Positions 1 to 64,000 of a DNA stretch of 64,000 nucleotides are shown piece after piece. Made by a program: the position numbers and the translations under genes. A model generated the notes under the pieces. That model made no database searches and was not told the origin of the DNA. It saw only the letters and a list, made by a program, of their open reading frames with translations. The stretch comes from Desulfobacca sp. (GTDB taxonomy: Bacteria > Desulfobacterota > Desulfobaccia > Desulfobaccales > Desulfobaccaceae). Positions within the stretch are counted from its first letter, which is position 1. Every line of letters starts with the position of its first letter. The stretch covers positions 62,001-126,000 of the forward strand of contig DYEV01000034.1 of assembly GCA_020725545.1 (NCBI GenBank), in the 5' to 3' direction.

Positions 1-121
1 CGGTTTAGGGCTGTCAGTCAGTTATGGCATTATTAAACAACATCGGGGCCGTATCTATATCGATACCAAAGTCCCCATCGGGGCCACCTTTGTTATCGAA
101 CTACCGGCCGCCAAGTCTTGA
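1..121 (+). CDS. Sensor histidine kinase, C-terminal fragment
   Basis: Only the last 39 codons are inside the window (reading frame starts at base 2, stop TGA 119-121). They read as the G2 box and final beta strands of a GHKL ATPase domain: GLGLSVSYGIIKQHRGRI, then a GATF-V-I-LP ending typical of two-component sensor kinases. The input domains lie upstream of the window, so its signal is unknown. An NtrC-type regulator occurs 8 kb away on the other strand, but nothing links the two directly. Confidence 0.85.
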   Translation, partial: GLGLSVSYGIIKQHRGRIYIDTKVPIGATFVIELPAAKS

Positions 122-204
122 GAGTCTAAAACTTATTTCAAAACCTCCTTTTGCATGAAGTGAAGCGCTGGCTGGTAGAAAAATGTCTATTCATCCTTTA
201 ATTT

Positions 205-240
205 CCTCTCCCCCTGAGGAGGAGAGGATTGAGGTGAGGG
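205..240. repeat. Imperfect hairpin repeat (CCTCTCC...GGAGAGG)
   Basis: CCTCTCC at 205-211 pairs with GGAGAGG at 221-227 and is followed by a GAGGTGAGGGG tail. This style of C/T-rich palindromic intergenic repeat is common in many bacterial genomes, and a related one occurs at 10734-10760. The rest of 123-491 holds no convincing gene; it carries the promoter and operator listed next. Confidence 0.5.
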
Positions 241-411
241 GTTTTGCAACAGCTTGTAACTGTCTGCCTCGGCAGGGGGCCAGAATATTCCGGGAAATTA
301 CCCCCAATCAATCAAACTTTTGTCATTTTCCTCATTTTTTAAGTATGTTACCAATCTCCCCGGTCGAGGCCGGCAGACTGCTTGGGGTCCGGAAATTTCC
401 TGAAAAAAAGA

Positions 412-440
412 TTGACTTCAAGGGAACGGTGTGATATTCC
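412..440 (+). promoter_or_regulatory. Candidate promoter of the Fo ATP synthase operon
   Basis: TTGACT (412-417), a 17-base spacer and TATTCC (435-440) resemble a sigma-70 promoter about 50 bases upstream of the first ATP synthase gene. A 7-bp inverted repeat (AAGGGAA 420-426, TTCCCTT 437-443) surrounds the -10 region. The call is by eye only. Confidence 0.45.
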
Positions 441-443
441 CTT

Positions 444-461
444 TTGTGAGTTTTTGCACGA
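444..461 (+). promoter_or_regulatory. Candidate Rex operator upstream of atp genes
   Basis: TTGTGAGTTTTTGCACGA matches the Rex-box pattern TTGTGA-N6-TCACAA with two mismatches in the right half. It lies just downstream of the putative -10, where a bound repressor would block initiation. The gene for Rex is at the end of this gene group and has a similar box of its own. Confidence 0.5.
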
Positions 462-491
462 ATAAGAAGCCTCGCTGGCGGGGAAAGGTAT

Positions 492-716
492 TTGAAGGAA
501 GATACGAAACAATTTCTCAAGGAGCTGTTTTCCGGCGGCTATAAGGCCAGCGCCATTGGCTTTGCTCTGGTCTTCGCCATCGCCATCGGCGGTGGCATCG
601 GTTATTGGCTCTCCCAGTATTTCAATAATATGCTCTTTTTTTATTTAGGCCTCATTATTGGCATCATCGCTGGTTTTCGCAACCTCTACGTTATGGGCAA
701 ACGTACCAAGATGTAG
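492..716 (+). CDS. AtpZ/AtpI-like small Fo accessory protein
   Basis: A 74-residue protein with two hydrophobic helices (about residues 17-36 and 44-64) separated by a short loop, ending in a basic KRTKM tail. Size, topology and position as first gene before the ATP synthase I subunit fit the AtpZ/ATPase gene 1 family (putative Fo assembly or Mg2+/Ca2+ related subunit). The start is TTG after a GGGGAAAGG ribosome binding site; no ATG is available near the conserved N-terminus. It is followed two bases later by the next gene, so the pair is probably translated together. Confidence 0.75.
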   Translation: MKEDTKQFLKELFSGGYKASAIGFALVFAIAIGGGIGYWLSQYFNNMLFFYLGLIIGIIAGFRNLYVMGKRTKM

Positions 717-718
717 TT

Positions 719-1147
719 ATGACAAGAGATTTATTGACGCCTCGCTCCATGAAGATCACCAGTTGGCTGGTTCTGGCTATCCTCACCGTGGCCGGCTGGT
801 TGGCCTTTGGCCGGCACGTGGCTGGCGGTATCCTGGTGGGTGGCCTTTTGGCGGTTATGAATTTTCATCTCATGGCCCATATCCTGATTTCGGTGTTAAA
901 TCGGCCAGGCCGCTCCCAGGAGGAGTGGCAGACCGCCGGGCGTCAGGCCGTTTCTTTTATGACGCTCCGTTACATCCTGCGTTTTGTTGCCTTGGTGGCC
1001 ATTATTTTCTTGCTGATTAGAAGTGGTTGGGTGCACATCTTCGGCCTCATTATGGGCCTGTCTACCATTGTCATTACGTTGCTGATTTTGGGAATCTTAG
1101 AGTCGCGCAAGATTTTTTTTTCTAAAGTTTCGGAAGAATTCTTATAA
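719..1147 (+). CDS. atpI: ATP synthase subunit I
   Basis: A 142-residue membrane protein with four predicted hydrophobic segments (about 13-30, 33-55, 78-100, 104-125), matching the ATP synthase I chain family that assists c-ring assembly. It lies between the small AtpZ-like gene and atpB. The C-terminus is polar (ESRKIFFSKVSEEFL), as expected for a cytoplasmic tail. The family is poorly conserved, so assignment rests mostly on topology and operon position. Confidence 0.8.
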   Translation: MTRDLLTPRSMKITSWLVLAILTVAGWLAFGRHVAGGILVGGLLAVMNFHLMAHILISVLNRPGRSQEEWQTAGRQAVSFMTLRYILRFVALVAIIFLLIRSGWVHIFGLIMGLSTIVITLLILGILESRKIFFSKVSEEFL

Positions 1148-1164
1148 GGAGGCGCTAGCAGTTC

Positions 1165-2267
<1,103 letters not shown>

Positions 2268-2285
2268 TTGTTTCATCCTGTCCGC

Positions 2286-2313
2286 GGAGGGGCCTGATGG
2301 CCCCTCCTTTTTT
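2286..2313 (+). terminator. Rho-independent terminator after atpE
   Basis: A perfect 9-bp stem (GGAGGGGCC 2286-2294, GGCCCCTCC 2299-2307) with a TGAT loop is followed by six T residues. It separates the Fo genes from rex, implying that rex has its own promoter. Confidence 0.93.
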
Positions 2314-2320
2314 AAAACCC

Positions 2321-2338
2321 TTGTGCAAACAATCACAT
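2321..2338 (+). promoter_or_regulatory. Candidate Rex operator upstream of rex
   Basis: TTGTGCAAACAATCACAT fits TTGTGA-N6-TCACAA with two mismatches. It lies between the atpE terminator and the rex start codon, as expected for autoregulation by the NADH-sensing repressor. Confidence 0.6.
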
Positions 2339-2375
2339 AATAAAAGATTGCAACTTCCCTAATCCCAAAAGTACC

Positions 2376-3011
2376 ATGAAATTCTCCAAGATTCCTTCGG
2401 CTACGATTACGCGTCTGTCCCTCTATTCCCGCGCCTTGGAAGAATTGCTGCAGGAACATGTTAATATTATTGCTTCCGACAAGCTGGCCCAAAAATGCGG
2501 CGTCAATCCGGCGCAAGTGCGCAAGGACCTGGCTTATTTTGGAGAATTCGGCGTTCGTGGGGTTGGCTATTTTGTCAAAGAATTACTCTTTGAAATCAAA
2601 AAAATCCTCGGCCTCAACCGCCGCTGGCGCATGGCCCTGGTAGGTATCGGCAACCTGGGCTTGGCGCTGGTGGCCCACGATAATTTTGTCAAGCAGGGCT
2701 ATGAATTTGTCGCAGTCTTTGATGTGGATCCCAAAAAAGTGGGACGGCGTCTGCCCAGCGGCCAGACGATTTATCATATGGATGAGTTGCCGACCGTAGT
2801 AAAGGACAAGAAAATCGACATCGGCGTGATTGCCACGCCGGCCTCCCAGGCCCAAGCCACTGCTCGTCTGCTCATTGAGGCGGGCATCAAGGCCATCCTT
2901 AATTTTGCCCCCGTGCAGATTCAAATGCCCGAAGGCTATATTGTGGAAAATGTGGATTTTACCGTGAAACTTGACAATCTGGCCTATCATCTGACTATGG
3001 AAGCCGTTTAG
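2376..3011 (+). CDS. rex: Redox-sensing transcriptional repressor Rex
   Basis: A 211-residue Rex. The N-terminal winged helix (about 1-80) carries the family segments [19 protein letters not shown] and [21 protein letters not shown] Rossmann fold follows with GIGNLG (about 91-96), which senses the NADH/NAD+ ratio, and a C-terminal swapped helix (VDNLAYHL-like). Rex represses energy-metabolism genes when NAD+ is high. The adjacent atp genes and the two Rex-like boxes suggest that it controls itself and the Fo operon. The stop overlaps the convergent uvrA by four bases. Confidence 0.95.
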
Positions 3012-5851
3012 GTCAACACCTCCTGCAAAAACTGCCCCGTATACGATCCGGCCACCTGGGCCACCTCTTCGGGGGTGCCAGCCGCAATGATCCTCCCTCC
3101 CCGTTCGCCCCCTTCGGGACCCAAGTCAATAATAAAATCGGCGGTCTTGATAACCTCCAGATTGTGTTCGATGACCACCACGCTATTGCCGGCTGTTACC
3201 AGGGTATTGAGGACCTGCAGGAGTTTCTCGATATCGGCCAAGTGCAGGCCGGTGGTCGGTTCGTCCAAAATATACAGAGTGCGGCCGGTGGCCCGCTTGC
3301 TCAGTTCCCGGGAGAGTTTGATCCGCTGGGCCTCCCCGCCGGAGAGGGTGGTGGCCGGCTGGCCCAGCTGCAGGTAGCCTAAGCCTACTTCCACCAGGGT
3401 CTCCAGTTTTGCTTTGAGGGGCGGGATATCCTGAAAAAAGTCCCGGGCCTGGTCCACCGTCATTGCCAAGACCTCGGAGATATTTTTCCCTTTATAGCGA
3501 ATTTCCAAGGTGCTGGGATTGAATCGTTTGCCCTGGCAGACCTCGCATTTGACATAAACATCCGGGAGAAAGTGCATGGCGATCTTGATGATGCCGTCGC
3601 CTTCGCAATGTTGACAGCGCCCGCCTTTGACGTTGAAACTGAAGCGCCCCGGCTTATACCCCCGGGCCCGGGCCTCCGGCACTTTGGCGAACAGGTCCCG
3701 GACCAGGGTAAAGAGGCCGGTGTAGGTGGCCGGATTGGAGCGAGGGGTGCGACCGATGGGGCTCTGATCAATATGAATGACCTTGTCGATCTTCTCCAAG
3801 CCTCGCAAATGGTCATAGGGTTCCGGCCGGTCCTTGGCCCGATAGAATTTCTGACACAGACACTTGTAAAGGGTATCCATGATCAGGGTGCTCTTGCCGG
3901 AGCCCGAGACGCCGGTGACACAAGTCATGATTCCTAAAGGCAACCGCAGGGTCACATTGCGCAGATTGTGGCCTCTGGCACCCTCCAGAACCAGGAAATC
4001 CCGGGGGAGCCGCCGCGGCAGGGGGACGGCTATCTGTCGGGCCCCGGAGAGATACATTCCCGTTAAAGACCGGGACTCCTCTGCCAAAGCTTGCGGACTG
4101 CCGCTGAAGACCACGCTGCCGCCGCAGTTGCCGGCACCGGGCCCCATGTCCACCACAAAATCGGCAGCCCGGATGGTCTCCAGGTCGTGTTCCACCACGA
4201 TCACCGTATTGCCCAGATCTCGCAAAGTTTTCAGGGTGCGCAAGAGCTGCAGGTTGTCCCGTTGGTGCAGACCGATACTGGGTTCGTCCAGGACATAGAG
4301 CACCCCCGTAAGTTTGGAACCGATCTGGGTGGCCAACCGGATGCGCTGGCCCTCCCCGCCGGAGAGAGTAGCCGTGGTCCGGTTCAGGGTCAGGTAATCC
4401 AGCCCAACGTCCAGCAAGAATCCCAGACGCTCCTTAATTTCCTTGAGAATGCGGCGGCCGATGGCCAGTTGTTGGTCCGTCAGGGTTAGTTTGGCGAACC
4501 ATTGGTGGCACTGCCCCACCGTCAGCTGCGTGACTTCACTGATGTTGAGGCCGTCCAGCCTCACAGCCAGGGCCTCCCGCCGCAACCGACCGCCCTGGCA
4601 CTCCGGGCAGGGCTGCCGACTCATGAAACGTTCGATTTCCTCTCGGATAAGGCTGGAATCCGTCTCCCGATAACGCCGCTGCAGGTTGGGGATGACCCCT
4701 TCAAAAACCCGCTCCTCCACGAGCCGGCGGCCGTTCCGTTCATAGAGGAATCGGATGGTCTCAGCCCCCGACCCATAGAGGAGTACCTGCCGCACTTTAT
4801 CGGGCAGTTCCCGAAACGGCGTCCGGATGGAAAAATTGTAATGCTGCTCCAAGGCCTCCAGCATCTGTTGGTGTGACATGGACTGGCGGTGGGCCCAGGG
4901 CAGGATGGCCCCCTCCCGCAGGCTGAGTTCAGGATCGGGCACGATGAGCTCCGGGTCCAGGACAAGTTGCGTGCCCAACCCGCTGCAGGTGACACAGGCC
5001 CCCTGGGGGCTGTTAAAGGAAAACATCTGGGGCGTCAGCTCCGGATAACTGATCCCGCAGGCCTCGCAGGCAAACCGTTCGCTGAAAAGCAACTCCTCGC
5101 CCTCGACCAGGGCCACCTTCACAACTCCATCCCCCAGACCCACCGCCAATTCCAGGGAGTCAGTGAGGCGGGTCTCCAAACCAGGTTTGACCACCAACCG
5201 GTCCACCACTACTTCCAAGGTATGACGTTTGTTTTTGTCCAGGACGATGGGTTCATCCAAATCAAAGAGTTCGCCGTTGATGCGGATGCGGCTGTAGCCC
5301 TCCTGGCGCAGACGCTGCAGGAGCCTATGATGTTCCCCCTTTTTGTTGACAATCACCGGCGCCAGGACGGTAAAGCGGCTCCCCTCCGGGCGGGCCATGA
5401 TCTGCTCCACCATCTGGGGCACGCTTTGGGAGGCGATGGCTCGGCCGCATTGGTAGCAGTAGGGTGTGCCCAAGCGGGCGAAGAGCAGACGCAGATAGTC
5501 ATAAATTTCCGTGGAAGTGGCCACCGTGGAGCGGGGATTCTGACTGGCCTTGCGCTGTTCGATGGCAATGGCCGGCGATAAACCCTCGATGACATCCACA
5601 TCCGGCTTGTCCATCAACTCGAGAAACTGCCGGGCATAGGCCGACAGGGACTCCACGTAACGACGCTGGCCCTCGGCATAGATGGTGTCAAAGGCCAGCG
5701 TGGATTTGCCGGAACCACTCACCCCGGTGATGACGATCAGACTGTTCCGGGGTAGGGTGAGGTCAATGTTTTTAAGGTTATGCTCCCGGGCCCCTCTGAT
5801 GAGAATATGTTGTGCAGTCATAGAATGTTCGATTACGGCTTGAGAATTCAT
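3008..5851 (-). CDS. uvrA: Excinuclease ABC subunit A
   Basis: The damage-recognition ATPase of nucleotide excision repair, 947 residues, normal family length. It has two ABC modules: Walker A GVSGSGKS at 43-50 and again near residue 640, [12 protein letters not shown] and [12 protein letters not shown] signatures, and two zinc modules (CEACG...CVTCSG and CQHCEG...CEVCQG). The longest frame begins [15 protein letters not shown]; the second Met (5821) is close to where most UvrA proteins begin and is equally plausible, because the first ATG lies inside a perfect hairpin. Convergent with rex. Confidence 0.96.
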
Positions 5852-5879
5852 AAGGGCACGTCTAGCCGTGCCCTTATGA
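5848..5879. repeat. Perfect 13-bp inverted repeat over the uvrA start
   Basis: The arms 5848-5860 and 5867-5879 (core CATAAGGGCACG) are perfectly complementary with a 6-base loop. The left arm contains the first possible uvrA ATG. No T-run follows on either strand, so it is not an obvious terminator; it could be a protein-binding palindrome or an mRNA hairpin hiding that start. Confidence 0.7.
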
Positions 5880-5952
5880 GGTCATGACAGTCACTTATTA
5901 AAAAGCACGCGCACGGCTGGGGGGCGCGAGAAAAGGGGCTCCCTCTCCGCCC

Positions 5953-7206
5953 TTACCCTGCCAGCAACAGCCCCGGCTCCTCCACATACCCGATAAACTC
6001 CTGGAGAAAGCGGGCTGCTTGGCCGCCGTCCACCACCCGATGATCAAAGCTCAGGGAAAGGGGCAGGATCTGGCGGCTGACCATCTGGCCATCATGGACC
6101 CGGGGCAAAGCCTGGCTCCGACCGATGCCCAGGATGGCCACCTCCGGATAATTCATGATCGGGGTACCAAAGATGCCTCGGATGGCGCCGTAATTGGTGA
6201 TGGTAAACGAGCCGCCCTGGAGGTCGGCCAGATCGATGCTGCGGTCCCGAGCCTTGGCAGCCAGGGCCTGGATCTCCTGAGCCAACTCCAGGATGCTCTT
6301 GTCCCCAGCATTCTTGATGACTGGCACCATGAGGCCCTCGGGCGTATCGGTGGCAATGCCGATGTTGTAATATTTTTTCAGGATAATCTCTTCGGCTTCT
6401 TCGTCCAGGACCGCGTTTAAATAAGGGTGTTTCTGCAAAGCCGCCACCGCGGCGCGTATCAGGAAAGGGAGTATGGTCAGGTGCACCCCTTGGGCTTGGG
6501 GCAGGGCCTTGATCTTTTCTTTCAAGGCCATGAGTTCGGTGATGTCAGCCTCATCCGTGGCCGTCACTGTTACTGCACTCTGGTGGGAGCGGCTGACATT
6601 GCGGGCCATGGTCCGGCGCAGCCCCCGGAACGGCACATGTTCAATGTAGCCGTAAAAGTCGTATTTCTTGACTTTACGGGCAGCCGGCTTGGGCGTCGCG
6701 GCGGTGGTGGGCGCCGCGGCTTCGCCGACGGAGGGGGCCGCCGCAGTGATCTGGGCTGCGGCCTGGCGGACATCCTCTTCCAGAATCCGGCCTGCCGGGC
6801 CACTGCCGGCCACGCTGGTCAAGTCTACCCCCAAGTCTTTGGCCAGTTTGCGGACTACCGGGGTGGCCAAAACCTGCCTGGCCGGGGCCGGAGCCGGCTC
6901 CGGCGGGGCCTCCTCCAGCACTCCCACCACGCCGACACCCACCTGCGGGGCAGGCACCGACTCTGCGCCCGGCTCTCCTAAAATGACAAAGACCTCGCCC
7001 ACCTTAATGATATCCCCAGGGGCAAACTTTAACTGCAGCACCAGCCCCTCCCGCGGTGCCGGGATATCCACGACGGCTTTATCCGTTTCGATCCGAGCCA
7101 ACGGCTGCCCCTCTTTTACCAGGTCGCCCTCTTGCACCAGCCAAGCCAGCAGTTCCCCTTCGGTCAGGCCTTCGCCCACATCAGGCAGCTTGAATTCAAA
7201 AGGCAT
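5953..7206 (-). CDS. Dihydrolipoamide acyltransferase (E2) of a 2-oxoacid dehydrogenase complex
   Basis: A 417-residue E2. The N-terminal lipoyl domain (about 1-80) has the lipoylated Lys in IETDKAVVDIP; a peripheral subunit-binding domain follows a Pro/Ala linker (TPVVRKLAKDLGVDL...GRILEEDV), and the catalytic domain ends with SFDHRVVDGG, the HxxxDG active site. The start at 7206 (MPFEFKLPDVGEG) is preceded by GGGGAGC; a longer frame to 7281 is unlikely. No E1 or E3 genes are adjacent, so the substrate (pyruvate or branched-chain oxoacids) cannot be assigned. Confidence 0.92.
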   Translation of the reverse strand: MPFEFKLPDVGEGLTEGELLAWLVQEGDLVKEGQPLARIETDKAVVDIPAPREGLVLQLKFAPGDIIKVGEVFVILGEPGAESVPAPQVGVGVVGVLEEAPPEPAPAPARQVLATPVVRKLAKDLGVDLTSVAGSGPAGRILEEDVRQAAAQITAAAPSVGEAAAPTTAATPKPAARKVKKYDFYGYIEHVPFRGLRRTMARNVSRSHQSAVTVTATDEADITELMALKEKIKALPQAQGVHLTILPFLIRAAVAALQKHPYLNAVLDEEAEEIILKKYYNIGIATDTPEGLMVPVIKNAGDKSILELAQEIQALAAKARDRSIDLADLQGGSFTITNYGAIRGIFGTPIMNYPEVAILGIGRSQALPRVHDGQMVSRQILPLSLSFDHRVVDGGQAARFLQEFIGYVEEPGLLLAG

Positions 7207-7287
7207 GATGCTCCCCATTCTTTGCTTGACATCGTTTGCCGGAGAAAAGCTTGGCCGCCATGCCGGCGTGACGCGGCTCATCCAGAT

Positions 7288-8106
7288 TTAATCAACTTGG
7301 CCGGACTGGGGCGCCAAAAAATTCTCGGCCACAGCATACCGCACTTTGTTGGCGCGCTGCTCATTGTGGCGCACAATGTGGTGCTGCAACAGGAGGGTCA
7401 GGTAAGACCAAGCCGTTTTCTTATTCAAATGAAAGTGGGCCTCAAAATCCAGGAGGCGGAACCAACGCCCCTGGGTATCCACCAGAAAGGCCAGCAAACC
7501 CTCGGGCGAAAGCTTGCGGTTAGCCTGCTGGGGCAGGGGCAGGCCGCTTAAGGCTGCCTGCAAATCTGTCACCAGAATCTGTGCTTGGGTCGTAGGTTGC
7601 CCTGCTGCCAGCGGTTGCCGTGGCGCCTCGGGCAGGTCAACGGCACTAAGCCACTGCCCCTGGAGGCGTTGGAAGTAATAGCCCACCTCCTGCTCAATGA
7701 GCTGCACCAACCGGAAGAATTGGGACAACGTGATCTGGCCGGCCAAGCGTTGCACAAGGAAATTTTTCACTGCCTGTTTGACAAAACAGGTACGTTCCAG
7801 GGGCGTGCCTGGCAAGTGTTCGGCCTCGAGGATCACCTGGAGGAACATGCCCGCCACGAGAGTGGCGTCCAACCCCTGCGCCAGGCTGGCGGGCTTCTGG
7901 CCGGATTGACCTTTGCTGGTCCAGCCGCCCATGGGGAGAAGCAGATCTTCGCCCGGTACTTGTTCTCTGGCCGCCACATGCCACGGTGTGGCCAGCCACA
8001 GGGCGAAGTCCTGGTCAAACCTGGCCAGCTGGTCGGGCGCCAACTCCTGCAGCAATCCCTGGCTCAGGGACTGTACTGCTGCCATACGGGCTTCTTCTCG
8101 CGACAT
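7288..8106 (-). CDS. Unknown protein with possible C-terminal winged helix
   Basis: About 272 residues from the ATG at 8106, which has a GAGGGG ribosome binding site; a GTG at 8118 is the alternative. I do not recognise the family. The protein is rich in Gln and Leu. The C-terminal 70 residues (SPEGLLAFLVDTQG-W-RLLDFEAHFHLNKKTAWSYLTLLLQHHIV, read in parts) look like a winged helix-turn-helix that could bind DNA. It lies 23 bases downstream of the NtrC-type regulator gene on the same strand, so the two are probably cotranscribed. Confidence 0.7.
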   Translation of the reverse strand: MSREEARMAAVQSLSQGLLQELAPDQLARFDQDFALWLATPWHVAAREQVPGEDLLLPMGGWTSKGQSGQKPASLAQGLDATLVAGMFLQVILEAEHLPGTPLERTCFVKQAVKNFLVQRLAGQITLSQFFRLVQLIEQEVGYYFQRLQGQWLSAVDLPEAPRQPLAAGQPTTQAQILVTDLQAALSGLPLPQQANRKLSPEGLLAFLVDTQGRWFRLLDFEAHFHLNKKTAWSYLTLLLQHHIVRHNEQRANKVRYAVAENFLAPQSGQVD

Positions 8107-8129
8107 GGTTCCCCTCACCGCTCACTTTT

Positions 8130-9530
8130 TTACCGGTCCTCTTTGGAGAAGCGGGTAATCTTTTGTTTTTTGATTTTTTCCACTAAAGTAGTGCGGTTAA
8201 GCTGCAGCAGCTGGGCCGCCTGATTTTTAACCCAACCAGACTGATCCAAGGCCTTGATAATCAATTGGCGCTCCAGGTCAGAGAGCATCTTCTGCAAGGG
8301 CAGGCCGCCGGATGGGATCTCTGCCGGCCACCAGATTGTGCCTGCTGGCTGGTGCTGGAAGTGTTCCGGTAGATCTTTGACGTCCAAAACCTCCTCTTCG
8401 GAGAGAATCACCAGGCGTTCCATCAGGTTTTCCAGTTCCCGGACATTTCCCGGCCAATCATAGTCAGTGAGACGACGCATGGCCTCTGGCGTCACCCGCC
8501 GCAGGTTTTTTTTCTTCTTCCGACTGAATTCCTGGATAAAATGATTCACCAGAATGGGGATATCGCTGCGGCGCTCCCGCAGCGGCGGCATCCGGATGGG
8601 AATGACATTGAGCCGGTAATAAAGATCTTCCCGGAATTTGCCGGCTTGGACCAATTGTTGCAGATCCTGGTTGGTGGCCGCAATCACCCGGATATTCACC
8701 TTGATGGTCCGGTTGCCGCCGATCCGTTCGAACTGGCGGTCCTGCAAGACTCGCAGGATTTTCACCTGCAGGGAGGGATTCATGTCGCCGATTTCGTCCA
8801 AAAAGATGGTGCCGCCGTGGGCCTGTTCAAAGCGGCCGATGCGGGTGCGGATGGCGTGAGTAAAAGCCCCCTTTTCATGGCCGAAGAGTTCACTCTCCAA
8901 CAGATCCGCAGGAATGGCGGCACAGTTAACTGGTATCAGGGGATTGGCCTGGCGCTGCCCGTGGTAGTGAATGGCCCGGGCTACCAATTCCTTGCCGGTC
9001 CCGGATTCGCCCAAGATCAGGACGGTGCTGTCAGTATCCGCGACTTTCCGGATCAGGTCAAAGACCTGCAGCATCGGCTCGCTGGTCCCGATAATATTGT
9101 CAAACCCGAATTTTTCCCGCAATTGTTTTTTGAGGCGGATATTCTCCCGCCAGAGGCGTTGATGCTCAAAGGCCCGCTCGATCACCAAGAGGATTTCCTG
9201 GGTCTCCACCGGCTTGCAGAGATAATCGTAAGCCCCCAGGCGCATGGCATCCACCGCGGTTTTGATGGTCCCATAGCCGGTGATAATAATGCAGCTGGTC
9301 TCGGGAAAATGCCGGACAAGATAGGATAAGACGGCCATGCCGTCCACTTCCGGCATGGACAGGTCGGTGAGCACCACATCATAGATGTGGTCCTGGAGGA
9401 CCTGCAGAGCCTCCTTGCCGTCGGCACAACTGTCCACTTCATAGCCCTCAGCGGTCAAGAGCTCACTGAGGTTCTCGCGCACGGCATTGGAATCATCCAC
9501 CACCAGGATGCTGCCCCGGGCCATAAACAT
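8130..9530 (-). CDS. NtrC-family sigma-54-dependent response regulator
   Basis: A 466-residue activator. Receiver domain 1-125 has the phospho-acceptor D56 and K106. The AAA+ domain (about 145-385) has Walker A GESGTGKE (174-181) and Walker B IFLDE (about 242-246). A Fis-type helix-turn-helix lies at the C-terminus (NQAAQLLQLNRTTLVEKIK). The sigma-54 contact loop reads GAFTHA at 221-226 instead of the canonical GAFTGA. The start ATG follows AAAGGA; a second ATG two codons later is possible. Target genes are unknown; the partner kinase is not adjacent. Confidence 0.93.
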   Translation of the reverse strand: MFMARGSILVVDDSNAVRENLSELLTAEGYEVDSCADGKEALQVLQDHIYDVVLTDLSMPEVDGMAVLSYLVRHFPETSCIIITGYGTIKTAVDAMRLGAYDYLCKPVETQEILLVIERAFEHQRLWRENIRLKKQLREKFGFDNIIGTSEPMLQVFDLIRKVADTDSTVLILGESGTGKELVARAIHYHGQRQANPLIPVNCAAIPADLLESELFGHEKGAFTHAIRTRIGRFEQAHGGTIFLDEIGDMNPSLQVKILRVLQDRQFERIGGNRTIKVNIRVIAATNQDLQQLVQAGKFREDLYYRLNVIPIRMPPLRERRSDIPILVNHFIQEFSRKKKKNLRRVTPEAMRRLTDYDWPGNVRELENLMERLVILSEEEVLDVKDLPEHFQHQPAGTIWWPAEIPSGGLPLQKMLSDLERQLIIKALDQSGWVKNQAAQLLQLNRTTLVEKIKKQKITRFSKEDR

Positions 9531-9674
9531 GAATCCTTTGGCAAGATTATCAGGCGGGTATTAATACCATAATCCGAGTTCGAAAAGCTGTCAAGAATTT
9601 GTCATCTGCTTATTTTGGGGAATCGGCAGATTCCGGCTGAGGGGCCTAACGTGTCTGACCCTGATGGTCCTCTT
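9531..9674. other. Upstream region of the response regulator gene
   Basis: No gene is apparent. It separates the divergent regulator start from the island-flanking repeat beginning near 9675. Together with 9766-10003, which holds a short palindrome around GCAATCTTTAGATTGC and otherwise nothing recognisable, this makes about 500 bases without a gene. Confidence 0.5.
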
Positions 9675-9765
9675 GGGAGCCCTTTAAGACCAAAATAGCC
9701 CTTCCTGATTCGGGAAAGGCTATTTTCCGGCTAACCTTCATGGAGGAGTCGGGAGTCGAACCCGC
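9675..9765 (-). repeat. Displaced tmRNA 3' end plus terminator (island junction)
   Basis: This segment is a diverged copy of 12296-12388. It includes the terminator hairpin (AAAATAGCC...GGCTATTTT, 9691-9725) and 25 bases (9741-9765) that match the ssrA 3' end in 23 positions, including the T-loop. It is the usual scar left when an integrase inserts an element into the 3' end of ssrA: the old 3' end is displaced to the far side of the insert. It is orphaned, with no tmRNA body attached. Confidence 0.8.
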
Positions 9766-10003
9766 CGAGAAGTAAAATTTAATACCCAAATGAGGCGATT
9801 TGTAGCCGCAATCTTTAGATTGCGCTAAATTACTGCTACCAATGAGGTCGTCCTGAACGCGAGCTAAAGCCTGCGACTACCAAGCGATTTCTTCAACAAT
9901 CGCTCAATTTCGGTAGTTATTTCCATAGACCAGGAGATTTTTCAGATTGCCGCCGCCAGGCAGCCATCACATCAGAGGACTACCTTGACATCCAGATGAC
10001 AAA

Positions 10004-10043
10004 TTATTGCATTCTGATGCTTGTTATTGCATTCTGATGCTTG
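10004..10043. repeat. Tandem 20-bp direct repeat, two copies
   Basis: TTATTGCATTCTGATGCTTG occurs twice head to tail (10004-10023 and 10024-10043). The second copy ends with the TTG that starts the antitoxin-like frame. Confidence 0.9.
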
Positions 10044-10199
10044 AGAACTACCCTTGCCATTGATGATGACATAGATCTTTTGCGGCAGGCCCTGGCGGTT
10101 CGTTCCCGGCAACCGGCCTACAGGCTGGAGTTGGAAGGCTGGGAGGCGGACCCGCTGCCCGGAGTTGACATCCTCGACCAGACAAACTCTTGGACCTGA
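10041..10199 (+). pseudogene. VapB-like antitoxin, short and probably internally deleted
   Basis: A 52-codon frame beginning TTG-AGA-ACT-ACC reads LRTTLAIDDDIDLL and continues to VDILDQTNSWT. The opening is the usual start of VapB-type antitoxins, but most members have 70-90 residues, so part of the middle appears to be lost. The stop lies just before the broken VapC-like toxin frame, the normal antitoxin-toxin order. The frame could still be translated; it is called a pseudogene because of its length and its decayed partner. Confidence 0.55.
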
Positions 10200-10215
10200 T
10201 GAATGGCCGTTAACC

Positions 10216-10641
10216 ATGCAGGCCGTGGATTCGACTATCCTCGTCTACGCCGGAATTCGCACCTCTCCCTGGCATGAGGTGTCCAGACGATTGCTGACGG
10301 AACTTGCCGAGGGCTCCAGACCCTGGGCCATTCCCTGGCCCTGTATTTATGAGTTCCTCCGAGTGGTCACCCATCCCGTGTCTAACCTCCATCCATGCCA
10401 TTGGCCTTGCGGGATCTAAGCCAGCTGCTGGCCTCCCCCACCCTCCCCCTCCTGCCGGAGACGCCCCAGCACCCGAGAGTGTTCCTGGAGGTTCTGACTG
10501 CGGCAGGTGTAACGGGTAATTTATTCCATGACGACCATAGCGCCGCCCTGTGTCTGGAACACGGCGTTGACGAACTCACCACCAGTGACCGGGATTTCAG
10601 CCGTTGCCCCTTTTCTCAAGGTAGTGAATCCCTTCGCCTGA
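10216..10641 (+). pseudogene. VapC-like PIN-domain toxin with two frameshifts
   Basis: The PIN ribonuclease fold can be read across three frames. MQAVDSTILVYAGIR (from 10216) carries the first acidic site; after about 10390 the frame shifts to LALRDLSQLLASPTLPLLPE... and HDDHSAALCLEHGVDELTTSDRDF; near 10615, in a C4T4 run, it shifts again to the usual VapC ending LKVVNPFA with TGA at 10639-10641. The toxin should be inactive unless these are sequencing errors. Decay fits an old, eroding island. Confidence 0.8.
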
Positions 10642-10733
10642 AGGCGCCAGCAGGCGGCATCAGTGAGAAAATACAGCGGGCCGGGGCCAACCTTTGCTCA
10701 TAAGTTTTTATCATACTGAATTTTAACATAATT

Positions 10734-10760
10734 CCCTCTCCCCGCCACGCGGGGAGAGGG
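10734..10760. repeat. Perfect 10-bp hairpin CCCTCTCCCC/GGGGAGAGGG
   Basis: Arms 10734-10743 and 10751-10760 with loop GCCACGC, followed by TGCGGGGAAAATAA. It resembles widespread intergenic palindromic repeats and the element at 205-240. There is no T-run on the plus strand. Confidence 0.7.
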
Positions 10761-10853
10761 TGCGGGGAAAATAAGTCAATTATTTCCTTATAGTTATGCT
10801 TCCCCACCTTAGTTGCCTGGCAAGGCTTGGCACCTACCTGCCAGCAAATCCCG

Positions 10854-11711
10854 CTAGCCACGCCGTCTGGCCAACAACCACAACAGCCCAGGTCCTGCCA
10901 GGAACAGCGAGGCCGGCAGCGGCACCAGCGTATTGCCACTCTGGCCAGCCCAGATGCCGCCGACGAGTTTGAGCTCAGCACCTGCCGGGATGTTGTCGAG
11001 GGTGAGGCTCAGGTTGATCACCTGATTTTCTTTGAGCAGCTTAAAATCGGGCAGCGTTCCCGGCCAGGGGGCGTTTAAATCCAGATCAATGACTTCGGCA
11101 TAGGCAAAGAGTTGGTTTTCTGGTTCATATAAACCCAGCCAGGCGTAAGACCATCCTGATACCTTATAGAATGGATATTTGGACCCGGCCCCCTGCACCA
11201 ATGAGAAGGCCAGATTGTAGGTATCCTGCAGGTCAGCCCGGTAGCTGCCGCCCTCGGGTGCCAGGTAGGTGGCATAAAAACTGAAATGCCAGGGATAGAA
11301 ATGCCACTGCTCAAGATAGCCAGGTTCAGGAGGTGACGGGCTGGGACCATGGCCGATAAAGGCATGGCTCAGGGTAAAACCGGCAGCGCCGTTATAGCTG
11401 ATGGTGGACTGGGTGGTCTGCAGCCAGGTCAGGGGAGGAATGCTGGCGGTAGCGGAGGCCGGCATGCCATAGACAATATCTCTGGTGCCCCAGTCAATCC
11501 ATACTTCTTCGGGATGATACCGGCCGATGCCCCGCAGATTCACCTCTATCAACCCATTTCTTAGTGATATGGGTTCATTGGTGTCCAGATGGGTCAAGCT
11601 GGTGAGGAAATTGTGGGTAGCGACGAAGCTCAATTGGCTGGCGGCGACCGGCGCCGTGACAGACAGCGCCATAACCAGCCAAACAATCATGACGGCCTTT
11701 GGTCGAATCAT
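10854..11711 (-). CDS. Secreted protein with VPLPA-CTERM sorting signal
   Basis: A 285-residue exported protein. Start chosen at 11711, preceded by AGGAGGG, which gives a clean signal peptide (MIRPKAVMIVWLVMALSV...AAS); the longer frame adds unlikely residues. The C-terminus has VPLPASLFL, a hydrophobic helix and ARRRG, the tripartite VPLPA/PEP-CTERM signal processed by an exosortase at the envelope. The mature part is rich in aromatic residues and Gly, with no recognised enzyme motif. It lies inside the ssrA-associated island. No exosortase gene is in the window. Confidence 0.82.
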   Translation of the reverse strand: MIRPKAVMIVWLVMALSVTAPVAASQLSFVATHNFLTSLTHLDTNEPISLRNGLIEVNLRGIGRYHPEEVWIDWGTRDIVYGMPASATASIPPLTWLQTTQSTISYNGAAGFTLSHAFIGHGPSPSPPEPGYLEQWHFYPWHFSFYATYLAPEGGSYRADLQDTYNLAFSLVQGAGSKYPFYKVSGWSYAWLGLYEPENQLFAYAEVIDLDLNAPWPGTLPDFKLLKENQVINLSLTLDNIPAGAELKLVGGIWAGQSGNTLVPLPASLFLAGPGLLWLLARRRG

Positions 11712-12295
11712 TTTCCTAACCCTCCTAAAGGAAGTAATGAAAAACCGGATTGGCCCCTTCCAGGCAACCCGGCTGTCTTGGTTTCCCTCCTCAAGACCCG
11801 TGGCTTTCCGTCCCACGTCCCTTTGGGTTGGCTTTTTCTGAAAAAATTTTCTCAAAAAATTTTCACAATGCCAAGGATTTTTTCACTGCCTCCCGACGCC
11901 TCCTCTGGATGAAACATATCTGGATTATTGTCCTATTTTTTATACGGTGAAAGGGCTTTCATCCTCCTGTTGGCTATCTGCCGGTGGAGGAAGCCGTACG
12001 GCCGTCACCCTGATGCGGAGCCGCTTACATCAGGGCAAAATCTTCCCCTCCCCGGAAAGGGGGTTAGAAAAACTCACTTGACACCGGAGAGTAAAGGCGG
12101 AAATCGATGGCAAAAAGTTCGATGGCCCCATGCCAACCCCACCGGAACAGCTTGATCTCTCTAAAGCCTTGGGAGCCCCTCCACTTCATCATCAAAATCT
12201 GTAAGACCCCATAACGCAGTGACGACAAAAAAAGTCAACGGGCTGATATCGTATGTGTTTTTGTTTTTGGTGGTAATCTCCAGCTTCTGGCCGTT
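11712..12295. other. Island interior without a recognisable gene
   Basis: About 580 bases between the VPLPA-CTERM gene and the ssrA terminator. Short frames on both strands look random. The only structure noted is an A/T-rich direct repeat near 11840-11866 (AAAAAATTTTCTC/AAAAAATTTTCAC). It may be degraded mobile DNA. Confidence 0.4.
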
Positions 12296-12388
12296 TTCGG
12301 AGCCCTCGAAAATCAAAAAAGCCTTTCCATGACGGGAAAGGCTTTTTTTCTGGTTAAACTTGGTGGAGGCGGCGGGAGTCGAACCCGC
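12296..12388 (-). repeat. ssrA 3' end plus terminator (functional copy of the flanking repeat)
   Basis: Direct-repeat partner of 9675-9765. It contains the working tmRNA 3' end and its terminator. The two copies bound about 2.5 kb that carries the VapBC relic and the VPLPA-CTERM gene. Confidence 0.8.
12315..12349 (-). terminator. Terminator of ssrA
   Basis: On the minus strand, an 8-bp stem (GCCTTTCC 12321-12328 with GGAAAGGC 12335-12342), flanked by A and T runs, ends in a U-tract directly downstream of the tmRNA 3' end. Confidence 0.88.
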
Positions 12389-12710
12389 GTCCGCAAATAC
12401 TTCCCATAAGCTTCTACATGCTTAGCCGGTGTATTGTTTCTCGCCTTCTCGGTCTTCCGCCGGCAGAATACCGATCGGGCCAGCCGACTGGGAATTCGGT
12501 CAGCGAGTCGTCGGCCAACTCGCCTTCCTAACCGGAATAATCGGCGCCCACGGTGACCCTTCCGGTCAGGTCAGGTGGACGCTAGCCTTAAGCGGCTAGA
12601 GCGTAGCCGTAGTTGTCGGCACTTGTAGGAATCCCATCCGTTTTACGAGCAGACAGGACCTCGGCATGCGACTTATGGGTCCATACCCACGTCGAACCCG
12701 TTTCGCCCCC
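12361..12710 (-). ncRNA. ssrA: tmRNA
   Basis: The transfer-messenger RNA that rescues stalled ribosomes, about 350 nt. The 5' end GGGGGCGAAACGGGTTCGACG (12710 downward) is the conserved tmRNA start and pairs over 7 bp with the 3' CGCCTCC before A-CCA (encoded, 12361-12364). The tag frame reads A-D-N-Y-G-Y-A-L-A-A followed by TAA (antisense of about 12587-12619), a normal degradation tag ending in ALAA. Its 3' end has served as an integration site. Confidence 0.97.
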
Positions 12711-12720
12711 ATATGTTCAT

Positions 12721-12748
12721 ATTATAAGAATTATTTTGAGATTTGCAA
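12721..12748 (-). promoter_or_regulatory. Promoter of ssrA
   Basis: On the minus strand, TTGCAA (12748-12743), a 16-base spacer and TATAAT (12726-12721) lie ten bases before the tmRNA 5' end. The -35 element falls inside the 3' end of recN. Confidence 0.8.
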
Positions 12749-14494
12749 GTCCCTGGCCGATTCCGGTGCGGCGCAAGTTGGGAGGCTTGGACCCTGGCCG
12801 CCCTGACGAGCAGCCTCCAGCAGCTCCCGGGCGTGGGCCAAAGTGGTCTCGCTGATATGTGCGCCGCCCAACATCCTGGCCAACTCCTGCAGACGATCGG
12901 CTTCGCTCAATTTCTGTACTCTCGTCACCGTCCGCGCCGCCACCACCTGTTTTTCCACCCGAAAATGGGCCTGGGCAAAACAGGCGATCTGGGGGAGATG
13001 AGTAATGCAGATGATCTGGGCATGCCGGGCCAGGCCCTGCAATTTCTGCCCCACCACCGTGGCCGTGCGGCCGCCGATACCGGCATCCACCTCATCAAAG
13101 ATGTTGGTATTGATCCCGGCGCCGGCGGCCAGGATCGTTTTGAGGCTCAAGACCAGCCGGGACAGCTCGCCACCGGAGGCGATACGACTCAGCGGTTTGG
13201 GGTCTTCGCCCGGATTGGGGGCCAGGAAAAATTCCATCCGGTCAAAACCCTGGGGACCCGGCATTTTTTCTCTGTCGGTGCCCTCGGCCGGCTGCGGCGC
13301 ACTCTCCATAAACTCTATGAGGAACCGGGCCTGGGGCATGGCCAGGCTGTGGATTTCAGCCTCCACGGCCGCAGCCAATTGCGGCGCTACGGCCTGCCGA
13401 CGCCGTGAGAGGGCCTCGGCCTGGCCCCGAACCTGCTGCTCCAAATGGACAAGACGTTGTCGCAGGTCGGCTTCTTGGTCATCCAGACTGTCCAGATCAG
13501 CCAACTCCTGCTGGGCTCTGGCTGCCGCCACCAGGATATCCTGGACGGTGGGACCGTATTTCTTTTTTAACCGCTGCAACTGGTGCAGGCGTTGTTCGAT
13601 CTCTTCCAGCCGGGCCGGGTTCGGCTCTACGTGGGTCAGATAATCCCGGAGGGAAAAAGCCAGGTCCTCCAATTCCAGGGTGAGGTTCTGCAAGGCCTCG
13701 CCACGGCCGACCCAATCCGCATCAAAACGGGCCAGCAGCTCCAGAGATTTCTTGACTTCGACCAACCGGGTCAGGACGGCCTGCTTGTCGCCGTATAAGA
13801 GATCGTAACCCTGACGGGTAGCCTCCCAGAGCTTGCCGGCGTGGCGCAGCCGTTCCTGCTCCCGCTGCAACTCCTCTTCTTCATCCGGACGGAGGCGGGC
13901 TTTGTCGATCTCCTGGATCTGGAACTTGAGAAAATCTCGGGTATTTTCCAGATCGGCCCGACGCTGCTGCAGATCCTGCCACTGGCGCTGCACCTGCCGC
14001 CAGCGCTGGTAATCGGCCCGATACTCCTGCACCGCATCGGTCAGGCCGGCAAAACCGTCCAGGATCCGTAAGTGATTTTCCGGGGCCAGAAATGTCTGGT
14101 ATTCGTGCTGGCCGGAGAGATGCAGAAGTTCCTGGACGATGGTTCCCAACAATTTCAGGGTCACGGCTTGGTCATTGATATAGCTGCGGCTGCGGCCTTC
14201 CCGAGAGACAACCCGGCGGACCACCAATTCTCCCTCATGGGGAATATCGTGGCCGGCCAGGAGGGCGGCGACCTCGGAGGCAAGATGCTCAAAGCGGGCC
14301 TCCACCTCCGCCGCAGCGGCGCCGGTGCGTACCAAATCTTCGCTGGCCCTGGCACCCTGCAACAGATGGACAGCCTGGATAATCATGGACTTGCCGGCCC
14401 CGGTCTCGCCGCTAAAGACATTCAAACCCGGTTCCAAGAGCAACTCCACCTGGTCCAGAATGGCCAGATTTTTTATCCGCAGTTCCGTTAACAT
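12731..14494 (-). CDS. recN: DNA repair protein RecN
   Basis: A 587-residue SMC-like ATPase acting in double-strand break repair. Walker A is GETGAGKS (residues about 29-36); two long coiled-coil stretches occupy the middle (about 150-370), and the C-terminal lobe has ASGGELSRLVLSLKTIL and FDEVDAGIGG, the ABC signature and Walker B. Length is slightly above typical because of a Pro/Ser-rich C-terminal tail. The ssrA promoter overlaps its end. Confidence 0.95.
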   Translation of the reverse strand: MLTELRIKNLAILDQVELLLEPGLNVFSGETGAGKSMIIQAVHLLQGARASEDLVRTGAAAAEVEARFEHLASEVAALLAGHDIPHEGELVVRRVVSREGRSRSYINDQAVTLKLLGTIVQELLHLSGQHEYQTFLAPENHLRILDGFAGLTDAVQEYRADYQRWRQVQRQWQDLQQRRADLENTRDFLKFQIQEIDKARLRPDEEEELQREQERLRHAGKLWEATRQGYDLLYGDKQAVLTRLVEVKKSLELLARFDADWVGRGEALQNLTLELEDLAFSLRDYLTHVEPNPARLEEIEQRLHQLQRLKKKYGPTVQDILVAAARAQQELADLDSLDDQEADLRQRLVHLEQQVRGQAEALSRRRQAVAPQLAAAVEAEIHSLAMPQARFLIEFMESAPQPAEGTDREKMPGPQGFDRMEFFLAPNPGEDPKPLSRIASGGELSRLVLSLKTILAAGAGINTNIFDEVDAGIGGRTATVVGQKLQGLARHAQIICITHLPQIACFAQAHFRVEKQVVAARTVTRVQKLSEADRLQELARMLGGAHISETTLAHARELLEAARQGGQGPSLPTCAAPESARDLQISK

Positions 14495-14632
14495 GAGGGG
14501 AATTTATGAGTTTGGCGTTCCCAGTTCTGAGTATGTTCCTGGCTCTCCGGAGTCCCCCGGAGCAGGTTGTTGACGGGCAGCAGATCGCCGGGCCCTGGTC
14601 AACTCACAGTGCCGTGGCCATGAACCAGCCTC

Positions 14633-14878
14633 TCATTCCTGGGGCAGCCGCAGGTAGATCCCTTCTTTGAGATCCCGTTCATCCACGGGCAGAGGTTTAT
14701 TATTCAGGTGCAACTTTTGTAGATATTGCAGGGCGGCGGCTTTAATGCCGGCCTCCACTTCGGCGAAGGTTTCACCGCTGACCGTCAGGCCTCCCAGGGC
14801 AGGGATGGTGGCACTGAATAATCCCAGATTTCTATCGTAATCAAAGCGAATTTTATAACTCCGTCCTGTCGTGGGCAT
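14633..14878 (-). CDS. HicB-like/UPF0150 family small protein
   Basis: An 81-residue protein from ATG 14878 (MPTTGRSYKIRFDYD). The pattern I-F-D-x(5)-F-A-IP-L-G--V-GET--EV--GI-AA is that of the HicB N-terminal (ribonuclease-H-like) fold. No C-terminal DNA-binding domain and no adjacent HicA toxin are visible, so it may be a solitary relative rather than a working toxin-antitoxin pair. It follows the U32 peptidase gene on the same strand. Confidence 0.7.
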   Translation of the reverse strand: MPTTGRSYKIRFDYDRNLGLFSATIPALGGLTVSGETFAEVEAGIKAAALQYLQKLHLNNKPLPVDERDLKEGIYLRLPQE

Positions 14879-14912
14879 ATAATCTCTTTTCTCTGAGAAG
14901 CGAGGTCCGGCG

Positions 14913-17114
14913 TCACTCCAGACCACGGTAATAGTTAAACGGCAGGCCGCCGGTCATTTGGCCCTCGGACAGCAGACGGTGGACCAAAGTTCTCGTTGCC
15001 GAGATCGGCAGACCGCTGAAGTTGACATCGACCAACAGACGGCGCAGCCCCCGGGGAAGCAATTCCCGGTAGGGTTTTTGAAATAAGAAGGGGAATTTGG
15101 CAACCAGATAGGTCAGGTTGCCCCGGCTGAGCAGCCGGAACTGTTCCCCTTTGGGGCTGGTCAGACGTAAAGCCTTCTTCCCCTCCGGCAGGGGCACCCG
15201 GGAGATCATCAAGGGCACGTGGCCATACAGATAGGCCATAATCCTGTCCGCCGGCACGTTCGCCAACAGGACGCGCACCGTTTTGGCGTCGGCTTCCACC
15301 GAAATGGTGGGGTAAACCACGTTCAGTTCCTGACAGGCCTGCCAGGCCCAGGCATTCAGACAGTGCAGCGGGTAATCGCCATAAAGAGTCAGGATCGGGG
15401 GCTGGGGACTGTCATCCGTCTTGACCCGCTCGCTGTCCCCACCGGTCACCTGGCGTGCAGCAGCCCTTTTGGCCAGCGGCTGCCCCACTTTGGCGATCGC
15501 CTCCTGGAGGAGCTGCAGGTGACCGAGGTTGCCCACCATGAAGGCCCGCCAGCCGCCGTCCAACAGGGTGGCCAAGGCCTGACGATAAAACGACAGGCTG
15601 CTTTCCACAATGATTGTTGGCAACTGCCAGATCAGGCCCGTTAATTTCTTGGCCGGCCGCACCTGCCGGAGGTACTCCGTAAAATTCTCTTCCTGGAGTT
15701 CCAAGATCTGGTGGCGCAGCCCCTGACGGTGAATTTCCAAGGCCTCGCTGAGCGAGCGGAGCCGCACGAACACCAGCGGCGGCGCTGGTCGCCGGCGCCC
15801 CGCTGGGGCGGGCCCCAAAGGTTTTAGCAAATCAGCTCCCCGCCCCGGCGCCAGGGGGGTAAGCTTCATGGGGCTGGCCTGGCCAAAAAGGATCTCTCGC
15901 CATTTTTTCCCGGAGCGGCTGCTGCTGGCCGTGGTTTCCCCCACTTTATACAACAGATCACCCGCGGCCGCGCCCTCTGGCAGCGCCACCGCCACCAGCT
16001 CTCCAGCCTCGGCCGTGGCCAGGGTTTGCCCCTGCCAGGAGAGTTCTTTCAGAGTAAAGGACTGGCGGTCGCCGGTGGCCGTGCTATGCAGGCGCAGGCG
16101 GTCACCCACGGCCAGAGGTGCCCGTAGGCGCACAACCCCGCGTGCCTCGGTTACGTGAGTCAATTCCCCGAGTAGGAGGCCGATATTGCCGGTTTCCTCT
16201 GGCGCCAAAAGATCGGTGGGCTGGACCCCCCGGAAAAAACCGCTGGTGGTACGCCGGCTGTAGGTCTGGGCCAGCAGCTCCTGGGCGGCAGCCATGGCCT
16301 GGGGTAGGTCCGCGGGCGGGGTATCCAGGATCTGTCGGTAGGCCTGTACTACCCGGGCTACATATTCGCCGCTCTTCATCCGGCCTTCCAGTTTGACCGC
16401 AGTGATACCTAGGGCCGCCAGCTGTGGGATGAGGTCCAGCGCACTGAGATCGCTGGGAGAAAGGATATGACCAGACTCTTGCCCATAGGTATAGAGCCGC
16501 CGACAGGGTTGCGTGCAGCGCCCCCGGGTCGCGGCCCGGCCGCCCAAAAAGCTGCTGAACAAGCAGAGCCCGGAAAAACAGAAGCACAGAGCGCCATGCA
16601 CAAAGACCTCCAGCTCCACCGTGGCCTGCCGACAGATGGCAGCCAACTCGGTCAAGGTCAACTCCCGGGCCAGCACCACCCGTTTAAAACCCATGGCCGC
16701 GGCCTGGGCCACGCCGGCCGAGTTATGAATAGTCATCAGGGTGCTGGCATGCAAAGGCAGCTCGGGGAAATGGCGGCGGGCCAGATGGTAGACCCCCAGA
16801 TCCTGGATAATAAGGGCATCGGGGCCGATCTGGGACAAAGCCTGCATGGTCTCCAACAGCTCCCGGCGCTCTTCTTCCTTGACCAAGGCGTTCAGGGCAA
16901 CATATAACCTGCGGCCGCGTTGGCGGCAGACCTGAACCAACGAGGAGACCTCGGCCAGGCTGAAATTGGCCGCATAGGCCCGGGCGCTAAAGGCCTTGAG
17001 GCCCACATAGACGGCATCAGCGCCATTGTCCAAGGCGGCGAAAAACGTCTCGATGCTTCCCGCCGGGGCCAAAAGCTCCAGAGAAGAAATAGACTTGGTC
17101 AACTGGTCTGTCAC
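14913..17114 (-). CDS. Peptidase U32 family protein (long, DUF3656-type)
   Basis: A 733-residue member of the U32 family. The N-terminal TIM-barrel region begins LELLAPAGSIETFFAALDNGADAVY and carries the signature VFVHGALCFCFSGLC near residue 175, with Cys residues likely to bind an iron-sulfur cluster. U32 proteins of this length (RlhA type) introduce C5 hydroxycytidine in 23S rRNA, and relatives modify tRNA; which applies here is not known. The C-terminal half contains the extra domain usual for the long form. The start MTDQLTKS is the only good one. Confidence 0.88.
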   Translation of the reverse strand: MTDQLTKSISSLELLAPAGSIETFFAALDNGADAVYVGLKAFSARAYAANFSLAEVSSLVQVCRQRGRRLYVALNALVKEEERRELLETMQALSQIGPDALIIQDLGVYHLARRHFPELPLHASTLMTIHNSAGVAQAAAMGFKRVVLARELTLTELAAICRQATVELEVFVHGALCFCFSGLCLFSSFLGGRAATRGRCTQPCRRLYTYGQESGHILSPSDLSALDLIPQLAALGITAVKLEGRMKSGEYVARVVQAYRQILDTPPADLPQAMAAAQELLAQTYSRRTTSGFFRGVQPTDLLAPEETGNIGLLLGELTHVTEARGVVRLRAPLAVGDRLRLHSTATGDRQSFTLKELSWQGQTLATAEAGELVAVALPEGAAAGDLLYKVGETTASSSRSGKKWREILFGQASPMKLTPLAPGRGADLLKPLGPAPAGRRRPAPPLVFVRLRSLSEALEIHRQGLRHQILELQEENFTEYLRQVRPAKKLTGLIWQLPTIIVESSLSFYRQALATLLDGGWRAFMVGNLGHLQLLQEAIAKVGQPLAKRAAARQVTGGDSERVKTDDSPQPPILTLYGDYPLHCLNAWAWQACQELNVVYPTISVEADAKTVRVLLANVPADRIMAYLYGHVPLMISRVPLPEGKKALRLTSPKGEQFRLLSRGNLTYLVAKFPFLFQKPYRELLPRGLRRLLVDVNFSGLPISATRTLVHRLLSEGQMTGGLPFNYYRGLE

Positions 17115-17160
17115 CTTTGAGGTTTGAAGGCGTCAATTAGGCTGCTTGGGAGTTAAAATA

Positions 17161-17174
17161 TTATGATATCATAA
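17161..17174. promoter_or_regulatory. Perfect 14-bp palindrome upstream of the U32 gene
   Basis: TTATGATATCATAA reads the same on both strands, 47 bases upstream of the U32 start. It could be an operator or part of the promoter; no regulator is suggested by the context. Confidence 0.4.
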
Positions 17175-17217
17175 AATTGCAGAAAAAACCGGGTTTTCAC
17201 CATTGAACCGCTTTACT

Positions 17218-17667
17218 TCACGCCTGCTCGGCCACCGGCGGCACAAAGGGCAGGCGCTCACCTTTGCGATAGGCCAAGGCCTGGCAAGTGGCGATGCGCC
17301 GCCCCCGGGAATCGGTCACCGTGATCTGGTAGGTGCCCGTTCGGCGACCGCAATGCAACTCCTGGGATTCAGCGGTCAATTCCTCCCCCACCTCTGGGGC
17401 CCGATGAAAGGTGAGGTTCATATTCAAGGCCACGGCTACCGTCCCATGGGCATTGCAGGAGGCCTGAAAGGCTTCATCAATGAGGGCAAAGATGGCGGTG
17501 CCGTGGATGCCGCCCAAAATATTGGTCAGATGCTCGCCCGTGGCCAATTTTACCACTGCTCGGCCCGGCTCCAACGCCACCAGGGTGAGGCCCAATTGTG
17601 CGGCCAAAGATTGCTCTGCCACCCGCCGCCGTAAGGCCGTCAAGACCTCTTCGGTCTGGGTTTTCAT
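17218..17667 (-). CDS. PaaI-family hotdog thioesterase
   Basis: About 149 residues from ATG 17667, which follows AGGGGC. The hotdog core reads HLTNILGGIHGTAIFALIDEAF, with the family residues HGG(I/A)xxxLxDxA, and ends with a strand ITVTDSRGRRIA. PaaI-type enzymes hydrolyse acyl-CoA thioesters, often aromatic or short-chain. It lies 20 bases after the lipid A acyltransferase gene on the same strand, so cotranscription is likely; the substrate is unknown. Confidence 0.87.
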   Translation of the reverse strand: MKTQTEEVLTALRRRVAEQSLAAQLGLTLVALEPGRAVVKLATGEHLTNILGGIHGTAIFALIDEAFQASCNAHGTVAVALNMNLTFHRAPEVGEELTAESQELHCGRRTGTYQITVTDSRGRRIATCQALAYRKGERLPFVPPVAEQA

Positions 17668-17687
17668 AAGCCCCTCTCCCTCAACTC

Positions 17688-18539
17688 TCAAAGATTTTGA
17701 TATAATTCAGGATATTGATTCTTCCAGCGTTTGTGGAGCCACAGCCATTGGTCCGGGCTCTGGCGGATCCAGGCTTCGATGATGTCACTCTGTAATTGCA
17801 CCTGTTGGCGAATATCCTCTTCCGGATCAGCCGTGACGGCTATGGGCAGAGGTGGTTTGATCTCCATGAGATGGCGGCCGTCCGGGAGACGCCGGGACAA
17901 GACTGGCAGGACCGGGGTGCCGAACCGTCTGGCCAGAATCGCGGCAATGGGGGTGGTCCGAGCCCGGTGCCCGAAGAAATCCACCAGGATGCCGCCTTTG
18001 GTCGTGGTGTTCTGGTCAATGGCCATGCCGACAATTTGATTCTGCTTGAGCCGCGTCAGAATGGCCTTGAGGCCGCCCTGCTTGGGAATCATGGTATTGC
18101 CGCCCCGCTCCCGCAAGGCCCGGATGAGGCGGTCCATGAGCGGCTGGTCATGCCGGCGGGCCACAATGGCCAGGGGATGATAGGCCAGACCGTAGATCAT
18201 GCCGGTGAGTTCCCAATTGCCAGCGTGGGCCACGATGGCCAGAACGCCTTTACCCTGCCGGAGGGCCGCCTCGGCATGTTCATTGCCGATGACCACCACC
18301 CGCCGCCGGAGGGTCGCCAGGGGCAAGAAGAGCATGCCCACGGCTTCAAAGAAAAATCTGACAAAATGCTCAAAAACCCGCTGGGCCAACTCCTCCCGCG
18401 CCGCCGGCGTCAGGGTCGGCCCCAGGGCAAATTCCAGATTGCGCAGCGTAATCAGCCGGTGCCGCCGGTCCAGGGTGTACCAGATTCTGCCCAGAAATTT
18501 ACTGACGTTCATCTTCTTCTTGGTATAATCGACTTTCAC
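17688..18539 (-). CDS. Lipid A biosynthesis acyltransferase (LpxL/HtrB family)
   Basis: A 283-residue inner-membrane acyltransferase. The motif HAGNWE (about residue 105-110) is the Hx4(D/E) catalytic signature of LpxL-type late acyltransferases that add secondary fatty acids to lipid A. Another family block is GMAIDQNTTTKGGILVDFFG. Its presence indicates a Gram-negative envelope. The first Met or M10 (MNVSKFL) could be the start. The C-terminus ends WLHKRWKN as in the family. Confidence 0.92.
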   Translation of the reverse strand: MKVDYTKKKMNVSKFLGRIWYTLDRRHRLITLRNLEFALGPTLTPAAREELAQRVFEHFVRFFFEAVGMLFLPLATLRRRVVVIGNEHAEAALRQGKGVLAIVAHAGNWELTGMIYGLAYHPLAIVARRHDQPLMDRLIRALRERGGNTMIPKQGGLKAILTRLKQNQIVGMAIDQNTTTKGGILVDFFGHRARTTPIAAILARRFGTPVLPVLSRRLPDGRHLMEIKPPLPIAVTADPEEDIRQQVQLQSDIIEAWIRQSPDQWLWLHKRWKNQYPELYQNL

Positions 18540-18695
18540 ACCCTATTGCAGGATCAAGCGTGAGAAAAGAGCCCACGGGCGGGCACCCGGGCCCGCGCCT
18601 CCATGCTGCAAAATTCACCGTAGGCAGGCCCGGAGACCCGCCCCACTTTTGGATTTTCTGACTACTGACATCTGACCACTAGCCCCTGGGCGCTC

Positions 18696-19814
18696 TCAAC
18701 TTACCACGCGACCATACACCGCTTCCACATCCTGGGCCATCTTTTCTATAGAATAGCGAGAGCCCACAATCTCCCGGCCTTGGACGCCGAAACGCGCCCG
18801 GGTTGGGGCATCCTGCAGGAGTTGCCGCAGCGCCGCCGCCAAAGCGCCGCTGTCCCGGGGTGGGACCAACAGGCCGTTTACTCCCGGCAGGACAACTTCG
18901 GGAATGCCGCCGCAGTAAGTTCCTACCACCGGTTTAGCCATGGCCATGGCCTGCAAAAGGGACTGGGGCACGCCCTCATTGGCATAGGAGGCCAGGACGA
19001 CGATATCCATGAGGGCCAGCCAGGCCGGCACATCCTCCTGGTAGCCGGCCACATAGACCTGATCCTGCAAATTCAGTTCGACGATTTTGGGCTCTATGAC
19101 CTCTCGATAGGGCCCTTCGCCCACCAACACCAGGCGGGCGCCGGTGCCGCTTTGGCAGATCAGGTGCATGGCCTCCAGGAGATAGAGATGGCCTTTCCAG
19201 GAACGCAGAACCGCCACCGAGCCGATAATGGGCGCCGCGGCCGGCCACGTCGTCGGCAGTCTGGTGCGGTCGACGGGGTTGCGGGGCGAGAACCGCTCCA
19301 GGGCTACGCCGGTAGGGATAGAGAAAACCCTGGCCGCCGGCACTCGGGCCCGTTCCTGAATCAGGGTTTTGATGGCGGTGCCGGTGGTGATGATGGCGTC
19401 GGCCCGCTGATAGAGCCACCGGGTCGGCAGATTAGTCCGGATGGGTGTACTCAAATGGCGGGTGCGCACGAGTTTGGTCCGAGGCCGGCCCCACACCGCC
19501 AGCGTCCCCACCCAACTGTCCAGGGAGCTGTGGGTATTGAGAATATCCACGCCATGCTCCTGAAGCAGACGCCGCAGGGTGAGTAAGGCCGTGACATTAT
19601 GCCGGCCGCCAAAACGCACCGGCACCACCCACAGACCCGCCTTCCGGGCCCGCACCGCCAGTTCCCCCTGGGGATCCGCCGCAATCAGGACCCGGTGGCC
19701 CCGACGCCCCATGATCTGGGCTTCGGCGACGATCCGATGTTCCTGACCGCCCCAACCCAGGGAAGCCTCGGTGTGCAGGATATTGTAGGTTCTGGAAACG
19801 CCTGGTGCCGTCAT
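18696..19814 (-). CDS. GT4-type glycosyltransferase, downstream of a pair
   Basis: A 372-residue GT-B glycosyltransferase starting at ATG 19814 (MTAPGVSRTYNILHTEASLGWGGQEHR). The N-terminal Gly-rich loop binds the acceptor side; the C-terminal domain has the E-x7-E type donor site (SYANEGVPQSLLQAMAMAKPV). The start codon overlaps the stop of the upstream glycosyltransferase in ATGA, so the two are translationally coupled. Probably an envelope polysaccharide or lipopolysaccharide core enzyme, given the nearby LpxL-type gene. Confidence 0.9.
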   Translation of the reverse strand: MTAPGVSRTYNILHTEASLGWGGQEHRIVAEAQIMGRRGHRVLIAADPQGELAVRARKAGLWVVPVRFGGRHNVTALLTLRRLLQEHGVDILNTHSSLDSWVGTLAVWGRPRTKLVRTRHLSTPIRTNLPTRWLYQRADAIITTGTAIKTLIQERARVPAARVFSIPTGVALERFSPRNPVDRTRLPTTWPAAAPIIGSVAVLRSWKGHLYLLEAMHLICQSGTGARLVLVGEGPYREVIEPKIVELNLQDQVYVAGYQEDVPAWLALMDIVVLASYANEGVPQSLLQAMAMAKPVVGTYCGGIPEVVLPGVNGLLVPPRDSGALAAALRQLLQDAPTRARFGVQGREIVGSRYSIEKMAQDVEAVYGRVVS

Positions 19815-20971
19815 GAGGCTGCCGTCACTAAGTCGATATACAACTCCTGTAATTTCGTTATCATGACCTCGATGGAGTAGGTGGTGGCGATGGTCTGCCG
19901 CGCCGCCTGGCCCCATTGCGGCCAGAGTTCTGGTTGGGCCTGCAGCTCCAAGACGGCCTGCGCCAAGGCCGCGGCCTGCCCGGCCGGCACCAGGCGGCCG
20001 TTGACGCCGTCCACGATCACATCCTCTGCGCCGCTCACCCGGCTGGCAATGACCGGCAGGCCGGCCGCCATGGCCTTTAACAACACCAAGGGCAGGCCTT
20101 CCCAGAGCGACGGCAGGATGAAAATATCCATGGCCCGATAAAGCTGGGGCAGATCCCGCCGGGTGCCCAGGAAATGGACCACCCGGTCGATCCCCAATTC
20201 CCGGACCTGCTGCTCCAGCTCGGCCCGGCGGCGGCCCTCGCCCACCAAGAGCACCTGCAGATCGGGAATCCCCGCCAGCATCATCGGCACCGCCGCCAAC
20301 AGATCCTGGTGCCCTTTCTGCTCTTCCAGGCGGCCGATGGTGCCCAGGCAGAAGCCGGACACCCCCAACGCCGCCTTGGCCGCGGCCTTGGTCAACGGGC
20401 AGTCCACTTCCTCCAGGCGGATGCCATAAGGCATCATCAGAATTTTTGCCGGGGGCACCCGGTCATAGCGGCGCACGTCCTGGTATACCTGACGGGAGCT
20501 CACCAGAAGCCGATCGGTCACGTAGGCCAGCAGGTAGTTCCAGACACAGCGGTGGACCTTTACCCGGCTGTAGGCATTGTGCACCGAAGCCACTACCCCC
20601 GGCAGCCCCAGACCGAGGCTGGCCAGCCGACCATAGAGATTAGGATGGTAGAGGTGCGTATGAAGGATAGCCGGTGCCTGGTCGCGCAGGAGCCGCCGTA
20701 TGGTCAGAACGATTCTCCAAAAGGAGGTCCGTTTGCTATCCAGCCCCAGCTCCACGACCGCAAATCCCTGCCGTCGCAGTTCTTCGCCCACCGGTCCGAG
20801 GGTCCCGATGCAGGCCGCCACCGGCGAAAAGCGCGCCGGATCCAGACCGGTCATGATGCTGGCCAACAGATCTTCGGCCCCGCCCACCGGCAGGCTGACG
20901 AATAGATGCAAGACCTTAAGAGGGTAACGGTGCGGGATTGAATTCTGGCCTTGGCAACGTGGACTACTCAT
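19811..20971 (-). CDS. GT4-type glycosyltransferase, upstream of a pair
   Basis: A 386-residue GT-B glycosyltransferase from ATG 20971 (MSSPRCQGQN...YPLKVLHLFVSLPVGGAEDLL). The donor-binding part has LPSLWEGLPLVLLKAMAAGLPV with the conserved Glu pair. The longer frame to 21109 overlaps rsmA and is not favoured. It shares ATGA with the next glycosyltransferase. The sugar and acceptor cannot be assigned from sequence. Confidence 0.9.
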   Translation of the reverse strand: MSSPRCQGQNSIPHRYPLKVLHLFVSLPVGGAEDLLASIMTGLDPARFSPVAACIGTLGPVGEELRRQGFAVVELGLDSKRTSFWRIVLTIRRLLRDQAPAILHTHLYHPNLYGRLASLGLGLPGVVASVHNAYSRVKVHRCVWNYLLAYVTDRLLVSSRQVYQDVRRYDRVPPAKILMMPYGIRLEEVDCPLTKAAAKAALGVSGFCLGTIGRLEEQKGHQDLLAAVPMMLAGIPDLQVLLVGEGRRRAELEQQVRELGIDRVVHFLGTRRDLPQLYRAMDIFILPSLWEGLPLVLLKAMAAGLPVIASRVSGAEDVIVDGVNGRLVPAGQAAALAQAVLELQAQPELWPQWGQAARQTIATTYSIEVMITKLQELYIDLVTAAS

Positions 20972-21080
20972 TAGATGATTCTTATATGCCGGGCGCGCCG
21001 GGAAGTCAATGGCAAAGCCTGTTTTCCCGGCAGGCAGAAACAAAACGGCCGGATCGGCTTCCCGACCGCCCCATCCCTGG

Positions 21081-21938
21081 TTACGCAGTCGGGTGCTCAC
21101 CCAAGGCATTGCTCAGGCGGACAAACTCCTCCACGCTCAGGGTCTCGGGCCGGCGGTTGGGGTCAATGTCCAGGCTCTGGAGGATGGCCACCAGAGAGTC
21201 CGGGGTCAGCCCCCACCGCGCGGCCTGCCCCCCCAAGGTGTTTTTCAGGGTCTTGCGCCGGGTGGCAAAAGCGGTCTTGACTAGCTGGATCAGGCCTTCT
21301 GCGCTCCTGGCAGGTACCTCCGGCTGGCGGGGGCGGCCGCGCAGCACCACCGAGTCAACCTTGGGCGCGGGATAGAAGTTTTGCGGCCCTAAGGTAAAAA
21401 GGCGCTCCAGGTGAAAATGATACTGCAGGAGCACTGAGAGGATGCCATACTCTTTGCCACCCGGTTTGGCCAACAACCGCTGCCCCACTTCCAGTTGCAT
21501 CATCAGGACCAGAACCCCGACCGCGGCCTTCTCCTGCAGGAACTTAAAGAGCAGAGGCGACGTGATCTGATAGGGCAGATTACCGATGATGGCCAAAGGC
21601 CGGCCCACTTGCCGGCTGAGACCGACAAAATCAAATCCTAAGACATCCTGCCGCACAACCTGCACGTTCGGCAGATCAGCCACAATCTCGCGGCTCAAAA
21701 GGTCAGCAAGACGGGGATCCACCTCCAGAGCCACCACCTGCTGCGCCGCCGCGGCTAAGAATACGGTAAGTCCCCCCAAGCCGGCGCCGATCTCCACCAC
21801 CGTATCCCCCGACTCCAACGATAGGGCCGCCACCAGACGTTTGGCCTGATCGGGGTGCAGGAGAAAATGCTGCCCTAAGGCTTTATGGGGCGTCAAGCCG
21901 TGACGGCGGCAGAGTATCTTGGGCGAGAGGAAGGGCAC
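21081..21938 (-). CDS. rsmA: 16S rRNA dimethyladenosine transferase
   Basis: The KsgA/RsmA enzyme dimethylates two adjacent adenosines near the 3' end of 16S rRNA. KALGQHFL at the N-terminus, EIGAGLGGLT (SAM site), and the catalytic GNLPYQITSPLLF are all present, followed by the C-terminal helical domain. I choose GTG at 21938 (MPFLSPKILC), giving 285 residues; the open frame continues to 22094 but that part has no family similarity. The gene overlaps the end of the DUF2062 gene by 56 bases. Confidence 0.93.
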   Translation of the reverse strand: MPFLSPKILCRRHGLTPHKALGQHFLLHPDQAKRLVAALSLESGDTVVEIGAGLGGLTVFLAAAAQQVVALEVDPRLADLLSREIVADLPNVQVVRQDVLGFDFVGLSRQVGRPLAIIGNLPYQITSPLLFKFLQEKAAVGVLVLMMQLEVGQRLLAKPGGKEYGILSVLLQYHFHLERLFTLGPQNFYPAPKVDSVVLRGRPRQPEVPARSAEGLIQLVKTAFATRRKTLKNTLGGQAARWGLTPDSLVAILQSLDIDPNRRPETLSVEEFVRLSNALGEHPTA

Positions 21939-22392
21939 GATTGTCTCCGCTGGTGCGGCGTTGGCGATACCGTTGGACGGCCTTGAGGGTGATGAAATAG
22001 GCGGCCACCCCAAAGGGCGCCGCCAAAATGACCCCGCCGAGCTGTAAGGCCAGGTTGACCTCCCAGCCCAACCGCAGGAGTTCCCGCAGATCAAAAGTTT
22101 CCGGCAGGGATAAGGGATGCTCGGGGTAGAGCAGCCATTTGCCGATCTTGAAGCTGAAATAATAAAAAGGCGGTATGGTGATGGGATTGCTGATCCAGCA
22201 GCCCATCACCGCCGCCAGCCGGGAAATTCGCAATAACTGGGCGATCGCCAGGGCCGAGATCATGTGGAAAGGGATGGTGGGCGTCACCCCGATGAAGACG
22301 CCCAAAGCCATGCCAGCGGCAATCCTCCTCGGATCACCGGGCAGGCGGCGCAGCTGCACATAGCAGTAGCGGATTCTGCGGCGCAGGTTCAT
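21883..22392 (-). CDS. DUF2062 membrane protein
   Basis: A 169-residue protein with the DUF2062 hallmark (ALGVFIGVTPTIPFHM and SNPITIPPFYYFSF). Two to three hydrophobic segments (about 25-60 and 112-133) suggest an inner-membrane protein. Function unknown; members often sit next to glycosyltransferase and envelope genes, as here. It overlaps rsmA on the same strand. Confidence 0.88.
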   Translation of the reverse strand: MNLRRRIRYCYVQLRRLPGDPRRIAAGMALGVFIGVTPTIPFHMISALAIAQLLRISRLAAVMGCWISNPITIPPFYYFSFKIGKWLLYPEHPLSLPETFDLRELLRLGWEVNLALQLGGVILAAPFGVAAYFITLKAVQRYRQRRTSGDNRALPLAQDTLPPSRLDAP

Positions 22393-22465
22393 CTTCCCTC
22401 ATTTCGTCGGCGTTCTTTCCAAATTGGGCCCGGCCGGCCGTCCCCCCCATCATGACCATCTCGTC

Positions 22466-23065
22466 TCAGACCGAGGTCAGGCCGGTTGCGGCGGTCCCCT
22501 CTCCCCAGCGCCGGTATAGGCTATGAGCAATGCCGAAGCAGTCCAACACCTTGCCGATGGTGTGGTGAATGAGATCAGTAATGGTCTGCGGCCGATGATA
22601 GAAAGCCGGCATCGGTGGCAGGATCACCGCCCCGAGGCCGGCGGCCCGCTGCATGAGCTCCAGGTGCCCTTGATGCAGCGGCGTCTCCCGCACCACCAGG
22701 ACCAGGGGCCGGCGCTCCTTCAAGGTCACGTCTGCGGCCCGCACCAGCAGATTGGCGCTGTGGGAATGGGCAATGGCCGAGAGCGTCTTAATGCTGCAGG
22801 GAATGACTATCATGCCACCGGTTCTGTAGGAGCCGCTGGCAATGGGCGCCGTGAGGTTCTCATCATCATAGACAAAATCAGCCAACGCCTCGACCTGGGC
22901 CGGAACATAATCGGTTTCCACCTGAAAATTCACCCTGGCGGCCAGCGTCATGACCAGGTGGCTCTGGATCCCCAGCCCCTGTAAGACCCGCAATATCTCC
23001 AGACCATAAATGACGCCGCTGGCCCCGGAAATCCCTACGATCAGACTCTCCACCCGCTCCGGCAT
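22466..23065 (-). CDS. ubiX: Flavin prenyltransferase UbiX
   Basis: A 199-residue UbiX-type flavoprotein that prenylates FMN to make the cofactor for UbiD decarboxylases. It begins IVGISGASGVIYGLEIL, has the conserved Ser and aromatic stretch MIVIPCSIKTLSAIAHSHSANLL, then RRPLVLVVRETPL and the Arg-rich C-terminal part. No ubiD gene is adjacent. It could serve menaquinone or aromatic-acid metabolism. Confidence 0.93.
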   Translation of the reverse strand: MPERVESLIVGISGASGVIYGLEILRVLQGLGIQSHLVMTLAARVNFQVETDYVPAQVEALADFVYDDENLTAPIASGSYRTGGMIVIPCSIKTLSAIAHSHSANLLVRAADVTLKERRPLVLVVRETPLHQGHLELMQRAAGLGAVILPPMPAFYHRPQTITDLIHHTIGKVLDCFGIAHSLYRRWGEGTAATGLTSV

Positions 23066-23225
23066 AATTGGCCCATATCCTTTCCGCTGACGGCAACGGT
23101 GGCCGCCTTTTGGCCAATATCATATCAGACAGGCAGCCGAAAGCCAAATCCCCCCGGCACATGATGTCTAGTAGGCGTCTCAACCTCGGTCCCTCTCGCT
23201 TTCCTTCTTTTGAGATTCCCGGCCT

Positions 23226-23699
23226 TTAAGGAACGAATTCCTGCACTTCCAGATATTTATCCTCGGTGGCCAGGAAGTTGCGAAAGGACGAGACCACCAG
23301 GTAGCGGTCCACAGTGAGCTTCAGCAGGACACAGTCTGGTGCCTGGCAAAAACTGCGCATATAAGGATGCTTAAAGAGATAGAGGTTAAGAAACTGCTCC
23401 CGTTCGGCCGGCGTGGCTTCCGCGGCGGTGGCCAGCACGGTCACCGCCACGGCCTGCTGAAAATCGTCGGCCTGATTGCGGCGATTGTCGACGAGCAGGG
23501 AGATCCGGGGATGCTGCTGCATATTGGCAAATTTCCTGGTGTGGCGTTTGGTGGCCACGATCAGGTAGTGCAGATCATCGCTGACGGCAAAGGCCATGAG
23601 GCTGCAATACGGTTGGTTATCGCCATAAGAAGCCAATACCGCCAGCTTCTGGGAAGTCAAAAGCGACAGCAACTCTTTGCGAAGTGAGGCATTTTCCAT
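23226..23699 (-). CDS. Pyridoxamine 5'-phosphate oxidase-like FMN-binding protein
   Basis: A 157-residue split-barrel protein. The pattern LLTSQKLAVLASYGDNQPYCSLMAF, ATKRHTRKFANMQQHPRISLLVDNR, and the C-terminal VDRYLVVSSF fit the PNPOx-like/heme-utilisation group of FMN-binding proteins. Enzymatic role unknown; a stress or flavin reductase role is common for such proteins. Stand-alone gene with short noncoding flanks. Confidence 0.85.
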   Translation of the reverse strand: MENASLRKELLSLLTSQKLAVLASYGDNQPYCSLMAFAVSDDLHYLIVATKRHTRKFANMQQHPRISLLVDNRRNQADDFQQAVAVTVLATAAEATPAEREQFLNLYLFKHPYMRSFCQAPDCVLLKLTVDRYLVVSSFRNFLATEDKYLEVQEFVP

Positions 23700-23911
23700 G
23701 GTTACCTCGAGAAATATGAGCCGTCGGCCGACACCGGCCTTTCCTCACCAACAGGATGCGGGTAAGGTCTTCCGACTCTGACTTTATAAAGGAACATACC
23801 GTTTTCTTCTCTTTGGCACCGCCAAAAGCCCTGCTTGGGTTGGGGAGGGGTTTCAGGGGAGGAGGCAGGGGTCTTACCCCCGGCCACATCCCCTCAAAGC
23901 ACTTAACCTGC

Positions 23912-25474
23912 TTAAGGCAGCGACCGTCGCCAGGCGTCAGCCTGACCACGGATGGCCGCCATTACGCCGGGTTGGGCCCGCTTGGCGGCCAGGGCCCGGA
24001 GCTGATAAGCCAAACGGACATTGGTTTTTAAACGATCGTAATGGCGATCCAGAAACTCCCAATAGAAAGTGGTAAAGGGGCAGGCGTCAGCCCCGACGCT
24101 CCGATCCGGCTTAAAATCACAGGACGCGCAGAAATTGCTCATCCGGTGAATATAATTGCCGCTGGCGCAATACGGTTTGCTGCCCACCAGGCCGCCGTCG
24201 GCGAACTGGCTCATGCCCAGGGTATTGGGCAGGGACACCCAATCCACCGCATCCACATACATGGCCAGATGCCATTCGTGGAATTTGCGGGGCTGCACGC
24301 CGTACAAAAGGGCAAAGAGGCCCAGGACCATGAGGCGATGGATGTGGTGGGCGTAACCGTGATCCAGAACGAATTGCATACTCTGCCGGAAACAGCGCAT
24401 GGCCGTATTGCCATCCCAAAAGCACGACGGCAGTTCGGCCTGATGGTCAAAATAATTGAGCTCCTGATACTCCGGCATCTGCAGCCAATAAATCCCCCGG
24501 ATATATTCCCGCCACCCTAAGATCTGCCGGATAAAACCTTCGACACTGTTCAAAGGCGCCTGCAGCTCCTCATAAGCTGTAAGCGCCGCCGCCACACCGC
24601 GTCGGGGATTGAGAAGCTTCAGGTTTAAAGGCGCGGACAGCCGGGAATGGTAAAGAAATGGCTGGTCCGTCCACATGGCATCCTCATAGGTGCCGAAGTG
24701 AGGGAGACGCTTCTCAATAAAGTCCATGAGAAAGGCATCGGCCTGGGCCGCGGTGACCGGCAGCGTAAAATTCGCCAGACTACCGGGATGATGGGAGAAG
24801 CGCCGTTGCACCAAGTCAATGACCTTTTGAGTGATCGCATCGGGAGGAAAACTCTTGGGCGCCGGCATGGCCGGCGGACCCTGACGCCCGAAGGTCCGGC
24901 GATTCTCGCGGTCGAAATTCCAACGGCCTCCCAGCGGTTTCTGCTGCTGGTCTAGAAGAATCTGGTGGATCCAACGCTGGCGCCGATAAAAATGTTCCAG
25001 CCGCAGTGTACCCCGGCCGGCGGCATAATCCTGAAACTCTCGGACCGAACAGAAAAAATGGCCATCCGGCCGCAGCTCCAGGGGGACGCCGCTGGCCGTG
25101 GCAGTCTCCTGCAAGACCCTCAACACCCGATAATCTCCCGGCCGCACTAAGATGAGTTTCTGGGGCTGCAGCCGCTGCAGGTCCCGGGCCAGGATAGCCC
25201 CGAAGAACTTGCCCAGGTCTCTCGTCGGATCAGGATCCAGGGCATGATAATGCACTGTTTTTCCCTGGGCTCGCAGCTCCTCCCGGAAATGCCGCATGGC
25301 CGAGAAAAAATAGGCCAACCGCAACTTATGGCTCCAGACATACGTGGCCTCTTCTTGCACTTCCGCCATCCAAACGGCATCCACCACAGGATCAAAACCT
25401 GCCAAGGCCTGGGATTGGCGATCCAGTTGATCACCCAGGACCAGGATGAGGTGGCGCACCGGTTGCGGCTTCAT
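23912..25474 (-). CDS. FeS-type cryptochrome/photolyase (PhrB-like)
   Basis: A 520-residue photolyase-related protein of the FeS-BCP group, which repairs (6-4) photoproducts with FAD and light. The N-terminal Rossmann part begins LILVLGDQLDRQS. Four Cys fit the 4Fe-4S ligands of this group: C351, C449, C452 (NFCASC) and C465. FAD-domain blocks include RQILGWREYIRG and HHIHRLMVLGLFALL. Its start shares ATGA with the upstream 137-residue gene. A light-driven repair enzyme suggests at least occasional exposure to light. Confidence 0.92.
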   Translation of the reverse strand: MKPQPVRHLILVLGDQLDRQSQALAGFDPVVDAVWMAEVQEEATYVWSHKLRLAYFFSAMRHFREELRAQGKTVHYHALDPDPTRDLGKFFGAILARDLQRLQPQKLILVRPGDYRVLRVLQETATASGVPLELRPDGHFFCSVREFQDYAAGRGTLRLEHFYRRQRWIHQILLDQQQKPLGGRWNFDRENRRTFGRQGPPAMPAPKSFPPDAITQKVIDLVQRRFSHHPGSLANFTLPVTAAQADAFLMDFIEKRLPHFGTYEDAMWTDQPFLYHSRLSAPLNLKLLNPRRGVAAALTAYEELQAPLNSVEGFIRQILGWREYIRGIYWLQMPEYQELNYFDHQAELPSCFWDGNTAMRCFRQSMQFVLDHGYAHHIHRLMVLGLFALLYGVQPRKFHEWHLAMYVDAVDWVSLPNTLGMSQFADGGLVGSKPYCASGNYIHRMSNFCASCDFKPDRSVGADACPFTTFYWEFLDRHYDRLKTNVRLAYQLRALAAKRAQPGVMAAIRGQADAWRRSLP

Positions 25475-25884
25475 CTCCTGGCCGCCAATGCCTGCTGGAG
25501 CAGCTCATACAGGGCCAATAATTCTTCCCCCGGTCCCATCTCTGCACCCCGCTGCCATAAAGCAGCCACAGTTTGATTCGAGATACCCAAGGTCTGGGCC
25601 AGCAGGCGGGCCTGGTGCCAGGTGGGTAGCCAGATGAGCTTGGCCGCAATATTTTCTGGAGAGCCCAAAAGCTGCACAAAATGACCAAGATTGAGAATAA
25701 AGTAAATGCGTTCCGGAAAAGGCGACGGTACGGCAAGGTGTTCATCCCGATCCCAGACAAAGCAGCCGACATGCGGCCGCCAAGGCAGACCGGCCGCTTT
25801 CAGGTGGGCCGCCGCCTCACAATGGCGCCGCTCCCAAGGCAGAGGCGGCAGATCCTGCCCGACATGAAAAGGCGTTGGCTTCAT
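25471..25884 (-). CDS. Conserved-looking unknown protein (137 residues)
   Basis: Not recognised. It is 137 residues, begins MKPTPFHVGQDLPPLPW and contains HVGCFVWDRDEHLAVPSPFPERIYFILNLGHFV and a C-terminal stretch (TWHQARLLAQTLGISNQTVAAL) that could be a helix-turn-helix. Both ends overlap neighbours in ATGA (with the Trx/HEAT gene upstream and the photolyase gene downstream), so it is very probably translated and functionally linked to them. Confidence 0.75.
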   Translation of the reverse strand: MKPTPFHVGQDLPPLPWERRHCEAAAHLKAAGLPWRPHVGCFVWDRDEHLAVPSPFPERIYFILNLGHFVQLLGSPENIAAKLIWLPTWHQARLLAQTLGISNQTVAALWQRGAEMGPGEELLALYELLQQALAARR

Positions 25885-26864
25885 GATGGCGATCTCTCCC
25901 TAATCTTTTCCAGGGCCTCTTCCAGGGCTTCGCGCACGTCCGGATCGGCAGCCCCCCGCCAGGCTGCCTCCAAGGGCTGGAGCCACTGGCCCTCACCCCA
26001 TTCCCCGAGGAGATAAATGAGGTCGCCCTGCACGGCCGTGTCACTCCGACTGACTTCTTGCCACAAAGTTGGCAGGATGGCCGCCACCAACTCCGGCTGC
26101 TCGCCGCCCACCGTTTCCAGGGCCACCATGGCTCCCAAGCGGATATTGATCTCTGGATGCCAGAGCAGCGGCAGGAAATTGGCAAAAATTTTGCCCTGGG
26201 CCAGCATCATCTCCCCCACCAGGCCAGCCTGCCCTTCCTGCATCATCCTTTCCAGGACCGATGTCGGCAACAGGGCGGGATCGGTCTTGGCCGCCAGATC
26301 CACCAATTCGCCCAGCTGAAAAGCCCCGGTGAGCCGATAGAAGCCGTTGACAATGACCGTGGGCACTGCCTTAATCTCCTGGTCCCGGGCCACGTCAAGA
26401 AAGAGGCTGGCATCAATAAGGGTAACCGTAGCAGCTGGCATGGCCACCGTCAGGGGGATGAGCTGCCGCACCATCTGGGGGCAGTAGGGACACTGAGGCG
26501 CCACGAAAATGGTCAGCTCCGGGGCCAGGGTCAGCTTTTGCCAACGTTCCCACAGGTCCGGCGCTAAGGCCGGCTCTGGCCCGGCCACGGCCGCCAGGAT
26601 CTCCATGAAAAGCTCTAATTTGAAGCCCGCCGGCACAGCATGGAAACGCCACTTCTCTCCGACAAGAAGGCCGGGCAGCGCCGTATCCGCAATATCTTCG
26701 GTCCATATAGGGATCTGAGGCACCAGCCGCTGCCACGCGGCCACAAACTCAGCCAAGGCCGCGCTCTCCGGCCGTTGGTTGCGGGCAAACCGAAGGGGCA
26801 GGGAGTCGGGAAGCTTCGCCTGTTGGCTGGCTAAATAGTGTTCATCTGCGGTTGTTAAGGTCAT
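25881..26864 (-). CDS. Thioredoxin-fold protein fused to HEAT-like repeats
   Basis: A 327-residue protein. Residues 1-105 resemble a first thioredoxin-like fold without a CxxC; 106-200 form a second with the active site CPYC at 125-128 and a cis-Pro loop AVPTVIVNG, as in two-domain protein disulfide oxidoreductases. Residues about 205-327 are alpha-helical HEAT-type repeats (LLWHPEINIRLGAMVALETVGG and similar). The fusion suggests a disulfide enzyme with a protein-docking part. It leads the ATGA-coupled trio ending in the photolyase. Confidence 0.78.
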   Translation of the reverse strand: MTLTTADEHYLASQQAKLPDSLPLRFARNQRPESAALAEFVAAWQRLVPQIPIWTEDIADTALPGLLVGEKWRFHAVPAGFKLELFMEILAAVAGPEPALAPDLWERWQKLTLAPELTIFVAPQCPYCPQMVRQLIPLTVAMPAATVTLIDASLFLDVARDQEIKAVPTVIVNGFYRLTGAFQLGELVDLAAKTDPALLPTSVLERMMQEGQAGLVGEMMLAQGKIFANFLPLLWHPEINIRLGAMVALETVGGEQPELVAAILPTLWQEVSRSDTAVQGDLIYLLGEWGEGQWLQPLEAAWRGAADPDVREALEEALEKIRERSPS

Positions 26865-26992
26865 AGAAATATTCTCTGTTCTTCTTGCCTGTTGGCAAGG
26901 CCAATCGACCGGGTTGGAGTTGGGGAGCGGCTCGAAGGCTGGCGGCCGGCCTCCTGGCCCCCTCCCCTGCTAGCACTTTTTCACCAAATCTT

Positions 26993-27898
26993 TTAGGGGC
27001 GGCCGCAGACATCTATCTGATGGACCAGGAAAACCAATTCCCCAGCGGCAATCTGGGCCCGGCGGTGACAGAGCCAGGCGTTGAGGCGCTCCTGATCCAG
27101 GTCCGGGCGATGGATCAACGCCGCGGCAATGAAATCTAACAGGCATTGGAGGAAGAAGGCTTCATCAGCAGGATAAACTTTGGCCGGCGTCGGCCAGACC
27201 AGCCAATCGGAGCTCCCGGCCGCAAGAACTTCACTGCCAGCCTGGCAGAGGGTCAGGATTAAGCGCCGACCGGTCTGGCTGTGGCCGCCCCGGCCGCCTT
27301 GGCGCTCAGCCATACTATGATGATAGCGGTCAAGGATTTTGGCCTCAAACTCCGGATCGAAGGCGGGTTGGAAAATGGTAACCCCATCGAAATTTAAAGT
27401 AAAATAATAGAGGCCGCCGGGCCGTAGCAGACGCAACAGGCGGGGCAGGCTCTCCTCCAGGTCCAGGAGGTCCAGGACCGCATGGGCGAGAACCAGATCA
27501 TAACCGGGGTGCGGTTCTGCCGCGCAAACAAAAAAATCCACCGCCCTGAGAAAGATCTGCCACTCCCGGCCCGGCCCGGTCAAGAAAATGGCATCGTCTC
27601 CTGCCTCGACCCAGAGATGGTGTCGCCTGGCAAAGTCTCGGAGCCGCTCCCGAGCGCCGGCAATCAAGTCCACCTCTCGATCGATGGCGGTATAGCAGGC
27701 CCGGGGCGTCAGACCCCACTCCCACAGCCGCTCGATCATGGTGCCGGTGCCACAGCCGATCTCGAGGATGGCCAGAGGCCGGGAATTGAGCCGGGCAGCC
27801 AGCGTCGCCTGCAGAGTCTGATATACCCAGCGGTTCAGGCTGCGGTCATCCACGGTCTGCTTGGCGCTGAGATAGCGGCGGAAATCTGTTAACGTCAT
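26993..27898 (-). CDS. SAM-dependent methyltransferase
   Basis: A 301-residue class I methyltransferase starting at ATG 27898 (MTLTDFRRYLSAKQ), which overlaps the stop of the glycosyltransferase in ATGA. Motif I is LAILEIGCGTGTMI; further blocks are YTAIDREVDLI and YDLVLAHAVLDLLDLEESL. A much longer frame to 28531 is an artefact of the overlapping glycosyltransferase. With the PTPS-like gene and glycosyltransferase upstream, it may methylate a pterin glycoside or related metabolite. Confidence 0.88.
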   Translation of the reverse strand: MTLTDFRRYLSAKQTVDDRSLNRWVYQTLQATLAARLNSRPLAILEIGCGTGTMIERLWEWGLTPRACYTAIDREVDLIAGARERLRDFARRHHLWVEAGDDAIFLTGPGREWQIFLRAVDFFVCAAEPHPGYDLVLAHAVLDLLDLEESLPRLLRLLRPGGLYYFTLNFDGVTIFQPAFDPEFEAKILDRYHHSMAERQGGRGGHSQTGRRLILTLCQAGSEVLAAGSSDWLVWPTPAKVYPADEAFFLQCLLDFIAAALIHRPDLDQERLNAWLCHRRAQIAAGELVFLVHQIDVCGRP

Positions 27899-28977
27899 GA
27901 TTTTCCAGTCAGATTGAGCAGGAACTGTCGGATCGTGGCCCCGGTCTCCGCCCAGGTGGGGTGCCGGCCGATACGCTCCCGGGCGGCCAGGCTCATGGCC
28001 AGCAGCTTTTGGTTGTCTGCCAGGAGGCTCCCCAAGGCCGTCTGCAGGGTCTGCACCTCCCGGGGAGCAAGCAAGAAACCGTCCTGCCCATGGGTAATCA
28101 CCTCCCCGGCCGCCCCCTGGGCTGCGGCCAGGGGCACCAGGCCATAAGACATCCCCTCCAGGTAGACCAGCGCCAGGCCTTCCATCAGAGACGGCACCGC
28201 CAGGATATGGCTCTGGCGCAAGCAATTGATGAGGTCCTGTCCCTTTAACACCCCTAGCAGGCGGATTTTCTGGCTCAACCCCAGTCGGCTGATTAGTCGA
28301 AAAATCTTCCTGGCAAATACCGGCGCGGTGGTCAGACTGCCAGCCACGATCAACTGCCAATCGGCCTCTTTGAGAGGCGCCAAAGCCTGCAGAAGAACAT
28401 CCAGGCCTTTCCGGGGGATAACCGCCCCCAGATAGAGGATCTGCCGTGGCCCCGGGGTCTGCACTTTCGCGGCAATTTCCTCCGGACTCAGGCCCCCCAG
28501 CCGATCGCCGGCCGGATAAGCAATCGTGCACGGCTTGCCCATGCCCGCCAAGGCTTCCACCATCTGGCGGGTATGGCGGCTGATGCAGATAAAACCGTCC
28601 ACCGTTTGCAGATAACGCCGTTCGATCAGGCGATAAAACTCATTTAGCCAAGCGGGCCGAGCCTCGGAGCTGCGCAACAGATGGACCAAGCTGATGATGG
28701 GAGCGGAAACCTGCGTTCGCAGTCTCTGGTTCAGCCCAAAGAGGGAGGGGTGGGTCAGCTCATCCTGGATGAGGACGTCAAAGCGGGCCTGACACAGCCG
28801 CCGGGCCAGAGCGCGGGAGAAATTATGCAAAAGTCCCTGGACATATGGCTGCCACGGGAGGGAGATAACCTCCACTGTGTCGCCCTGGCGACGGAGATAC
28901 TCCACTACCAATTTATCATAGATGAAGCCGCCGGTGACCATGTCCAGATCGCCAGAGATGACCAGCCCCAGGCGCAT
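27895..28977 (-). CDS. GT4-type glycosyltransferase of the pterin-like cluster
   Basis: A 360-residue GT-B enzyme. I choose ATG 28977, which overlaps the stop of the PTPS-like gene as TGATG; a GTG two codons upstream is possible. N-terminal LGLVISGDLDMVTGGFIYDKLV and donor-site VPSLMEGLALVYLEGMSYGLVP are typical. Because it sits between a pterin enzyme and a methyltransferase, the acceptor could be a pterin, as for cyanobacterial pterin glucosyltransferases; the acceptor is not proven. Confidence 0.88.
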   Translation of the reverse strand: MRLGLVISGDLDMVTGGFIYDKLVVEYLRRQGDTVEVISLPWQPYVQGLLHNFSRALARRLCQARFDVLIQDELTHPSLFGLNQRLRTQVSAPIISLVHLLRSSEARPAWLNEFYRLIERRYLQTVDGFICISRHTRQMVEALAGMGKPCTIAYPAGDRLGGLSPEEIAAKVQTPGPRQILYLGAVIPRKGLDVLLQALAPLKEADWQLIVAGSLTTAPVFARKIFRLISRLGLSQKIRLLGVLKGQDLINCLRQSHILAVPSLMEGLALVYLEGMSYGLVPLAAAQGAAGEVITHGQDGFLLAPREVQTLQTALGSLLADNQKLLAMSLAARERIGRHPTWAETGATIRQFLLNLTGKS

Positions 28978-29354
28978 CAACACTCCTCGCGGTAGGCGGT
29001 CCAGGCGATGTCGTTCTCCCAGATGGTCACCTGCAGGGCGATGAGGTTGGGCGCAGCCAACAGGTGGCGCAACTGCTGGCAGAGAATCCGGGCAAAATGC
29101 TCGATGCTGGGGTTCAGGCCGGCAAACTCCGGCAGGTCATTCAAGGTCTTGTCCCGATAGTAATTAATCTGCTCCTCCAGCCGGGCCTCCACTTCGACGA
29201 TGTCCACCAGATAGCCGTGTTGATCCAACTCCCGGCCCTGAAGCTGCACTTCGATCAAATAATGGTGGGAATGGCGCTGATTTTCCGCGCCCCAATCACC
29301 ACCCACCAGATAATGTTGGGCAATCAACTGCCGCCGTACTGCCAGGGTATACAT
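28977..29354 (-). CDS. 6-pyruvoyl-tetrahydropterin synthase/QueD-like protein with Glu at the Cys site
   Basis: A 125-residue T-fold protein from ATG 29354 (MYTLAVRRQL). Zinc ligands are probably H14, H28 and H30 (RHSHHY). QueD and classic PTPS carry the catalytic Cys four residues before the HxH pair; here that residue is E24 and no Cys is near. A Glu at this place defines PTPS-III-type enzymes, which make 6-hydroxymethyl-dihydropterin. The C-terminus has NPSIEHFARIL and VTIWENDIAWTAY, the family's pterin-binding Glu strand. First gene of a coupled run. Confidence 0.85.
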   Translation of the reverse strand: MYTLAVRRQLIAQHYLVGGDWGAENQRHSHHYLIEVQLQGRELDQHGYLVDIVEVEARLEEQINYYRDKTLNDLPEFAGLNPSIEHFARILCQQLRHLLAAPNLIALQVTIWENDIAWTAYREEC

Positions 29355-29383
29355 GCCATGCCTCCAAGCCAAACTTCGGCTCT

Positions 29384-29749
29384 TTACAAGTGGTGACGCT
29401 CCAGCTTCCCGCGCAGAAGTCTATGCGCCCTGTTGCTGCCAGCGGTAGGGCATCCGGTCCCCTTGCGCAGGTTTGGTGAAGCTGAGCTGCACCGGGCCCT
29501 TTGCTTTTGCACGTCCTTCCAGGCGCCCACCCTGCCCTCGGCCAGGTCTCTTGCTGCTTCTGCGAGGTGCACTAGGTCCTTCTTATCCAGGGACGCATAA
29601 TCGTCCGGCGCAGAGAAGAACACCCGGAGCCAGGGATCGTCGGTCTTGCCCAAGAGTTATGGCAACAACCTGTTGGCCGTCAGAGTATCTCCATCAGGCA
29701 GGGCAGCAATGAGTTGCTGCAGTTCCTTTTTGGCTTTAGGGGATATGGT
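29384..29749 (-). pseudogene. Antitoxin-like gene with nonsense codon
   Basis: In one minus-strand frame the sequence reads TISPKAKKELQQLIAALPDGDTL-ANRLLP, then TAA (29659-29657), then continues LLGKTDDPWLRVFFSAPDDYASLDKKDL-HLAEAARDLAEGRVGAWKDV. The ending, with acidic EA...EGR...W-DV, is like small RelB/DUF2281-type antitoxins. A ribosome binding site AAGGAG remains but no proper ATG does. Past the end, another frame reads VQLSFTKPAQ, possibly the start of a lost RelE-like toxin. Confidence 0.55.
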
Positions 29750-29979
29750 TTTCTCCTTAATCAACAATTCCTAATTACTAATCATTTATTGGAATGTCAA
29801 GAATTATCCCAAAAGCCGAAAAGCGGCAGACCTACTTTGCCCTAGCACCAAAGAAGCCCCTTCATGTTGATCACCCATCTTGCCGGCCAGCCCAGATATG
29901 CACTTTCCCTCGCGGGATATTTCTGTTAAACTGTGTTTTACCTCTGCAATTGTTTTCAGAAAGTAGTGCTGCCGTCGCA

Positions 29980-30744
29980 ATGCTCAAACGCACCTTTATC
30001 CATCTGCCCCGGTTGGGGCCGGCCACGGAGCTGCATCTCTGGCGCCAGGGGCTGGAGACCTGGGAGGACCTGCTGGCCGCCCGGCGTGTGCCCGGTATGC
30101 AGCCGGGGCGTTTGGCCGGACACCAACGGCATCTGGAAGAGTCCCTGGCCCATGTGGACCAGCCCACTTATTTCAGCTGCCGGCTGCCCGCAGCGGAACG
30201 CTGGCGCCTGTTCCAGCAGTATCGCCCCCATACCGCCTATCTGGATATCGAAACCACCGGCGCCAGTTGGCCGCACCTGATCGTTACCGTCATTGGCCTC
30301 TACGACGGCCGGGAATTTTACCAATTCGTTCTGGGTCAGAATCTCCAGGATTTTTCGGACCACATCGACGCTTATCAGATGCTCGTAACTTTCAATGGTT
30401 CCCAGTTTGACCTGCCGGTGTTGCAGGCTGTTTTCGGCCGGCCGTTCTTCCAGGCCCACATTGACCTGCGCTTTGTCCTGGCCCGCCTGGGCTACAAAGG
30501 CGGTCTGAAAAAGATCGAACCCCGCTTCGGCCTGCAGCGTCCCTCGGACCTGGAAGGTCTGGATGGCTATGACGCGGTTCTCCTCTGGCAGCGGGCTCAG
30601 CGGGGCGATGCCGCGGCTTTAGACACCCTGTTGGCTTACAACCGGGAGGATGTCATCAATCTGGAAACCCTCATGGAGCAGGCCTACCACCTTGCTGCCC
30701 GTCGCACTCTGGCCCACCTGCAAGCCAAGAAAACCGCCCTTTAA
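29980..30744 (+). CDS. YprB-like ribonuclease H-fold exonuclease
   Basis: A 254-residue DEDD-type nuclease. The three exonuclease motifs are visible: YLDIETTG (motif I, D and E), TFNGSQFDLPVL (motif II, D) and YNREDVINLETLM (motif III, D). Bacillus YprB is the namesake; cellular role is not established. The start at 29980 (MLKRTFIHLPRLG) is the best fit; the open frame begins at 29794 with unrelated sequence. The gene precedes proS with a promoter-like sequence between. Confidence 0.85.
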   Translation: MLKRTFIHLPRLGPATELHLWRQGLETWEDLLAARRVPGMQPGRLAGHQRHLEESLAHVDQPTYFSCRLPAAERWRLFQQYRPHTAYLDIETTGASWPHLIVTVIGLYDGREFYQFVLGQNLQDFSDHIDAYQMLVTFNGSQFDLPVLQAVFGRPFFQAHIDLRFVLARLGYKGGLKKIEPRFGLQRPSDLEGLDGYDAVLLWQRAQRGDAAALDTLLAYNREDVINLETLMEQAYHLAARRTLAHLQAKKTAL

Positions 30745-30762
30745 TTTAGTGACAGAATAGCG

Positions 30763-30768
30763 TATAAT
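30763..30768 (+). promoter_or_regulatory. Candidate -10 element upstream of proS
   Basis: A perfect TATAAT preceded by GCG lies 80 bases before the proS start. The -35 region (around 30740-30746, TTTAAT) is weak. It could drive proS and rsh. Confidence 0.4.
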
Positions 30769-30847
30769 AAATATTGTGGCTGTGGAGGGCTTGGCCTTAT
30801 TGGCTCGGCCGGACCGCCTGGCCAGTATTTGCGGCAAGGAGCATTGC

Positions 30848-32560
30848 ATGCGCTATTCCAAACTGTTGCTGCCCACCTTGAAAGAAGTGCCTTCGGAAGC
30901 TGAGACGGTTTCTCACCAGTTGCTCTTGCGCGCCGGTATGATCAGGAAATTGGCCTCCGGCATTTATGATTATCTGCCCTTGGGGCTGCGAGTCTTGCGG
31001 AAAGTGGAAGCCATCGTCCGGGAGGAGATGAACCGGGCCGGAGCTCAGGAAGTCTTGCTGCCGGCGGTGCAGCCCGCGGAGCTGTGGCAGGAATCCGGCC
31101 GTTGGCAGGTCTATGGCAAAGAACTGCTGCGCTTCCGAGACCGCCACGACCGGGATTATTGTTTCGGCCCCACCCATGAAGAAGTGATCACCGATCTGGT
31201 GCGCCGGGACGTACATTCCTACCGCCAGTTGCCCCTGAACCTTTACCAGATCCAGACCAAATTCCGGGACGAAATCCGGCCCCGCTTCGGCCTCATCCGC
31301 GGCCGGGAATTCATCATGAAAGACGGCTATAGTTTTGACGTTGATGAAACCGCCGCGGATCAGACCTATGAGGCCATGTATGACGCCTATAGCCGTATCT
31401 TCCGGCGCTGCGGCCTGCGCTTCAAGAGCGTCGAGGCCGACTCCGGTCCCATCGGCGGCAGTTTTTCCCATGAATTCATGGTATTGGCCGAAACCGGCGA
31501 GGACGTCGTGGTCTCTTGCATCGCCTGTGACTATGCGGCCAACCTGGAGAAGGCCGAGGTAGTCTCGGCTGCCGAGACCGGCAACGAGGCGCCGGCCCCC
31601 CTGACCAAAGTCCACACCCCGGCCGTGCGCACCGTTGCCGAGATTGCGGATTTTCTGAAGATTTCGCCGGCCCGGATCCTAAAGACGCTCCTCTATGAAA
31701 CCGACCAGGGCGTGGTTGCGGTCCTGCTCCGGGGGGATCACGAAGTCAACGACGTCAAGCTGAAGAATCTGTTGCGGGTCAATGAGTTGGCCCTGGCCGG
31801 CGAAGCCGTCGTGCGCCGGGAGACCGGGGCCGACGTCGGCTTTGCCGGACCTCTGGGTTTGCAGGTGCCCATCTATGCCGACCAGAGTCTGCGCGGGTTG
31901 GCCAACCTGGCGGCTGGAGCCAATGAAGATGAGCATCATTATACCGGCGTCAATCTGGACCGGGACGTGGACGTCCGGCAGTATGCCGATTTGCGCCAGA
32001 TAACCGCCACCGACCCCTGCCCCCGCTGCGGCGCGGCCTTAGAATTTCTCCGGGGCATTGAAGTAGGGCACGTCTTTAAGCTGGGCTACAAATACTCCCA
32101 GGCCATGCAGGCCACCTTTCTGGACGCCAACGGTCAGGAGCGGCCCATGTTCATGGGGTGTTACGGCATCGGCGTCAGCCGCATTGTCGCCGCGGCCATT
32201 GAACAGAACCATGATGCCGACGGCATCATCTTTCCCGTGCCCTTGGCCCCCTTCCATGTCCTGGTGATCCCCATTGCCCTGCAGGATGAACAGACCATGA
32301 CCACGGCCCAGACTCTTTACGAGGACCTGACCGCCGCCGGTCTCGAGGTCCTTTTTGATGACCGGGATGAACGACCCGGAGTAAAATTCAAAGACGGCGA
32401 TCTCTTGGGCATCCCCTTCCGGGTCGTCCTGGGTCCCAAAACCCTGGCCCAAAACGCCGCTGAAGTCCGCGACCGTCGCAGCCGCACAATGGCGTTGCTG
32501 CCCCTGGCCTCTCTGGTCAACGAGCTGCGCCAACGGGTTCAGGCGGGGATACAGACGTAA
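30848..32560 (+). CDS. proS: Prolyl-tRNA synthetase
   Basis: A 570-residue class II synthetase of the bacterial type, with an inserted YbaK-like editing domain (about residues 225-395) that clears Ala-tRNA(Pro). Class II motifs include the N-terminal LPTLKEVPSEAETVSHQLLL, FRDEIRPRFGLIRGREFIMKD (motif 2) and MGCYGIGVSRIVAA (motif 3). The ATG at 30848 follows AAGGAG; upstream in-frame codons are not conserved. It lies 12 bases before rsh, so the two are likely an operon. Confidence 0.96.
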   Translation: MRYSKLLLPTLKEVPSEAETVSHQLLLRAGMIRKLASGIYDYLPLGLRVLRKVEAIVREEMNRAGAQEVLLPAVQPAELWQESGRWQVYGKELLRFRDRHDRDYCFGPTHEEVITDLVRRDVHSYRQLPLNLYQIQTKFRDEIRPRFGLIRGREFIMKDGYSFDVDETAADQTYEAMYDAYSRIFRRCGLRFKSVEADSGPIGGSFSHEFMVLAETGEDVVVSCIACDYAANLEKAEVVSAAETGNEAPAPLTKVHTPAVRTVAEIADFLKISPARILKTLLYETDQGVVAVLLRGDHEVNDVKLKNLLRVNELALAGEAVVRRETGADVGFAGPLGLQVPIYADQSLRGLANLAAGANEDEHHYTGVNLDRDVDVRQYADLRQITATDPCPRCGAALEFLRGIEVGHVFKLGYKYSQAMQATFLDANGQERPMFMGCYGIGVSRIVAAAIEQNHDADGIIFPVPLAPFHVLVIPIALQDEQTMTTAQTLYEDLTAAGLEVLFDDRDERPGVKFKDGDLLGIPFRVVLGPKTLAQNAAEVRDRRSRTMALLPLASLVNELRQRVQAGIQT

Positions 32561-32572
32561 TATCAGGCCCTT

Positions 32573-34729
32573 ATGGCAGCTCGCATCATCCGCATCAATG
32601 ATATTATCGATGAGGTTCTCAGCCACCACCCCGAGGCCGATATCTCTCTCATCCAACGGGCCTATGTCTTCTCGGCCCAATCCCATGAAGGTCAGGTGCG
32701 CCTAAGCGGCGAACCCTATCTTTCCCATCCGTTGGAAGTTGCCTACCTTTTGGCCCAGATGGGCCTGGGGCCGGTCTCTGTGGCCTGTGGTCTTCTCCAT
32801 GACACCGTGGAAGATACCCACGCCAGCCTGGATGATCTGGATGAACTCTTTGGGGAGGAAGTGGCCGATATCATCAACGGTGTCACCCGCATCAGCCAGA
32901 TCTCCTTTGACAAGAAGATCGATCAACAGGCCGAATACATCCGCAAGATGATCCTGGCCATGGCCCATGATATCCGGGTCATCCTGGTAAAACTGGCCGA
33001 CCGGGTCCATAATATGCGGACCCTGGGCTTTATGAAACCCGAGAGCCAGAAACGCATTGCCCAGGAAACCCTGGACATCTTCGCCCCCCTGGCCGGCCGC
33101 CTCGGTATGGGGCACATCAAGGTGGAACTGGAAGACCTGGCCTTTTATTACCTGGAACCCGAAATCTACCAGCGCATCCAGGACGGCCTGGCCCGGAAAA
33201 GGGGCGAACGCCAACAATATATTAAGGAAATCTCCGAAATTATTCATGCCAAATTGGCGGAACATCACCTGGATGGCGAAGTCAAAGGCCGCCCCAAACA
33301 CCTTTACGGCATCTATCGCAAGATGCAGGCCCAGCAAATCAGCCTGGAGCAGGTTTACGACCTCATCGCCTTCCGCATCATCCTCAATACCATCCCCGAA
33401 TGCTACGAAACCTTGGGGATCATCCACGCCCTCTGGCGGCCGGTACCCAACCGCTTTAAAGACTACATTGCCATGCCCAAGGCCAATGATTACCAATCCC
33501 TGCATACCACGGTGATCGGGCCCTATGGCGAACGGATGGAGATTCAGATCCGGACCAAAGAGATGGATGAGGTGGCAGAAAAAGGGATTGCCGCCCATTG
33601 GGCCTATAAGGAACGCCGCCAGGTCCAGAAGGACGACAATCTGCGCTTTTCCTGGCTGCGCCAGATCATCGAATGGCAAAAAGACCTGACCAACCCCCAG
33701 GATTTTCTGGATACCGTGCGGGTGGAACTCTACCCCGAGGCGGTCTTTGTCTTCACCCCCAAAGGTGAAGTGAAAGAACTGCCCCGGGGCTCCACCCCCG
33801 TGGATTTTGCCTACGCCATCCACAGTGAGGTGGGTCACCGCTGCACCGGCGCCCGGGTCAACGGCCGTATGGTCTCCCTGAAATACGAACTGCAGCACGG
33901 CGACAACGTTGAGATAATCACCTCCCCCACCCATACCCCCAGCCGGGATTGGCTGCAGTTTGTCCGCACGGCGCGCGCCCGCAGCCGCATCAAACAATAT
34001 CTCAAGACCATAGAACGGGAACGGAGTATTGCATTGGGGAAAGAGATCCTGGAGAGGGATTTTCGGAAGGCGGGCTTAAATCTGGGCAAACTCTTGAAAT
34101 CTGAGGAAGAATTACAAAGGGTGGCCAGGGAGATGTCTTTTGTCCGCATCGATGATCTGCTGGCCAGCGTAGGCTTTGGCAAGATCAGCGCCAATCAGAT
34201 CATCGGCAAACTGCTGCCCAAAGAGGAGCCGCCGGCCACCACCGAAGAAGTGCCCTCCAAGGCCATTACCAAAGCCACGGCCGCGGATCGGGGGGGCATC
34301 CGCGTCAAAGGCCTGGATGACATCCTTATCAACCTGGCCCGCTGCTGCAACCCCATCCCGGGAGATGAGATTACCGGCTATATTACCAAAGGCAAGGGGG
34401 TCACCATCCACCGCACCGCCTGCCCCATCCTGGCCCGCACCGAAACGTTGCGCCATGTCCCGGCCGCCTGGGATGGCGTGGCCGGCGGCCGGCATCCGGT
34501 CCGCATCCAAGTGGTTTCGGTGGATAAACCAGGACTCCTGGCCGACATCACCAACGCCCTGAAACAGGCCGAGGCCAACGTATTCAAGGCCAATGCCGAA
34601 ACCACGGTGGATCAAAAAAGCGTGGCCTGGTTCACCATCGAAGTCACCGACACCGCCCATTTGGCTAAAGTGCTCAGCAATATCAAACGGGTGAAAAACG
34701 TCATCAACGTGCATCGGCTTATGGGCTAG
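32573..34729 (+). CDS. Bifunctional (p)ppGpp synthetase/hydrolase, RelA/SpoT family
   Basis: A 718-residue Rsh protein for the stringent response. The N-terminal HD hydrolase domain has LLHDTVEDT; the synthetase domain has RFKDYIAMPKANDYQSLHT. The RFKD form is the one usual in bifunctional enzymes. A TGS domain (VFTPKGEVKELPRGSTPVDFAY), a zinc-finger-like CCNPIPGDEI region and a C-terminal ACT domain follow. It is the only Rsh in this window and is probably able to make and degrade (p)ppGpp. Confidence 0.95.
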   Translation: MAARIIRINDIIDEVLSHHPEADISLIQRAYVFSAQSHEGQVRLSGEPYLSHPLEVAYLLAQMGLGPVSVACGLLHDTVEDTHASLDDLDELFGEEVADIINGVTRISQISFDKKIDQQAEYIRKMILAMAHDIRVILVKLADRVHNMRTLGFMKPESQKRIAQETLDIFAPLAGRLGMGHIKVELEDLAFYYLEPEIYQRIQDGLARKRGERQQYIKEISEIIHAKLAEHHLDGEVKGRPKHLYGIYRKMQAQQISLEQVYDLIAFRIILNTIPECYETLGIIHALWRPVPNRFKDYIAMPKANDYQSLHTTVIGPYGERMEIQIRTKEMDEVAEKGIAAHWAYKERRQVQKDDNLRFSWLRQIIEWQKDLTNPQDFLDTVRVELYPEAVFVFTPKGEVKELPRGSTPVDFAYAIHSEVGHRCTGARVNGRMVSLKYELQHGDNVEIITSPTHTPSRDWLQFVRTARARSRIKQYLKTIERERSIALGKEILERDFRKAGLNLGKLLKSEEELQRVAREMSFVRIDDLLASVGFGKISANQIIGKLLPKEEPPATTEEVPSKAITKATAADRGGIRVKGLDDILINLARCCNPIPGDEITGYITKGKGVTIHRTACPILARTETLRHVPAAWDGVAGGRHPVRIQVVSVDKPGLLADITNALKQAEANVFKANAETTVDQKSVAWFTIEVTDTAHLAKVLSNIKRVKNVINVHRLMG

Positions 34730-34773
34730 CAAACCCGCCGCGGCGTTCCCCGGCCACATATCTAGAGGGAAAT

Positions 34774-34796
34774 GACCCGACCGTTGGGTCTTTTTT
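34774..34796 (+). terminator. Terminator after rsh
   Basis: GACCCGA (34774-34780) pairs with TTGGGTC (34784-34790, one G-T pair) and is followed by TTTTTT. It closes the proS-rsh operon. Confidence 0.8.
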
Positions 34797-34825
34797 ATGG
34801 TCAGGCCCATCGCACCACGCCCAAT

Positions 34826-34964
34826 CCTTACCCATAAGTCCCTCCCCCTTGATGGGAAAATGAGCGCCGACCTCCAGGTCGGCATTATAGAGGCACAGAC
34901 CTTTAAGTCCGTACTTACCACAGAGACGCATACTCTCTCTCTGGCTGCTTAGTTATGGGTAAGG
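34826..34964. repeat. 139-bp segment with 12-bp terminal inverted repeats
   Basis: CCTTACCCATAA (34826-34837) is matched in inverse by TTATGGGTAAGG (34953-34964). An internal palindrome GCCGACCT-CC-AGGTCGGC lies at 34866-34883. The whole could be a small non-autonomous element (MITE-like), but no target duplication is evident. The region 34797-35113 otherwise shows no gene. Confidence 0.4.
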
Positions 34965-35113
34965 ACAAGCCCTGGACAAAACGGTGCGGGTGTGAAGGTC
35001 AATAACTCGGTTATTTTCCTCCCGAACGCTCCTCCCGCCTCTGCATATCCAATTTGTGGGCAATGTTCAGAACTAACGCCGAGACTTGCGGTCACCGGCA
35101 GAAAAGTGCGAGT

Positions 35114-35305
35114 TCAGGCTGTCTTGACGACCCGCCCGGACCGCAGACAGCGGGTGCAGACCATAATGTAGCGCACCTGGCCATTTTGCAGGGCCCGGAC
35201 CCGCCTAAGGTTGGGCAGCCAGCGCCGCTTGGTTTTATTATTGGCATGGGAGACATTATTACCCACCTGCGGCCCTTTGCCGCAGACTTCACAGATTCGT
35301 GCCAT
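35114..35305 (-). CDS. rpmB: 50S ribosomal protein L28
   Basis: A 63-residue L28. It begins [21 protein letters not shown] and keeps both CxxC pairs (CEVC, CTRC), so it is the zinc-binding form. Basic central part [13 protein letters not shown] as in the family. AGGAGGC precedes the ATG. A monocistronic gene on the minus strand between rsh and a region without genes. Confidence 0.96.
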
Positions 35306-35403
35306 AACTCTAGCCTCCTAAAAATACGAAAAATCAGTGGCGTCCGATAAGGTTTTTGCACACAACCCGCAGTACCCCGAATTTAGCTCATGTTGGCCCA
35401 TGC

Positions 35404-35466
35404 TGTCATGCTGAGGGAGCGACGCGACCGAAGAATCTTAGATCCTACGCTTTGCTCAGAATGACA
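35404..35466. repeat. REP-like imperfect palindrome (TGTCAT-CTGAG...CTCAG-ATGACA)
   Basis: TGTCATGCTGAG at the left and CTCAGAATGACA at the right pair around GAAGAATCTTAGATCC. The same kind of intergenic palindrome is known from many unrelated genomes. The rest of 35306-35659 has no gene; it includes an A/T-rich stretch at 35557-35590. Confidence 0.7.
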
Positions 35467-35659
35467 AAATGAAAGCAACCCTTTTCAAGGAAGATTGTTC
35501 CCCCTGGCAGGGAGGTTGGAGCCCCTTGCACGCAACCTGCCGGACTTTTCTGACTAAAAAGATAATATTAATAAAAAAATGTTTTTTTGGCAAGGAAAAA
35601 CTCCGGCACAGTTCGCCAGAACCACGCCCCTTCCCAAACCCGGCAACGCTGCCCCTTTT

Positions 35660-36352
35660 TTAAGGCTCCCAATTCGTCGGCAGCGGGCACTCTCCCATAT
35701 AATCCGCGGCACAACAGTGATCCTGTCGGTATAAAATGATGACCATGATCACGGCCCCCAGAAACATCCATTCCGGTCCGAACAGCCACAGGGCCACGAC
35801 GGCGGCCAGATAATAGGCCCGCATCCCCAGAGTATAATGAATATTGCCCAGATTCAGGATGTTGGCCACATACGCCGTGTTCAGCATGGGGTCGCATTCT
35901 AGGGGGACATTGATCATAAAATTGACGTGGTTAAAGTAACGCATGGCCAGGGTGAAGCTGAAAAAGGCAAAAAAGAAGTGGACAATCAACAATAAAACCT
36001 TCACTAAAAACAGGGCCTGCAGGCGGGAAAAGATCAGGGTAAGATCAAAAGGCAATTCCGTGACATGCTCCGGTTTGAAGAGGAGACTGAGCAGCCCCAG
36101 GCCGATGAGGATGGCCGTGGAGGCCAGGAAACTGGAGGCCATGATCCAGTTGCGCAGGGTCTGCACCGCCAGGATATCCCGGCGCTCTTTCATGATCGAC
36201 TCCACCCACATGCGCCGCAGGTGTTTGGTAATGCCCAGGTAAGTCCGGAGCGGCTGGCGTTTCACCTGAAGCAGCCAAAACAGGTGATAGGCAGTCAGGA
36301 CAAGAGTCGTGGCGCTGACGAAGATAATTTCCCACCAGTGTAATTGTGTCAT
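35660..36352 (-). CDS. DUF599 family membrane protein
   Basis: A 230-residue integral membrane protein from ATG 36352 (MTQLHWWEIIFVSATT). Four to five hydrophobic segments, with the DUF599 blocks NWIMASSFLASTAILIGLGLL, FFFAFFSFTLAMRYFNHVNFMI and LGNIHYTLGMRAYYLA. Function unknown. It is divergent from hpt. Confidence 0.88.
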   Translation of the reverse strand: MTQLHWWEIIFVSATTLVLTAYHLFWLLQVKRQPLRTYLGITKHLRRMWVESIMKERRDILAVQTLRNWIMASSFLASTAILIGLGLLSLLFKPEHVTELPFDLTLIFSRLQALFLVKVLLLIVHFFFAFFSFTLAMRYFNHVNFMINVPLECDPMLNTAYVANILNLGNIHYTLGMRAYYLAAVVALWLFGPEWMFLGAVIMVIILYRQDHCCAADYMGECPLPTNWEP

Positions 36353-36412
36353 CGCTGTTTGGCCCTGCGAACCCCGACCAGGCAACCTGCCATAAAGGCG
36401 GGACATTAAGGT

Positions 36413-36441
36413 TTGACAAATACCATCTGATTATTTATTCT
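36413..36441 (+). promoter_or_regulatory. Promoter of hpt
   Basis: A perfect -35 TTGACA (36413-36418), a 17-base spacer and TATTCT (36436-36441) lie 33 bases before the hpt start. Confidence 0.75.
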
Positions 36442-36473
36442 TGCTTCAGGATTCTTGAGAAGGAAGGGGCGCC

Positions 36474-36995
36474 ATGCAGCCGGTCCTGAAGCCCATTATC
36501 ACCCATGACCAGATTCAGTCCCGTATCCGGGAATTGGCCGCTGACATCAACCGGGATTATGCCGGACAACCCCTTATCATCGTGGGCGTCCTCAAAGGCG
36601 TCTTCATCTTTCTAGCCGACCTCATCCGCCTCTTGGAAATGCCGGTCCGGGTCGACTTTGTCCGGCTGCGAAGTTATGGAGCCAGTGACACTTCTTCCGG
36701 CAAGGTGGAAATTACCAAGGACCTGGAAATACCCATCAGCGGTGAACACGTCCTCATTATTGAAGATATCATCGACAGCGGCCTGACGCTGCGATACCTA
36801 CTCAACCATCTCCAGCAGCAGCAACCCAAAAGCCTGAAAATCTGCTGCCTGACCGATAAACCGGAACGACGAACTTTAGACGTCCCCATTGATTATGTGG
36901 GGTTTCACGTGCCCAAAGGGTTTCTGGTCGGCTACGGCCTGGATTACGCCGAAAATTACCGGCAACTGCCCGATATCTGCGAACTGGAACTTTAA
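36474..36995 (+). CDS. hpt: Hypoxanthine phosphoribosyltransferase
   Basis: A 173-residue purine salvage enzyme that converts hypoxanthine or guanine with PRPP to IMP or GMP. The PRPP loop is VLIIEDIIDSGLTL, preceded by DFVRLRSYG and followed by the purine-contact DYVGFHVPKGFLVGYGLDYAE. Normal family length. A good promoter lies upstream, and a small membrane-protein gene follows 8 bases later. Confidence 0.95.
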   Translation: MQPVLKPIITHDQIQSRIRELAADINRDYAGQPLIIVGVLKGVFIFLADLIRLLEMPVRVDFVRLRSYGASDTSSGKVEITKDLEIPISGEHVLIIEDIIDSGLTLRYLLNHLQQQQPKSLKICCLTDKPERRTLDVPIDYVGFHVPKGFLVGYGLDYAENYRQLPDICELEL

Positions 36996-37003
36996 GCGAG
37001 CCT

Positions 37004-37216
37004 ATGCAACTTCTTGGCCTGCCCTGCAATTATATTCTCCTGGCCATTGGCGCCGCCGTGGTCTGGCTCCTCTTGCGGGAGTTCAACTGTTGGTATTGGA
37101 AGATCAATGAACGCCTGTCCCTCCTGGAGGAGATCGTCACGCGCCTGGAACGCCTGGAACAGGAGCGGCAACCACCATCCGAACGGCAAACCTTTCCGGA
37201 AATCACCATCGACTAA
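37004..37216 (+). CDS. Small membrane protein with coiled-coil tail
   Basis: A 70-residue unknown. One hydrophobic helix (about residues 9-25) is followed by a heptad-like charged helix (INERLSLLEEIVTRLERLEQE). It lies 8 bases after hpt on the same strand and is likely cotranscribed. No recognised family. Confidence 0.6.
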   Translation: MQLLGLPCNYILLAIGAAVVWLLLREFNCWYWKINERLSLLEEIVTRLERLEQERQPPSERQTFPEITID

Positions 37217-37367
37217 CAGGCTGTTGCCTAATACCCCATGGTCTGCCGCTAAAAACTTTTTCGACCTTTTGGCACCGTCCAAACGCCCCGTTCGGGTGGG
37301 GGGAGGGGAAGTTGGGGCCTGGACCCCGTGGCCCCTCCCTGCAAAGCACCTTTGCCACGCCGGGAAA

Positions 37368-38249
37368 TTACTCCCGGCTGTTCATGTGCTCCAACACCTT
37401 GTAGACCGCGGCAAAGTCCTCATCGCCCAAGCGGAAGCCGACCCCGGCCCGGAAAAGCTGCAGGACGGCGTGGGCCGCCGGCACCGGCGCACCGCTGTCA
37501 TAGGCCGTGTCAATGATGAACTTCAGGTCTTTGGTCATGTGCTTCAGGGGGAAATTGGGCGGATAGTCGGCCGTGAGCAGCATTTCTTTCTTCATCTGAA
37601 AAAGGCCGCAGTTCATGGCGCCGGCGGCAATCACCTCCAGCAGGGCCTCCGGCGCCAGGCCGTTTTTTTGAGCAAAATTCAGAGATTCTGCCAGCCCCGT
37701 CATCATCACCCCCAGGAGCAGGTTGATGGCCATCTTCATCATAGATCCCTGCCCCACTGGCCCGCAATAGACCACCTTCTGGCCCAGCACCTGGAAAATC
37801 GGCGCCAAGGCGGCGATTTTATCTCGATCCCCGCCGGCCAGGATGACCAGTTTCCCTTCTTCCGCCGGTTTCTTGGTCCCCGAGACCGGGGCATCAATGA
37901 AGGTCACTTCTAAGGGGGCCAACTCCTCGGCCAGGTTCAGGGTATAGCGGGGCGGCACCGAACTCATGTTGATAAAAGTTTTGGCGGCCGAGAAACCGCC
38001 GGCCGCCCCCTGCTCCCCCCATAACAGGGCATCCAGGGCCTCCGGGCCGGTGACCATGGCAAGGAGAATATCCGTCTCCTCCGCCAGACTTAAGGGAGTG
38101 GCCGCCAGTCTGGCCCCAGCCGCTACCAAAGCCGCCGCTTTCTCCGGCGTCCGGTTGTAAACCGTCACCGGCAAACCGGCTTTGACCAGATTGCCGGCCA
38201 TCGCCGCTCCCATGATCCCCAAACCCAAAAAACCGATTTTCGGTTGCAT
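37368..38249 (-). CDS. Beta-hydroxyacid dehydrogenase (3-hydroxyisobutyrate dehydrogenase family)
   Basis: A 293-residue NAD(P)-dependent oxidoreductase. N-terminal Rossmann loop GFLGLGIMGAAMAGNL; the substrate motif DAPVSGTKKPAEEGKLVILAGG and the catalytic Lys in GQGSMMKMAINLLL are typical of the 3-hydroxyisobutyrate/succinic semialdehyde (glyoxylate) reductase group. YNRTPEK after the second strand has an Arg that would favour NADPH. Exact substrate not decidable. Confidence 0.92.
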   Translation of the reverse strand: MQPKIGFLGLGIMGAAMAGNLVKAGLPVTVYNRTPEKAAALVAAGARLAATPLSLAEETDILLAMVTGPEALDALLWGEQGAAGGFSAAKTFINMSSVPPRYTLNLAEELAPLEVTFIDAPVSGTKKPAEEGKLVILAGGDRDKIAALAPIFQVLGQKVVYCGPVGQGSMMKMAINLLLGVMMTGLAESLNFAQKNGLAPEALLEVIAAGAMNCGLFQMKKEMLLTADYPPNFPLKHMTKDLKFIIDTAYDSGAPVPAAHAVLQLFRAGVGFRLGDEDFAAVYKVLEHMNSRE

Positions 38250-38501
38250 ACCTGCATCCCCTCTTCTCTTGATGTGCCTTCAGTAAGAATTGTGTCAGAT
38301 GTTTAGCTTAGGTGTCAGGCTCTTGTTCACCAGGCAGATTTCTGGTATTATAACAAAAAGCTCAAGAACCCTGATACTCCTTTTCCCGCGATCATACCTC
38401 CAGTCCAAATTTCTTGAAGGCTTTTGCAATCGCCGCAGTTGGCAAGGTTTGTTAGGCCAGAACTTCTTGGTAATCCGTAGGCACCATTTTCGGGAGGGTT
38501 T

Positions 38502-38789
38502 ATGCCACCGCCCCAGCATGCTGACCCGGAATTGACCCTGACAGCCATCGCCCACATACTGGAGATCGAGGCCGACACCGTCCTCCACTGGACCCTCGCC
38601 GGGCGCCTGCACGTCCAGCGACAAGGGGGCAAGACACTCATTCAGGTGGATGCCGCCTGCACCTTTGCCAATCCTCACCCTGACCAGATTCTCATCATAA
38701 TCAAACCAAGCAGCGCCCCCAAGAGCCAGCCGCCCCCATCCAGTTCTGGTCCCCGCTCCGGCCAGAGGGATCCCTACCGGGGACCCTAA
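38502..38789 (+). CDS. Small helix-turn-helix (excisionase-like) protein
   Basis: A 95-residue protein. LTLTAIAHILEIEADTVLHW and TLAGRLHVQRQGGKTLIQVDAA match the MerR/excisionase-type helix-turn-helix layout: TxxxAxxLxVxxxTVxxWxxxGxLxxxxxGxxxxI. The C-terminal third is Pro/Ser-rich and disordered. GGGAGGG precedes the ATG. It lies just before tRNA and integrase relics, so it could be a leftover excisionase or a regulator. Confidence 0.6.
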   Translation: MPPPQHADPELTLTAIAHILEIEADTVLHWTLAGRLHVQRQGGKTLIQVDAACTFANPHPDQILIIIKPSSAPKSQPPPSSSGPRSGQRDPYRGP

Positions 38790-39006
38790 ACGCATCTCGA
38801 GGGGCTGGCCCAGCCCTGGAAATTTTGCCCAGGTCCAACCTCCTGCCTTCTGGACCGGAACCTGGGAAGCGCCTGCGGCAATGCGGGGTGGGAGCCGACC
38901 ATGGTCCCGGGGAGCAGAGCAAAGAAAGCAAATCCCCATTCTGCACCCGCATGGGCAGTGGCAGGCTGGGGATTGACTGGACTTCTTGCTATCTTATTTG
39001 TTGTAA

Positions 39007-39054
39007 TGGTGCCGAAGGTGGGATTTGAACCCGCACGGCCACCTCCATAATCAT
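39007..39054 (-). pseudogene. Orphan 3' end of a tRNA-Leu (attachment-site relic)
   Basis: On the minus strand, GTGGCCGTGCGGGTTCAAATCC and then CACCTTCGGCACCA form the variable arm, T-arm and 3' acceptor strand with CCA of a Leu-type tRNA. No anticodon arm or 5' half is present upstream, and the T-stem has one mismatch. It does not match the intact tRNA-Leu at 46204. A displaced tRNA 3' end is the usual scar of integrase insertion. Confidence 0.7.
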
Positions 39055-39751
39055 TTTCAGCTTAACTAGTTATCTTTGGTTCTCATCCTTCTGGGGAAGG
39101 ATGAGGGACTCATTATCCTCTCCCCAAACCATTTTTAAAGTATTTACCAGAAGTTTGGCGTAACGTGAAGTACTTTTCTCAGTTGTGTAAGTCGAGCTCG
39201 GCAAGTAGAGCTCGGCATACAGGGCTATAGTTTTTTCCAATGACTAAGGTACATTCGTCAACGCCGGGCGAGGAGGTTGTGCCAGCCGCCGGCCGGGCCA
39301 AAGGGCTTCAGCCAGCCGGCACCAAGTGTCTGCAAGGCAGGCCGAAGGCGCCGTCGGGGAACCAACAACCTCCCCGGCCAAGGCTGGCCCTAAAAGCTAC
39401 CACACCCTTTCCCAACGGCATCAGGGGGGGTCAATTTTCGCTGACAAAAAACGTCAATTTGGGTTGACGATCTTCACCTATCTCTTTGAGTATTTTTGAT
39501 ATTCCCAGGTCTTGTCCGGGATCTCCAGGTCCCCAGGTTCATTAGGATCCGCCGCGGCCCCCGGGGGAGGCGCACCGACTCGATGGGCTGCTGTCAATAT
39601 AATATATTTGTGAAAATGGCATCTACGAACAATTGTTCATTAAAAAGGCGCGGTTTGGTAAACTTGGGCTAGTTCTCAAAAGGGCAAATCTCAATGGCGA
39701 TCAGGGGCCAGTTTTCAGTGTAGATCTTCAGTTTTGGACCAGCGGGGGCCC
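39055..39751. other. Gene-poor stretch between tRNA relic and integrase relic
   Basis: About 700 bases without a convincing gene. A perfect 10-bp hairpin (CTCATCCTTC 39082-39091, GAAGGATGAG 39096-39105) is present; several short frames look random. It probably represents remnants of an excised or eroded element. Confidence 0.45.
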
Positions 39752-39898
39752 CGACTCGGTGATCTCCAACGGATCTGGGGGCAGGAGAACCGCAAGACCA
39801 CGGAGATTTATCTCCATAGTATTGGTGATGACCAACGTGAGGCCATAACGCTCCTGGCAGAAATCCCCAGGGAAAATTTTCACCCAAGTCTTACCTAG
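39752..39898 (+). pseudogene. Tyrosine recombinase (integrase), C-terminal relic
   Basis: One frame reads RLGDLQRIWGQENRKTTEIYLHSIG and DDQREAITLLAE before a TAG at 39896-39898. This is the end of a tyrosine recombinase: the usual LGHENxxTTxxYLH block with the catalytic Tyr and H altered to WGQ. No upstream catalytic domain is found in this frame. It lies just before tRNA-Asp and after a tRNA-Leu scar, the common place for an integrase of a tRNA-targeted island. Confidence 0.72.
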
Positions 39899-39909
39899 AA
39901 AAATAATTA

Positions 39910-39934
39910 GGGGTTAGCTTATCTTGCTAACCCC
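39910..39934 (-). terminator. Terminator of the tRNA-Val/tRNA-Asp transcript
   Basis: A perfect 9-bp stem (GGGGTTAGC 39910-39918, GCTAACCCC 39926-39934) with a 7-base loop. On the minus strand it is followed by TAATTATTTTT. It lies just downstream of tRNA-Asp. Confidence 0.82.
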
Positions 39935-39944
39935 TTAATATTTC

Positions 39945-40021
<77 letters not shown>

Positions 40022-40044
40022 GCTTGGGTTTATCGTGTTTTGGC

Positions 40045-40120
40045 TGGTAGGCGGAACAGGGCTCGAACCTGTGACCCCCGGCTTGTAAGGCCGATGCTCT
40101 CCCAGCTGAGCTATCCGCCC
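40045..40120 (-). tRNA. tRNA-Val (TAC)
   Basis: 76 nt with encoded CCA. The acceptor GGGCGGA pairs with TCCGCCT; anticodon loop CTTACAA with TAC; T-loop TTCGAGC. It is immediately downstream of lon on the same strand and upstream of tRNA-Asp. Confidence 0.97.
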
Positions 40121-40205
40121 ACGCCCAAGCAAGCTGTTATGGTATATCAAACCCCTTTAGGTCTTGTCAATATTTGCAGCCGAAAAATTCCCCGCTGCGG
40201 TCCAG

Positions 40206-42674
<2,469 letters not shown>

Positions 42675-42699
42675 CTGCAGTTCATATCCTCACGGCCCT

Positions 42700-43953
42700 T
42701 CAGGCGCTTTCGGCCTGGGGCTCAAAAACCAATATGGGCTTCTCAAATTTGAGGATTACTTCCTCATTGACCAGACATTCCCGGACATTTTTCAAAGAGG
42801 GGATGTCATACATGATATCCAGCATGGCCTGTTCCAGAATGGCCCGCAGACCTCTGGCCCCCGAACGGCGTTTCAAGGCCTCTTTGGCAATGGCGCCCAG
42901 GGCGCCTTCGCTGAAGTGGAGGTGGACCCCTTCCATCTCAAAGAGCTTCTGGTATTGTTTGACCAAGGCGTTCCGGGGTTCTTTAAGGATGCGGACCAGG
43001 GCCTCTTCATCCAATTCCTCCAGGGTGGCGATCACCGGCAGCCGCCCCACGAACTCGGGGATGAGACCGAACTTCAGAAGGTCCTGAGGCTGGACCTTGG
43101 TGAGGGTCTTGCCCTGGCGGCGCTGCACTCGGCTCTGCACGTCGGCCACAAACCCCATGGTCTTCCTACCGATCCGGGTATTAATAATATCATCCAGACC
43201 GTTGAAGGCGCCGCCGCAGATAAAGAGGATGTTGGTGGTATCCACCTTGACGAATTCCTGTTGGGGATGCTTGCGCCCCCCTTTGGGCGGCACTGAGGCC
43301 ATGGTGCCTTCGATAATCTTGAGCAGGGCCTGCTGCACCCCTTCACCGGACACGTCCCGAGTAATGGACGGACTGTCGCTCTTGCGGGCAATTTTATCGA
43401 TCTCGTCGATATAAACAATGCCCCGGCTGGCCTTTTCAATGTCATAGTCGGCCACCTGCAAGAGGTTCAAGATGATGTTCTCCACGTCTTCGCCCACATA
43501 CCCGGCCTCGGTCAGAGTCGTGGCGTCGGCAATGGTAAAGGGTACATTCAAGATTTTGGCTAAGGTCTGGGCTAATAAGGTTTTGCCGGAACCCGTGGGG
43601 CCGATCAACAGGATATTGCTCTTCTGCAATTCGACCCCATCCATTTCCACCCGGGAATTGATGCGTTTGTAATGATTGTAGACTGCTACGGAAAGTATCT
43701 TTTTGGCACGTTCCTGGCCGATGACGTATTCGTCGATCTTACTTTTGATCTCCGCCGGCTCGGGAATGGACAGACGAGCGCTCTTGATCTCCTCTTTTTC
43801 GTTCTCCTCGGCGATGATGTCGTTGCAAAGCTCGATGCACTCATCGCAGATATAGACACTGGGACCGGCAATCAGCTTCTTCACTTCACTTTGGCTCTTG
43901 CCGCAAAAAGAACAGAGCAGGTCTGAACCCTTGTCACTGCCACGTTTGCTCAT
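42700..43953 (-). CDS. clpX: ATP-dependent Clp protease ATP-binding subunit ClpX
   Basis: A 417-residue AAA+ unfoldase that feeds substrates, including tmRNA-tagged proteins, to ClpP. A C4 zinc finger (CSFC...CDEC) at about residues 15-40 recognises substrates. Walker A is GPTGSGKT, Walker [11 protein letters not shown]; the pore loop is in GYVGED. It lies downstream of clpP with a 217-base gap that carries a strong hairpin. Confidence 0.97.
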
Positions 43954-43965
43954 AAAAAATCCTCC

Positions 43966-44003
43966 CCAAACGCCGGGAGGCGGAACCGCCCACGGGCGTT
44001 TGG
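43966..44003 (-). other. Strong hairpin in the clpX leader
   Basis: CCAAACGCC (43966-43974) pairs with GGCGTTTGG (43995-44003), with a nested GGCGG/CCGCC stem. No T-run follows. It is 12 bases before the clpX start and may adjust clpX expression relative to tig-clpP or stabilise the mRNA. Confidence 0.5.
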
Positions 44004-44170
44004 TCGCTTAGGTATTGCCAGGGGCATGCCCCCGTAATTCTTACTTCGTCTCAAATTGCAATTATCTTTATTGCCCCGACCAGATACGCCTGGCCGGGTG
44101 TTTCCCGGGCAAACGTATTGATAAGCCTGAGTCTTGTTCAAAGGTAGCCTCTATAACAGGCCAGTGTGCC

Positions 44171-44809
44171 TTAGGCCTCGGCGCCCGGCGGCTCCAAGCC
44201 GCTCAGATGGCCTTCCCGCTGCTTCAGCGGCCGGCTGCTGATCACTTCATCCACTAAGCCGTATTCCTTGGCCTGCAGCCCGGACATGTAAAAATCCCGT
44301 TCCGTGTCCCGATTAATCCGGTCTATGGGTTGGCCGGTATGCCGGGCCAGGACTTCGTTAAGTTCCTCCCGCAGCCGCAGGATCTCCCGGGCCTGAATCT
44401 CCACATCGGTGGCCTGCCCTTGGAAACCGCCCAACGGCTGGTGGATCAGGATGCGGGCGTGCGGCAGGGCAAACCGCTTGCCCTTGGCCCCCGCCGCCAA
44501 CAACAGGGCCGCCATGCTGGCCCCCTGGCCCATGCACAGGGTGGACACCGGCGGCTTGATATACTGCATGGTATCGTAGATGGCCATACCGGCCGTAACC
44601 AAGCCGCCTGGCGAGTTGATGTAAAAATGAATATCTTTATCCGGGTCTTCCGACTCCAGGAATAACAATTGTGCAATGACAAGATTGGCAACATCGTCAT
44701 TAATGGCGGAACCCAAAAAAATAATCCGATCTTTCAAGAGGCGGGAGAAGATGTCATAAGCCCGTTCTCCCCGACTGCTCTGTTCCACCACGATGGGTAT
44801 CAAGGTCAT
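44171..44809 (-). CDS. clpP: ATP-dependent Clp protease proteolytic subunit
   Basis: A 212-residue serine peptidase forming the ClpP barrel. The catalytic Ser is in [11 protein letters not shown], the His in [11 protein letters not shown], and the Asp in [12 protein letters not shown]. The start ATG shares ATGA with the tig stop, so the two are translationally coupled. The C-terminal tail is longer than average with Pro/Gly residues. Confidence 0.97.
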
Positions 44810-46137
44810 GATGCGATATCCTCTGCCTGTTTCTCCCCAGCCTCGGCCGGGACGCTGGTGGCTTTCTCAATGAGAAATTCCAAGGTTTTTTCAGCTCGGA
44901 TCTGACTCTTAAAATCAGCTACCATCTGGCGCTGCTCGTAAACTTTTTTCACCATTTCCGGGGTGTCACCCACTTGCGCGGCGATGCGCTGGTAGCCGGC
45001 GGTCACATCGTCCTCGCTAACGGTTATGCCTTCCTGGTCGGCAATCTGCTCCAAGATGAGATTGACCCGGGTCTGTTTTTCAGCCTGATCCTTGACCTTC
45101 TCCAACAAACTTTCGGGATTGAGCCCAGAAATATTCAGACCCCGGGATTGCAGGAGATTCAACTGCTGCCGCACCATGGCCTCCTGTTCCTGGCGTACCA
45201 GAGAAGGCGGCACCTCCACCGGATTATGTTCCACGATCTGATCTATGACCTGCTGGCGCATTTTTTCATAGTTGGCTTTTTCCTGGCGCTGCTCCAGATC
45301 CCGGCGCACAGCCTCTCTCAAGTCTGCCAAGGTCTGAAAATCGGGCGAAAAGGATTGGGCCAGGGCATCATCCAGCTCTGGCACCCGGAGCTCTTTGATA
45401 TCCAGAATCTCAACCTGGAATTCCACGGTCTTGCCAGCGATGGCCGGGTTGACAAAATCAGCCGGGACATCCATCACAAACGAAGTTGTGGCTCCCTTGG
45501 CCAGCCCCACCAGCCGCTGTTCAAAATCTGCGGGCAGTTTGCCAGAACCTACCTCCACGTAGGCATTGTCACTGCCGCCACCTTCTATGGGCTCACCGTT
45601 TTCCAAAGCCTGATACCTGAGGACCACAAAATCCTTTTCCTGGACCAGGCGGTCTACCTCGATGGGCTCTAACGTGGCCCGGTACTGTCGCAGCTCCTCC
45701 AGCCGTTGGTCCACCATGGCCTCAGTGACTTCCACCGGCGTGCTGGTCACGGTCAGATTGAGATAGTCCTTGGCAGTAAATTCCGGGGCAACCTCCACCT
45801 CCACACTATAACTGAAGGCATCGCCCTCTACCAGCGGCGGTAGGGCGTTGGGCATCTTTACCGTGACCGGCTGCAGCTTGACTTCGTCCAAAGCCTCATT
45901 CAATGACTGCCGGAATAACTCCTGGGAAACCTGTTCTTCGATCTCTTTGCCGAAGTAGCGTTTCAGAATGGTGCGGGGCACCTTGCCCGGGCGAAACCCT
46001 TTGATTTTAGCCTTCTTGCCCCACTGTCGATAAGCCTGCTCCATCTGGGCGGCCACATTCTCAGGCGGCACGGCCACGGATAACTTGCATTCAACGGGGC
46101 TTAACTCTTCAACTTTAACTTCCATGCGGAACACCAT
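44806..46137 (-). CDS. tig: Trigger factor
   Basis: A 443-residue ribosome-associated chaperone and prolyl isomerase. The N-terminal ribosome-binding signature is [17 protein letters not shown] (about residues 48-64). The middle FKBP-like domain begins near [14 protein letters not shown], and the long helical C-terminal domain follows. It is the first gene of the tig-clpP-clpX-lon operon. Confidence 0.96.
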
Positions 46138-46203
46138 GCGAAATTGAATTTTTGTGCCAGATCAGATGTCAGCCGCGGTGCTCCCGACCTGTTTAAAAAT
46201 ATC

Positions 46204-46287
46204 TGGTGCGAGAGGGGGGACTCGAACCCCCACGGTCGCCCGCTGGATCCTAAGTCCAGTGCGTCTGCCAGATTCCGCCACTCTCGC
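46204..46287 (-). tRNA. tRNA-Leu (TAG)
   Basis: 84 nt with encoded CCA and a long variable arm, as class II Leu tRNAs have. The acceptor GCGAGAG pairs with CTCTCGC; anticodon loop CTTAGGA gives TAG; T-loop TTCGAGT. It lies upstream of tig on the same strand. Confidence 0.97.
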
Positions 46288-46824
46288 CAGCTAAAAGAAC
46301 TTTAATGGCTCTGGGAGCTCTTGTCAATCAGCCTGATTCTGACCCGAATCTATTTCTAATGTATACGCAATGATCCTTCAAGTCAAGGTAACTGCTGTAG
46401 AATCATGACCAGCGCCCGATCGGCGCACCTCTGGTCCGATTGGCAGAGCACCGGTTCTTGCGACCAATTGGCAATCCCCCAAAAAATGCCAAGGAAATCA
46501 TTGCCGACCAGGACTTCGGGATTAATATTTTCTTTACAAATTAAGATTAAAAGAATGCCCCTTGCTTTCCTGCTTTGTGCTATTATGAAAGGAGACGCCG
46601 ACCGCCAACGTTCGTCCCTGGGCGTTGTCCAGCGCCCACCAAGCAAGACCTGAGAATCATGTCACGGGAAAGGAACGCTTCTTTTCCCCCCATGGCACCA
46701 GTCGGGCTGTGGTCCGTCTCTCCGTACGCTCTGAACCCCGGATCCTCCCCGGGTCTAGGCATTGCACTGTCATCATCTGATGGGGTGTTTCTAAGTAACC
46801 GCCTTAACCAAAAAGGAGAGCGTT
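46288..46824. other. Region upstream of the FBP aldolase/phosphatase gene
   Basis: About 540 bases with no convincing gene. It has an A/T-rich part around 46520-46555 and a small CCCGG/CCGGG hairpin at about 46738-46755. A minus-strand 87-codon frame (46383-46646) has no recognisable similarity. The downstream gene has a good AAAAAGGAGAG ribosome binding site. Confidence 0.5.
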
Positions 46825-47928
46825 ATGGCCCACACTATCACCCTCAGCGTTATTAAAGCCGATGTGGGCGGCTATGTGGGGCATTGCTCCATGCACGGCG
46901 ATCTCATCGAAGAGGCCACCAATCGCCTGGAGGAGAGCCGCATCAAAGGCTTCCTGGTGGACTTCCATGTCACCGCCTGCGGCGATGACCTGGAACTCAT
47001 CATGACTCATCGTCACGGCCCGGACAACGAGGAAGTCCATCGCCTGGCTTTTGACACTTTCATGGCCTGCACCGATGTGGCCAAGCGCTTGAAATTATAT
47101 GGCGTTGGCCAGGACCTCCTGAGCCACTCCTTTGCCGGCAATATCCGGGGCATGGGGCCCGGCGTCGCCGAAATGGAGTTTGTGGAGCGGGAGGCCGAGC
47201 CCATCGTTATCTTCATGGCCGACAAAACCTCCGCCGGCGCCTGGAATCTGCCGTTGTATAAAATATTCGCCGATCCCTTTAATACCGCCGGCCTGGTCAT
47301 CGCTCCCAGCCTACACGACGGCTTCCGGTTCGAAGTCCTGGACGTCAAGGAACATAAACGGGTCTTTTTCGACGCCCCGGCCGAACTCTATGACCTGCTG
47401 GTCTTTATCGGTGCCCCCGGCCGCTATGTGGTCAAAGCGGTCTATAGCAAAGATGGTGACATCGCCGCGGTCTCGTCCACCGAACGTCTGGCCCTCATCG
47501 CCGGCAAGTATGTGGGCAAAGATGATCCGGTCTGCATCGTCCGCTCCCAAGGCAAGTTTCCCGCGGTCGGCGAGATCCTGGAACCCTTTACCATGCCCCA
47601 TATTGTCGCCGGCTGGATGCGCGGCTCCCACCACGGCCCCCTCATGCCGGTGCCGGTCTTTCAGGCCAACCCCAGCCGCTTCGACGGCCCACCCCGGGTC
47701 ATCTGCCTGGGCTTCCAAATGGCCCATGGCCACCTAGTGGGGCCCTGCGACCTTTTTAATGATCCCAGCTTTAATGAAGCCCGGCGCCTGTGTAATATTA
47801 TCGCCGACCACATGCGCCACCACGGCCCCTTTGAACCCCACCGCCTGCCCCTGGACGAAATGGAATATACGACCCTGCCCGTGGTCATGGCCAAACTCCG
47901 GGATCGTTGGGAAGCCTTGCCGGCCTAA
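46825..47928 (+). CDS. Fructose-1,6-bisphosphate aldolase/phosphatase (class V FBPase)
   Basis: A 367-residue bifunctional enzyme that condenses glyceraldehyde-3-phosphate and DHAP and dephosphorylates the product to fructose-6-phosphate, making gluconeogenesis one-way. It begins TLSVIKADVGGYVGH, with metal-binding Asp and His, and has GDDLELIMTHRHG, FMADKTSAGAWNLPLYKIFADPFNTAGL and GFRFEVLDVKEHK, all typical of the archaeal-type family. Found mainly in archaea and deep or thermophilic bacteria; it implies CO2 fixation or growth on C1/C2 substrates. Confidence 0.93.
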   Translation: MAHTITLSVIKADVGGYVGHCSMHGDLIEEATNRLEESRIKGFLVDFHVTACGDDLELIMTHRHGPDNEEVHRLAFDTFMACTDVAKRLKLYGVGQDLLSHSFAGNIRGMGPGVAEMEFVEREAEPIVIFMADKTSAGAWNLPLYKIFADPFNTAGLVIAPSLHDGFRFEVLDVKEHKRVFFDAPAELYDLLVFIGAPGRYVVKAVYSKDGDIAAVSSTERLALIAGKYVGKDDPVCIVRSQGKFPAVGEILEPFTMPHIVAGWMRGSHHGPLMPVPVFQANPSRFDGPPRVICLGFQMAHGHLVGPCDLFNDPSFNEARRLCNIIADHMRHHGPFEPHRLPLDEMEYTTLPVVMAKLRDRWEALPA

Positions 47929-48174
47929 GTTGTTGTGCCCCCCCATTCTCACCTCCTGCGACCCTGGGAATGGGGGTGCCGGCCGGTTCAGCCCCCCTCA
48001 ATACTCCTCCAGGCTCATGGCGCCACCCTACCCGAACCCGGCCGACAATGACAGCACGGCTGGGACAGATGTCACCCCTTGTCAGTCTAACCCCCCATTG
48101 CGGCCAGTAGCCAAACAAGTCCCAGGAGAAAATTCCAAAAAGTAAAAGGAATTTGTTTTTTCTGTTTCTACCCT
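47929..48174. other. Intergenic region after the FBP aldolase/phosphatase gene
   Basis: No gene seen. Together with the promoter and leader listed next it forms a gap of about 465 bases. Base composition changes from GC-rich to strongly AT-rich near 48120, unlike the neighbouring coding DNA. Confidence 0.5.
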
Positions 48175-48203
48175 TTGACAAAATAATAAACAATAATTAT
48201 AGG
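48175..48203 (+). promoter_or_regulatory. Promoter of the RiPP-like locus
   Basis: A perfect -35 TTGACA (48175-48180), a 17-base spacer and TATAGG (48198-48203). It gives a leader of roughly 180 bases, strongly A/T-rich, before the radical SAM gene. Confidence 0.65.
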
Positions 48204-48210
48204 TAGATAA

Positions 48211-48222
48211 TTACTATAGTAA
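48211..48222. promoter_or_regulatory. Perfect palindrome TTACTATAGTAA
   Basis: A 12-bp perfect palindrome about eight bases downstream of the putative -10, so close to the transcription start. A repressor bound here would block the RiPP-like operon. Confidence 0.45.
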
Positions 48223-48253
48223 ATATTCCTTATGACAAATTATATTAATTTCT

Positions 48254-48269
48254 ATATAGTTAACTATAT
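48254..48269. promoter_or_regulatory. Perfect palindrome ATATAGTTAACTATAT
   Basis: A 16-bp perfect palindrome in the leader of the radical SAM gene, 43 bases from the start of the first palindrome. Both contain an ACTAT/ATAGT element, which suggests two sites for the same regulator. Confidence 0.45.
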
Positions 48270-48394
48270 TTTAATCAATGGTTTAAAACTATCGCATGTG
48301 TGTTAATAATTTCACATCCACTGTTATCAACTTCCTGATGGTACTGCGAGACTGACGATAAATCAATAAAAGTATTATCAGGTTAGGAGCTCTT

Positions 48395-50257
48395 ATGGGA
48401 GGTGTGCTGTTCGTCGTCATGCCCTTTGGGGCCCTGGAAGCCCCCCAAGTGGGGGTCAGCACCATGAAATCCCAACTCATCAGGCACGGTCTGGCCTGTG
48501 ACATCGCCTACCTGAACTTCCCCTTCGCCGCGGCCCTGGGTCCGGACAATTATCAGGAAATCATCAACTATGCTGGTACCTTGTTCATCGGCGAATGGCT
48601 TTTCGCCCAGAATCTCTTTCCTGACAGCCTCGATCACCAGGGTTATATTGACAACATCCTCATGAAAGGCGGCGGCCTGGATGCTGGCAAGGTCCAGCGG
48701 ATTCTGGACTGGACCCACCTCATCGAGCCATTCCTGAGCTTCTGCCTGGCGGAGGTGGAATGGGAACGCTACACGATCATCGGCTTCACCAGCATGTTCG
48801 AGCAGAATCTGGCCAGCCTGGCTCTGGCCAAGCGCCTGAAAGAGCGTTATCCCGACAAAATCATGGTTATGGGCGGCGCCAACTGCGCCGGTCCCATGGG
48901 GCGGCAGCTGCATCAGGCCTTCCCCTTTCTGGACTTCGTCTTTACCGGCGAAGCCGATCTGGTCTTCCCCGAATTGGCCCGCCGTCTGCTCGCCGGCGAA
49001 TCGTGGCAGAATGGCCTGAGGGGCTTTGTTTACCGCCGCGGCCAGGAATCGGTGGACACCGGTCCAGCCCCGCTCCTGCGGGATCTGGACACCCTCCCCT
49101 ACCCCAATTACGATGACTATGTCCACCATCTGCAGTTCACTCCGGTGACGCCCCGGCACAAGGTACAGATGGTCCTGGAAACCTCCCGGGGCTGTTGGTG
49201 GGGCGAAAAGAATCACTGCCGCTTCTGCGGTCTCCACGACCATGAACTCCCTTATCGCGCCAAAACCCCCCAACGGGCTCTGGCCGAAATCCTGCATCTG
49301 GCCGGCCGCTACGGTTTCCCCAACATCATGCCCGTGGATAATATCCTCAACCTCGCCTATTTCAAGACCCTCTTGCCTGAACTGCGCCGCCGCCGGCCGG
49401 GCATCTGCCTGTTTTATGAAACCAAGGCCAACCTCAAAAAGGAGCAGGTGCAGCTCCTCCGGGAAGCCGGGGTCACCCGCATTCAGCCGGGGATCGAGTC
49501 CTTCAGTGCCAATGTCCTGAAGCTCATGCATAAAGGCGTCACGCCCTGGCAGAATATCCAGTTGTTAAAATGGTGCCGTCAGTATCAGGTAGATGCAGCC
49601 TGGAACCTGCTGTACGGCTTCCCCGGCGAAAATTCCCAGGATTATCGCGATACTCTGGAGATTGTTCAGGCCATCAGTCATCTGCACCCGCCCATGGCCT
49701 ACGGCTGGATCGGTATGCACCGTTTCAGCCCCATCTTCCATGATCCGGAAAAGTTTAAGTTGCGGCATATCCGGCCGCTGGCCGCCTACGAGTACCTGTA
49801 TCCCTTTGCCGCCGCCGTCCGGCAGAATCTGGCCTATTTCTTTGATTTCGACTTTGACGGCAAGGAAAAGACCGAGTATTGGTTCCAACCGGTCAAGGCT
49901 GCGGTGGAACTTTGGCAGGCCCAGAGTGAGCAGATCCGCCTGGAGGTCTGCCACCGGGATAGCCAGGGGATGACCGTGCTGGACACCCGGCCCCGGCGCG
50001 TCGGCGATTACCACCGCTTCAATCCCTGGGAGGCCGCGATTTTGACCTACTGCGATGAACCAAAAACCGTCGCTCAGATCCAGACGTTCCTGGCCTCGCA
50101 GCGGCCACCGGCTGCCTATTCGGAGGCCTGGCTATCGTCCTTTCTGGCGGAGCAGCGGGCCAAGCGGCTCCTGCTGCAATTTGACGAGAAGTACCTCAAC
50201 CTCATCCTTTTGGAACCCCCGGCTGCCCAAGCGGGGGGTGCGTTTTGGACCAGATAA
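48395..50257 (+). CDS. RiPP maturation radical SAM protein (B12-type C-methyltransferase family)
   Basis: A 620-residue enzyme like the RiPP maturation radical SAM protein 1 family, members of which are thought to C-methylate peptides using cobalamin. Residues 1-225 resemble a B12-binding fold (VVMPFGALEAPQVGVSTMKSQL and VMGGANCAGPMG) without the DxHxxG motif. The 4Fe-4S motif is C267-x7-C275-x2-C278 (CWWGEKNHCRFC), then the radical SAM barrel (LFYETKANL, GIESFSANVLKLMHKG). The last 90 residues look like a winged-helix substrate-binding domain. AGGAGC precedes the ATG. The presumed substrate gene follows 81 bases later. Confidence 0.88.
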   Translation: MGGVLFVVMPFGALEAPQVGVSTMKSQLIRHGLACDIAYLNFPFAAALGPDNYQEIINYAGTLFIGEWLFAQNLFPDSLDHQGYIDNILMKGGGLDAGKVQRILDWTHLIEPFLSFCLAEVEWERYTIIGFTSMFEQNLASLALAKRLKERYPDKIMVMGGANCAGPMGRQLHQAFPFLDFVFTGEADLVFPELARRLLAGESWQNGLRGFVYRRGQESVDTGPAPLLRDLDTLPYPNYDDYVHHLQFTPVTPRHKVQMVLETSRGCWWGEKNHCRFCGLHDHELPYRAKTPQRALAEILHLAGRYGFPNIMPVDNILNLAYFKTLLPELRRRRPGICLFYETKANLKKEQVQLLREAGVTRIQPGIESFSANVLKLMHKGVTPWQNIQLLKWCRQYQVDAAWNLLYGFPGENSQDYRDTLEIVQAISHLHPPMAYGWIGMHRFSPIFHDPEKFKLRHIRPLAAYEYLYPFAAAVRQNLAYFFDFDFDGKEKTEYWFQPVKAAVELWQAQSEQIRLEVCHRDSQGMTVLDTRPRRVGDYHRFNPWEAAILTYCDEPKTVAQIQTFLASQRPPAAYSEAWLSSFLAEQRAKRLLLQFDEKYLNLILLEPPAAQAGGAFWTR

Positions 50258-50338
50258 CCGGCCGGGGGATGTCCCTGACCAATGGTGCGGCCTTGTCGGC
50301 CCCTCTCCCTTCACCCCCCAATATGGAGGAATCCTTAG

Positions 50339-51367
50339 ATGTGCCAGTATTGTGGTTATGACCCCTATGGCGAGATGTCCGGCCATGGCCCCGGCGAGTG
50401 CTGTCAGGGCGAGTACGACCCCTATGCCGGGGGCTACGATCCCTACGCCGGCGGCTACGGCTATGATCCCTACGCCCCGTCCGCCGGAGCCGCCCCAGCC
50501 TATGAGGAGATGCCGCTGCCTTCGGCCTTCTACCGGCCGCCGGCACAGTTCCGGCCTCCGGCCGCCTTCCGCCCCCAACTCTACAACCGGCCGCCGGCCT
50601 ATCACCGCCCCCCGGTCTATGCCCGGCCGCCGCTGCTGGCCCGACCGCCCATGGGGCCGCAGTATTATTTCGGTCCGCATCCCGAACCCTGGACTGCTGG
50701 CCCGGAAGCCGCTGTGCCCGAGTACGAACCCTACGCCCCGGAAGCTCCGGCATATCAGCCACTGCCGCGGCCCGTGGCCTATTTCCAGCCCCCGGCTTTT
50801 GCCCGGCCGCCGTTGTTCGCCCGACCGCCAGCCTATTTCCGCCCCCCGGCCTACTTCCGCCCGCCGGTCTATGCCCGGCCGCCCATGGGACCGCAATATT
50901 ATTTCGGCCCGCATCCCGAACCCTGGGCTGCCGGCCCGGAAGCCGCTGTGCCTGAGTATGAACCCTACGCCCCGGAAGCTCCGGCATATCAGCCACTGGC
51001 GCGGCCCGTGGCCTATTGCCGCCCTCCGGCCTTTGCCCGGCCGCCGGTGTTCGCCCGCCCGCCGGCCTATTTCCGGCCGCCGGCCTATTTCCGGCCGCCA
51101 GCCTATTTCCGGCCGCCAGCTTATGCCCGGCCACCCATGGGACCGCAGTTTTCTTTCGGGCCGGAGCCCGATCCCTGGGCCGGTGCTTATGAACCCACCG
51201 GGGCGGAGTATGAACCCTATGCCCCGGAAGGTACGGCATATCAGCCACTGCCGCGGCCCGTGGCCTATTGCCGCCCTCCGGCCTTTGCCCGGCCGCCGGT
51301 GTATTTCCGGCCCCCGGTGTATGCCCGGCCGCCTCTGCGCCCGGTGGATTATCCCCCGCCCTTTTAA
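50339..51367 (+). CDS. Candidate multi-core RiPP precursor, Pro/Tyr/Phe-rich repeat protein
   Basis: A 342-residue low-complexity protein. Residues 1-50 have Cys at 2, 5, 21 and 22 and four YDPY units (YDPYAGG twice). From residue 63 onward it is built from RPPAYF/RPPVYA-type hexads. Three long units start with MGPQYYFGPHPEPW (105, 183; variant MGPQFSFGPEPDPW at 267) and contain PEYEPYAPE-APAYQPL-RPVAY. Two more Cys (227, 311) occur in VAYCRPP. No signal peptide or membrane segment. GGAGG lies just upstream. Its place between a RiPP radical SAM gene and a peptidase gene suggests it is the substrate; a structural Pro-rich protein is the alternative. Confidence 0.7.
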   Translation: MCQYCGYDPYGEMSGHGPGECCQGEYDPYAGGYDPYAGGYGYDPYAPSAGAAPAYEEMPLPSAFYRPPAQFRPPAAFRPQLYNRPPAYHRPPVYARPPLLARPPMGPQYYFGPHPEPWTAGPEAAVPEYEPYAPEAPAYQPLPRPVAYFQPPAFARPPLFARPPAYFRPPAYFRPPVYARPPMGPQYYFGPHPEPWAAGPEAAVPEYEPYAPEAPAYQPLARPVAYCRPPAFARPPVFARPPAYFRPPAYFRPPAYFRPPAYARPPMGPQFSFGPEPDPWAGAYEPTGAEYEPYAPEGTAYQPLPRPVAYCRPPAFARPPVYFRPPVYARPPLRPVDYPPPF

Positions 51368-51392
51368 TGGGCCACAGCAATAAATTCTGCAT

Positions 51393-51464
51393 GCGTCCTC
51401 CGGTCTGACGGACGCCTCAGGACCCGTAGACACCGATATCCCGGGGAGATCGCCTCTCCCCGGG
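51393..51464 (+). other. Two hairpins between precursor and peptidase genes
   Basis: GCGTCC (51393-51398) pairs with GGACGC (51410-51415); CCCGGGGAGA (51440-51449) pairs perfectly with TCTCCCCGGG (51455-51464). Neither is followed by a T-run. They may stabilise the upstream mRNA or reduce expression of the peptidase relative to the precursor. Confidence 0.6.
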
Positions 51465-51512
51465 ACCCTGTGTCAATCATCTTCTCACTGCCACCAGAGA
51501 CGGGAGAACCAT

Positions 51513-52985
51513 ATGCCGGAAAAAAAACGTTACATCGTGGCCCACCGCCACGGCCCTCAGTTGGATCCCAAATCCGTTCAGGAATTACAAAATTTTGTGG
51601 CGGCCCACGAAGAAGCCGCCATCAAACGGACCACCCTGGTGGGCCGCACGGTCGTGGAGATGACCGAAGCCCAGATGCAGGAGTTGGCCCAGAAAAATCC
51701 GCAGCTCCTCATTGAGGAAGATCAGGAGCTACAGCTCTTTGGCATGCCCGGCATCCCCGAACGGGTACCCACCGCCGGCGCCTATGAGTTGACCGTAGCA
51801 GTTACCGATGCCGCGGATAACAAACCCCTGGCCAACGTCACAATCTACGGCCTCGGCTCCGGTGTTGCCTATAAAGGCGTCACCGACGCCGACGGCAAGG
51901 CCGTTCTGCAGGTTTTTGAACCGACCCTGGAGCGGCTTATCGCCTCACCGACTGATACTTATTGGTCCAAGGTCATTAACAAGGTCAATCTGGCCAACAC
52001 CTCCACGTTGGCCATCTCCCTGCAGGCCCTGGTCACCACCGGCGCCTATGATTGGGGCCACCGGCTCCTGGGTTTCCATACCGTCAACCAGCGTTGGACC
52101 GGCAACGACATCAAGGTCGGCGTCATCGACTCGGGCATCACCGATAAACACCCCGATCTGAAGCCGGTGGGCGGCTACAACACCCTGGACGGCCAGGATA
52201 ACAACGCTTGGAATATCGACGAAAAAGGCCACGGCACTCATGTGGCCGGGATCATCAACGCGGTCAACAATACCATCGGCGTCGTCGGCGGCGCACCCAA
52301 AGCCAAGATCTATTCTATCAAAGTCTTCCCCGGCGGCTACATCAGCGATCTGGTGGAAGCCGTGGAATGGTGCATCCGCAATAAGATGGACGTCATCAAC
52401 ATGAGTCTGGGGGCCGCCAACCCTTCCCAGGTTTTGGCCCAGGTTCTCCAGGATGCCTACGACCGGGGCATTACCTGTGTGGCCGCCGCCGGCAACGAAA
52501 AGACCCGGGTGGCCTACCCCGCCGCCCTGCCCACGGTGTTGGCCGTCTCGGCCATCGGCCGCTTCGGCACCTTTCCCGAAGACAGCGCCCATGCCTTGAA
52601 AGTATCCCAGACCGTGGACTATCGGGGCGGCCTCTTTGCCGCCAGCTTCACCAACTTCGGTCCGGAAATCGACGTCTGCGCCCCGGGCGTGGCTATTCTC
52701 TCCACCACGCCCTCCGGCTATGCCGCCTGGGACGGCACCTCCATGGCCTGCCCCATGATCAGCGCCCTGGCCGCCCTGATCCTCGAGGCCTACCCGTCCA
52801 TCCGCAGCGGCGATCCCCAACAGCCCGAAGCCGTCAAGGCCCTGCTCTATGGCTCTTGCGCAGATCTGGGCATGCCCCCGGACATCCAAGGCCGCGGCCT
52901 GCCCTTGGCCCACCAGGCCCTGGTCTGGGCCGATTATTATCAACCACCGCAATGGCAGCAGCCGCATTCACCCTCCTACCTGTAA
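51513..52985 (+). CDS. Subtilisin-like S8 peptidase of the RiPP-like locus
   Basis: A 490-residue subtilase. Residues 1-75 resemble an I9-type propeptide (KRYIVAHRHG...EDQELQLFG), 88-150 a carboxypeptidase-regulatory-like beta domain, and about 185-470 the S8 catalytic domain: D206 (VIDSGITD), H240 (GHGTHVAG), N328 (AAAGNE) and S410 (GTSMACP). There is no signal peptide, so it should act in the cytoplasm, as RiPP leader peptidases do. The C-terminus, WADYYQPPQWQQPHSPSYL, is Pro/Tyr-rich like the neighbouring repeat protein. GGGAGA precedes the ATG. Confidence 0.9.
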   Translation: MPEKKRYIVAHRHGPQLDPKSVQELQNFVAAHEEAAIKRTTLVGRTVVEMTEAQMQELAQKNPQLLIEEDQELQLFGMPGIPERVPTAGAYELTVAVTDAADNKPLANVTIYGLGSGVAYKGVTDADGKAVLQVFEPTLERLIASPTDTYWSKVINKVNLANTSTLAISLQALVTTGAYDWGHRLLGFHTVNQRWTGNDIKVGVIDSGITDKHPDLKPVGGYNTLDGQDNNAWNIDEKGHGTHVAGIINAVNNTIGVVGGAPKAKIYSIKVFPGGYISDLVEAVEWCIRNKMDVINMSLGAANPSQVLAQVLQDAYDRGITCVAAAGNEKTRVAYPAALPTVLAVSAIGRFGTFPEDSAHALKVSQTVDYRGGLFAASFTNFGPEIDVCAPGVAILSTTPSGYAAWDGTSMACPMISALAALILEAYPSIRSGDPQQPEAVKALLYGSCADLGMPPDIQGRGLPLAHQALVWADYYQPPQWQQPHSPSYL

Positions 52986-53084
52986 CCCTCCCCATGGCGG
53001 CGCTGGCTCTTATGCGGCGCCGCCAATCTTTTCGCTCATCTCCCCTCCTCCTTGTTCGGCTGACTGCTCACCGCTGCCAGCCCA

Positions 53085-53111
53085 ATAAAAAAGACAGGGC
53101 CGTCCCTGGTC
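53085..53111 (-). terminator. Terminator downstream of the alkaline phosphatase gene
   Basis: On the minus strand, GACCAGGG pairs with CCCTGTC (one bulged base) around ACGG and is followed by TTTTTTATT. It closes the minus-strand phosphatase transcript, 80 bases past its stop. Confidence 0.65.
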
Positions 53112-53189
53112 CTGCCTCATCTGCTCGCACTCCTCCAACCCTGTCGCCAAATAGGGTAGAGGCTTAAATCATCTTAAATCGTCAGCATG

Positions 53190-54782
53190 TTAGGCCCGTA
53201 CCCGGCGTCGGCCGACAATGATCATGCCCATAACACCGGTGACCATGAGAACCATGGAACCGGGGATGGGCACGGGGCAGACCTGGGCCTTGAGGACGGT
53301 AAAGACATCAGTATTGTCGATATAGCGGCCGTCAAAACCCGCCGCCAGCCAGTCAGGGTAGTATTTGGCGAAATAGTCATCTTTGCCGTCCACCAGGGCC
53401 TCAAACAACTCGGCGCCGGCGCCCCGGGCAAACAGGGCTACCAGTTCGTTGGTGTGGTTGTTGGAATGCCATTTCACCTGGGGCACGCCGGCCACATCCG
53501 CTAAGGTCAGGCGATCCATGAACTTGGTATGGGAATTGGGGCCCAAGGGCATGGAATTGCCATGATCGGTAGTAATGATCAGGAGGTTGTTGTCCCAACC
53601 GCCGTTGGCCTCAATCCAGTTGATTACCCAATCCACCGTCTGGTTAAAATCCCGCTGCTCTTCGATGAGCCGGGCGGTCTGGTTACCATGCGCGGCCCAG
53701 TCCACGGCACCACCCTCGATCTGGATGAAGAAGCCTTTGTTAGTGGTGGCCTGGCTTTTGGCGGCGAGGGCGTTGACCGCACCCTTGGTCATGGTCAGAA
53801 GGGTGGGAACGTTTTTGTTCAAGGGATCCTCGTCCACCTTATCCGTGGGGGCAAAGCCGCTGCGGGACTGCTGCAAAGTGGTGGCCACTTCGGCGGTGCC
53901 CACCAGCCGCAGGTTGGTCGGATTGGTTAAGAGAGGCGAGGTGCCGTTGGCCAGTTTCTCGAAATCCGGCTTGGTCTGGATCAGCTTCCAGCCCTCGGGA
54001 TGGGTCCCTTCGTTCAGGGCAATCCAGGTGTCCCGACCGCCCACATAGCGGGCCACCGAATCAGTGACCGCCGGATTGTTGTAATTGACAATCTGCCGGA
54101 TGCCGTCATCGTTGAATTGCGGGTGCCCGGCCCCCATAATCACGTCCATAACCTTGCCGTTGAGCATATTATTGGCAATGGCTATATAGTTGTTCCGGCT
54201 GATATTGTGGGCATTGCTGAACGCAGCCGGGGTAGCGTGGGACCATTGCACAGAGGAGATGGTACCTACCGCCTTGCCACATTCCTTGGCCAATTCCGGG
54301 ATGGTGGGCTTGAGGGGCGCGCCCACATCTTTGGGATCATTGCTCCAATTAATGGCATTGTTATAGGTCTTCTGACCGGTGGCCAGGGCCGTGCCAGCCG
54401 CAGCTGAATCGACGGCGTTCTGCCGCAGATAGTGATAACCCTCGAAATAGTAAGGATAGCCGCCAGAGCTGCCCGCCTTGGGGGTGGCATCCCAGGCCTT
54501 GGCAGGATTGTAGCTCACTTCCTGCACATTCCCACCCTTGGGTGTGTTGGCCATGTTCAAGGGATACGTGGTCATGAGGTATTTCTTGTAATCCTTCCCA
54601 AAATAGGGGGAAGCCGTGGTGCTGCCTTTGGTATACAGGTCTGCCGCGTCCCAGGCGCCGAGGCTGGCCCCGTCCGAAATCATCATGAAGACGTTTTTGC
54701 CCCCGGCCCATGCAGGGAGCGCCACCGAGAAAGCTAAGGCCAACACCAGGCTGGCCAGCCCATATTTTCTCAGATTCAACAT
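53190..54782 (-). CDS. Alkaline phosphatase with PEP-CTERM-like tail
   Basis: A 530-residue secreted phosphomonoesterase of the PhoA superfamily. Signal peptide MLNLRKYGLASLVLALAF...AWA; metal Asp in FMMISDGASLG; the phosphorylated Ser in NAVDSAAAGTALATG; further metal ligands in GGAVDWAAHGNQ and IITTDHGN. The C-terminus CPVPIPGSMVLM, a hydrophobic helix and GRRRVRA form a PEP-CTERM-type sorting signal, so the enzyme is probably processed by an exosortase. Likely role: phosphate release from organic esters outside the cell. Confidence 0.92.
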   Translation of the reverse strand: MLNLRKYGLASLVLALAFSVALPAWAGGKNVFMMISDGASLGAWDAADLYTKGSTTASPYFGKDYKKYLMTTYPLNMANTPKGGNVQEVSYNPAKAWDATPKAGSSGGYPYYFEGYHYLRQNAVDSAAAGTALATGQKTYNNAINWSNDPKDVGAPLKPTIPELAKECGKAVGTISSVQWSHATPAAFSNAHNISRNNYIAIANNMLNGKVMDVIMGAGHPQFNDDGIRQIVNYNNPAVTDSVARYVGGRDTWIALNEGTHPEGWKLIQTKPDFEKLANGTSPLLTNPTNLRLVGTAEVATTLQQSRSGFAPTDKVDEDPLNKNVPTLLTMTKGAVNALAAKSQATTNKGFFIQIEGGAVDWAAHGNQTARLIEEQRDFNQTVDWVINWIEANGGWDNNLLIITTDHGNSMPLGPNSHTKFMDRLTLADVAGVPQVKWHSNNHTNELVALFARGAGAELFEALVDGKDDYFAKYYPDWLAAGFDGRYIDNTDVFTVLKAQVCPVPIPGSMVLMVTGVMGMIIVGRRRVRA

Positions 54783-55361
54783 ACACTTGACTCCTTTTCA
54801 GGGATTAGGTTGGGTTTGTTATAATTAACAAGCTGCCCAGGCGTGGCCAAGGCTTGTTGATATGCCGCCACGCCGAAATTCCTGCCCTACCGCCGCCGAT
54901 CCCTCCTTTCGTGTTGGATTGGACAGCCGACTCCGGCCAGCTACCCGGTCAACACTGTAATCCCCCCCTGTTTTGACCAAGTTTGGAAAAAATTAAAAAA
55001 GATTAAATATTGGTTAAAAATGGCGGACTGGCAGGGATCGTTGGCAGGGGGAAATTATACCTCCCATCGCATTGCCCTGTTGCCTTACACCACAGACAGA
55101 GATCACCGGCAGGTTATTTAAATGCGGGTATTCTTATGAATTAATTCACTTTATTGATATTATAGTTAAATTCACAATGCCACAAATTTTCTCTTTACAT
55201 TCTACTCTTCCTGTTTTTAAATTTAATTTAGCATGACTGGCATCTTGCCCATGACAAGGAAAAACCTCAGGGAATCTAAGGAGAAAGGAGGGAACAACCA
55301 GGAACATCGCTCTGTTTCGCGTGTTCGCCATCCCTGATTTTATCCAATCGGGAGAGTAAGT
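54783..55361. other. Divergent intergenic region between phosphatase and formate dehydrogenase genes
   Basis: About 580 bases without a gene. The parts at 54985-55020 and 55115-55230 are A/T-rich and probably hold the two divergent promoters, but I could not pick a convincing -35/-10 pair or a Pho box. A TTCACAA half-site occurs at 55168-55175. Confidence 0.45.
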
Positions 55362-58300
55362 ATGAGTATTACCCGCCGAAGCTTTCTCAAAGGGTTGGGC
55401 GGCGGCCTGGCCTCCATGGGTCTGGCCGAGGCCCTCTGGCAATCGCCCAGTTGGGCCTATCAGGTACCTGCCGCCAAGATAAAAAACGCCGCCATCACCA
55501 CCTCCATCTGTCCGTATTGCGGCGTCGGCTGCGGCCTCATCGTCCACAGCAGCAACGGCCGACTCCTTAACGTCGAAGGCGATCCTGACCATCCCATTAA
55601 TCAAGGTTCCCTCTGTAGCAAGGGGCAGGCCGTCTTCCAGATTGTGAATAATGACCTGCGGTTAAAAAAGGTGAAATACCGGGCCCCGGGAAGCGACGAC
55701 TGGGAAGAAAAGCCCCTGGATTGGGCCCTCCATATCTTAGCGGAGCGGATCAAGGCCACCCGGGACGCCCATTTTATCGAAAAGTCGCCGGAAGGGGTCA
55801 CCGTCAACCGCACCGAGGCCATCGCCTCCATCGGCGGCGCCGCCCTCAATAATGAAGAATGCTATCTGATCTCCAAATTGATGCGGGCCTTGGGCATCGT
55901 CTATCTGGAACACCAGGCCCGCCTCTGACACTCCTCCACTGTGGCCTCGTTGGGGCCCACCTTCGGCCGGGGTGCCATGACCAACCATTGGAATGACCTG
56001 GCCAACAGCGATTGCATCCTCATTGTCGGGGCCAACCCGGCGGAAAATCATCCCATCAGCTTTAAACACATCGGCACCGCCCTGGAGAAAGGGGCCAAAC
56101 TCATCGTCGTCGACCCCCGTTTTACCCGCTCCGCGGCCAAAGCCGATCTCTTTATCCGCCTGCGGCCCGGCAGCGACATCGCCTTGTTCAACTGTTTAAG
56201 CAATTATGTCATCCAAAATAATCTCTTTCATAAGGACTACGTCGTCAATTACACCAACGCCAGTTATATTATAAAATCAGGGTTCGATTTTCAGGAAGGC
56301 CTCTTCTCTGGCTTTGATCCGGCCAAGAAGGCCTATGATTTCTCCACGTGGGATTATGAGACGGATGGGCAAGACAATCCGCTCACCGATCCCACCCTGC
56401 AGCATCCCCGCTGCGTCTTCCAGTTGCTCAAGCAGGAATTCAGCCGCTATACGCCGGAATTGGCCGAAGCCGTCACCGGCGTGCCCAAAGAGCAGGTCCT
56501 GGCCATGGCCAAACTGTATAGCAGCACCGGGCAGCCGGGCAAGGCCGGGACCATCATGTATGCCATGGGCGCCACCCAACATTCCACCGGTGTACAGATC
56601 ATCCGCAGCTACTCCATTCTGCAGCTCCTGTTGGGCAATATGGGCATACCGGGAGGCGGCATCAATGCCCTCCGGGGAGAGAGCAACGTCCAGGGCTCCA
56701 CGGACATGGCCCTCCTCTTCCATGTGGTGCCGGGGTATATGGCCATCCCCAATGCCGCCAACCATCCAACCCTGAAGGATTATCTGGAAAAGGAAACCCC
56801 TAAGGCCAGTTTTTGGGTCAATAAACCGAAATTTTTCATCAGCCTGCTCAAGGCCTGGTGGCTGGATGCCGCAACCCCTGAAAATAATTTCGCCTATGAT
56901 TATCTCCCCAAGATCGGCAAGGGTTATGAGGGCGGCGGCTATTCCTGGGTGCCCATGATGCATGCCATGGACAACGGCGATATCAAAGGTCTCATCGCCT
57001 GGGGCATGAATCCGGCGGTGGGGTCCGCCAATCTGAACCATACTTATGCAGCCCTGGCCAACCTCGAGTGGCTGGCCGCCTTTGACCTCTGGGAAACGGA
57101 GACCGCCGTTTTCTGGAAGCGCCCTGGCGCCAATCCCCAGGAGATCAAGACCGAGGTCTTCCTCTTCCCGGTAGCCGATGCCTTGGAGAAAGAAGGCTCC
57201 ATCAGCAACAGTGGCCGCTGGATCCAATGGCGCTATCCGGCGGCCAAGCCCCAAGGCGACGCCAGGAGCGATCTCTGGTACGTCAACCGCCTAGCCCTGG
57301 AGTTGAAGAAACTGTATCGGGAAGACCTCAGGGCTGTCTGTCCGAAACCCATCGGCCACCTGTATTGGAACTATGGCGATAATCCCGATGTCCATCTGGT
57401 GGCCAAGGAGATCAACGGCTTCACCGTCGCCGACCGCAAACAGGTGGCCAATTTCCTGGCCCTGAAAGACGACGGCTCCACCGCCTGTGGCTGCTGGATC
57501 TATTCCGGGTTTTACCCCGGTCTGGACAAGAACGATAACAAGGCTGCGGCCCGAGACAAGAAAGACCCCAGCGGTCTAGGCCTTTATCCCGGGTGGGCCT
57601 TCTCCTGGCCGGTGAACCGGCGCATCATTTATAACCGCTGTTCCGTGGACGCCCAGGGTCAGCCCTGGAATCCGGCCAAGGCCCTGGTCCGCTGGGATGA
57701 CGCGGCCCATAAATGGATTAGGAACGACGTCCCTGACTTCAAGTGGATCGATCCGGCCACCAAAATGGAGGCGCCACCCGAGGCTTCATTGGCCACCGCC
57801 TATCTCATGCTGCCCGAAGGCCGGGCCCGCCTCTTCATCCCCAAAGGCGCCACCCGGGAAGGTCCCTACCCGGTCCACTACGAAGCCCTGGAGTGCCCCT
57901 TTATCAATCCGGTCTATCCCAAGCAGCAATCCAACCCGGTGGTCAAGATTTGGAAGTCCAAATTGGATCAATACGCCCAGATCTGCGATCCTCTCTATCC
58001 CTATATCGCCACCACCTTCCGGCTGACGGAACATTGGCAGACCGGCGCCATGACCCGGAATCTCCCCTGGCAGGCGCAACTCTTCCCCGAAATGTTCATC
58101 GAGATCAGCCCCAATCTGGCTAAGGCCAAGGGTATCAAGCCCGGCGATTGGCTCAAGGTGTCCAGCGCCCGGGGCTCGGTGTTGGCCCGGGCCCAGGTGA
58201 CCAATCGGGTCCAGGCCTTCCGCTGCGGTCTGCCGGGCATGGAAACCACCGTGGAAATGGTGGCCCTGCCCTGGCATTTCGGCTTCGCCGGCCTAATCAC

Positions 58301-58418
58301 CGGCGGCCCCGATAAGAACCAGAACTACGCCGTGAACCAATTGTCACCGGCGGTAGGCGATGCCAACACCATGATCCCGGAATACAAGGTATTCCTGGTC
58401 AATCTGGAAAAGGCCTAA
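55362..58418 (+). CDS. fdhA: Formate dehydrogenase catalytic subunit, selenocysteine-containing
   Basis: One 1018-residue protein read through TGA at 55926-55928 as selenocysteine (residue 189): the codons around it give HQARL-U-HSSTVASLGPTFGRG, the exact place of Sec in FdnG/FdhA enzymes. It has a Tat signal (SITRRSFLKG), a 4Fe-4S site (CPYCGVGC...CSKG), the bis-MGD molybdenum or tungsten domains, and a C-terminal molydopterin-binding barrel. It oxidises formate or reduces CO2 in the periplasm. GGGAGAG precedes the ATG. Ordinary gene callers would split it at 55928 and 55941. fdhB, an nrfD-like gene and fdhE follow. Confidence 0.97.
55941..55960 (+). promoter_or_regulatory. Candidate bacterial SECIS element
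   Basis: GTGGCC (55941-55946) pairs with GGCC-CAC (55953-55960, one bulge) around a TCGTTGG loop, starting 12 bases after the UGA. Distance and size fit a SelB-binding SECIS hairpin within the coding region. Confidence 0.55.
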
Positions 58419-58430
58419 GGGGGCGCAATC

Positions 58431-59252
58431 ATGAGCAAAGGTATGTTGATCGACACCACCCGCTGCATCGGCTGCCGGGCCTGCCAGACCGCCTGCAAGA
58501 GCTGGAACAACCTCCCCGGAGTCAAGACCACCTTCAGCGACACCTGGTCCAATCCCCGGTATTTGAGCAGCGCCGATTTTACCCGTATCATCTTTCGGGA
58601 AGACCTCCACGCCGACGGCACGGTCGGTTGGCATTTCATTAAGCGCCAGTGCATGCACTGCAACGATCCGGCCTGTGTCTCCGCCTGTCCGGTGGCAGCC
58701 TTACAGAAGCTGGCAAACGGGCCCGTGGTCTACGACGACAGCCGCTGTATCGGCTGCCGCTACTGCATGATGGCCTGCCCCTTCCAGATCCCTAAATTCC
58801 AGTGGGACAGCGCCGTGCCCTTCATCCGCAAGTGTACTTTCTGTGCCGACCGCCAAGCGGTGGGCTTGGAGCCGGCCTGTGCCACCACCTGCCCGACGAG
58901 CGCCCTGCTGTTCGGCGACCGGCAGGAACTCATTGCCGCAGCCTGGCGGCGGATCCACCAGAACCCCGGCCGCTATCATCCCGAGGTGTATGGCGAAAAG
59001 ATTGCCGGTGGCACGGCCAAACTCTACCTGACGGCCCAGTCGTTCGAGGCCCTGGGCCTCAACCACCAGGGCTTCCGCACTGACCTAGGGGAGACCCCCC
59101 AAGGGGTTTACGGCCGGGAATGGATGGGCAAAGTGCCTTTCGTGGCCCTGGCCGTGGGCGGTCTGACCCTGGGCTTGTATGCCATCAACCGGCGCCGGGC
59201 CGAACTAGCCGCGGCCGAGGCTGCAGCCAAGCACGAAGGGAAGGAGGTCTAA
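58431..59252 (+). CDS. fdhB: Formate dehydrogenase iron-sulfur subunit
   Basis: A 273-residue electron-transfer subunit with four ferredoxin-type 4Fe-4S motifs: CIGCRACQTAC, CMHCNDPACVSACP, CIGCRYCMMACP and CTFCADRQ...CATTCP. A C-terminal transmembrane helix (VPFVALAVGGLTLGLYA, about residues 237-253) anchors it in the membrane, as in FdnH/FdoH. It carries electrons from FdhA to the membrane subunit encoded next. Starts 12 bases after fdhA. Confidence 0.95.
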   Translation: MSKGMLIDTTRCIGCRACQTACKSWNNLPGVKTTFSDTWSNPRYLSSADFTRIIFREDLHADGTVGWHFIKRQCMHCNDPACVSACPVAALQKLANGPVVYDDSRCIGCRYCMMACPFQIPKFQWDSAVPFIRKCTFCADRQAVGLEPACATTCPTSALLFGDRQELIAAAWRRIHQNPGRYHPEVYGEKIAGGTAKLYLTAQSFEALGLNHQGFRTDLGETPQGVYGREWMGKVPFVALAVGGLTLGLYAINRRRAELAAAEAAAKHEGKEV

Positions 59253-59255
59253 GCC

Positions 59256-60419
59256 ATGGCAGAGAAAGTGGAAAAATGGTATCCCGGCGAACCCCGTGGC
59301 AAAATCAGCTATGGCCGCATGATCCTTTATTCCTTGACCACCTTGGGGATTCTCTCGGGGTTGATCCGCCTCTTTTTCGGCCTGGGATCACCCATAACCA
59401 ACCTGAGCGATGCCTATCCCTGGGGCTTGTGGATCAGTTTTGACGTGCTCGCCGGCGTGGCCCTGGCCGGCGGCGGCTTTACCATGGCCGCGACCATCTA
59501 CGTCTTTAATCTGAAGAAATTCGAGCCGCTGCTGCGGCCGGCCAAAATTTCCGCCTTTTTAGGCTACCTGATGTTCATCTTCGGCCTCTTCTTTGATCTG
59601 GGCCTGCCCTGGCGCATCTGGCATCCCCTGATCTATTGGAATACCCATTCGGTGCTCTTTGAAGTGGCCTGGTGCGTCATGCTCTATACCACGGTACTGG
59701 GCATTGATGTGCTCATCATGGCCCTGGAGCGCTTCCAAATCGAAGGTCCCGTCCGCTTTTTGCGCAGTATCTACGTCATCTTCATCGTGGCCGGGATTAT
59801 CCTGTCAACGTTGCATCAATCTTCTTTGGGCGCCCTCTACTTGTTGCTCCCCGAAAAGATGTCGGAACTCTGGGCCACCAATGCCATAGGCATCCTGTTC
59901 TTTGCCAGTGCCGTCATCGGCGGTTTGAGCGTCGTGACCATTGAGAGTCTGGTGAGTGCCCGGGTCTATGGCCGCCAACCGGAAATGCACATCCTTCCCG
60001 ACTTAGCCAAGGGGCTGGCCGTGGCCCTCTTGGTCTATTTTGCCATGAAGGTCACCGACCTCTATGCTCGGCGAGTCGCCTTCTTCGCCCTGGACTGGCA
60101 GCATCTACTCTTCTATATTGAAATCTTCGGCACCGTGGCCCTGCCCGCCCTGCTCCTGACCTTCCGGGAGATCCGAGAGAGCCCCATGGGTCTGCTCTGG
60201 TGCGCCGGCCTAGCCGCCTTTGGCGTCGCCCTGAACCGCTTTAATGTCAGCCTGACCTCCTATGGCGGCTACCGAGAGTTCAGTTATTTCCCCTCTCTCA
60301 TTGAGATTTTCCTGACCGTCGGCCTGGTGGCCGGCGGCATCCTCCTCTTTGATTTCCTCACGAAAAACCTGCCGGTCTACCACGAAGAACTTATTGGCCA
60401 TGGCGAACCTTCAAGTTGA
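59256..60419 (+). CDS. NrfD/HybB-type membrane subunit of formate dehydrogenase
   Basis: A 387-residue integral membrane protein with about ten helices, of the NrfD/PsrC/HybB family: NLSDAYPWGLWISFDVLAGVALAGG, FDLGLPWRIWHPLIYWN and HQSSLGALYLLLPEK are typical. It should pass electrons between FdhB and the quinone pool. It replaces the cytochrome b subunit (FdnI) of the E. coli enzyme; there are no conserved heme ligands. It starts three bases after fdhB and overlaps fdhE by 20 bases. Confidence 0.9.
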   Translation: MAEKVEKWYPGEPRGKISYGRMILYSLTTLGILSGLIRLFFGLGSPITNLSDAYPWGLWISFDVLAGVALAGGGFTMAATIYVFNLKKFEPLLRPAKISAFLGYLMFIFGLFFDLGLPWRIWHPLIYWNTHSVLFEVAWCVMLYTTVLGIDVLIMALERFQIEGPVRFLRSIYVIFIVAGIILSTLHQSSLGALYLLLPEKMSELWATNAIGILFFASAVIGGLSVVTIESLVSARVYGRQPEMHILPDLAKGLAVALLVYFAMKVTDLYARRVAFFALDWQHLLFYIEIFGTVALPALLLTFREIRESPMGLLWCAGLAAFGVALNRFNVSLTSYGGYREFSYFPSLIEIFLTVGLVAGGILLFDFLTKNLPVYHEELIGHGEPSS

Positions 60420-61215
60420 GCAGATTGAGGCCGCCCTTACCGCCTATACCGCCGCCGCCCCCCGTCGGGCCCGACTCCTGGAACTGGCGGGAGCGGTGCT
60501 GGCGGCGTTGGAGGCCACCACTGCCACCCTGCCGGAAGCACCGCAGGTGGATCTGCAGGCAACCGCCGCCCGTCTGACCGCCGGCCAGCTCCTCCTGCCT
60601 GAGCCGCCCGTGCCACTAGCTCGGTTTCAGGCGCTCTTAGTCCGATTATTTGGGATTTTTGAGAAATTTGACCTGCTGCCGCCCTTGCCCGCGGCCCTCC
60701 AGCAGCAGCTTTTGGACCTGCCGCCCCACGACTGGCTGCAGGAAAACGGACCGCTGGCGCAACTGGCTGAATCCTCCCATATACCTTTGGGCTTGTTGCT
60801 TTTCATCGGCCAACAGGCCCTCAGCCCCTTTTATCAACAAGCCGCGGCCCCCTATGCCAGCCTGTGGCCGAAAAGACACTGGCAGCAGCCCTTCTGCCCA
60901 GGTTGCGGCCGGCCGCCCACCATGGCCCTCATCGCCCCGGAAACCGGCCAGCGCCGCCTGCATTGCTGCCTCTGCGCCATCACCTGGCCAGCGTTTTCCC
61001 GGCAGGCCTGCGTTTTTTGTGGTCGCGAAGCCACCCAGACCCGTTACTATTTCCTGGAGGACGACCCGGCCCGGCGGGCCGACCTCTGCCAGGCCTGCGG
61101 CCGCTACCTGCGGACCATTGTCTTGGCCAAACTCCCCCACCCCCCGCACCTCCCCCTGGAAGAGTTTGTCCTGGTGGACCTGGACACCCTCATGGTCCAG
61201 CGGGATAAATCTTAG
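60400..61215 (+). CDS. fdhE: Formate dehydrogenase accessory protein FdhE
   Basis: A 271-residue FdhE-like assembly protein. I choose ATG 60400 (MANLQVEQIEAAL), which overlaps the end of the nrfD-like gene. The C-terminal part has rubredoxin-like CxxC pairs: CPGCG, CCLC, CVFCG and CQACG, as required for metal binding in the family. FdhE assists maturation of Tat-exported formate dehydrogenases, consistent with the Tat signal of FdhA. Last gene of the fdh operon. Confidence 0.9.
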   Translation: MANLQVEQIEAALTAYTAAAPRRARLLELAGAVLAALEATTATLPEAPQVDLQATAARLTAGQLLLPEPPVPLARFQALLVRLFGIFEKFDLLPPLPAALQQQLLDLPPHDWLQENGPLAQLAESSHIPLGLLLFIGQQALSPFYQQAAAPYASLWPKRHWQQPFCPGCGRPPTMALIAPETGQRRLHCCLCAITWPAFSRQACVFCGREATQTRYYFLEDDPARRADLCQACGRYLRTIVLAKLPHPPHLPLEEFVLVDLDTLMVQRDKS

Positions 61216-61430
61216 TAGGCCATCAGTCTTCTTGCCGGGCGCCTGATAGCGACCCCAACCTTGTGCCCGGACTGACACCACCCCACCACCCGTGACACTT
61301 CGCTTATTCAGCCCCCCATCCCGACCGGCGCCGAGAAATTGCCGGGCTGGCGGCCAGATTGCCTGACGATCTTCATTGACAGGAACAATTCCCTTTTATA
61401 TTATGAAAAAAACTTTAAAGGAGCTTGCAG

Positions 61431-61811
61431 ATGCACCCCAAATTTCGGTTCGGTGTCTTGCTGGTCAGCTTGTTCTGTTGCAGTCTGGCACTACCCCCAG
61501 TGAGTTGGGGACAGCCCTTCATGTTAGACGGCACGCATTGGCAGGACATCTCCTACGATGCCAAGGTGACCTACATCAAGGGTATCGGCAACATGGCTGA
61601 TTTTGAGGTCCAGGCCGACGGCCCCAAAAAAGGCCAGGGCTACTGCATCGCTTATATGCTGGTGCAGGAGTTTAAAGACTGCTCCATTGATTCGGTAGTT
61701 AAGGAAATTGATAAATTTTACCAAGAAAATCCAAAAGAATTAAAAAAACCAGTCTTGGAAGTCATGATTCGGCGGGCTTCCCAGCTCTGCCCTCCCGAAA
61801 AAACCAAGTAA
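61431..61811 (+). CDS. Small exported protein of unknown function
   Basis: A 126-residue protein from ATG 61431, preceded by AAAGGAG. Signal peptide MHPKFRFGVLLVSLFCCSLA...SWG. The mature part (about 98 residues) has GYCIAYMLVQEFKDC and a final CPPEK, i.e. three Cys that could form a disulfide or bind metal. No recognised family; a distant similarity to Rap1a-type immunity proteins was considered but is not supported. 20 bases before the next gene. Confidence 0.75.
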   Translation: MHPKFRFGVLLVSLFCCSLALPPVSWGQPFMLDGTHWQDISYDAKVTYIKGIGNMADFEVQADGPKKGQGYCIAYMLVQEFKDCSIDSVVKEIDKFYQENPKELKKPVLEVMIRRASQLCPPEKTK

Positions 61812-61831
61812 GCAGGCAGCGAGGTTATGAC

Positions 61832-62065
61832 ATGCGAAAACTCATGGTAGTTACAGTGCTAGTGTGTTTCCTGGCGATGGGCTGTTCAGGTATGTCCTAT
61901 ACAGCCCAACGCACCCTGAGCGGTGGGGCCATCGGCGCGGCCAGTGGTGCCACTATCGGCGCCATTGCCGGCAATGCCGGCATGGGCGCGGCCATAGGGG
62001 GTGGCGCCGGTCTCGTGGGCGGCTACCTCTATGACCAATACAAAAAATCTCGGGGCGAACCGTAA
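61832..62065 (+). CDS. Small glycine-zipper lipoprotein
   Basis: A 77-residue lipoprotein. Lipobox FLAMGC (Cys18) is followed by a Gly/Ala-rich zipper (GGAIGAASGATIGAIAGNAG) and a second G-rich helix GAAIGGGAGLVGGYLYD, the pattern of glycine-zipper outer membrane lipoproteins. It is cotranscribed with the upstream exported protein and closed by a strong terminator. Confidence 0.85.
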   Translation: MRKLMVVTVLVCFLAMGCSGMSYTAQRTLSGGAIGAASGATIGAIAGNAGMGAAIGGGAGLVGGYLYDQYKKSRGEP

Positions 62066-62095
62066 AGTTAACTTCTGACCGATTCGCAATCTCGA

Positions 62096-62141
62096 GGCGA
62101 CGGGAGTGAAGGCAGCCACAGCACTCCCGTCGCCTTTTTTT
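62096..62141 (+). terminator. Strong terminator after the lipoprotein gene
   Basis: A perfect 13-bp stem (GGCGACGGGAGTG 62096-62108, CACTCCCGTCGCC 62122-62134) followed by seven T residues. Confidence 0.95.
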
Positions 62142-62665
62142 CCGGGCCGACGCTTGGTCGGCTCCCTTACCCCCGCCATTGGCACATTTTCTCGCTCTCG
62201 GTCCGGCTCGCCAAGGTTGCCAACAGACTGTCTTCAGTTCCAAAAAATAATTGCCGAAAAGTATACAGAAACGATGATTGCAGAATTTTGCTGCCTGGGG
62301 CTATAAATTTTCTACAGACTGCAAAAAAGTTATAGACATTAATGTAATTATTGAATAGTATGCCTTCTTATCTTCTGTATTATATTTTATCAACCTAAGG
62401 TTAACGTGCCCCAGGGTCAAAAGGTTCCCTCATGGTTGTTCCTTTTGCGGCCAGCGCCGCCGTGACGCGCCCAAAAGCCTGGAAAAGGCAGCCTTTCGCT
62501 GGAATCTCGCCACTGCCATGCTCTGGGCTCCAAGAACTCCATTCTGAATATCTCGCCGGTACAATAGTATGACAAGGACTCGGATCAACCCTAACCTGGC
62601 AGCAAGCCGCCGCCAACCTTGTCCAGGCATGGTTGGCGGCCTCGCCCTCGTCCTTTTTTGTATGA
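62142..62665. other. Region upstream of a glycosyltransferase; possible broken N-terminal coding
   Basis: 62310-62400 is A/T-rich and may be a promoter. Between 62420 and 62665 short plus-strand frames give pieces such as RWNLATAMLWAP and GGLALVLFCMMLAP, which would suit the N-terminal membrane part of the glycosyltransferase that follows, but no single open frame links them. Several frameshifts would be needed. Confidence 0.4.
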
Positions 62666-64000
62666 TGTTGGCACCGATTTATTACCACCTGCGGTGAGCC
62701 GCTCGAGATAGTCGGTAAAACTCTGCGAGCGGCTGCAGCCATCGCCTATGAACCCAAGACCCTGTATCTCCTGGACGACAAGGGTAACCCGGCCCTGGCG
62801 GCCTTGGCAGCGCAGCTGGGATTTCGCTACTTGGCCCGGGAAACCCATGAAGATGCCAAGGCCGGTAATCTGAATTATGGCCTGCAACACTCCCACGGTG
62901 ATCTGATCCTGACCTTGGATGCCGATCAGGTGCCGTCCCCGGTGATCCTGCAACGGTTGGTGGGCTATTTCCAGATTCCCAAGATAGCCTTTGTGCAGAG
63001 CAAACAGAATTTTCTGGTTCCCAAAGGAGACCCGTTCGGCAATACCGACAAGATTTTTTACAACGTCATGCAGTTGGGGAAGGATTCTGATAACGCCGCT
63101 TTTTCCTGCGGCTCCGGGGTCATCTATCGGCGGGCGGCCCTGGCTGAAATCGGCGGCTTCAGCACCTGGAACCTGGTGGAGGACGTCCATACCTCCTTGC
63201 TGCTCCACCAACGGGGCTGGAAATCGGTCTATTACAATTATTCGCTGACCATTGGCACAGCCCCGGCCGATATTTGGGGGGTATACCGGCAGCGGCGGCA
63301 ATGGGCCGTTGACTCCTTGCGCCTACTCTTCTGGGACAGTCCATTTTTTCGTAAGGGCTTGAGCTTTAAACAGAAAATGCAATACTTCAACCTCGGTTTT
63401 GTCTATCTGGTGTCGGCCTTTGTCATGCCCATCTTTTTTCTGGTCCCCGTCTGGACCATCTTTTCCAATACCTTTGTCCTTGTGACCCCCGTCAGTGATT
63501 ATGTTTTCCACAGGTTGCCAGCCTTTCTCTGTATGTCCATAGCCTATGGCATTCTTAACTACCCCACCCCTTATCTCCAGGCCTATCAGATGTGGACGGG
63601 CTTATTCCCGGTGTTTATCGTTTCCACTTTCCAGGCCCTGCGCTACCGGCGGCGCAAACCGCCCTACCGGGTGACGGTTAAAGAACACAACCAACGTCCG
63701 CCTCGTCCGGCGCTCATGGCGATTCTGCCGCAATTACTTTTTATTCTCGGCAATATTGTGGCCATCATTTACGGCTTTTTCTTCCGCCGGGATTTCGCCG
63801 AATTTTTGCTGCTCAACTACGCCTGGAGTATCTGGGCCATCTGGACCCTCTCTGGCATCTGTGTGGCCGCCCTCAGTCCGGTGAAATGGCCAGAGGCCGA
63901 AGCCGAACCCGATCGGTTTACACCCATGGATATCATCAACAATACCCTGGGACTCATTCTCTTTATCTGTATTGCTGCCCTGGGCGCCATTTTGGTGCTC
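62666..64000 (+). CDS. Cellulose-synthase-like family 2 glycosyltransferase, partial, 5' end disrupted
   Basis: An open frame of 445 codons to the window end. It starts RFITTCGEPLEIVGKTLRAA, continues with the DDK and DADQ metal sites (YLLDDKGN, LTLDADQVPS), VEDVHTSL and the acceptor motif QRRQW (QRRQWAVDSLRLL), then five or more membrane helices. These are the features of processive GT2 enzymes such as cellulose or related glycan synthases. No start codon or N-terminal helices are in frame: a TGA at 62663-62665 precedes it, and the adjoining frame reads YDVGTD, suggesting a one-base loss. It could be a pseudogene or contain a sequencing error. Confidence 0.85.

Follow-up and report, generated by a model that had tools for sequence, protein, structure and literature searches.

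Recurrent genetic linkage of a cobalamin-dependent radical SAM enzyme, Arg-Pro repeats, and S8 peptidases suggests a polypeptide modification unit in Desulfobacca

Introduction

In the maturation of quinohaemoprotein amine dehydrogenase, the radical SAM enzyme QhpD modifies a protein and the cytoplasmic S8 protease QhpE cuts it; QhpD is a SPASM enzyme that forms thioether cross-links on the subunit, and the system has neither B12 nor repeats. In GRRM, triceptide, and freyrasin-type systems, radical SAM enzymes modify repeated motifs within one polypeptide; these enzymes are SPASM enzymes that form cross-links, the repeats are Gly-rich or Cys-rich, and there is no cobalamin enzyme. The precursor of bottromycin is short and leaderless.

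PoyB and PoyC, of the proteusin polytheonamide, and the bottromycin enzymes share an unusual CX7CX2C motif, and enzymes of this class (PoyC and the bottromycin enzymes) C-methylate Val, Ile, Phe, and Pro (PMC5682303, PMC11285071). In particular, the B12 radical SAM enzymes BotRMT1-3 C-methylate Phe, Val, and Pro, while PoyB and PoyC methylate a single ribosomal peptide many times (PMC11285071, PMC5682303). Polytheonamide has a single core of about 49 residues, an NHLP-type leader, and the cysteine protease PoyH (PMC10885120). The literature searched contained no description of multicore B12 radical SAM RiPPs, precursor-protease fusions, or TIGR03975.

Here, we analyze a three-gene locus in a 64,000-nucleotide stretch of the genome of Desulfobacca sp., a bacterium of sulfate-reducer type (hereafter, the window). 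Like the polytheonamide system, the locus encodes a predicted member of the B12 radical SAM C-methyltransferase family with a CX7CX2C motif (PMC11285071, PMC5682303); unlike that system, it pairs the enzyme with an S8 peptidase and with an Arg-Pro repeat protein of 342 residues that lacks an NHLP leader. It has the CX7CX2C motif in common with BotRMT1-3, but bottromycin-specific cluster genes do not adjoin it. It combines a radical SAM enzyme with an S8 peptidase, as does the QhpD/QhpE system, and differs from the latter by the B12 enzyme and the repeats.

Results

Organization of the locus

The locus comprises three intact open reading frames, all on the + strand of the window, that encode a B12 radical SAM enzyme (48395-50257), a Pro/Tyr-rich repeat protein (50339-51367), and an S8 peptidase (51513-52985). 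Shine-Dalgarno-like stretches precede the three ATGs (AGGAG, GGAGGA, and GGGAG, respectively). A consensus scan identified a σ70-like promoter-like site with 10/12 matches (ATGACA-17-TATAGT; 48232-48260, + strand) in the AT-rich gap 5′ of the enzyme gene; the scan found 8 such sites versus 2.5 expected over the scanned region, an excess, and a consensus match by itself is no evidence of function. The preliminary description of the locus, three genes on one strand behind a promoter-like sequence with no exporter or immunity gene next door, agrees with these observations and with the open-reading-frame list and family profiles. A strong RNA hairpin is predicted between the repeat gene and the S8 gene (51429-51474, + strand; -29.5 kcal/mol, z -4.5), with equal stability in 0 of 200 shuffles, and possibly sets the ratio of the repeat gene to the protease gene.

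The B12 radical SAM enzyme

The 620-residue enzyme matches TIGR03975, the RiPP maturation radical SAM C-methyltransferase family, at 639.6 bits (curated cut-off 281.85), with residues 4-604 aligned to positions 1-605 of the 606-position profile, a full-length score that assigns it by sequence to this family. Its [4Fe-4S]/SAM motif (CWWGEKNHCRFC; 49193-49228, + strand, residues 267-278) has the form C267-x7-C275-x2-C278, and the three cysteines are invariant in 14 relatives; the earlier identification of a CX7CX2C enzyme of the RiPP maturation radical SAM protein 1 type is thus borne out. The AlphaFold2 model of the enzyme (pLDDT 87.7) matches OxsB (Z 24.9), CysS (22.2), TsrM (21.6), and TokK (21.3), and the OxsB alignment spans model residues 1-505, comprising an N-terminal cobalamin-binding domain and the radical SAM barrel. 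The Pfam B12-binding profile scores 17.9, below its cut-off of 32.1. The predicted domain layout and the three-cysteine motif are those of a class B (cobalamin) radical SAM methyltransferase, and C-methylation by the window enzyme is plausible by analogy to the CX7CX2C class of PoyC and the bottromycin enzymes.

The C-terminal domain (residues about 515-604; 49937-50206, + strand) has a beta3-alpha3-beta2 topology in the AlphaFold2 model and is probably RRE/PqqD-like, making it a candidate peptide-binding domain. Matches to PqqD are weak and each below threshold (E 0.19 for the window enzyme and E 0.023 for its counterpart in genome G052), as is a match of the corresponding domain of the genome G353 enzyme to the lantibiotic dehydratase N terminus (E 0.22); hhalign on the enzyme C-terminal domain gives E 8e-4 at a probability of 25. 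These RRE signals, though weak, agree with one another.

The repeat protein

The 342-residue repeat protein, a candidate multi-site substrate, contains 93 Pro, 42 Tyr, and 23 Gly, and has 22 RPP motifs, whereas composition shuffles contain 2.0 on average and at most 7. The repeats, of the form RPP[AVL][YF][FA], are interleaved with three super-repeats of 78-84 residues (GPQYYFGPHPEPW...YAPEAPAYQPLPRPVAY), together spanning 50534-51364 (+ strand). The protein had been described as made of RPPAYF-like repeats, which holds for this region and not for residues 1-62 (50339-50524, + strand), which are non-repeat. This N-terminal part is a candidate leader with CxxC, CC, and four DPY motifs, and its GECC...DPY sequence weakly resembles the N-terminus of the G052 repeat protein (48 of 1000 shuffles score as high). 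The repeat protein shows no apparent signal peptide or anchor. It matches no Pfam or NCBIfam family profile, and hence carries neither an NHLP nor a Nif11 leader of those collections; assignment as a proteusin or Nif11-leader RiPP was rejected on this ground. A GRRM-type glycine-rich system was likewise rejected, the target being Pro-rich and the adjacent enzyme belonging to TIGR03975.

Three overlapping frames are open across the repeats. Differences between repeat copies peak at third codon positions in all comparisons made, and G+C is lowest at codon position 2; the annotated frame is preferred for these reasons, and the other frames were rejected on the same evidence and the Shine-Dalgarno site. 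The DNA pattern encoding RPPx3RPPx3RPP occurs 12 times in the organism's own genome, all among the matches listed lying within the repeat gene, and nothing comparable to the array was found in the other phylum genomes scanned. A homology search of 59 genomes (own and relatives) returned the repeat protein itself as the sole match. The lack of conservation that this search first hinted at was dropped after gene neighborhoods were read, since relatives are missed in homology searches because of low complexity and it was the neighborhoods that revealed the link.

The S8 peptidase

The 490-residue S8 (subtilisin) peptidase (51513-52985, + strand) matches PF00082 at 174 bits and has the Asp-His-Asn-Ser motif residues expected of that subtilase family (D206, H240, N328, and S410), which are invariant with respect to the G052 peptidase. 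No signal peptide is obvious, as the preliminary description had it. The peptidase scores 90 bits against the QhpE model, below the cut-off of 165. Residues 1-72 (51513-51728, + strand) form a prosegment-like N-terminal domain, modeled as beta-alpha-beta-beta-alpha-beta with blocks at pLDDT 66-91, that resembles the pro-subtilisin prosegments 3cnq_P and 1spb_P (probability 1.00, TMt 0.59, E 0.02-0.04); other ferredoxin-like folds match besides prosegments. The single-sequence AlphaFold2 model is unreliable beyond this domain (pLDDT 42). Of 395 genomes of the phylum, only 2 encode full-length relatives of the peptidase, and both also have the enzyme and a repeat gene.

Counterpart loci in other genomes

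In G052, from another family of the same phylum, one operon with overlapping reading frames encodes a 348-residue repeat protein with RPPIVPF repeats, a SPASM enzyme, a B12 enzyme 40% identical to the window enzyme, and an S8 peptidase 46% identical to the window peptidase over residues 1-470. The trio, which the preliminary description had proposed to seek in related genomes, therefore recurs, with the full trio in two genomes only. A metzincin-like protein with a repeat-like stretch is also encoded in the G052 operon. A search of 29 genomes of the order, including the window's own, found no counterpart of the G052 SPASM enzyme at E 1e-20, and therefore a two-enzyme system is not required in the window.

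In G353, an S8 peptidase with a RRPIDPIRPIGPIRRPIEPI tail (RRPIxPI repeats) lies 52 nt upstream of a B12 enzyme; this enzyme is 41% identical to that of the window, while the peptidase is only 24% identical. In G268, a Cys-Arg-Ala-Pro tail is fused to an S8 peptidase beside a PqqD-like/radical SAM gene. In both genomes, the repeats form a protease tail with an acidic end after them. An Acidobacterial locus encodes a 472-residue protein with 16 RPIV[DE][VM] motifs 68 nt upstream of two B12 enzymes of the same kind, and a second genome has a fragmentary relative of it (the follow-up search covered the genomes of four such loci). In G028, a Pro-poor SIQTIES repeat peptide occurs with an enzyme of the same clade. 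No S8 peptidase was seen near the Acidobacterial and G028 loci.

Four TIGR03975 loci with enzymes at 29-34% identity (L038, L039, L060, and L090) differ in having short Nif11/NHLP-type leader-core precursors and no repeat array. Searches of closer relatives around G052 and G353 contributed a single further genome, G484, whose precursors are of NHLP type. Three other genomes of the same genus show neither the enzyme nor the repeat protein, one of them being broken inside the S8 gene. S8 and enzyme searches of PLSDB plasmids found no comparable trio, and no clear substrate gene adjoins the plasmid enzyme that scored best (Niallia, 37%). The Niallia plasmid encodes a Gly-Met-Ser-Pro repeat protein about 3.6 kb from the enzyme.

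Pairing of enzyme and repeat protein

On the enzyme tree, the repeat-partner label requires 4 changes, versus 9.0 in shuffles, with 0 of 500 shuffles as low; the pairing of the window and G052 enzymes has support of only 89/76. The preliminary description held that homologues always accompanied by a different precursor would speak against its reading; instead, the nearest homologues adjoin repeat proteins and more distant ones adjoin Nif11/NHLP-type precursors. The repeat proteins beside the nearest homologues, together with the clustering of the label on the enzyme tree, make it likely that the repeat protein is the substrate of the B12 enzyme. A precursor genetically linked to the enzyme, as in radical-SAM RiPP systems, can be recognized in the adjacent repeat gene, its G052 counterpart, the fused tail of G353, and the separate Acidobacterial gene. 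The G052 trio and the Arg-Pro repeat/protease fusion of G353 indicate that the enzyme probably methylates long repeat proteins, not the short peptides usual for its family. Repeat units vary by lineage (RPPAYF, RPPIVPF, RRPIxPI, and ARPIVEV) and thus do not reveal exactly which residue is targeted. Cleavage of the repeat protein by the S8 peptidase has, in our judgment, an even chance of being correct. Of the preliminary interpretation as a multi-core RiPP, the repeat protein as substrate is upheld by neighborhoods and tree, while the acidic-ended tails fused to the G353 and G268 proteases are no less compatible with a modified polypeptide tail than with a classical small RiPP.

Discussion

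The B12 enzyme, Arg-Pro repeats, and S8 peptidases are recurrently linked, with their genes, families, and fold in evidence. We propose, with a probability of about 0.6, that the three window genes form one post-translational modification unit in which the enzyme C-methylates the repeats and the S8 peptidase processes the product. Beyond this, we infer a scheme that covers physical recognition, the methylation with its sites, and the timing and role of proteolysis. The B12 enzyme would recognize the repeat protein by its non-repeat N-terminal part, with the RRE-like domain at the enzyme's C-terminus as the probable point of contact, and would C-methylate unactivated carbons at many [RK]-P-[P/I]-aliphatic repeat units, likely the beta carbons of Val, Ile, Pro, or aromatic residues. 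The S8 peptidase, synthesized with a prosegment of its own, would act on the modified polypeptide in the cytoplasm, removing the leader or cutting between repeats, and the hairpin that separates the repeat and protease genes may hold the substrate in excess of the protease.

The main rival, which we consider unlikely, is a structural one: the repeats would make up a long polyproline-II rod or an adhesive layer that stays intact, C-methylation would confer stiffness or resistance to proteases, and the S8 peptidase would serve in quality control or turnover. The 342-348-residue size and the PPII-type sequence fit such a polymer, as do the lack of an exporter or immunity gene nearby, the position of the G353 and G268 repeats inside larger proteins with an acidic end after them, and the repeat-like stretch in the metzincin-like protein of the G052 operon. 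However, a protease gene, superfluous for a structural role alone, accompanies the repeats in two or three lineages, and the repeat protein has no apparent signal peptide or anchor.

The fusions also bear on a still less probable explanation, in which the protease is the client: the Arg-Pro tails would be modified handles of S8 peptidases, and the window tail would have split off and would bind or inhibit the peptidase. It would account for the tailed S8 peptidase adjoining the B12 enzyme in G353, for that adjoining the PqqD-like/radical SAM gene in G268, and for the pairing of S8 peptidases with repeats, which arose more than once, given the merely distant relationship between the peptidases of G353 and the window. 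It does not account for the window and G052 peptidases, themselves tailless, or for the Acidobacterial and G028 loci, with repeats and no S8 peptidase seen nearby. Chance proximity, with the enzyme acting on another target beside an unrelated repeat protein and peptidase, would agree with the three same-genus genomes, which show neither enzyme nor repeat protein (one is broken inside the S8 gene); it is made very improbable by the G052 trio, the G353 fusion, the clustering of repeat neighbors on the tree, and an RPP array that is present once in its own genome and had no comparable match in the scans of other genomes of the phylum.

The locus is a variant of radical-SAM RiPP or protein modification that is new relative to described systems. 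A broader reading, to which we give somewhat less than even odds, is that cobalamin radical SAM enzymes of one scattered class modify polypeptides of Arg-Pro tandem repeats, hundreds of residues long and either free-standing or fused to proteases. If so, each chain would yield a hyper-C-methylated polymer resembling polyproline, or else methylated peptides by the dozen, and subtilases with radical-SAM-modified repeat tails, as in G353 and G268, would be a precursor-protease fusion undescribed in the literature searched. Such loci may escape genome mining based on known precursor families, because their substrates are of low complexity and were missed by the homology search run here. To our knowledge, the B12 radical SAM enzymes described so far as C-methylating peptides have short, leader-preceded cores as substrates; a clade whose partners, in two phyla, are long repeat proteins of Arg-Pro type would bring C-methylation chemistry to repetitive polymers and would offer, for studies of site selection, a methylation system in which one substrate presents dozens of near-identical sites, with the protease fusions as a second architecture open to testing.

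The three-gene locus and its surroundings

The window contains, as the preliminary description had claimed, a three-gene locus on the + strand comprising genes for a B12 radical SAM enzyme (48395-50257), a repeat protein (50339-51367), and an S8 peptidase (51513-52985), each with a Shine-Dalgarno-like site. Upstream are an AT-rich gap with promoter-like sites and a fructose-1,6-bisphosphate aldolase/phosphatase gene (46825-47928). Downstream is a convergent gene (53190-54782, - strand), assigned by eye to an alkaline-phosphatase-like protein, the C-terminus of which is PEP-CTERM-like (VPIPGSMVLMVTGVMGMIIVGRRRVRA). Further on, the gene for a formate dehydrogenase-like alpha subunit (55362-58418, + strand) is broken by a TGA codon in frame (HQARL*HSSTVASLGPTFG), which most likely encodes selenocysteine.

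The 22 [RK]PP motifs of the repeat protein far exceed chance: shuffled sequences have 2.0 on average and 7 at most. The DNA pattern for RPPx3RPPx3RPP occurs 12 times in the genome of the window, with all listed places within the repeat gene; the next highest count among 395 genomes of the phylum is 6, five of these six being in one repeat with a different codon pattern. The reading frame assigned to the repeat gene is favoured by its base composition and by the codon positions at which the copies differ.

The S8 peptidase (PF00082, 174 bits) lacks an obvious signal peptide. For residues 1-72, a ferredoxin-like domain similar to subtilisin prosegments is predicted, so the peptidase is probably synthesized as a zymogen. 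There is also a weak match to a carboxypeptidase regulatory-like domain at residues 93-167. A strong hairpin lies between the repeat and S8 genes (-29.5 kcal/mol, z -4.5) and could set substrate dose above protease dose.

The B12 radical SAM enzyme

The window enzyme clearly belongs to TIGR03975 (639.6 bits against a cut-off of 281.85). Its AlphaFold2 model (pLDDT 87.7) resembles cobalamin radical SAM enzymes, in particular OxsB (Z 24.9 over 400 residues), CysS (22.2), TsrM (21.6), and TokK (21.3). Residues E262, R265, G266, C267, W268, W269, C275, and C278, corresponding to the CX7CX2C motif, are common to 14 relatives. According to reviews, PoyB/PoyC and the enzymes of bottromycin biosynthesis carry this motif as well; their C-methylation targets are Val, Ile, Phe, and Pro, and methylation at beta carbons is reported for PoyC and proposed for the bottromycin group (PMC11285071, PMC5682303).

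In the last 90 residues, strands and helices follow one another as in an RRE/PqqD winged helix. In Pfam scans of isolated C-terminal pieces of ten enzymes, PqqD was the sole, weak match of the window piece (E 0.19) and the best match of the piece from G052, a genome of another family of the phylum (E 0.023). The piece from G353, of a third family, had a weak match (E 0.22) to the N terminus of lantibiotic dehydratase, the region that includes the RRE of NisB-type enzymes; one piece matched other helix-turn-helix families, and six of the ten had no match. A comparison with a thin PqqD profile gave E 8e-4, but a probability of 25. An RRE at the C-terminus of the window enzyme is probable.

Recurrence and distribution

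A search of related genomes found enzyme, repeat protein, and S8 peptidase together again in G052, in a one-strand run encoding a metzincin-like protein, two small proteins, a repeat protein (348 residues, RPPIVPF/RPPF repeats), a SPASM radical SAM enzyme, a B12 enzyme (40% identical to that of the window), and an S8 peptidase (46% identical), the S8 gene overlapping the enzyme's stop. D206, H240, N328, and S410 of the window peptidase are invariant in this relative. The metzincin-like protein (L036 16588-18813, - strand; 741 residues, motif HELGHCFNLLHSW, N-terminal PIMPIKPIMPVKPIL stretch) has no Pfam or NCBIfam match. In G353, the S8 gene ends 52 nt before a B12 enzyme gene (product 41% identical to the window's), and the peptidase, only ~24% identical to that of the window, bears RRPIDPIRPIGPIRRPIEPIRRPIQPIRRPTPIEPIRPIVP near its C-terminus.

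In a maximum-likelihood tree of 36 TIGR03975 proteins, the enzymes of the window, G052, G353, G028 (a genome of the same order), and a Niallia plasmid form one group (91/93), within which window and G052 pair (89/76). Repeat-protein partners change 4 times on the tree versus 9.0 in shuffles (0 of 500 as low), a figure that owes part to near-copies within Acidobacteria. Of 395 phylum genomes, 2 have a full-length S8 relative, and each of these also has the enzyme and a repeat gene. A same-genus assembly has an S8 gene end (L041 1-241, G001:C120; 87% identical) on a contig that starts inside the gene, adjoining the same phosphatase gene as in the window; no other part of the locus turned up in that assembly. 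The scattered distribution suggests horizontal transfer.

Related TIGR03975 loci lie in other genomes too. In G028 (L037 2047-6430, G028:C161, - strand), a 94-residue SIQTIES-repeat peptide is followed by a GT9 glycosyltransferase, a 1061-residue GT4-GT4-radical SAM/SPASM fusion, and the enzyme (41%), and the product is possibly a glycosylated and C-methylated repeat peptide. In Candidatus Angelobacter AA117 (Acidobacteria), a 472-residue protein with 16 RPIV[DE][VM] motifs (L026 4540-5958) is directly upstream of two TIGR03975 enzymes and adjoins an AMMECR1/phosphoribosyltransferase-like protein; a second genome, Acidobacteriaceae clean1655, has fragments of this protein (L023 12886-13269). 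More distant enzymes of the phylum (29-34%) are partnered by Nif11/NHLP-type precursors, and cyanobacterial ones (39%) by an 80-residue leader-like peptide. On the Niallia plasmid, a protein with CxC, repeats of GGMSPGM, and YFEDDYYY at its end (L043 2028-2420) lies ~3.6 kb from the TIGR03975 gene and is at most a candidate partner.

Genome G268 is an independent pairing of a repeat-tailed S8 peptidase with another enzyme type. Its S8 gene overlaps a PqqD-like radical SAM/SPASM gene (L088/L089, G268:C22; L089 6136-8031 and 4722-6173, - strand), with a BTAD-type regulator gene upstream. The peptidase, a 38% relative of that of G353, has a C-terminal CYRAPICRRAPVC repeat tail and looks like an undescribed precursor-protease fusion; the modification is perhaps of thioether type.

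Proposed modification and possible fate of the repeat protein

The earlier proposal that the repeat protein is a substrate, methylated by the enzyme and cut by the peptidase, is strengthened by this comparison and stands in part: the genes, families, fold, and recurrent linkage are observed, and recognition, C-methylation, and S8 action are steps that we infer. The enzyme would bind the repeat protein at its N-terminal, non-repeat part and, in each unit, C-methylate the aliphatic, Pro, or aromatic residue that comes after [RK]P[P/I]. In both the window and G052, every [RK]PP is followed by A, V, L, M, I, or F, which is compatible with a beta-carbon methylase without proving one. The S8 peptidase would act after the enzyme. 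The repeat tails fused to S8 peptidases in G353 and G268 favour a long methylated polymer as the end product, and the travelling of a protease gene with the repeats favours released peptides. We regard the system as a novel variation on radical-SAM RiPP or protein modification rather than a separate category.
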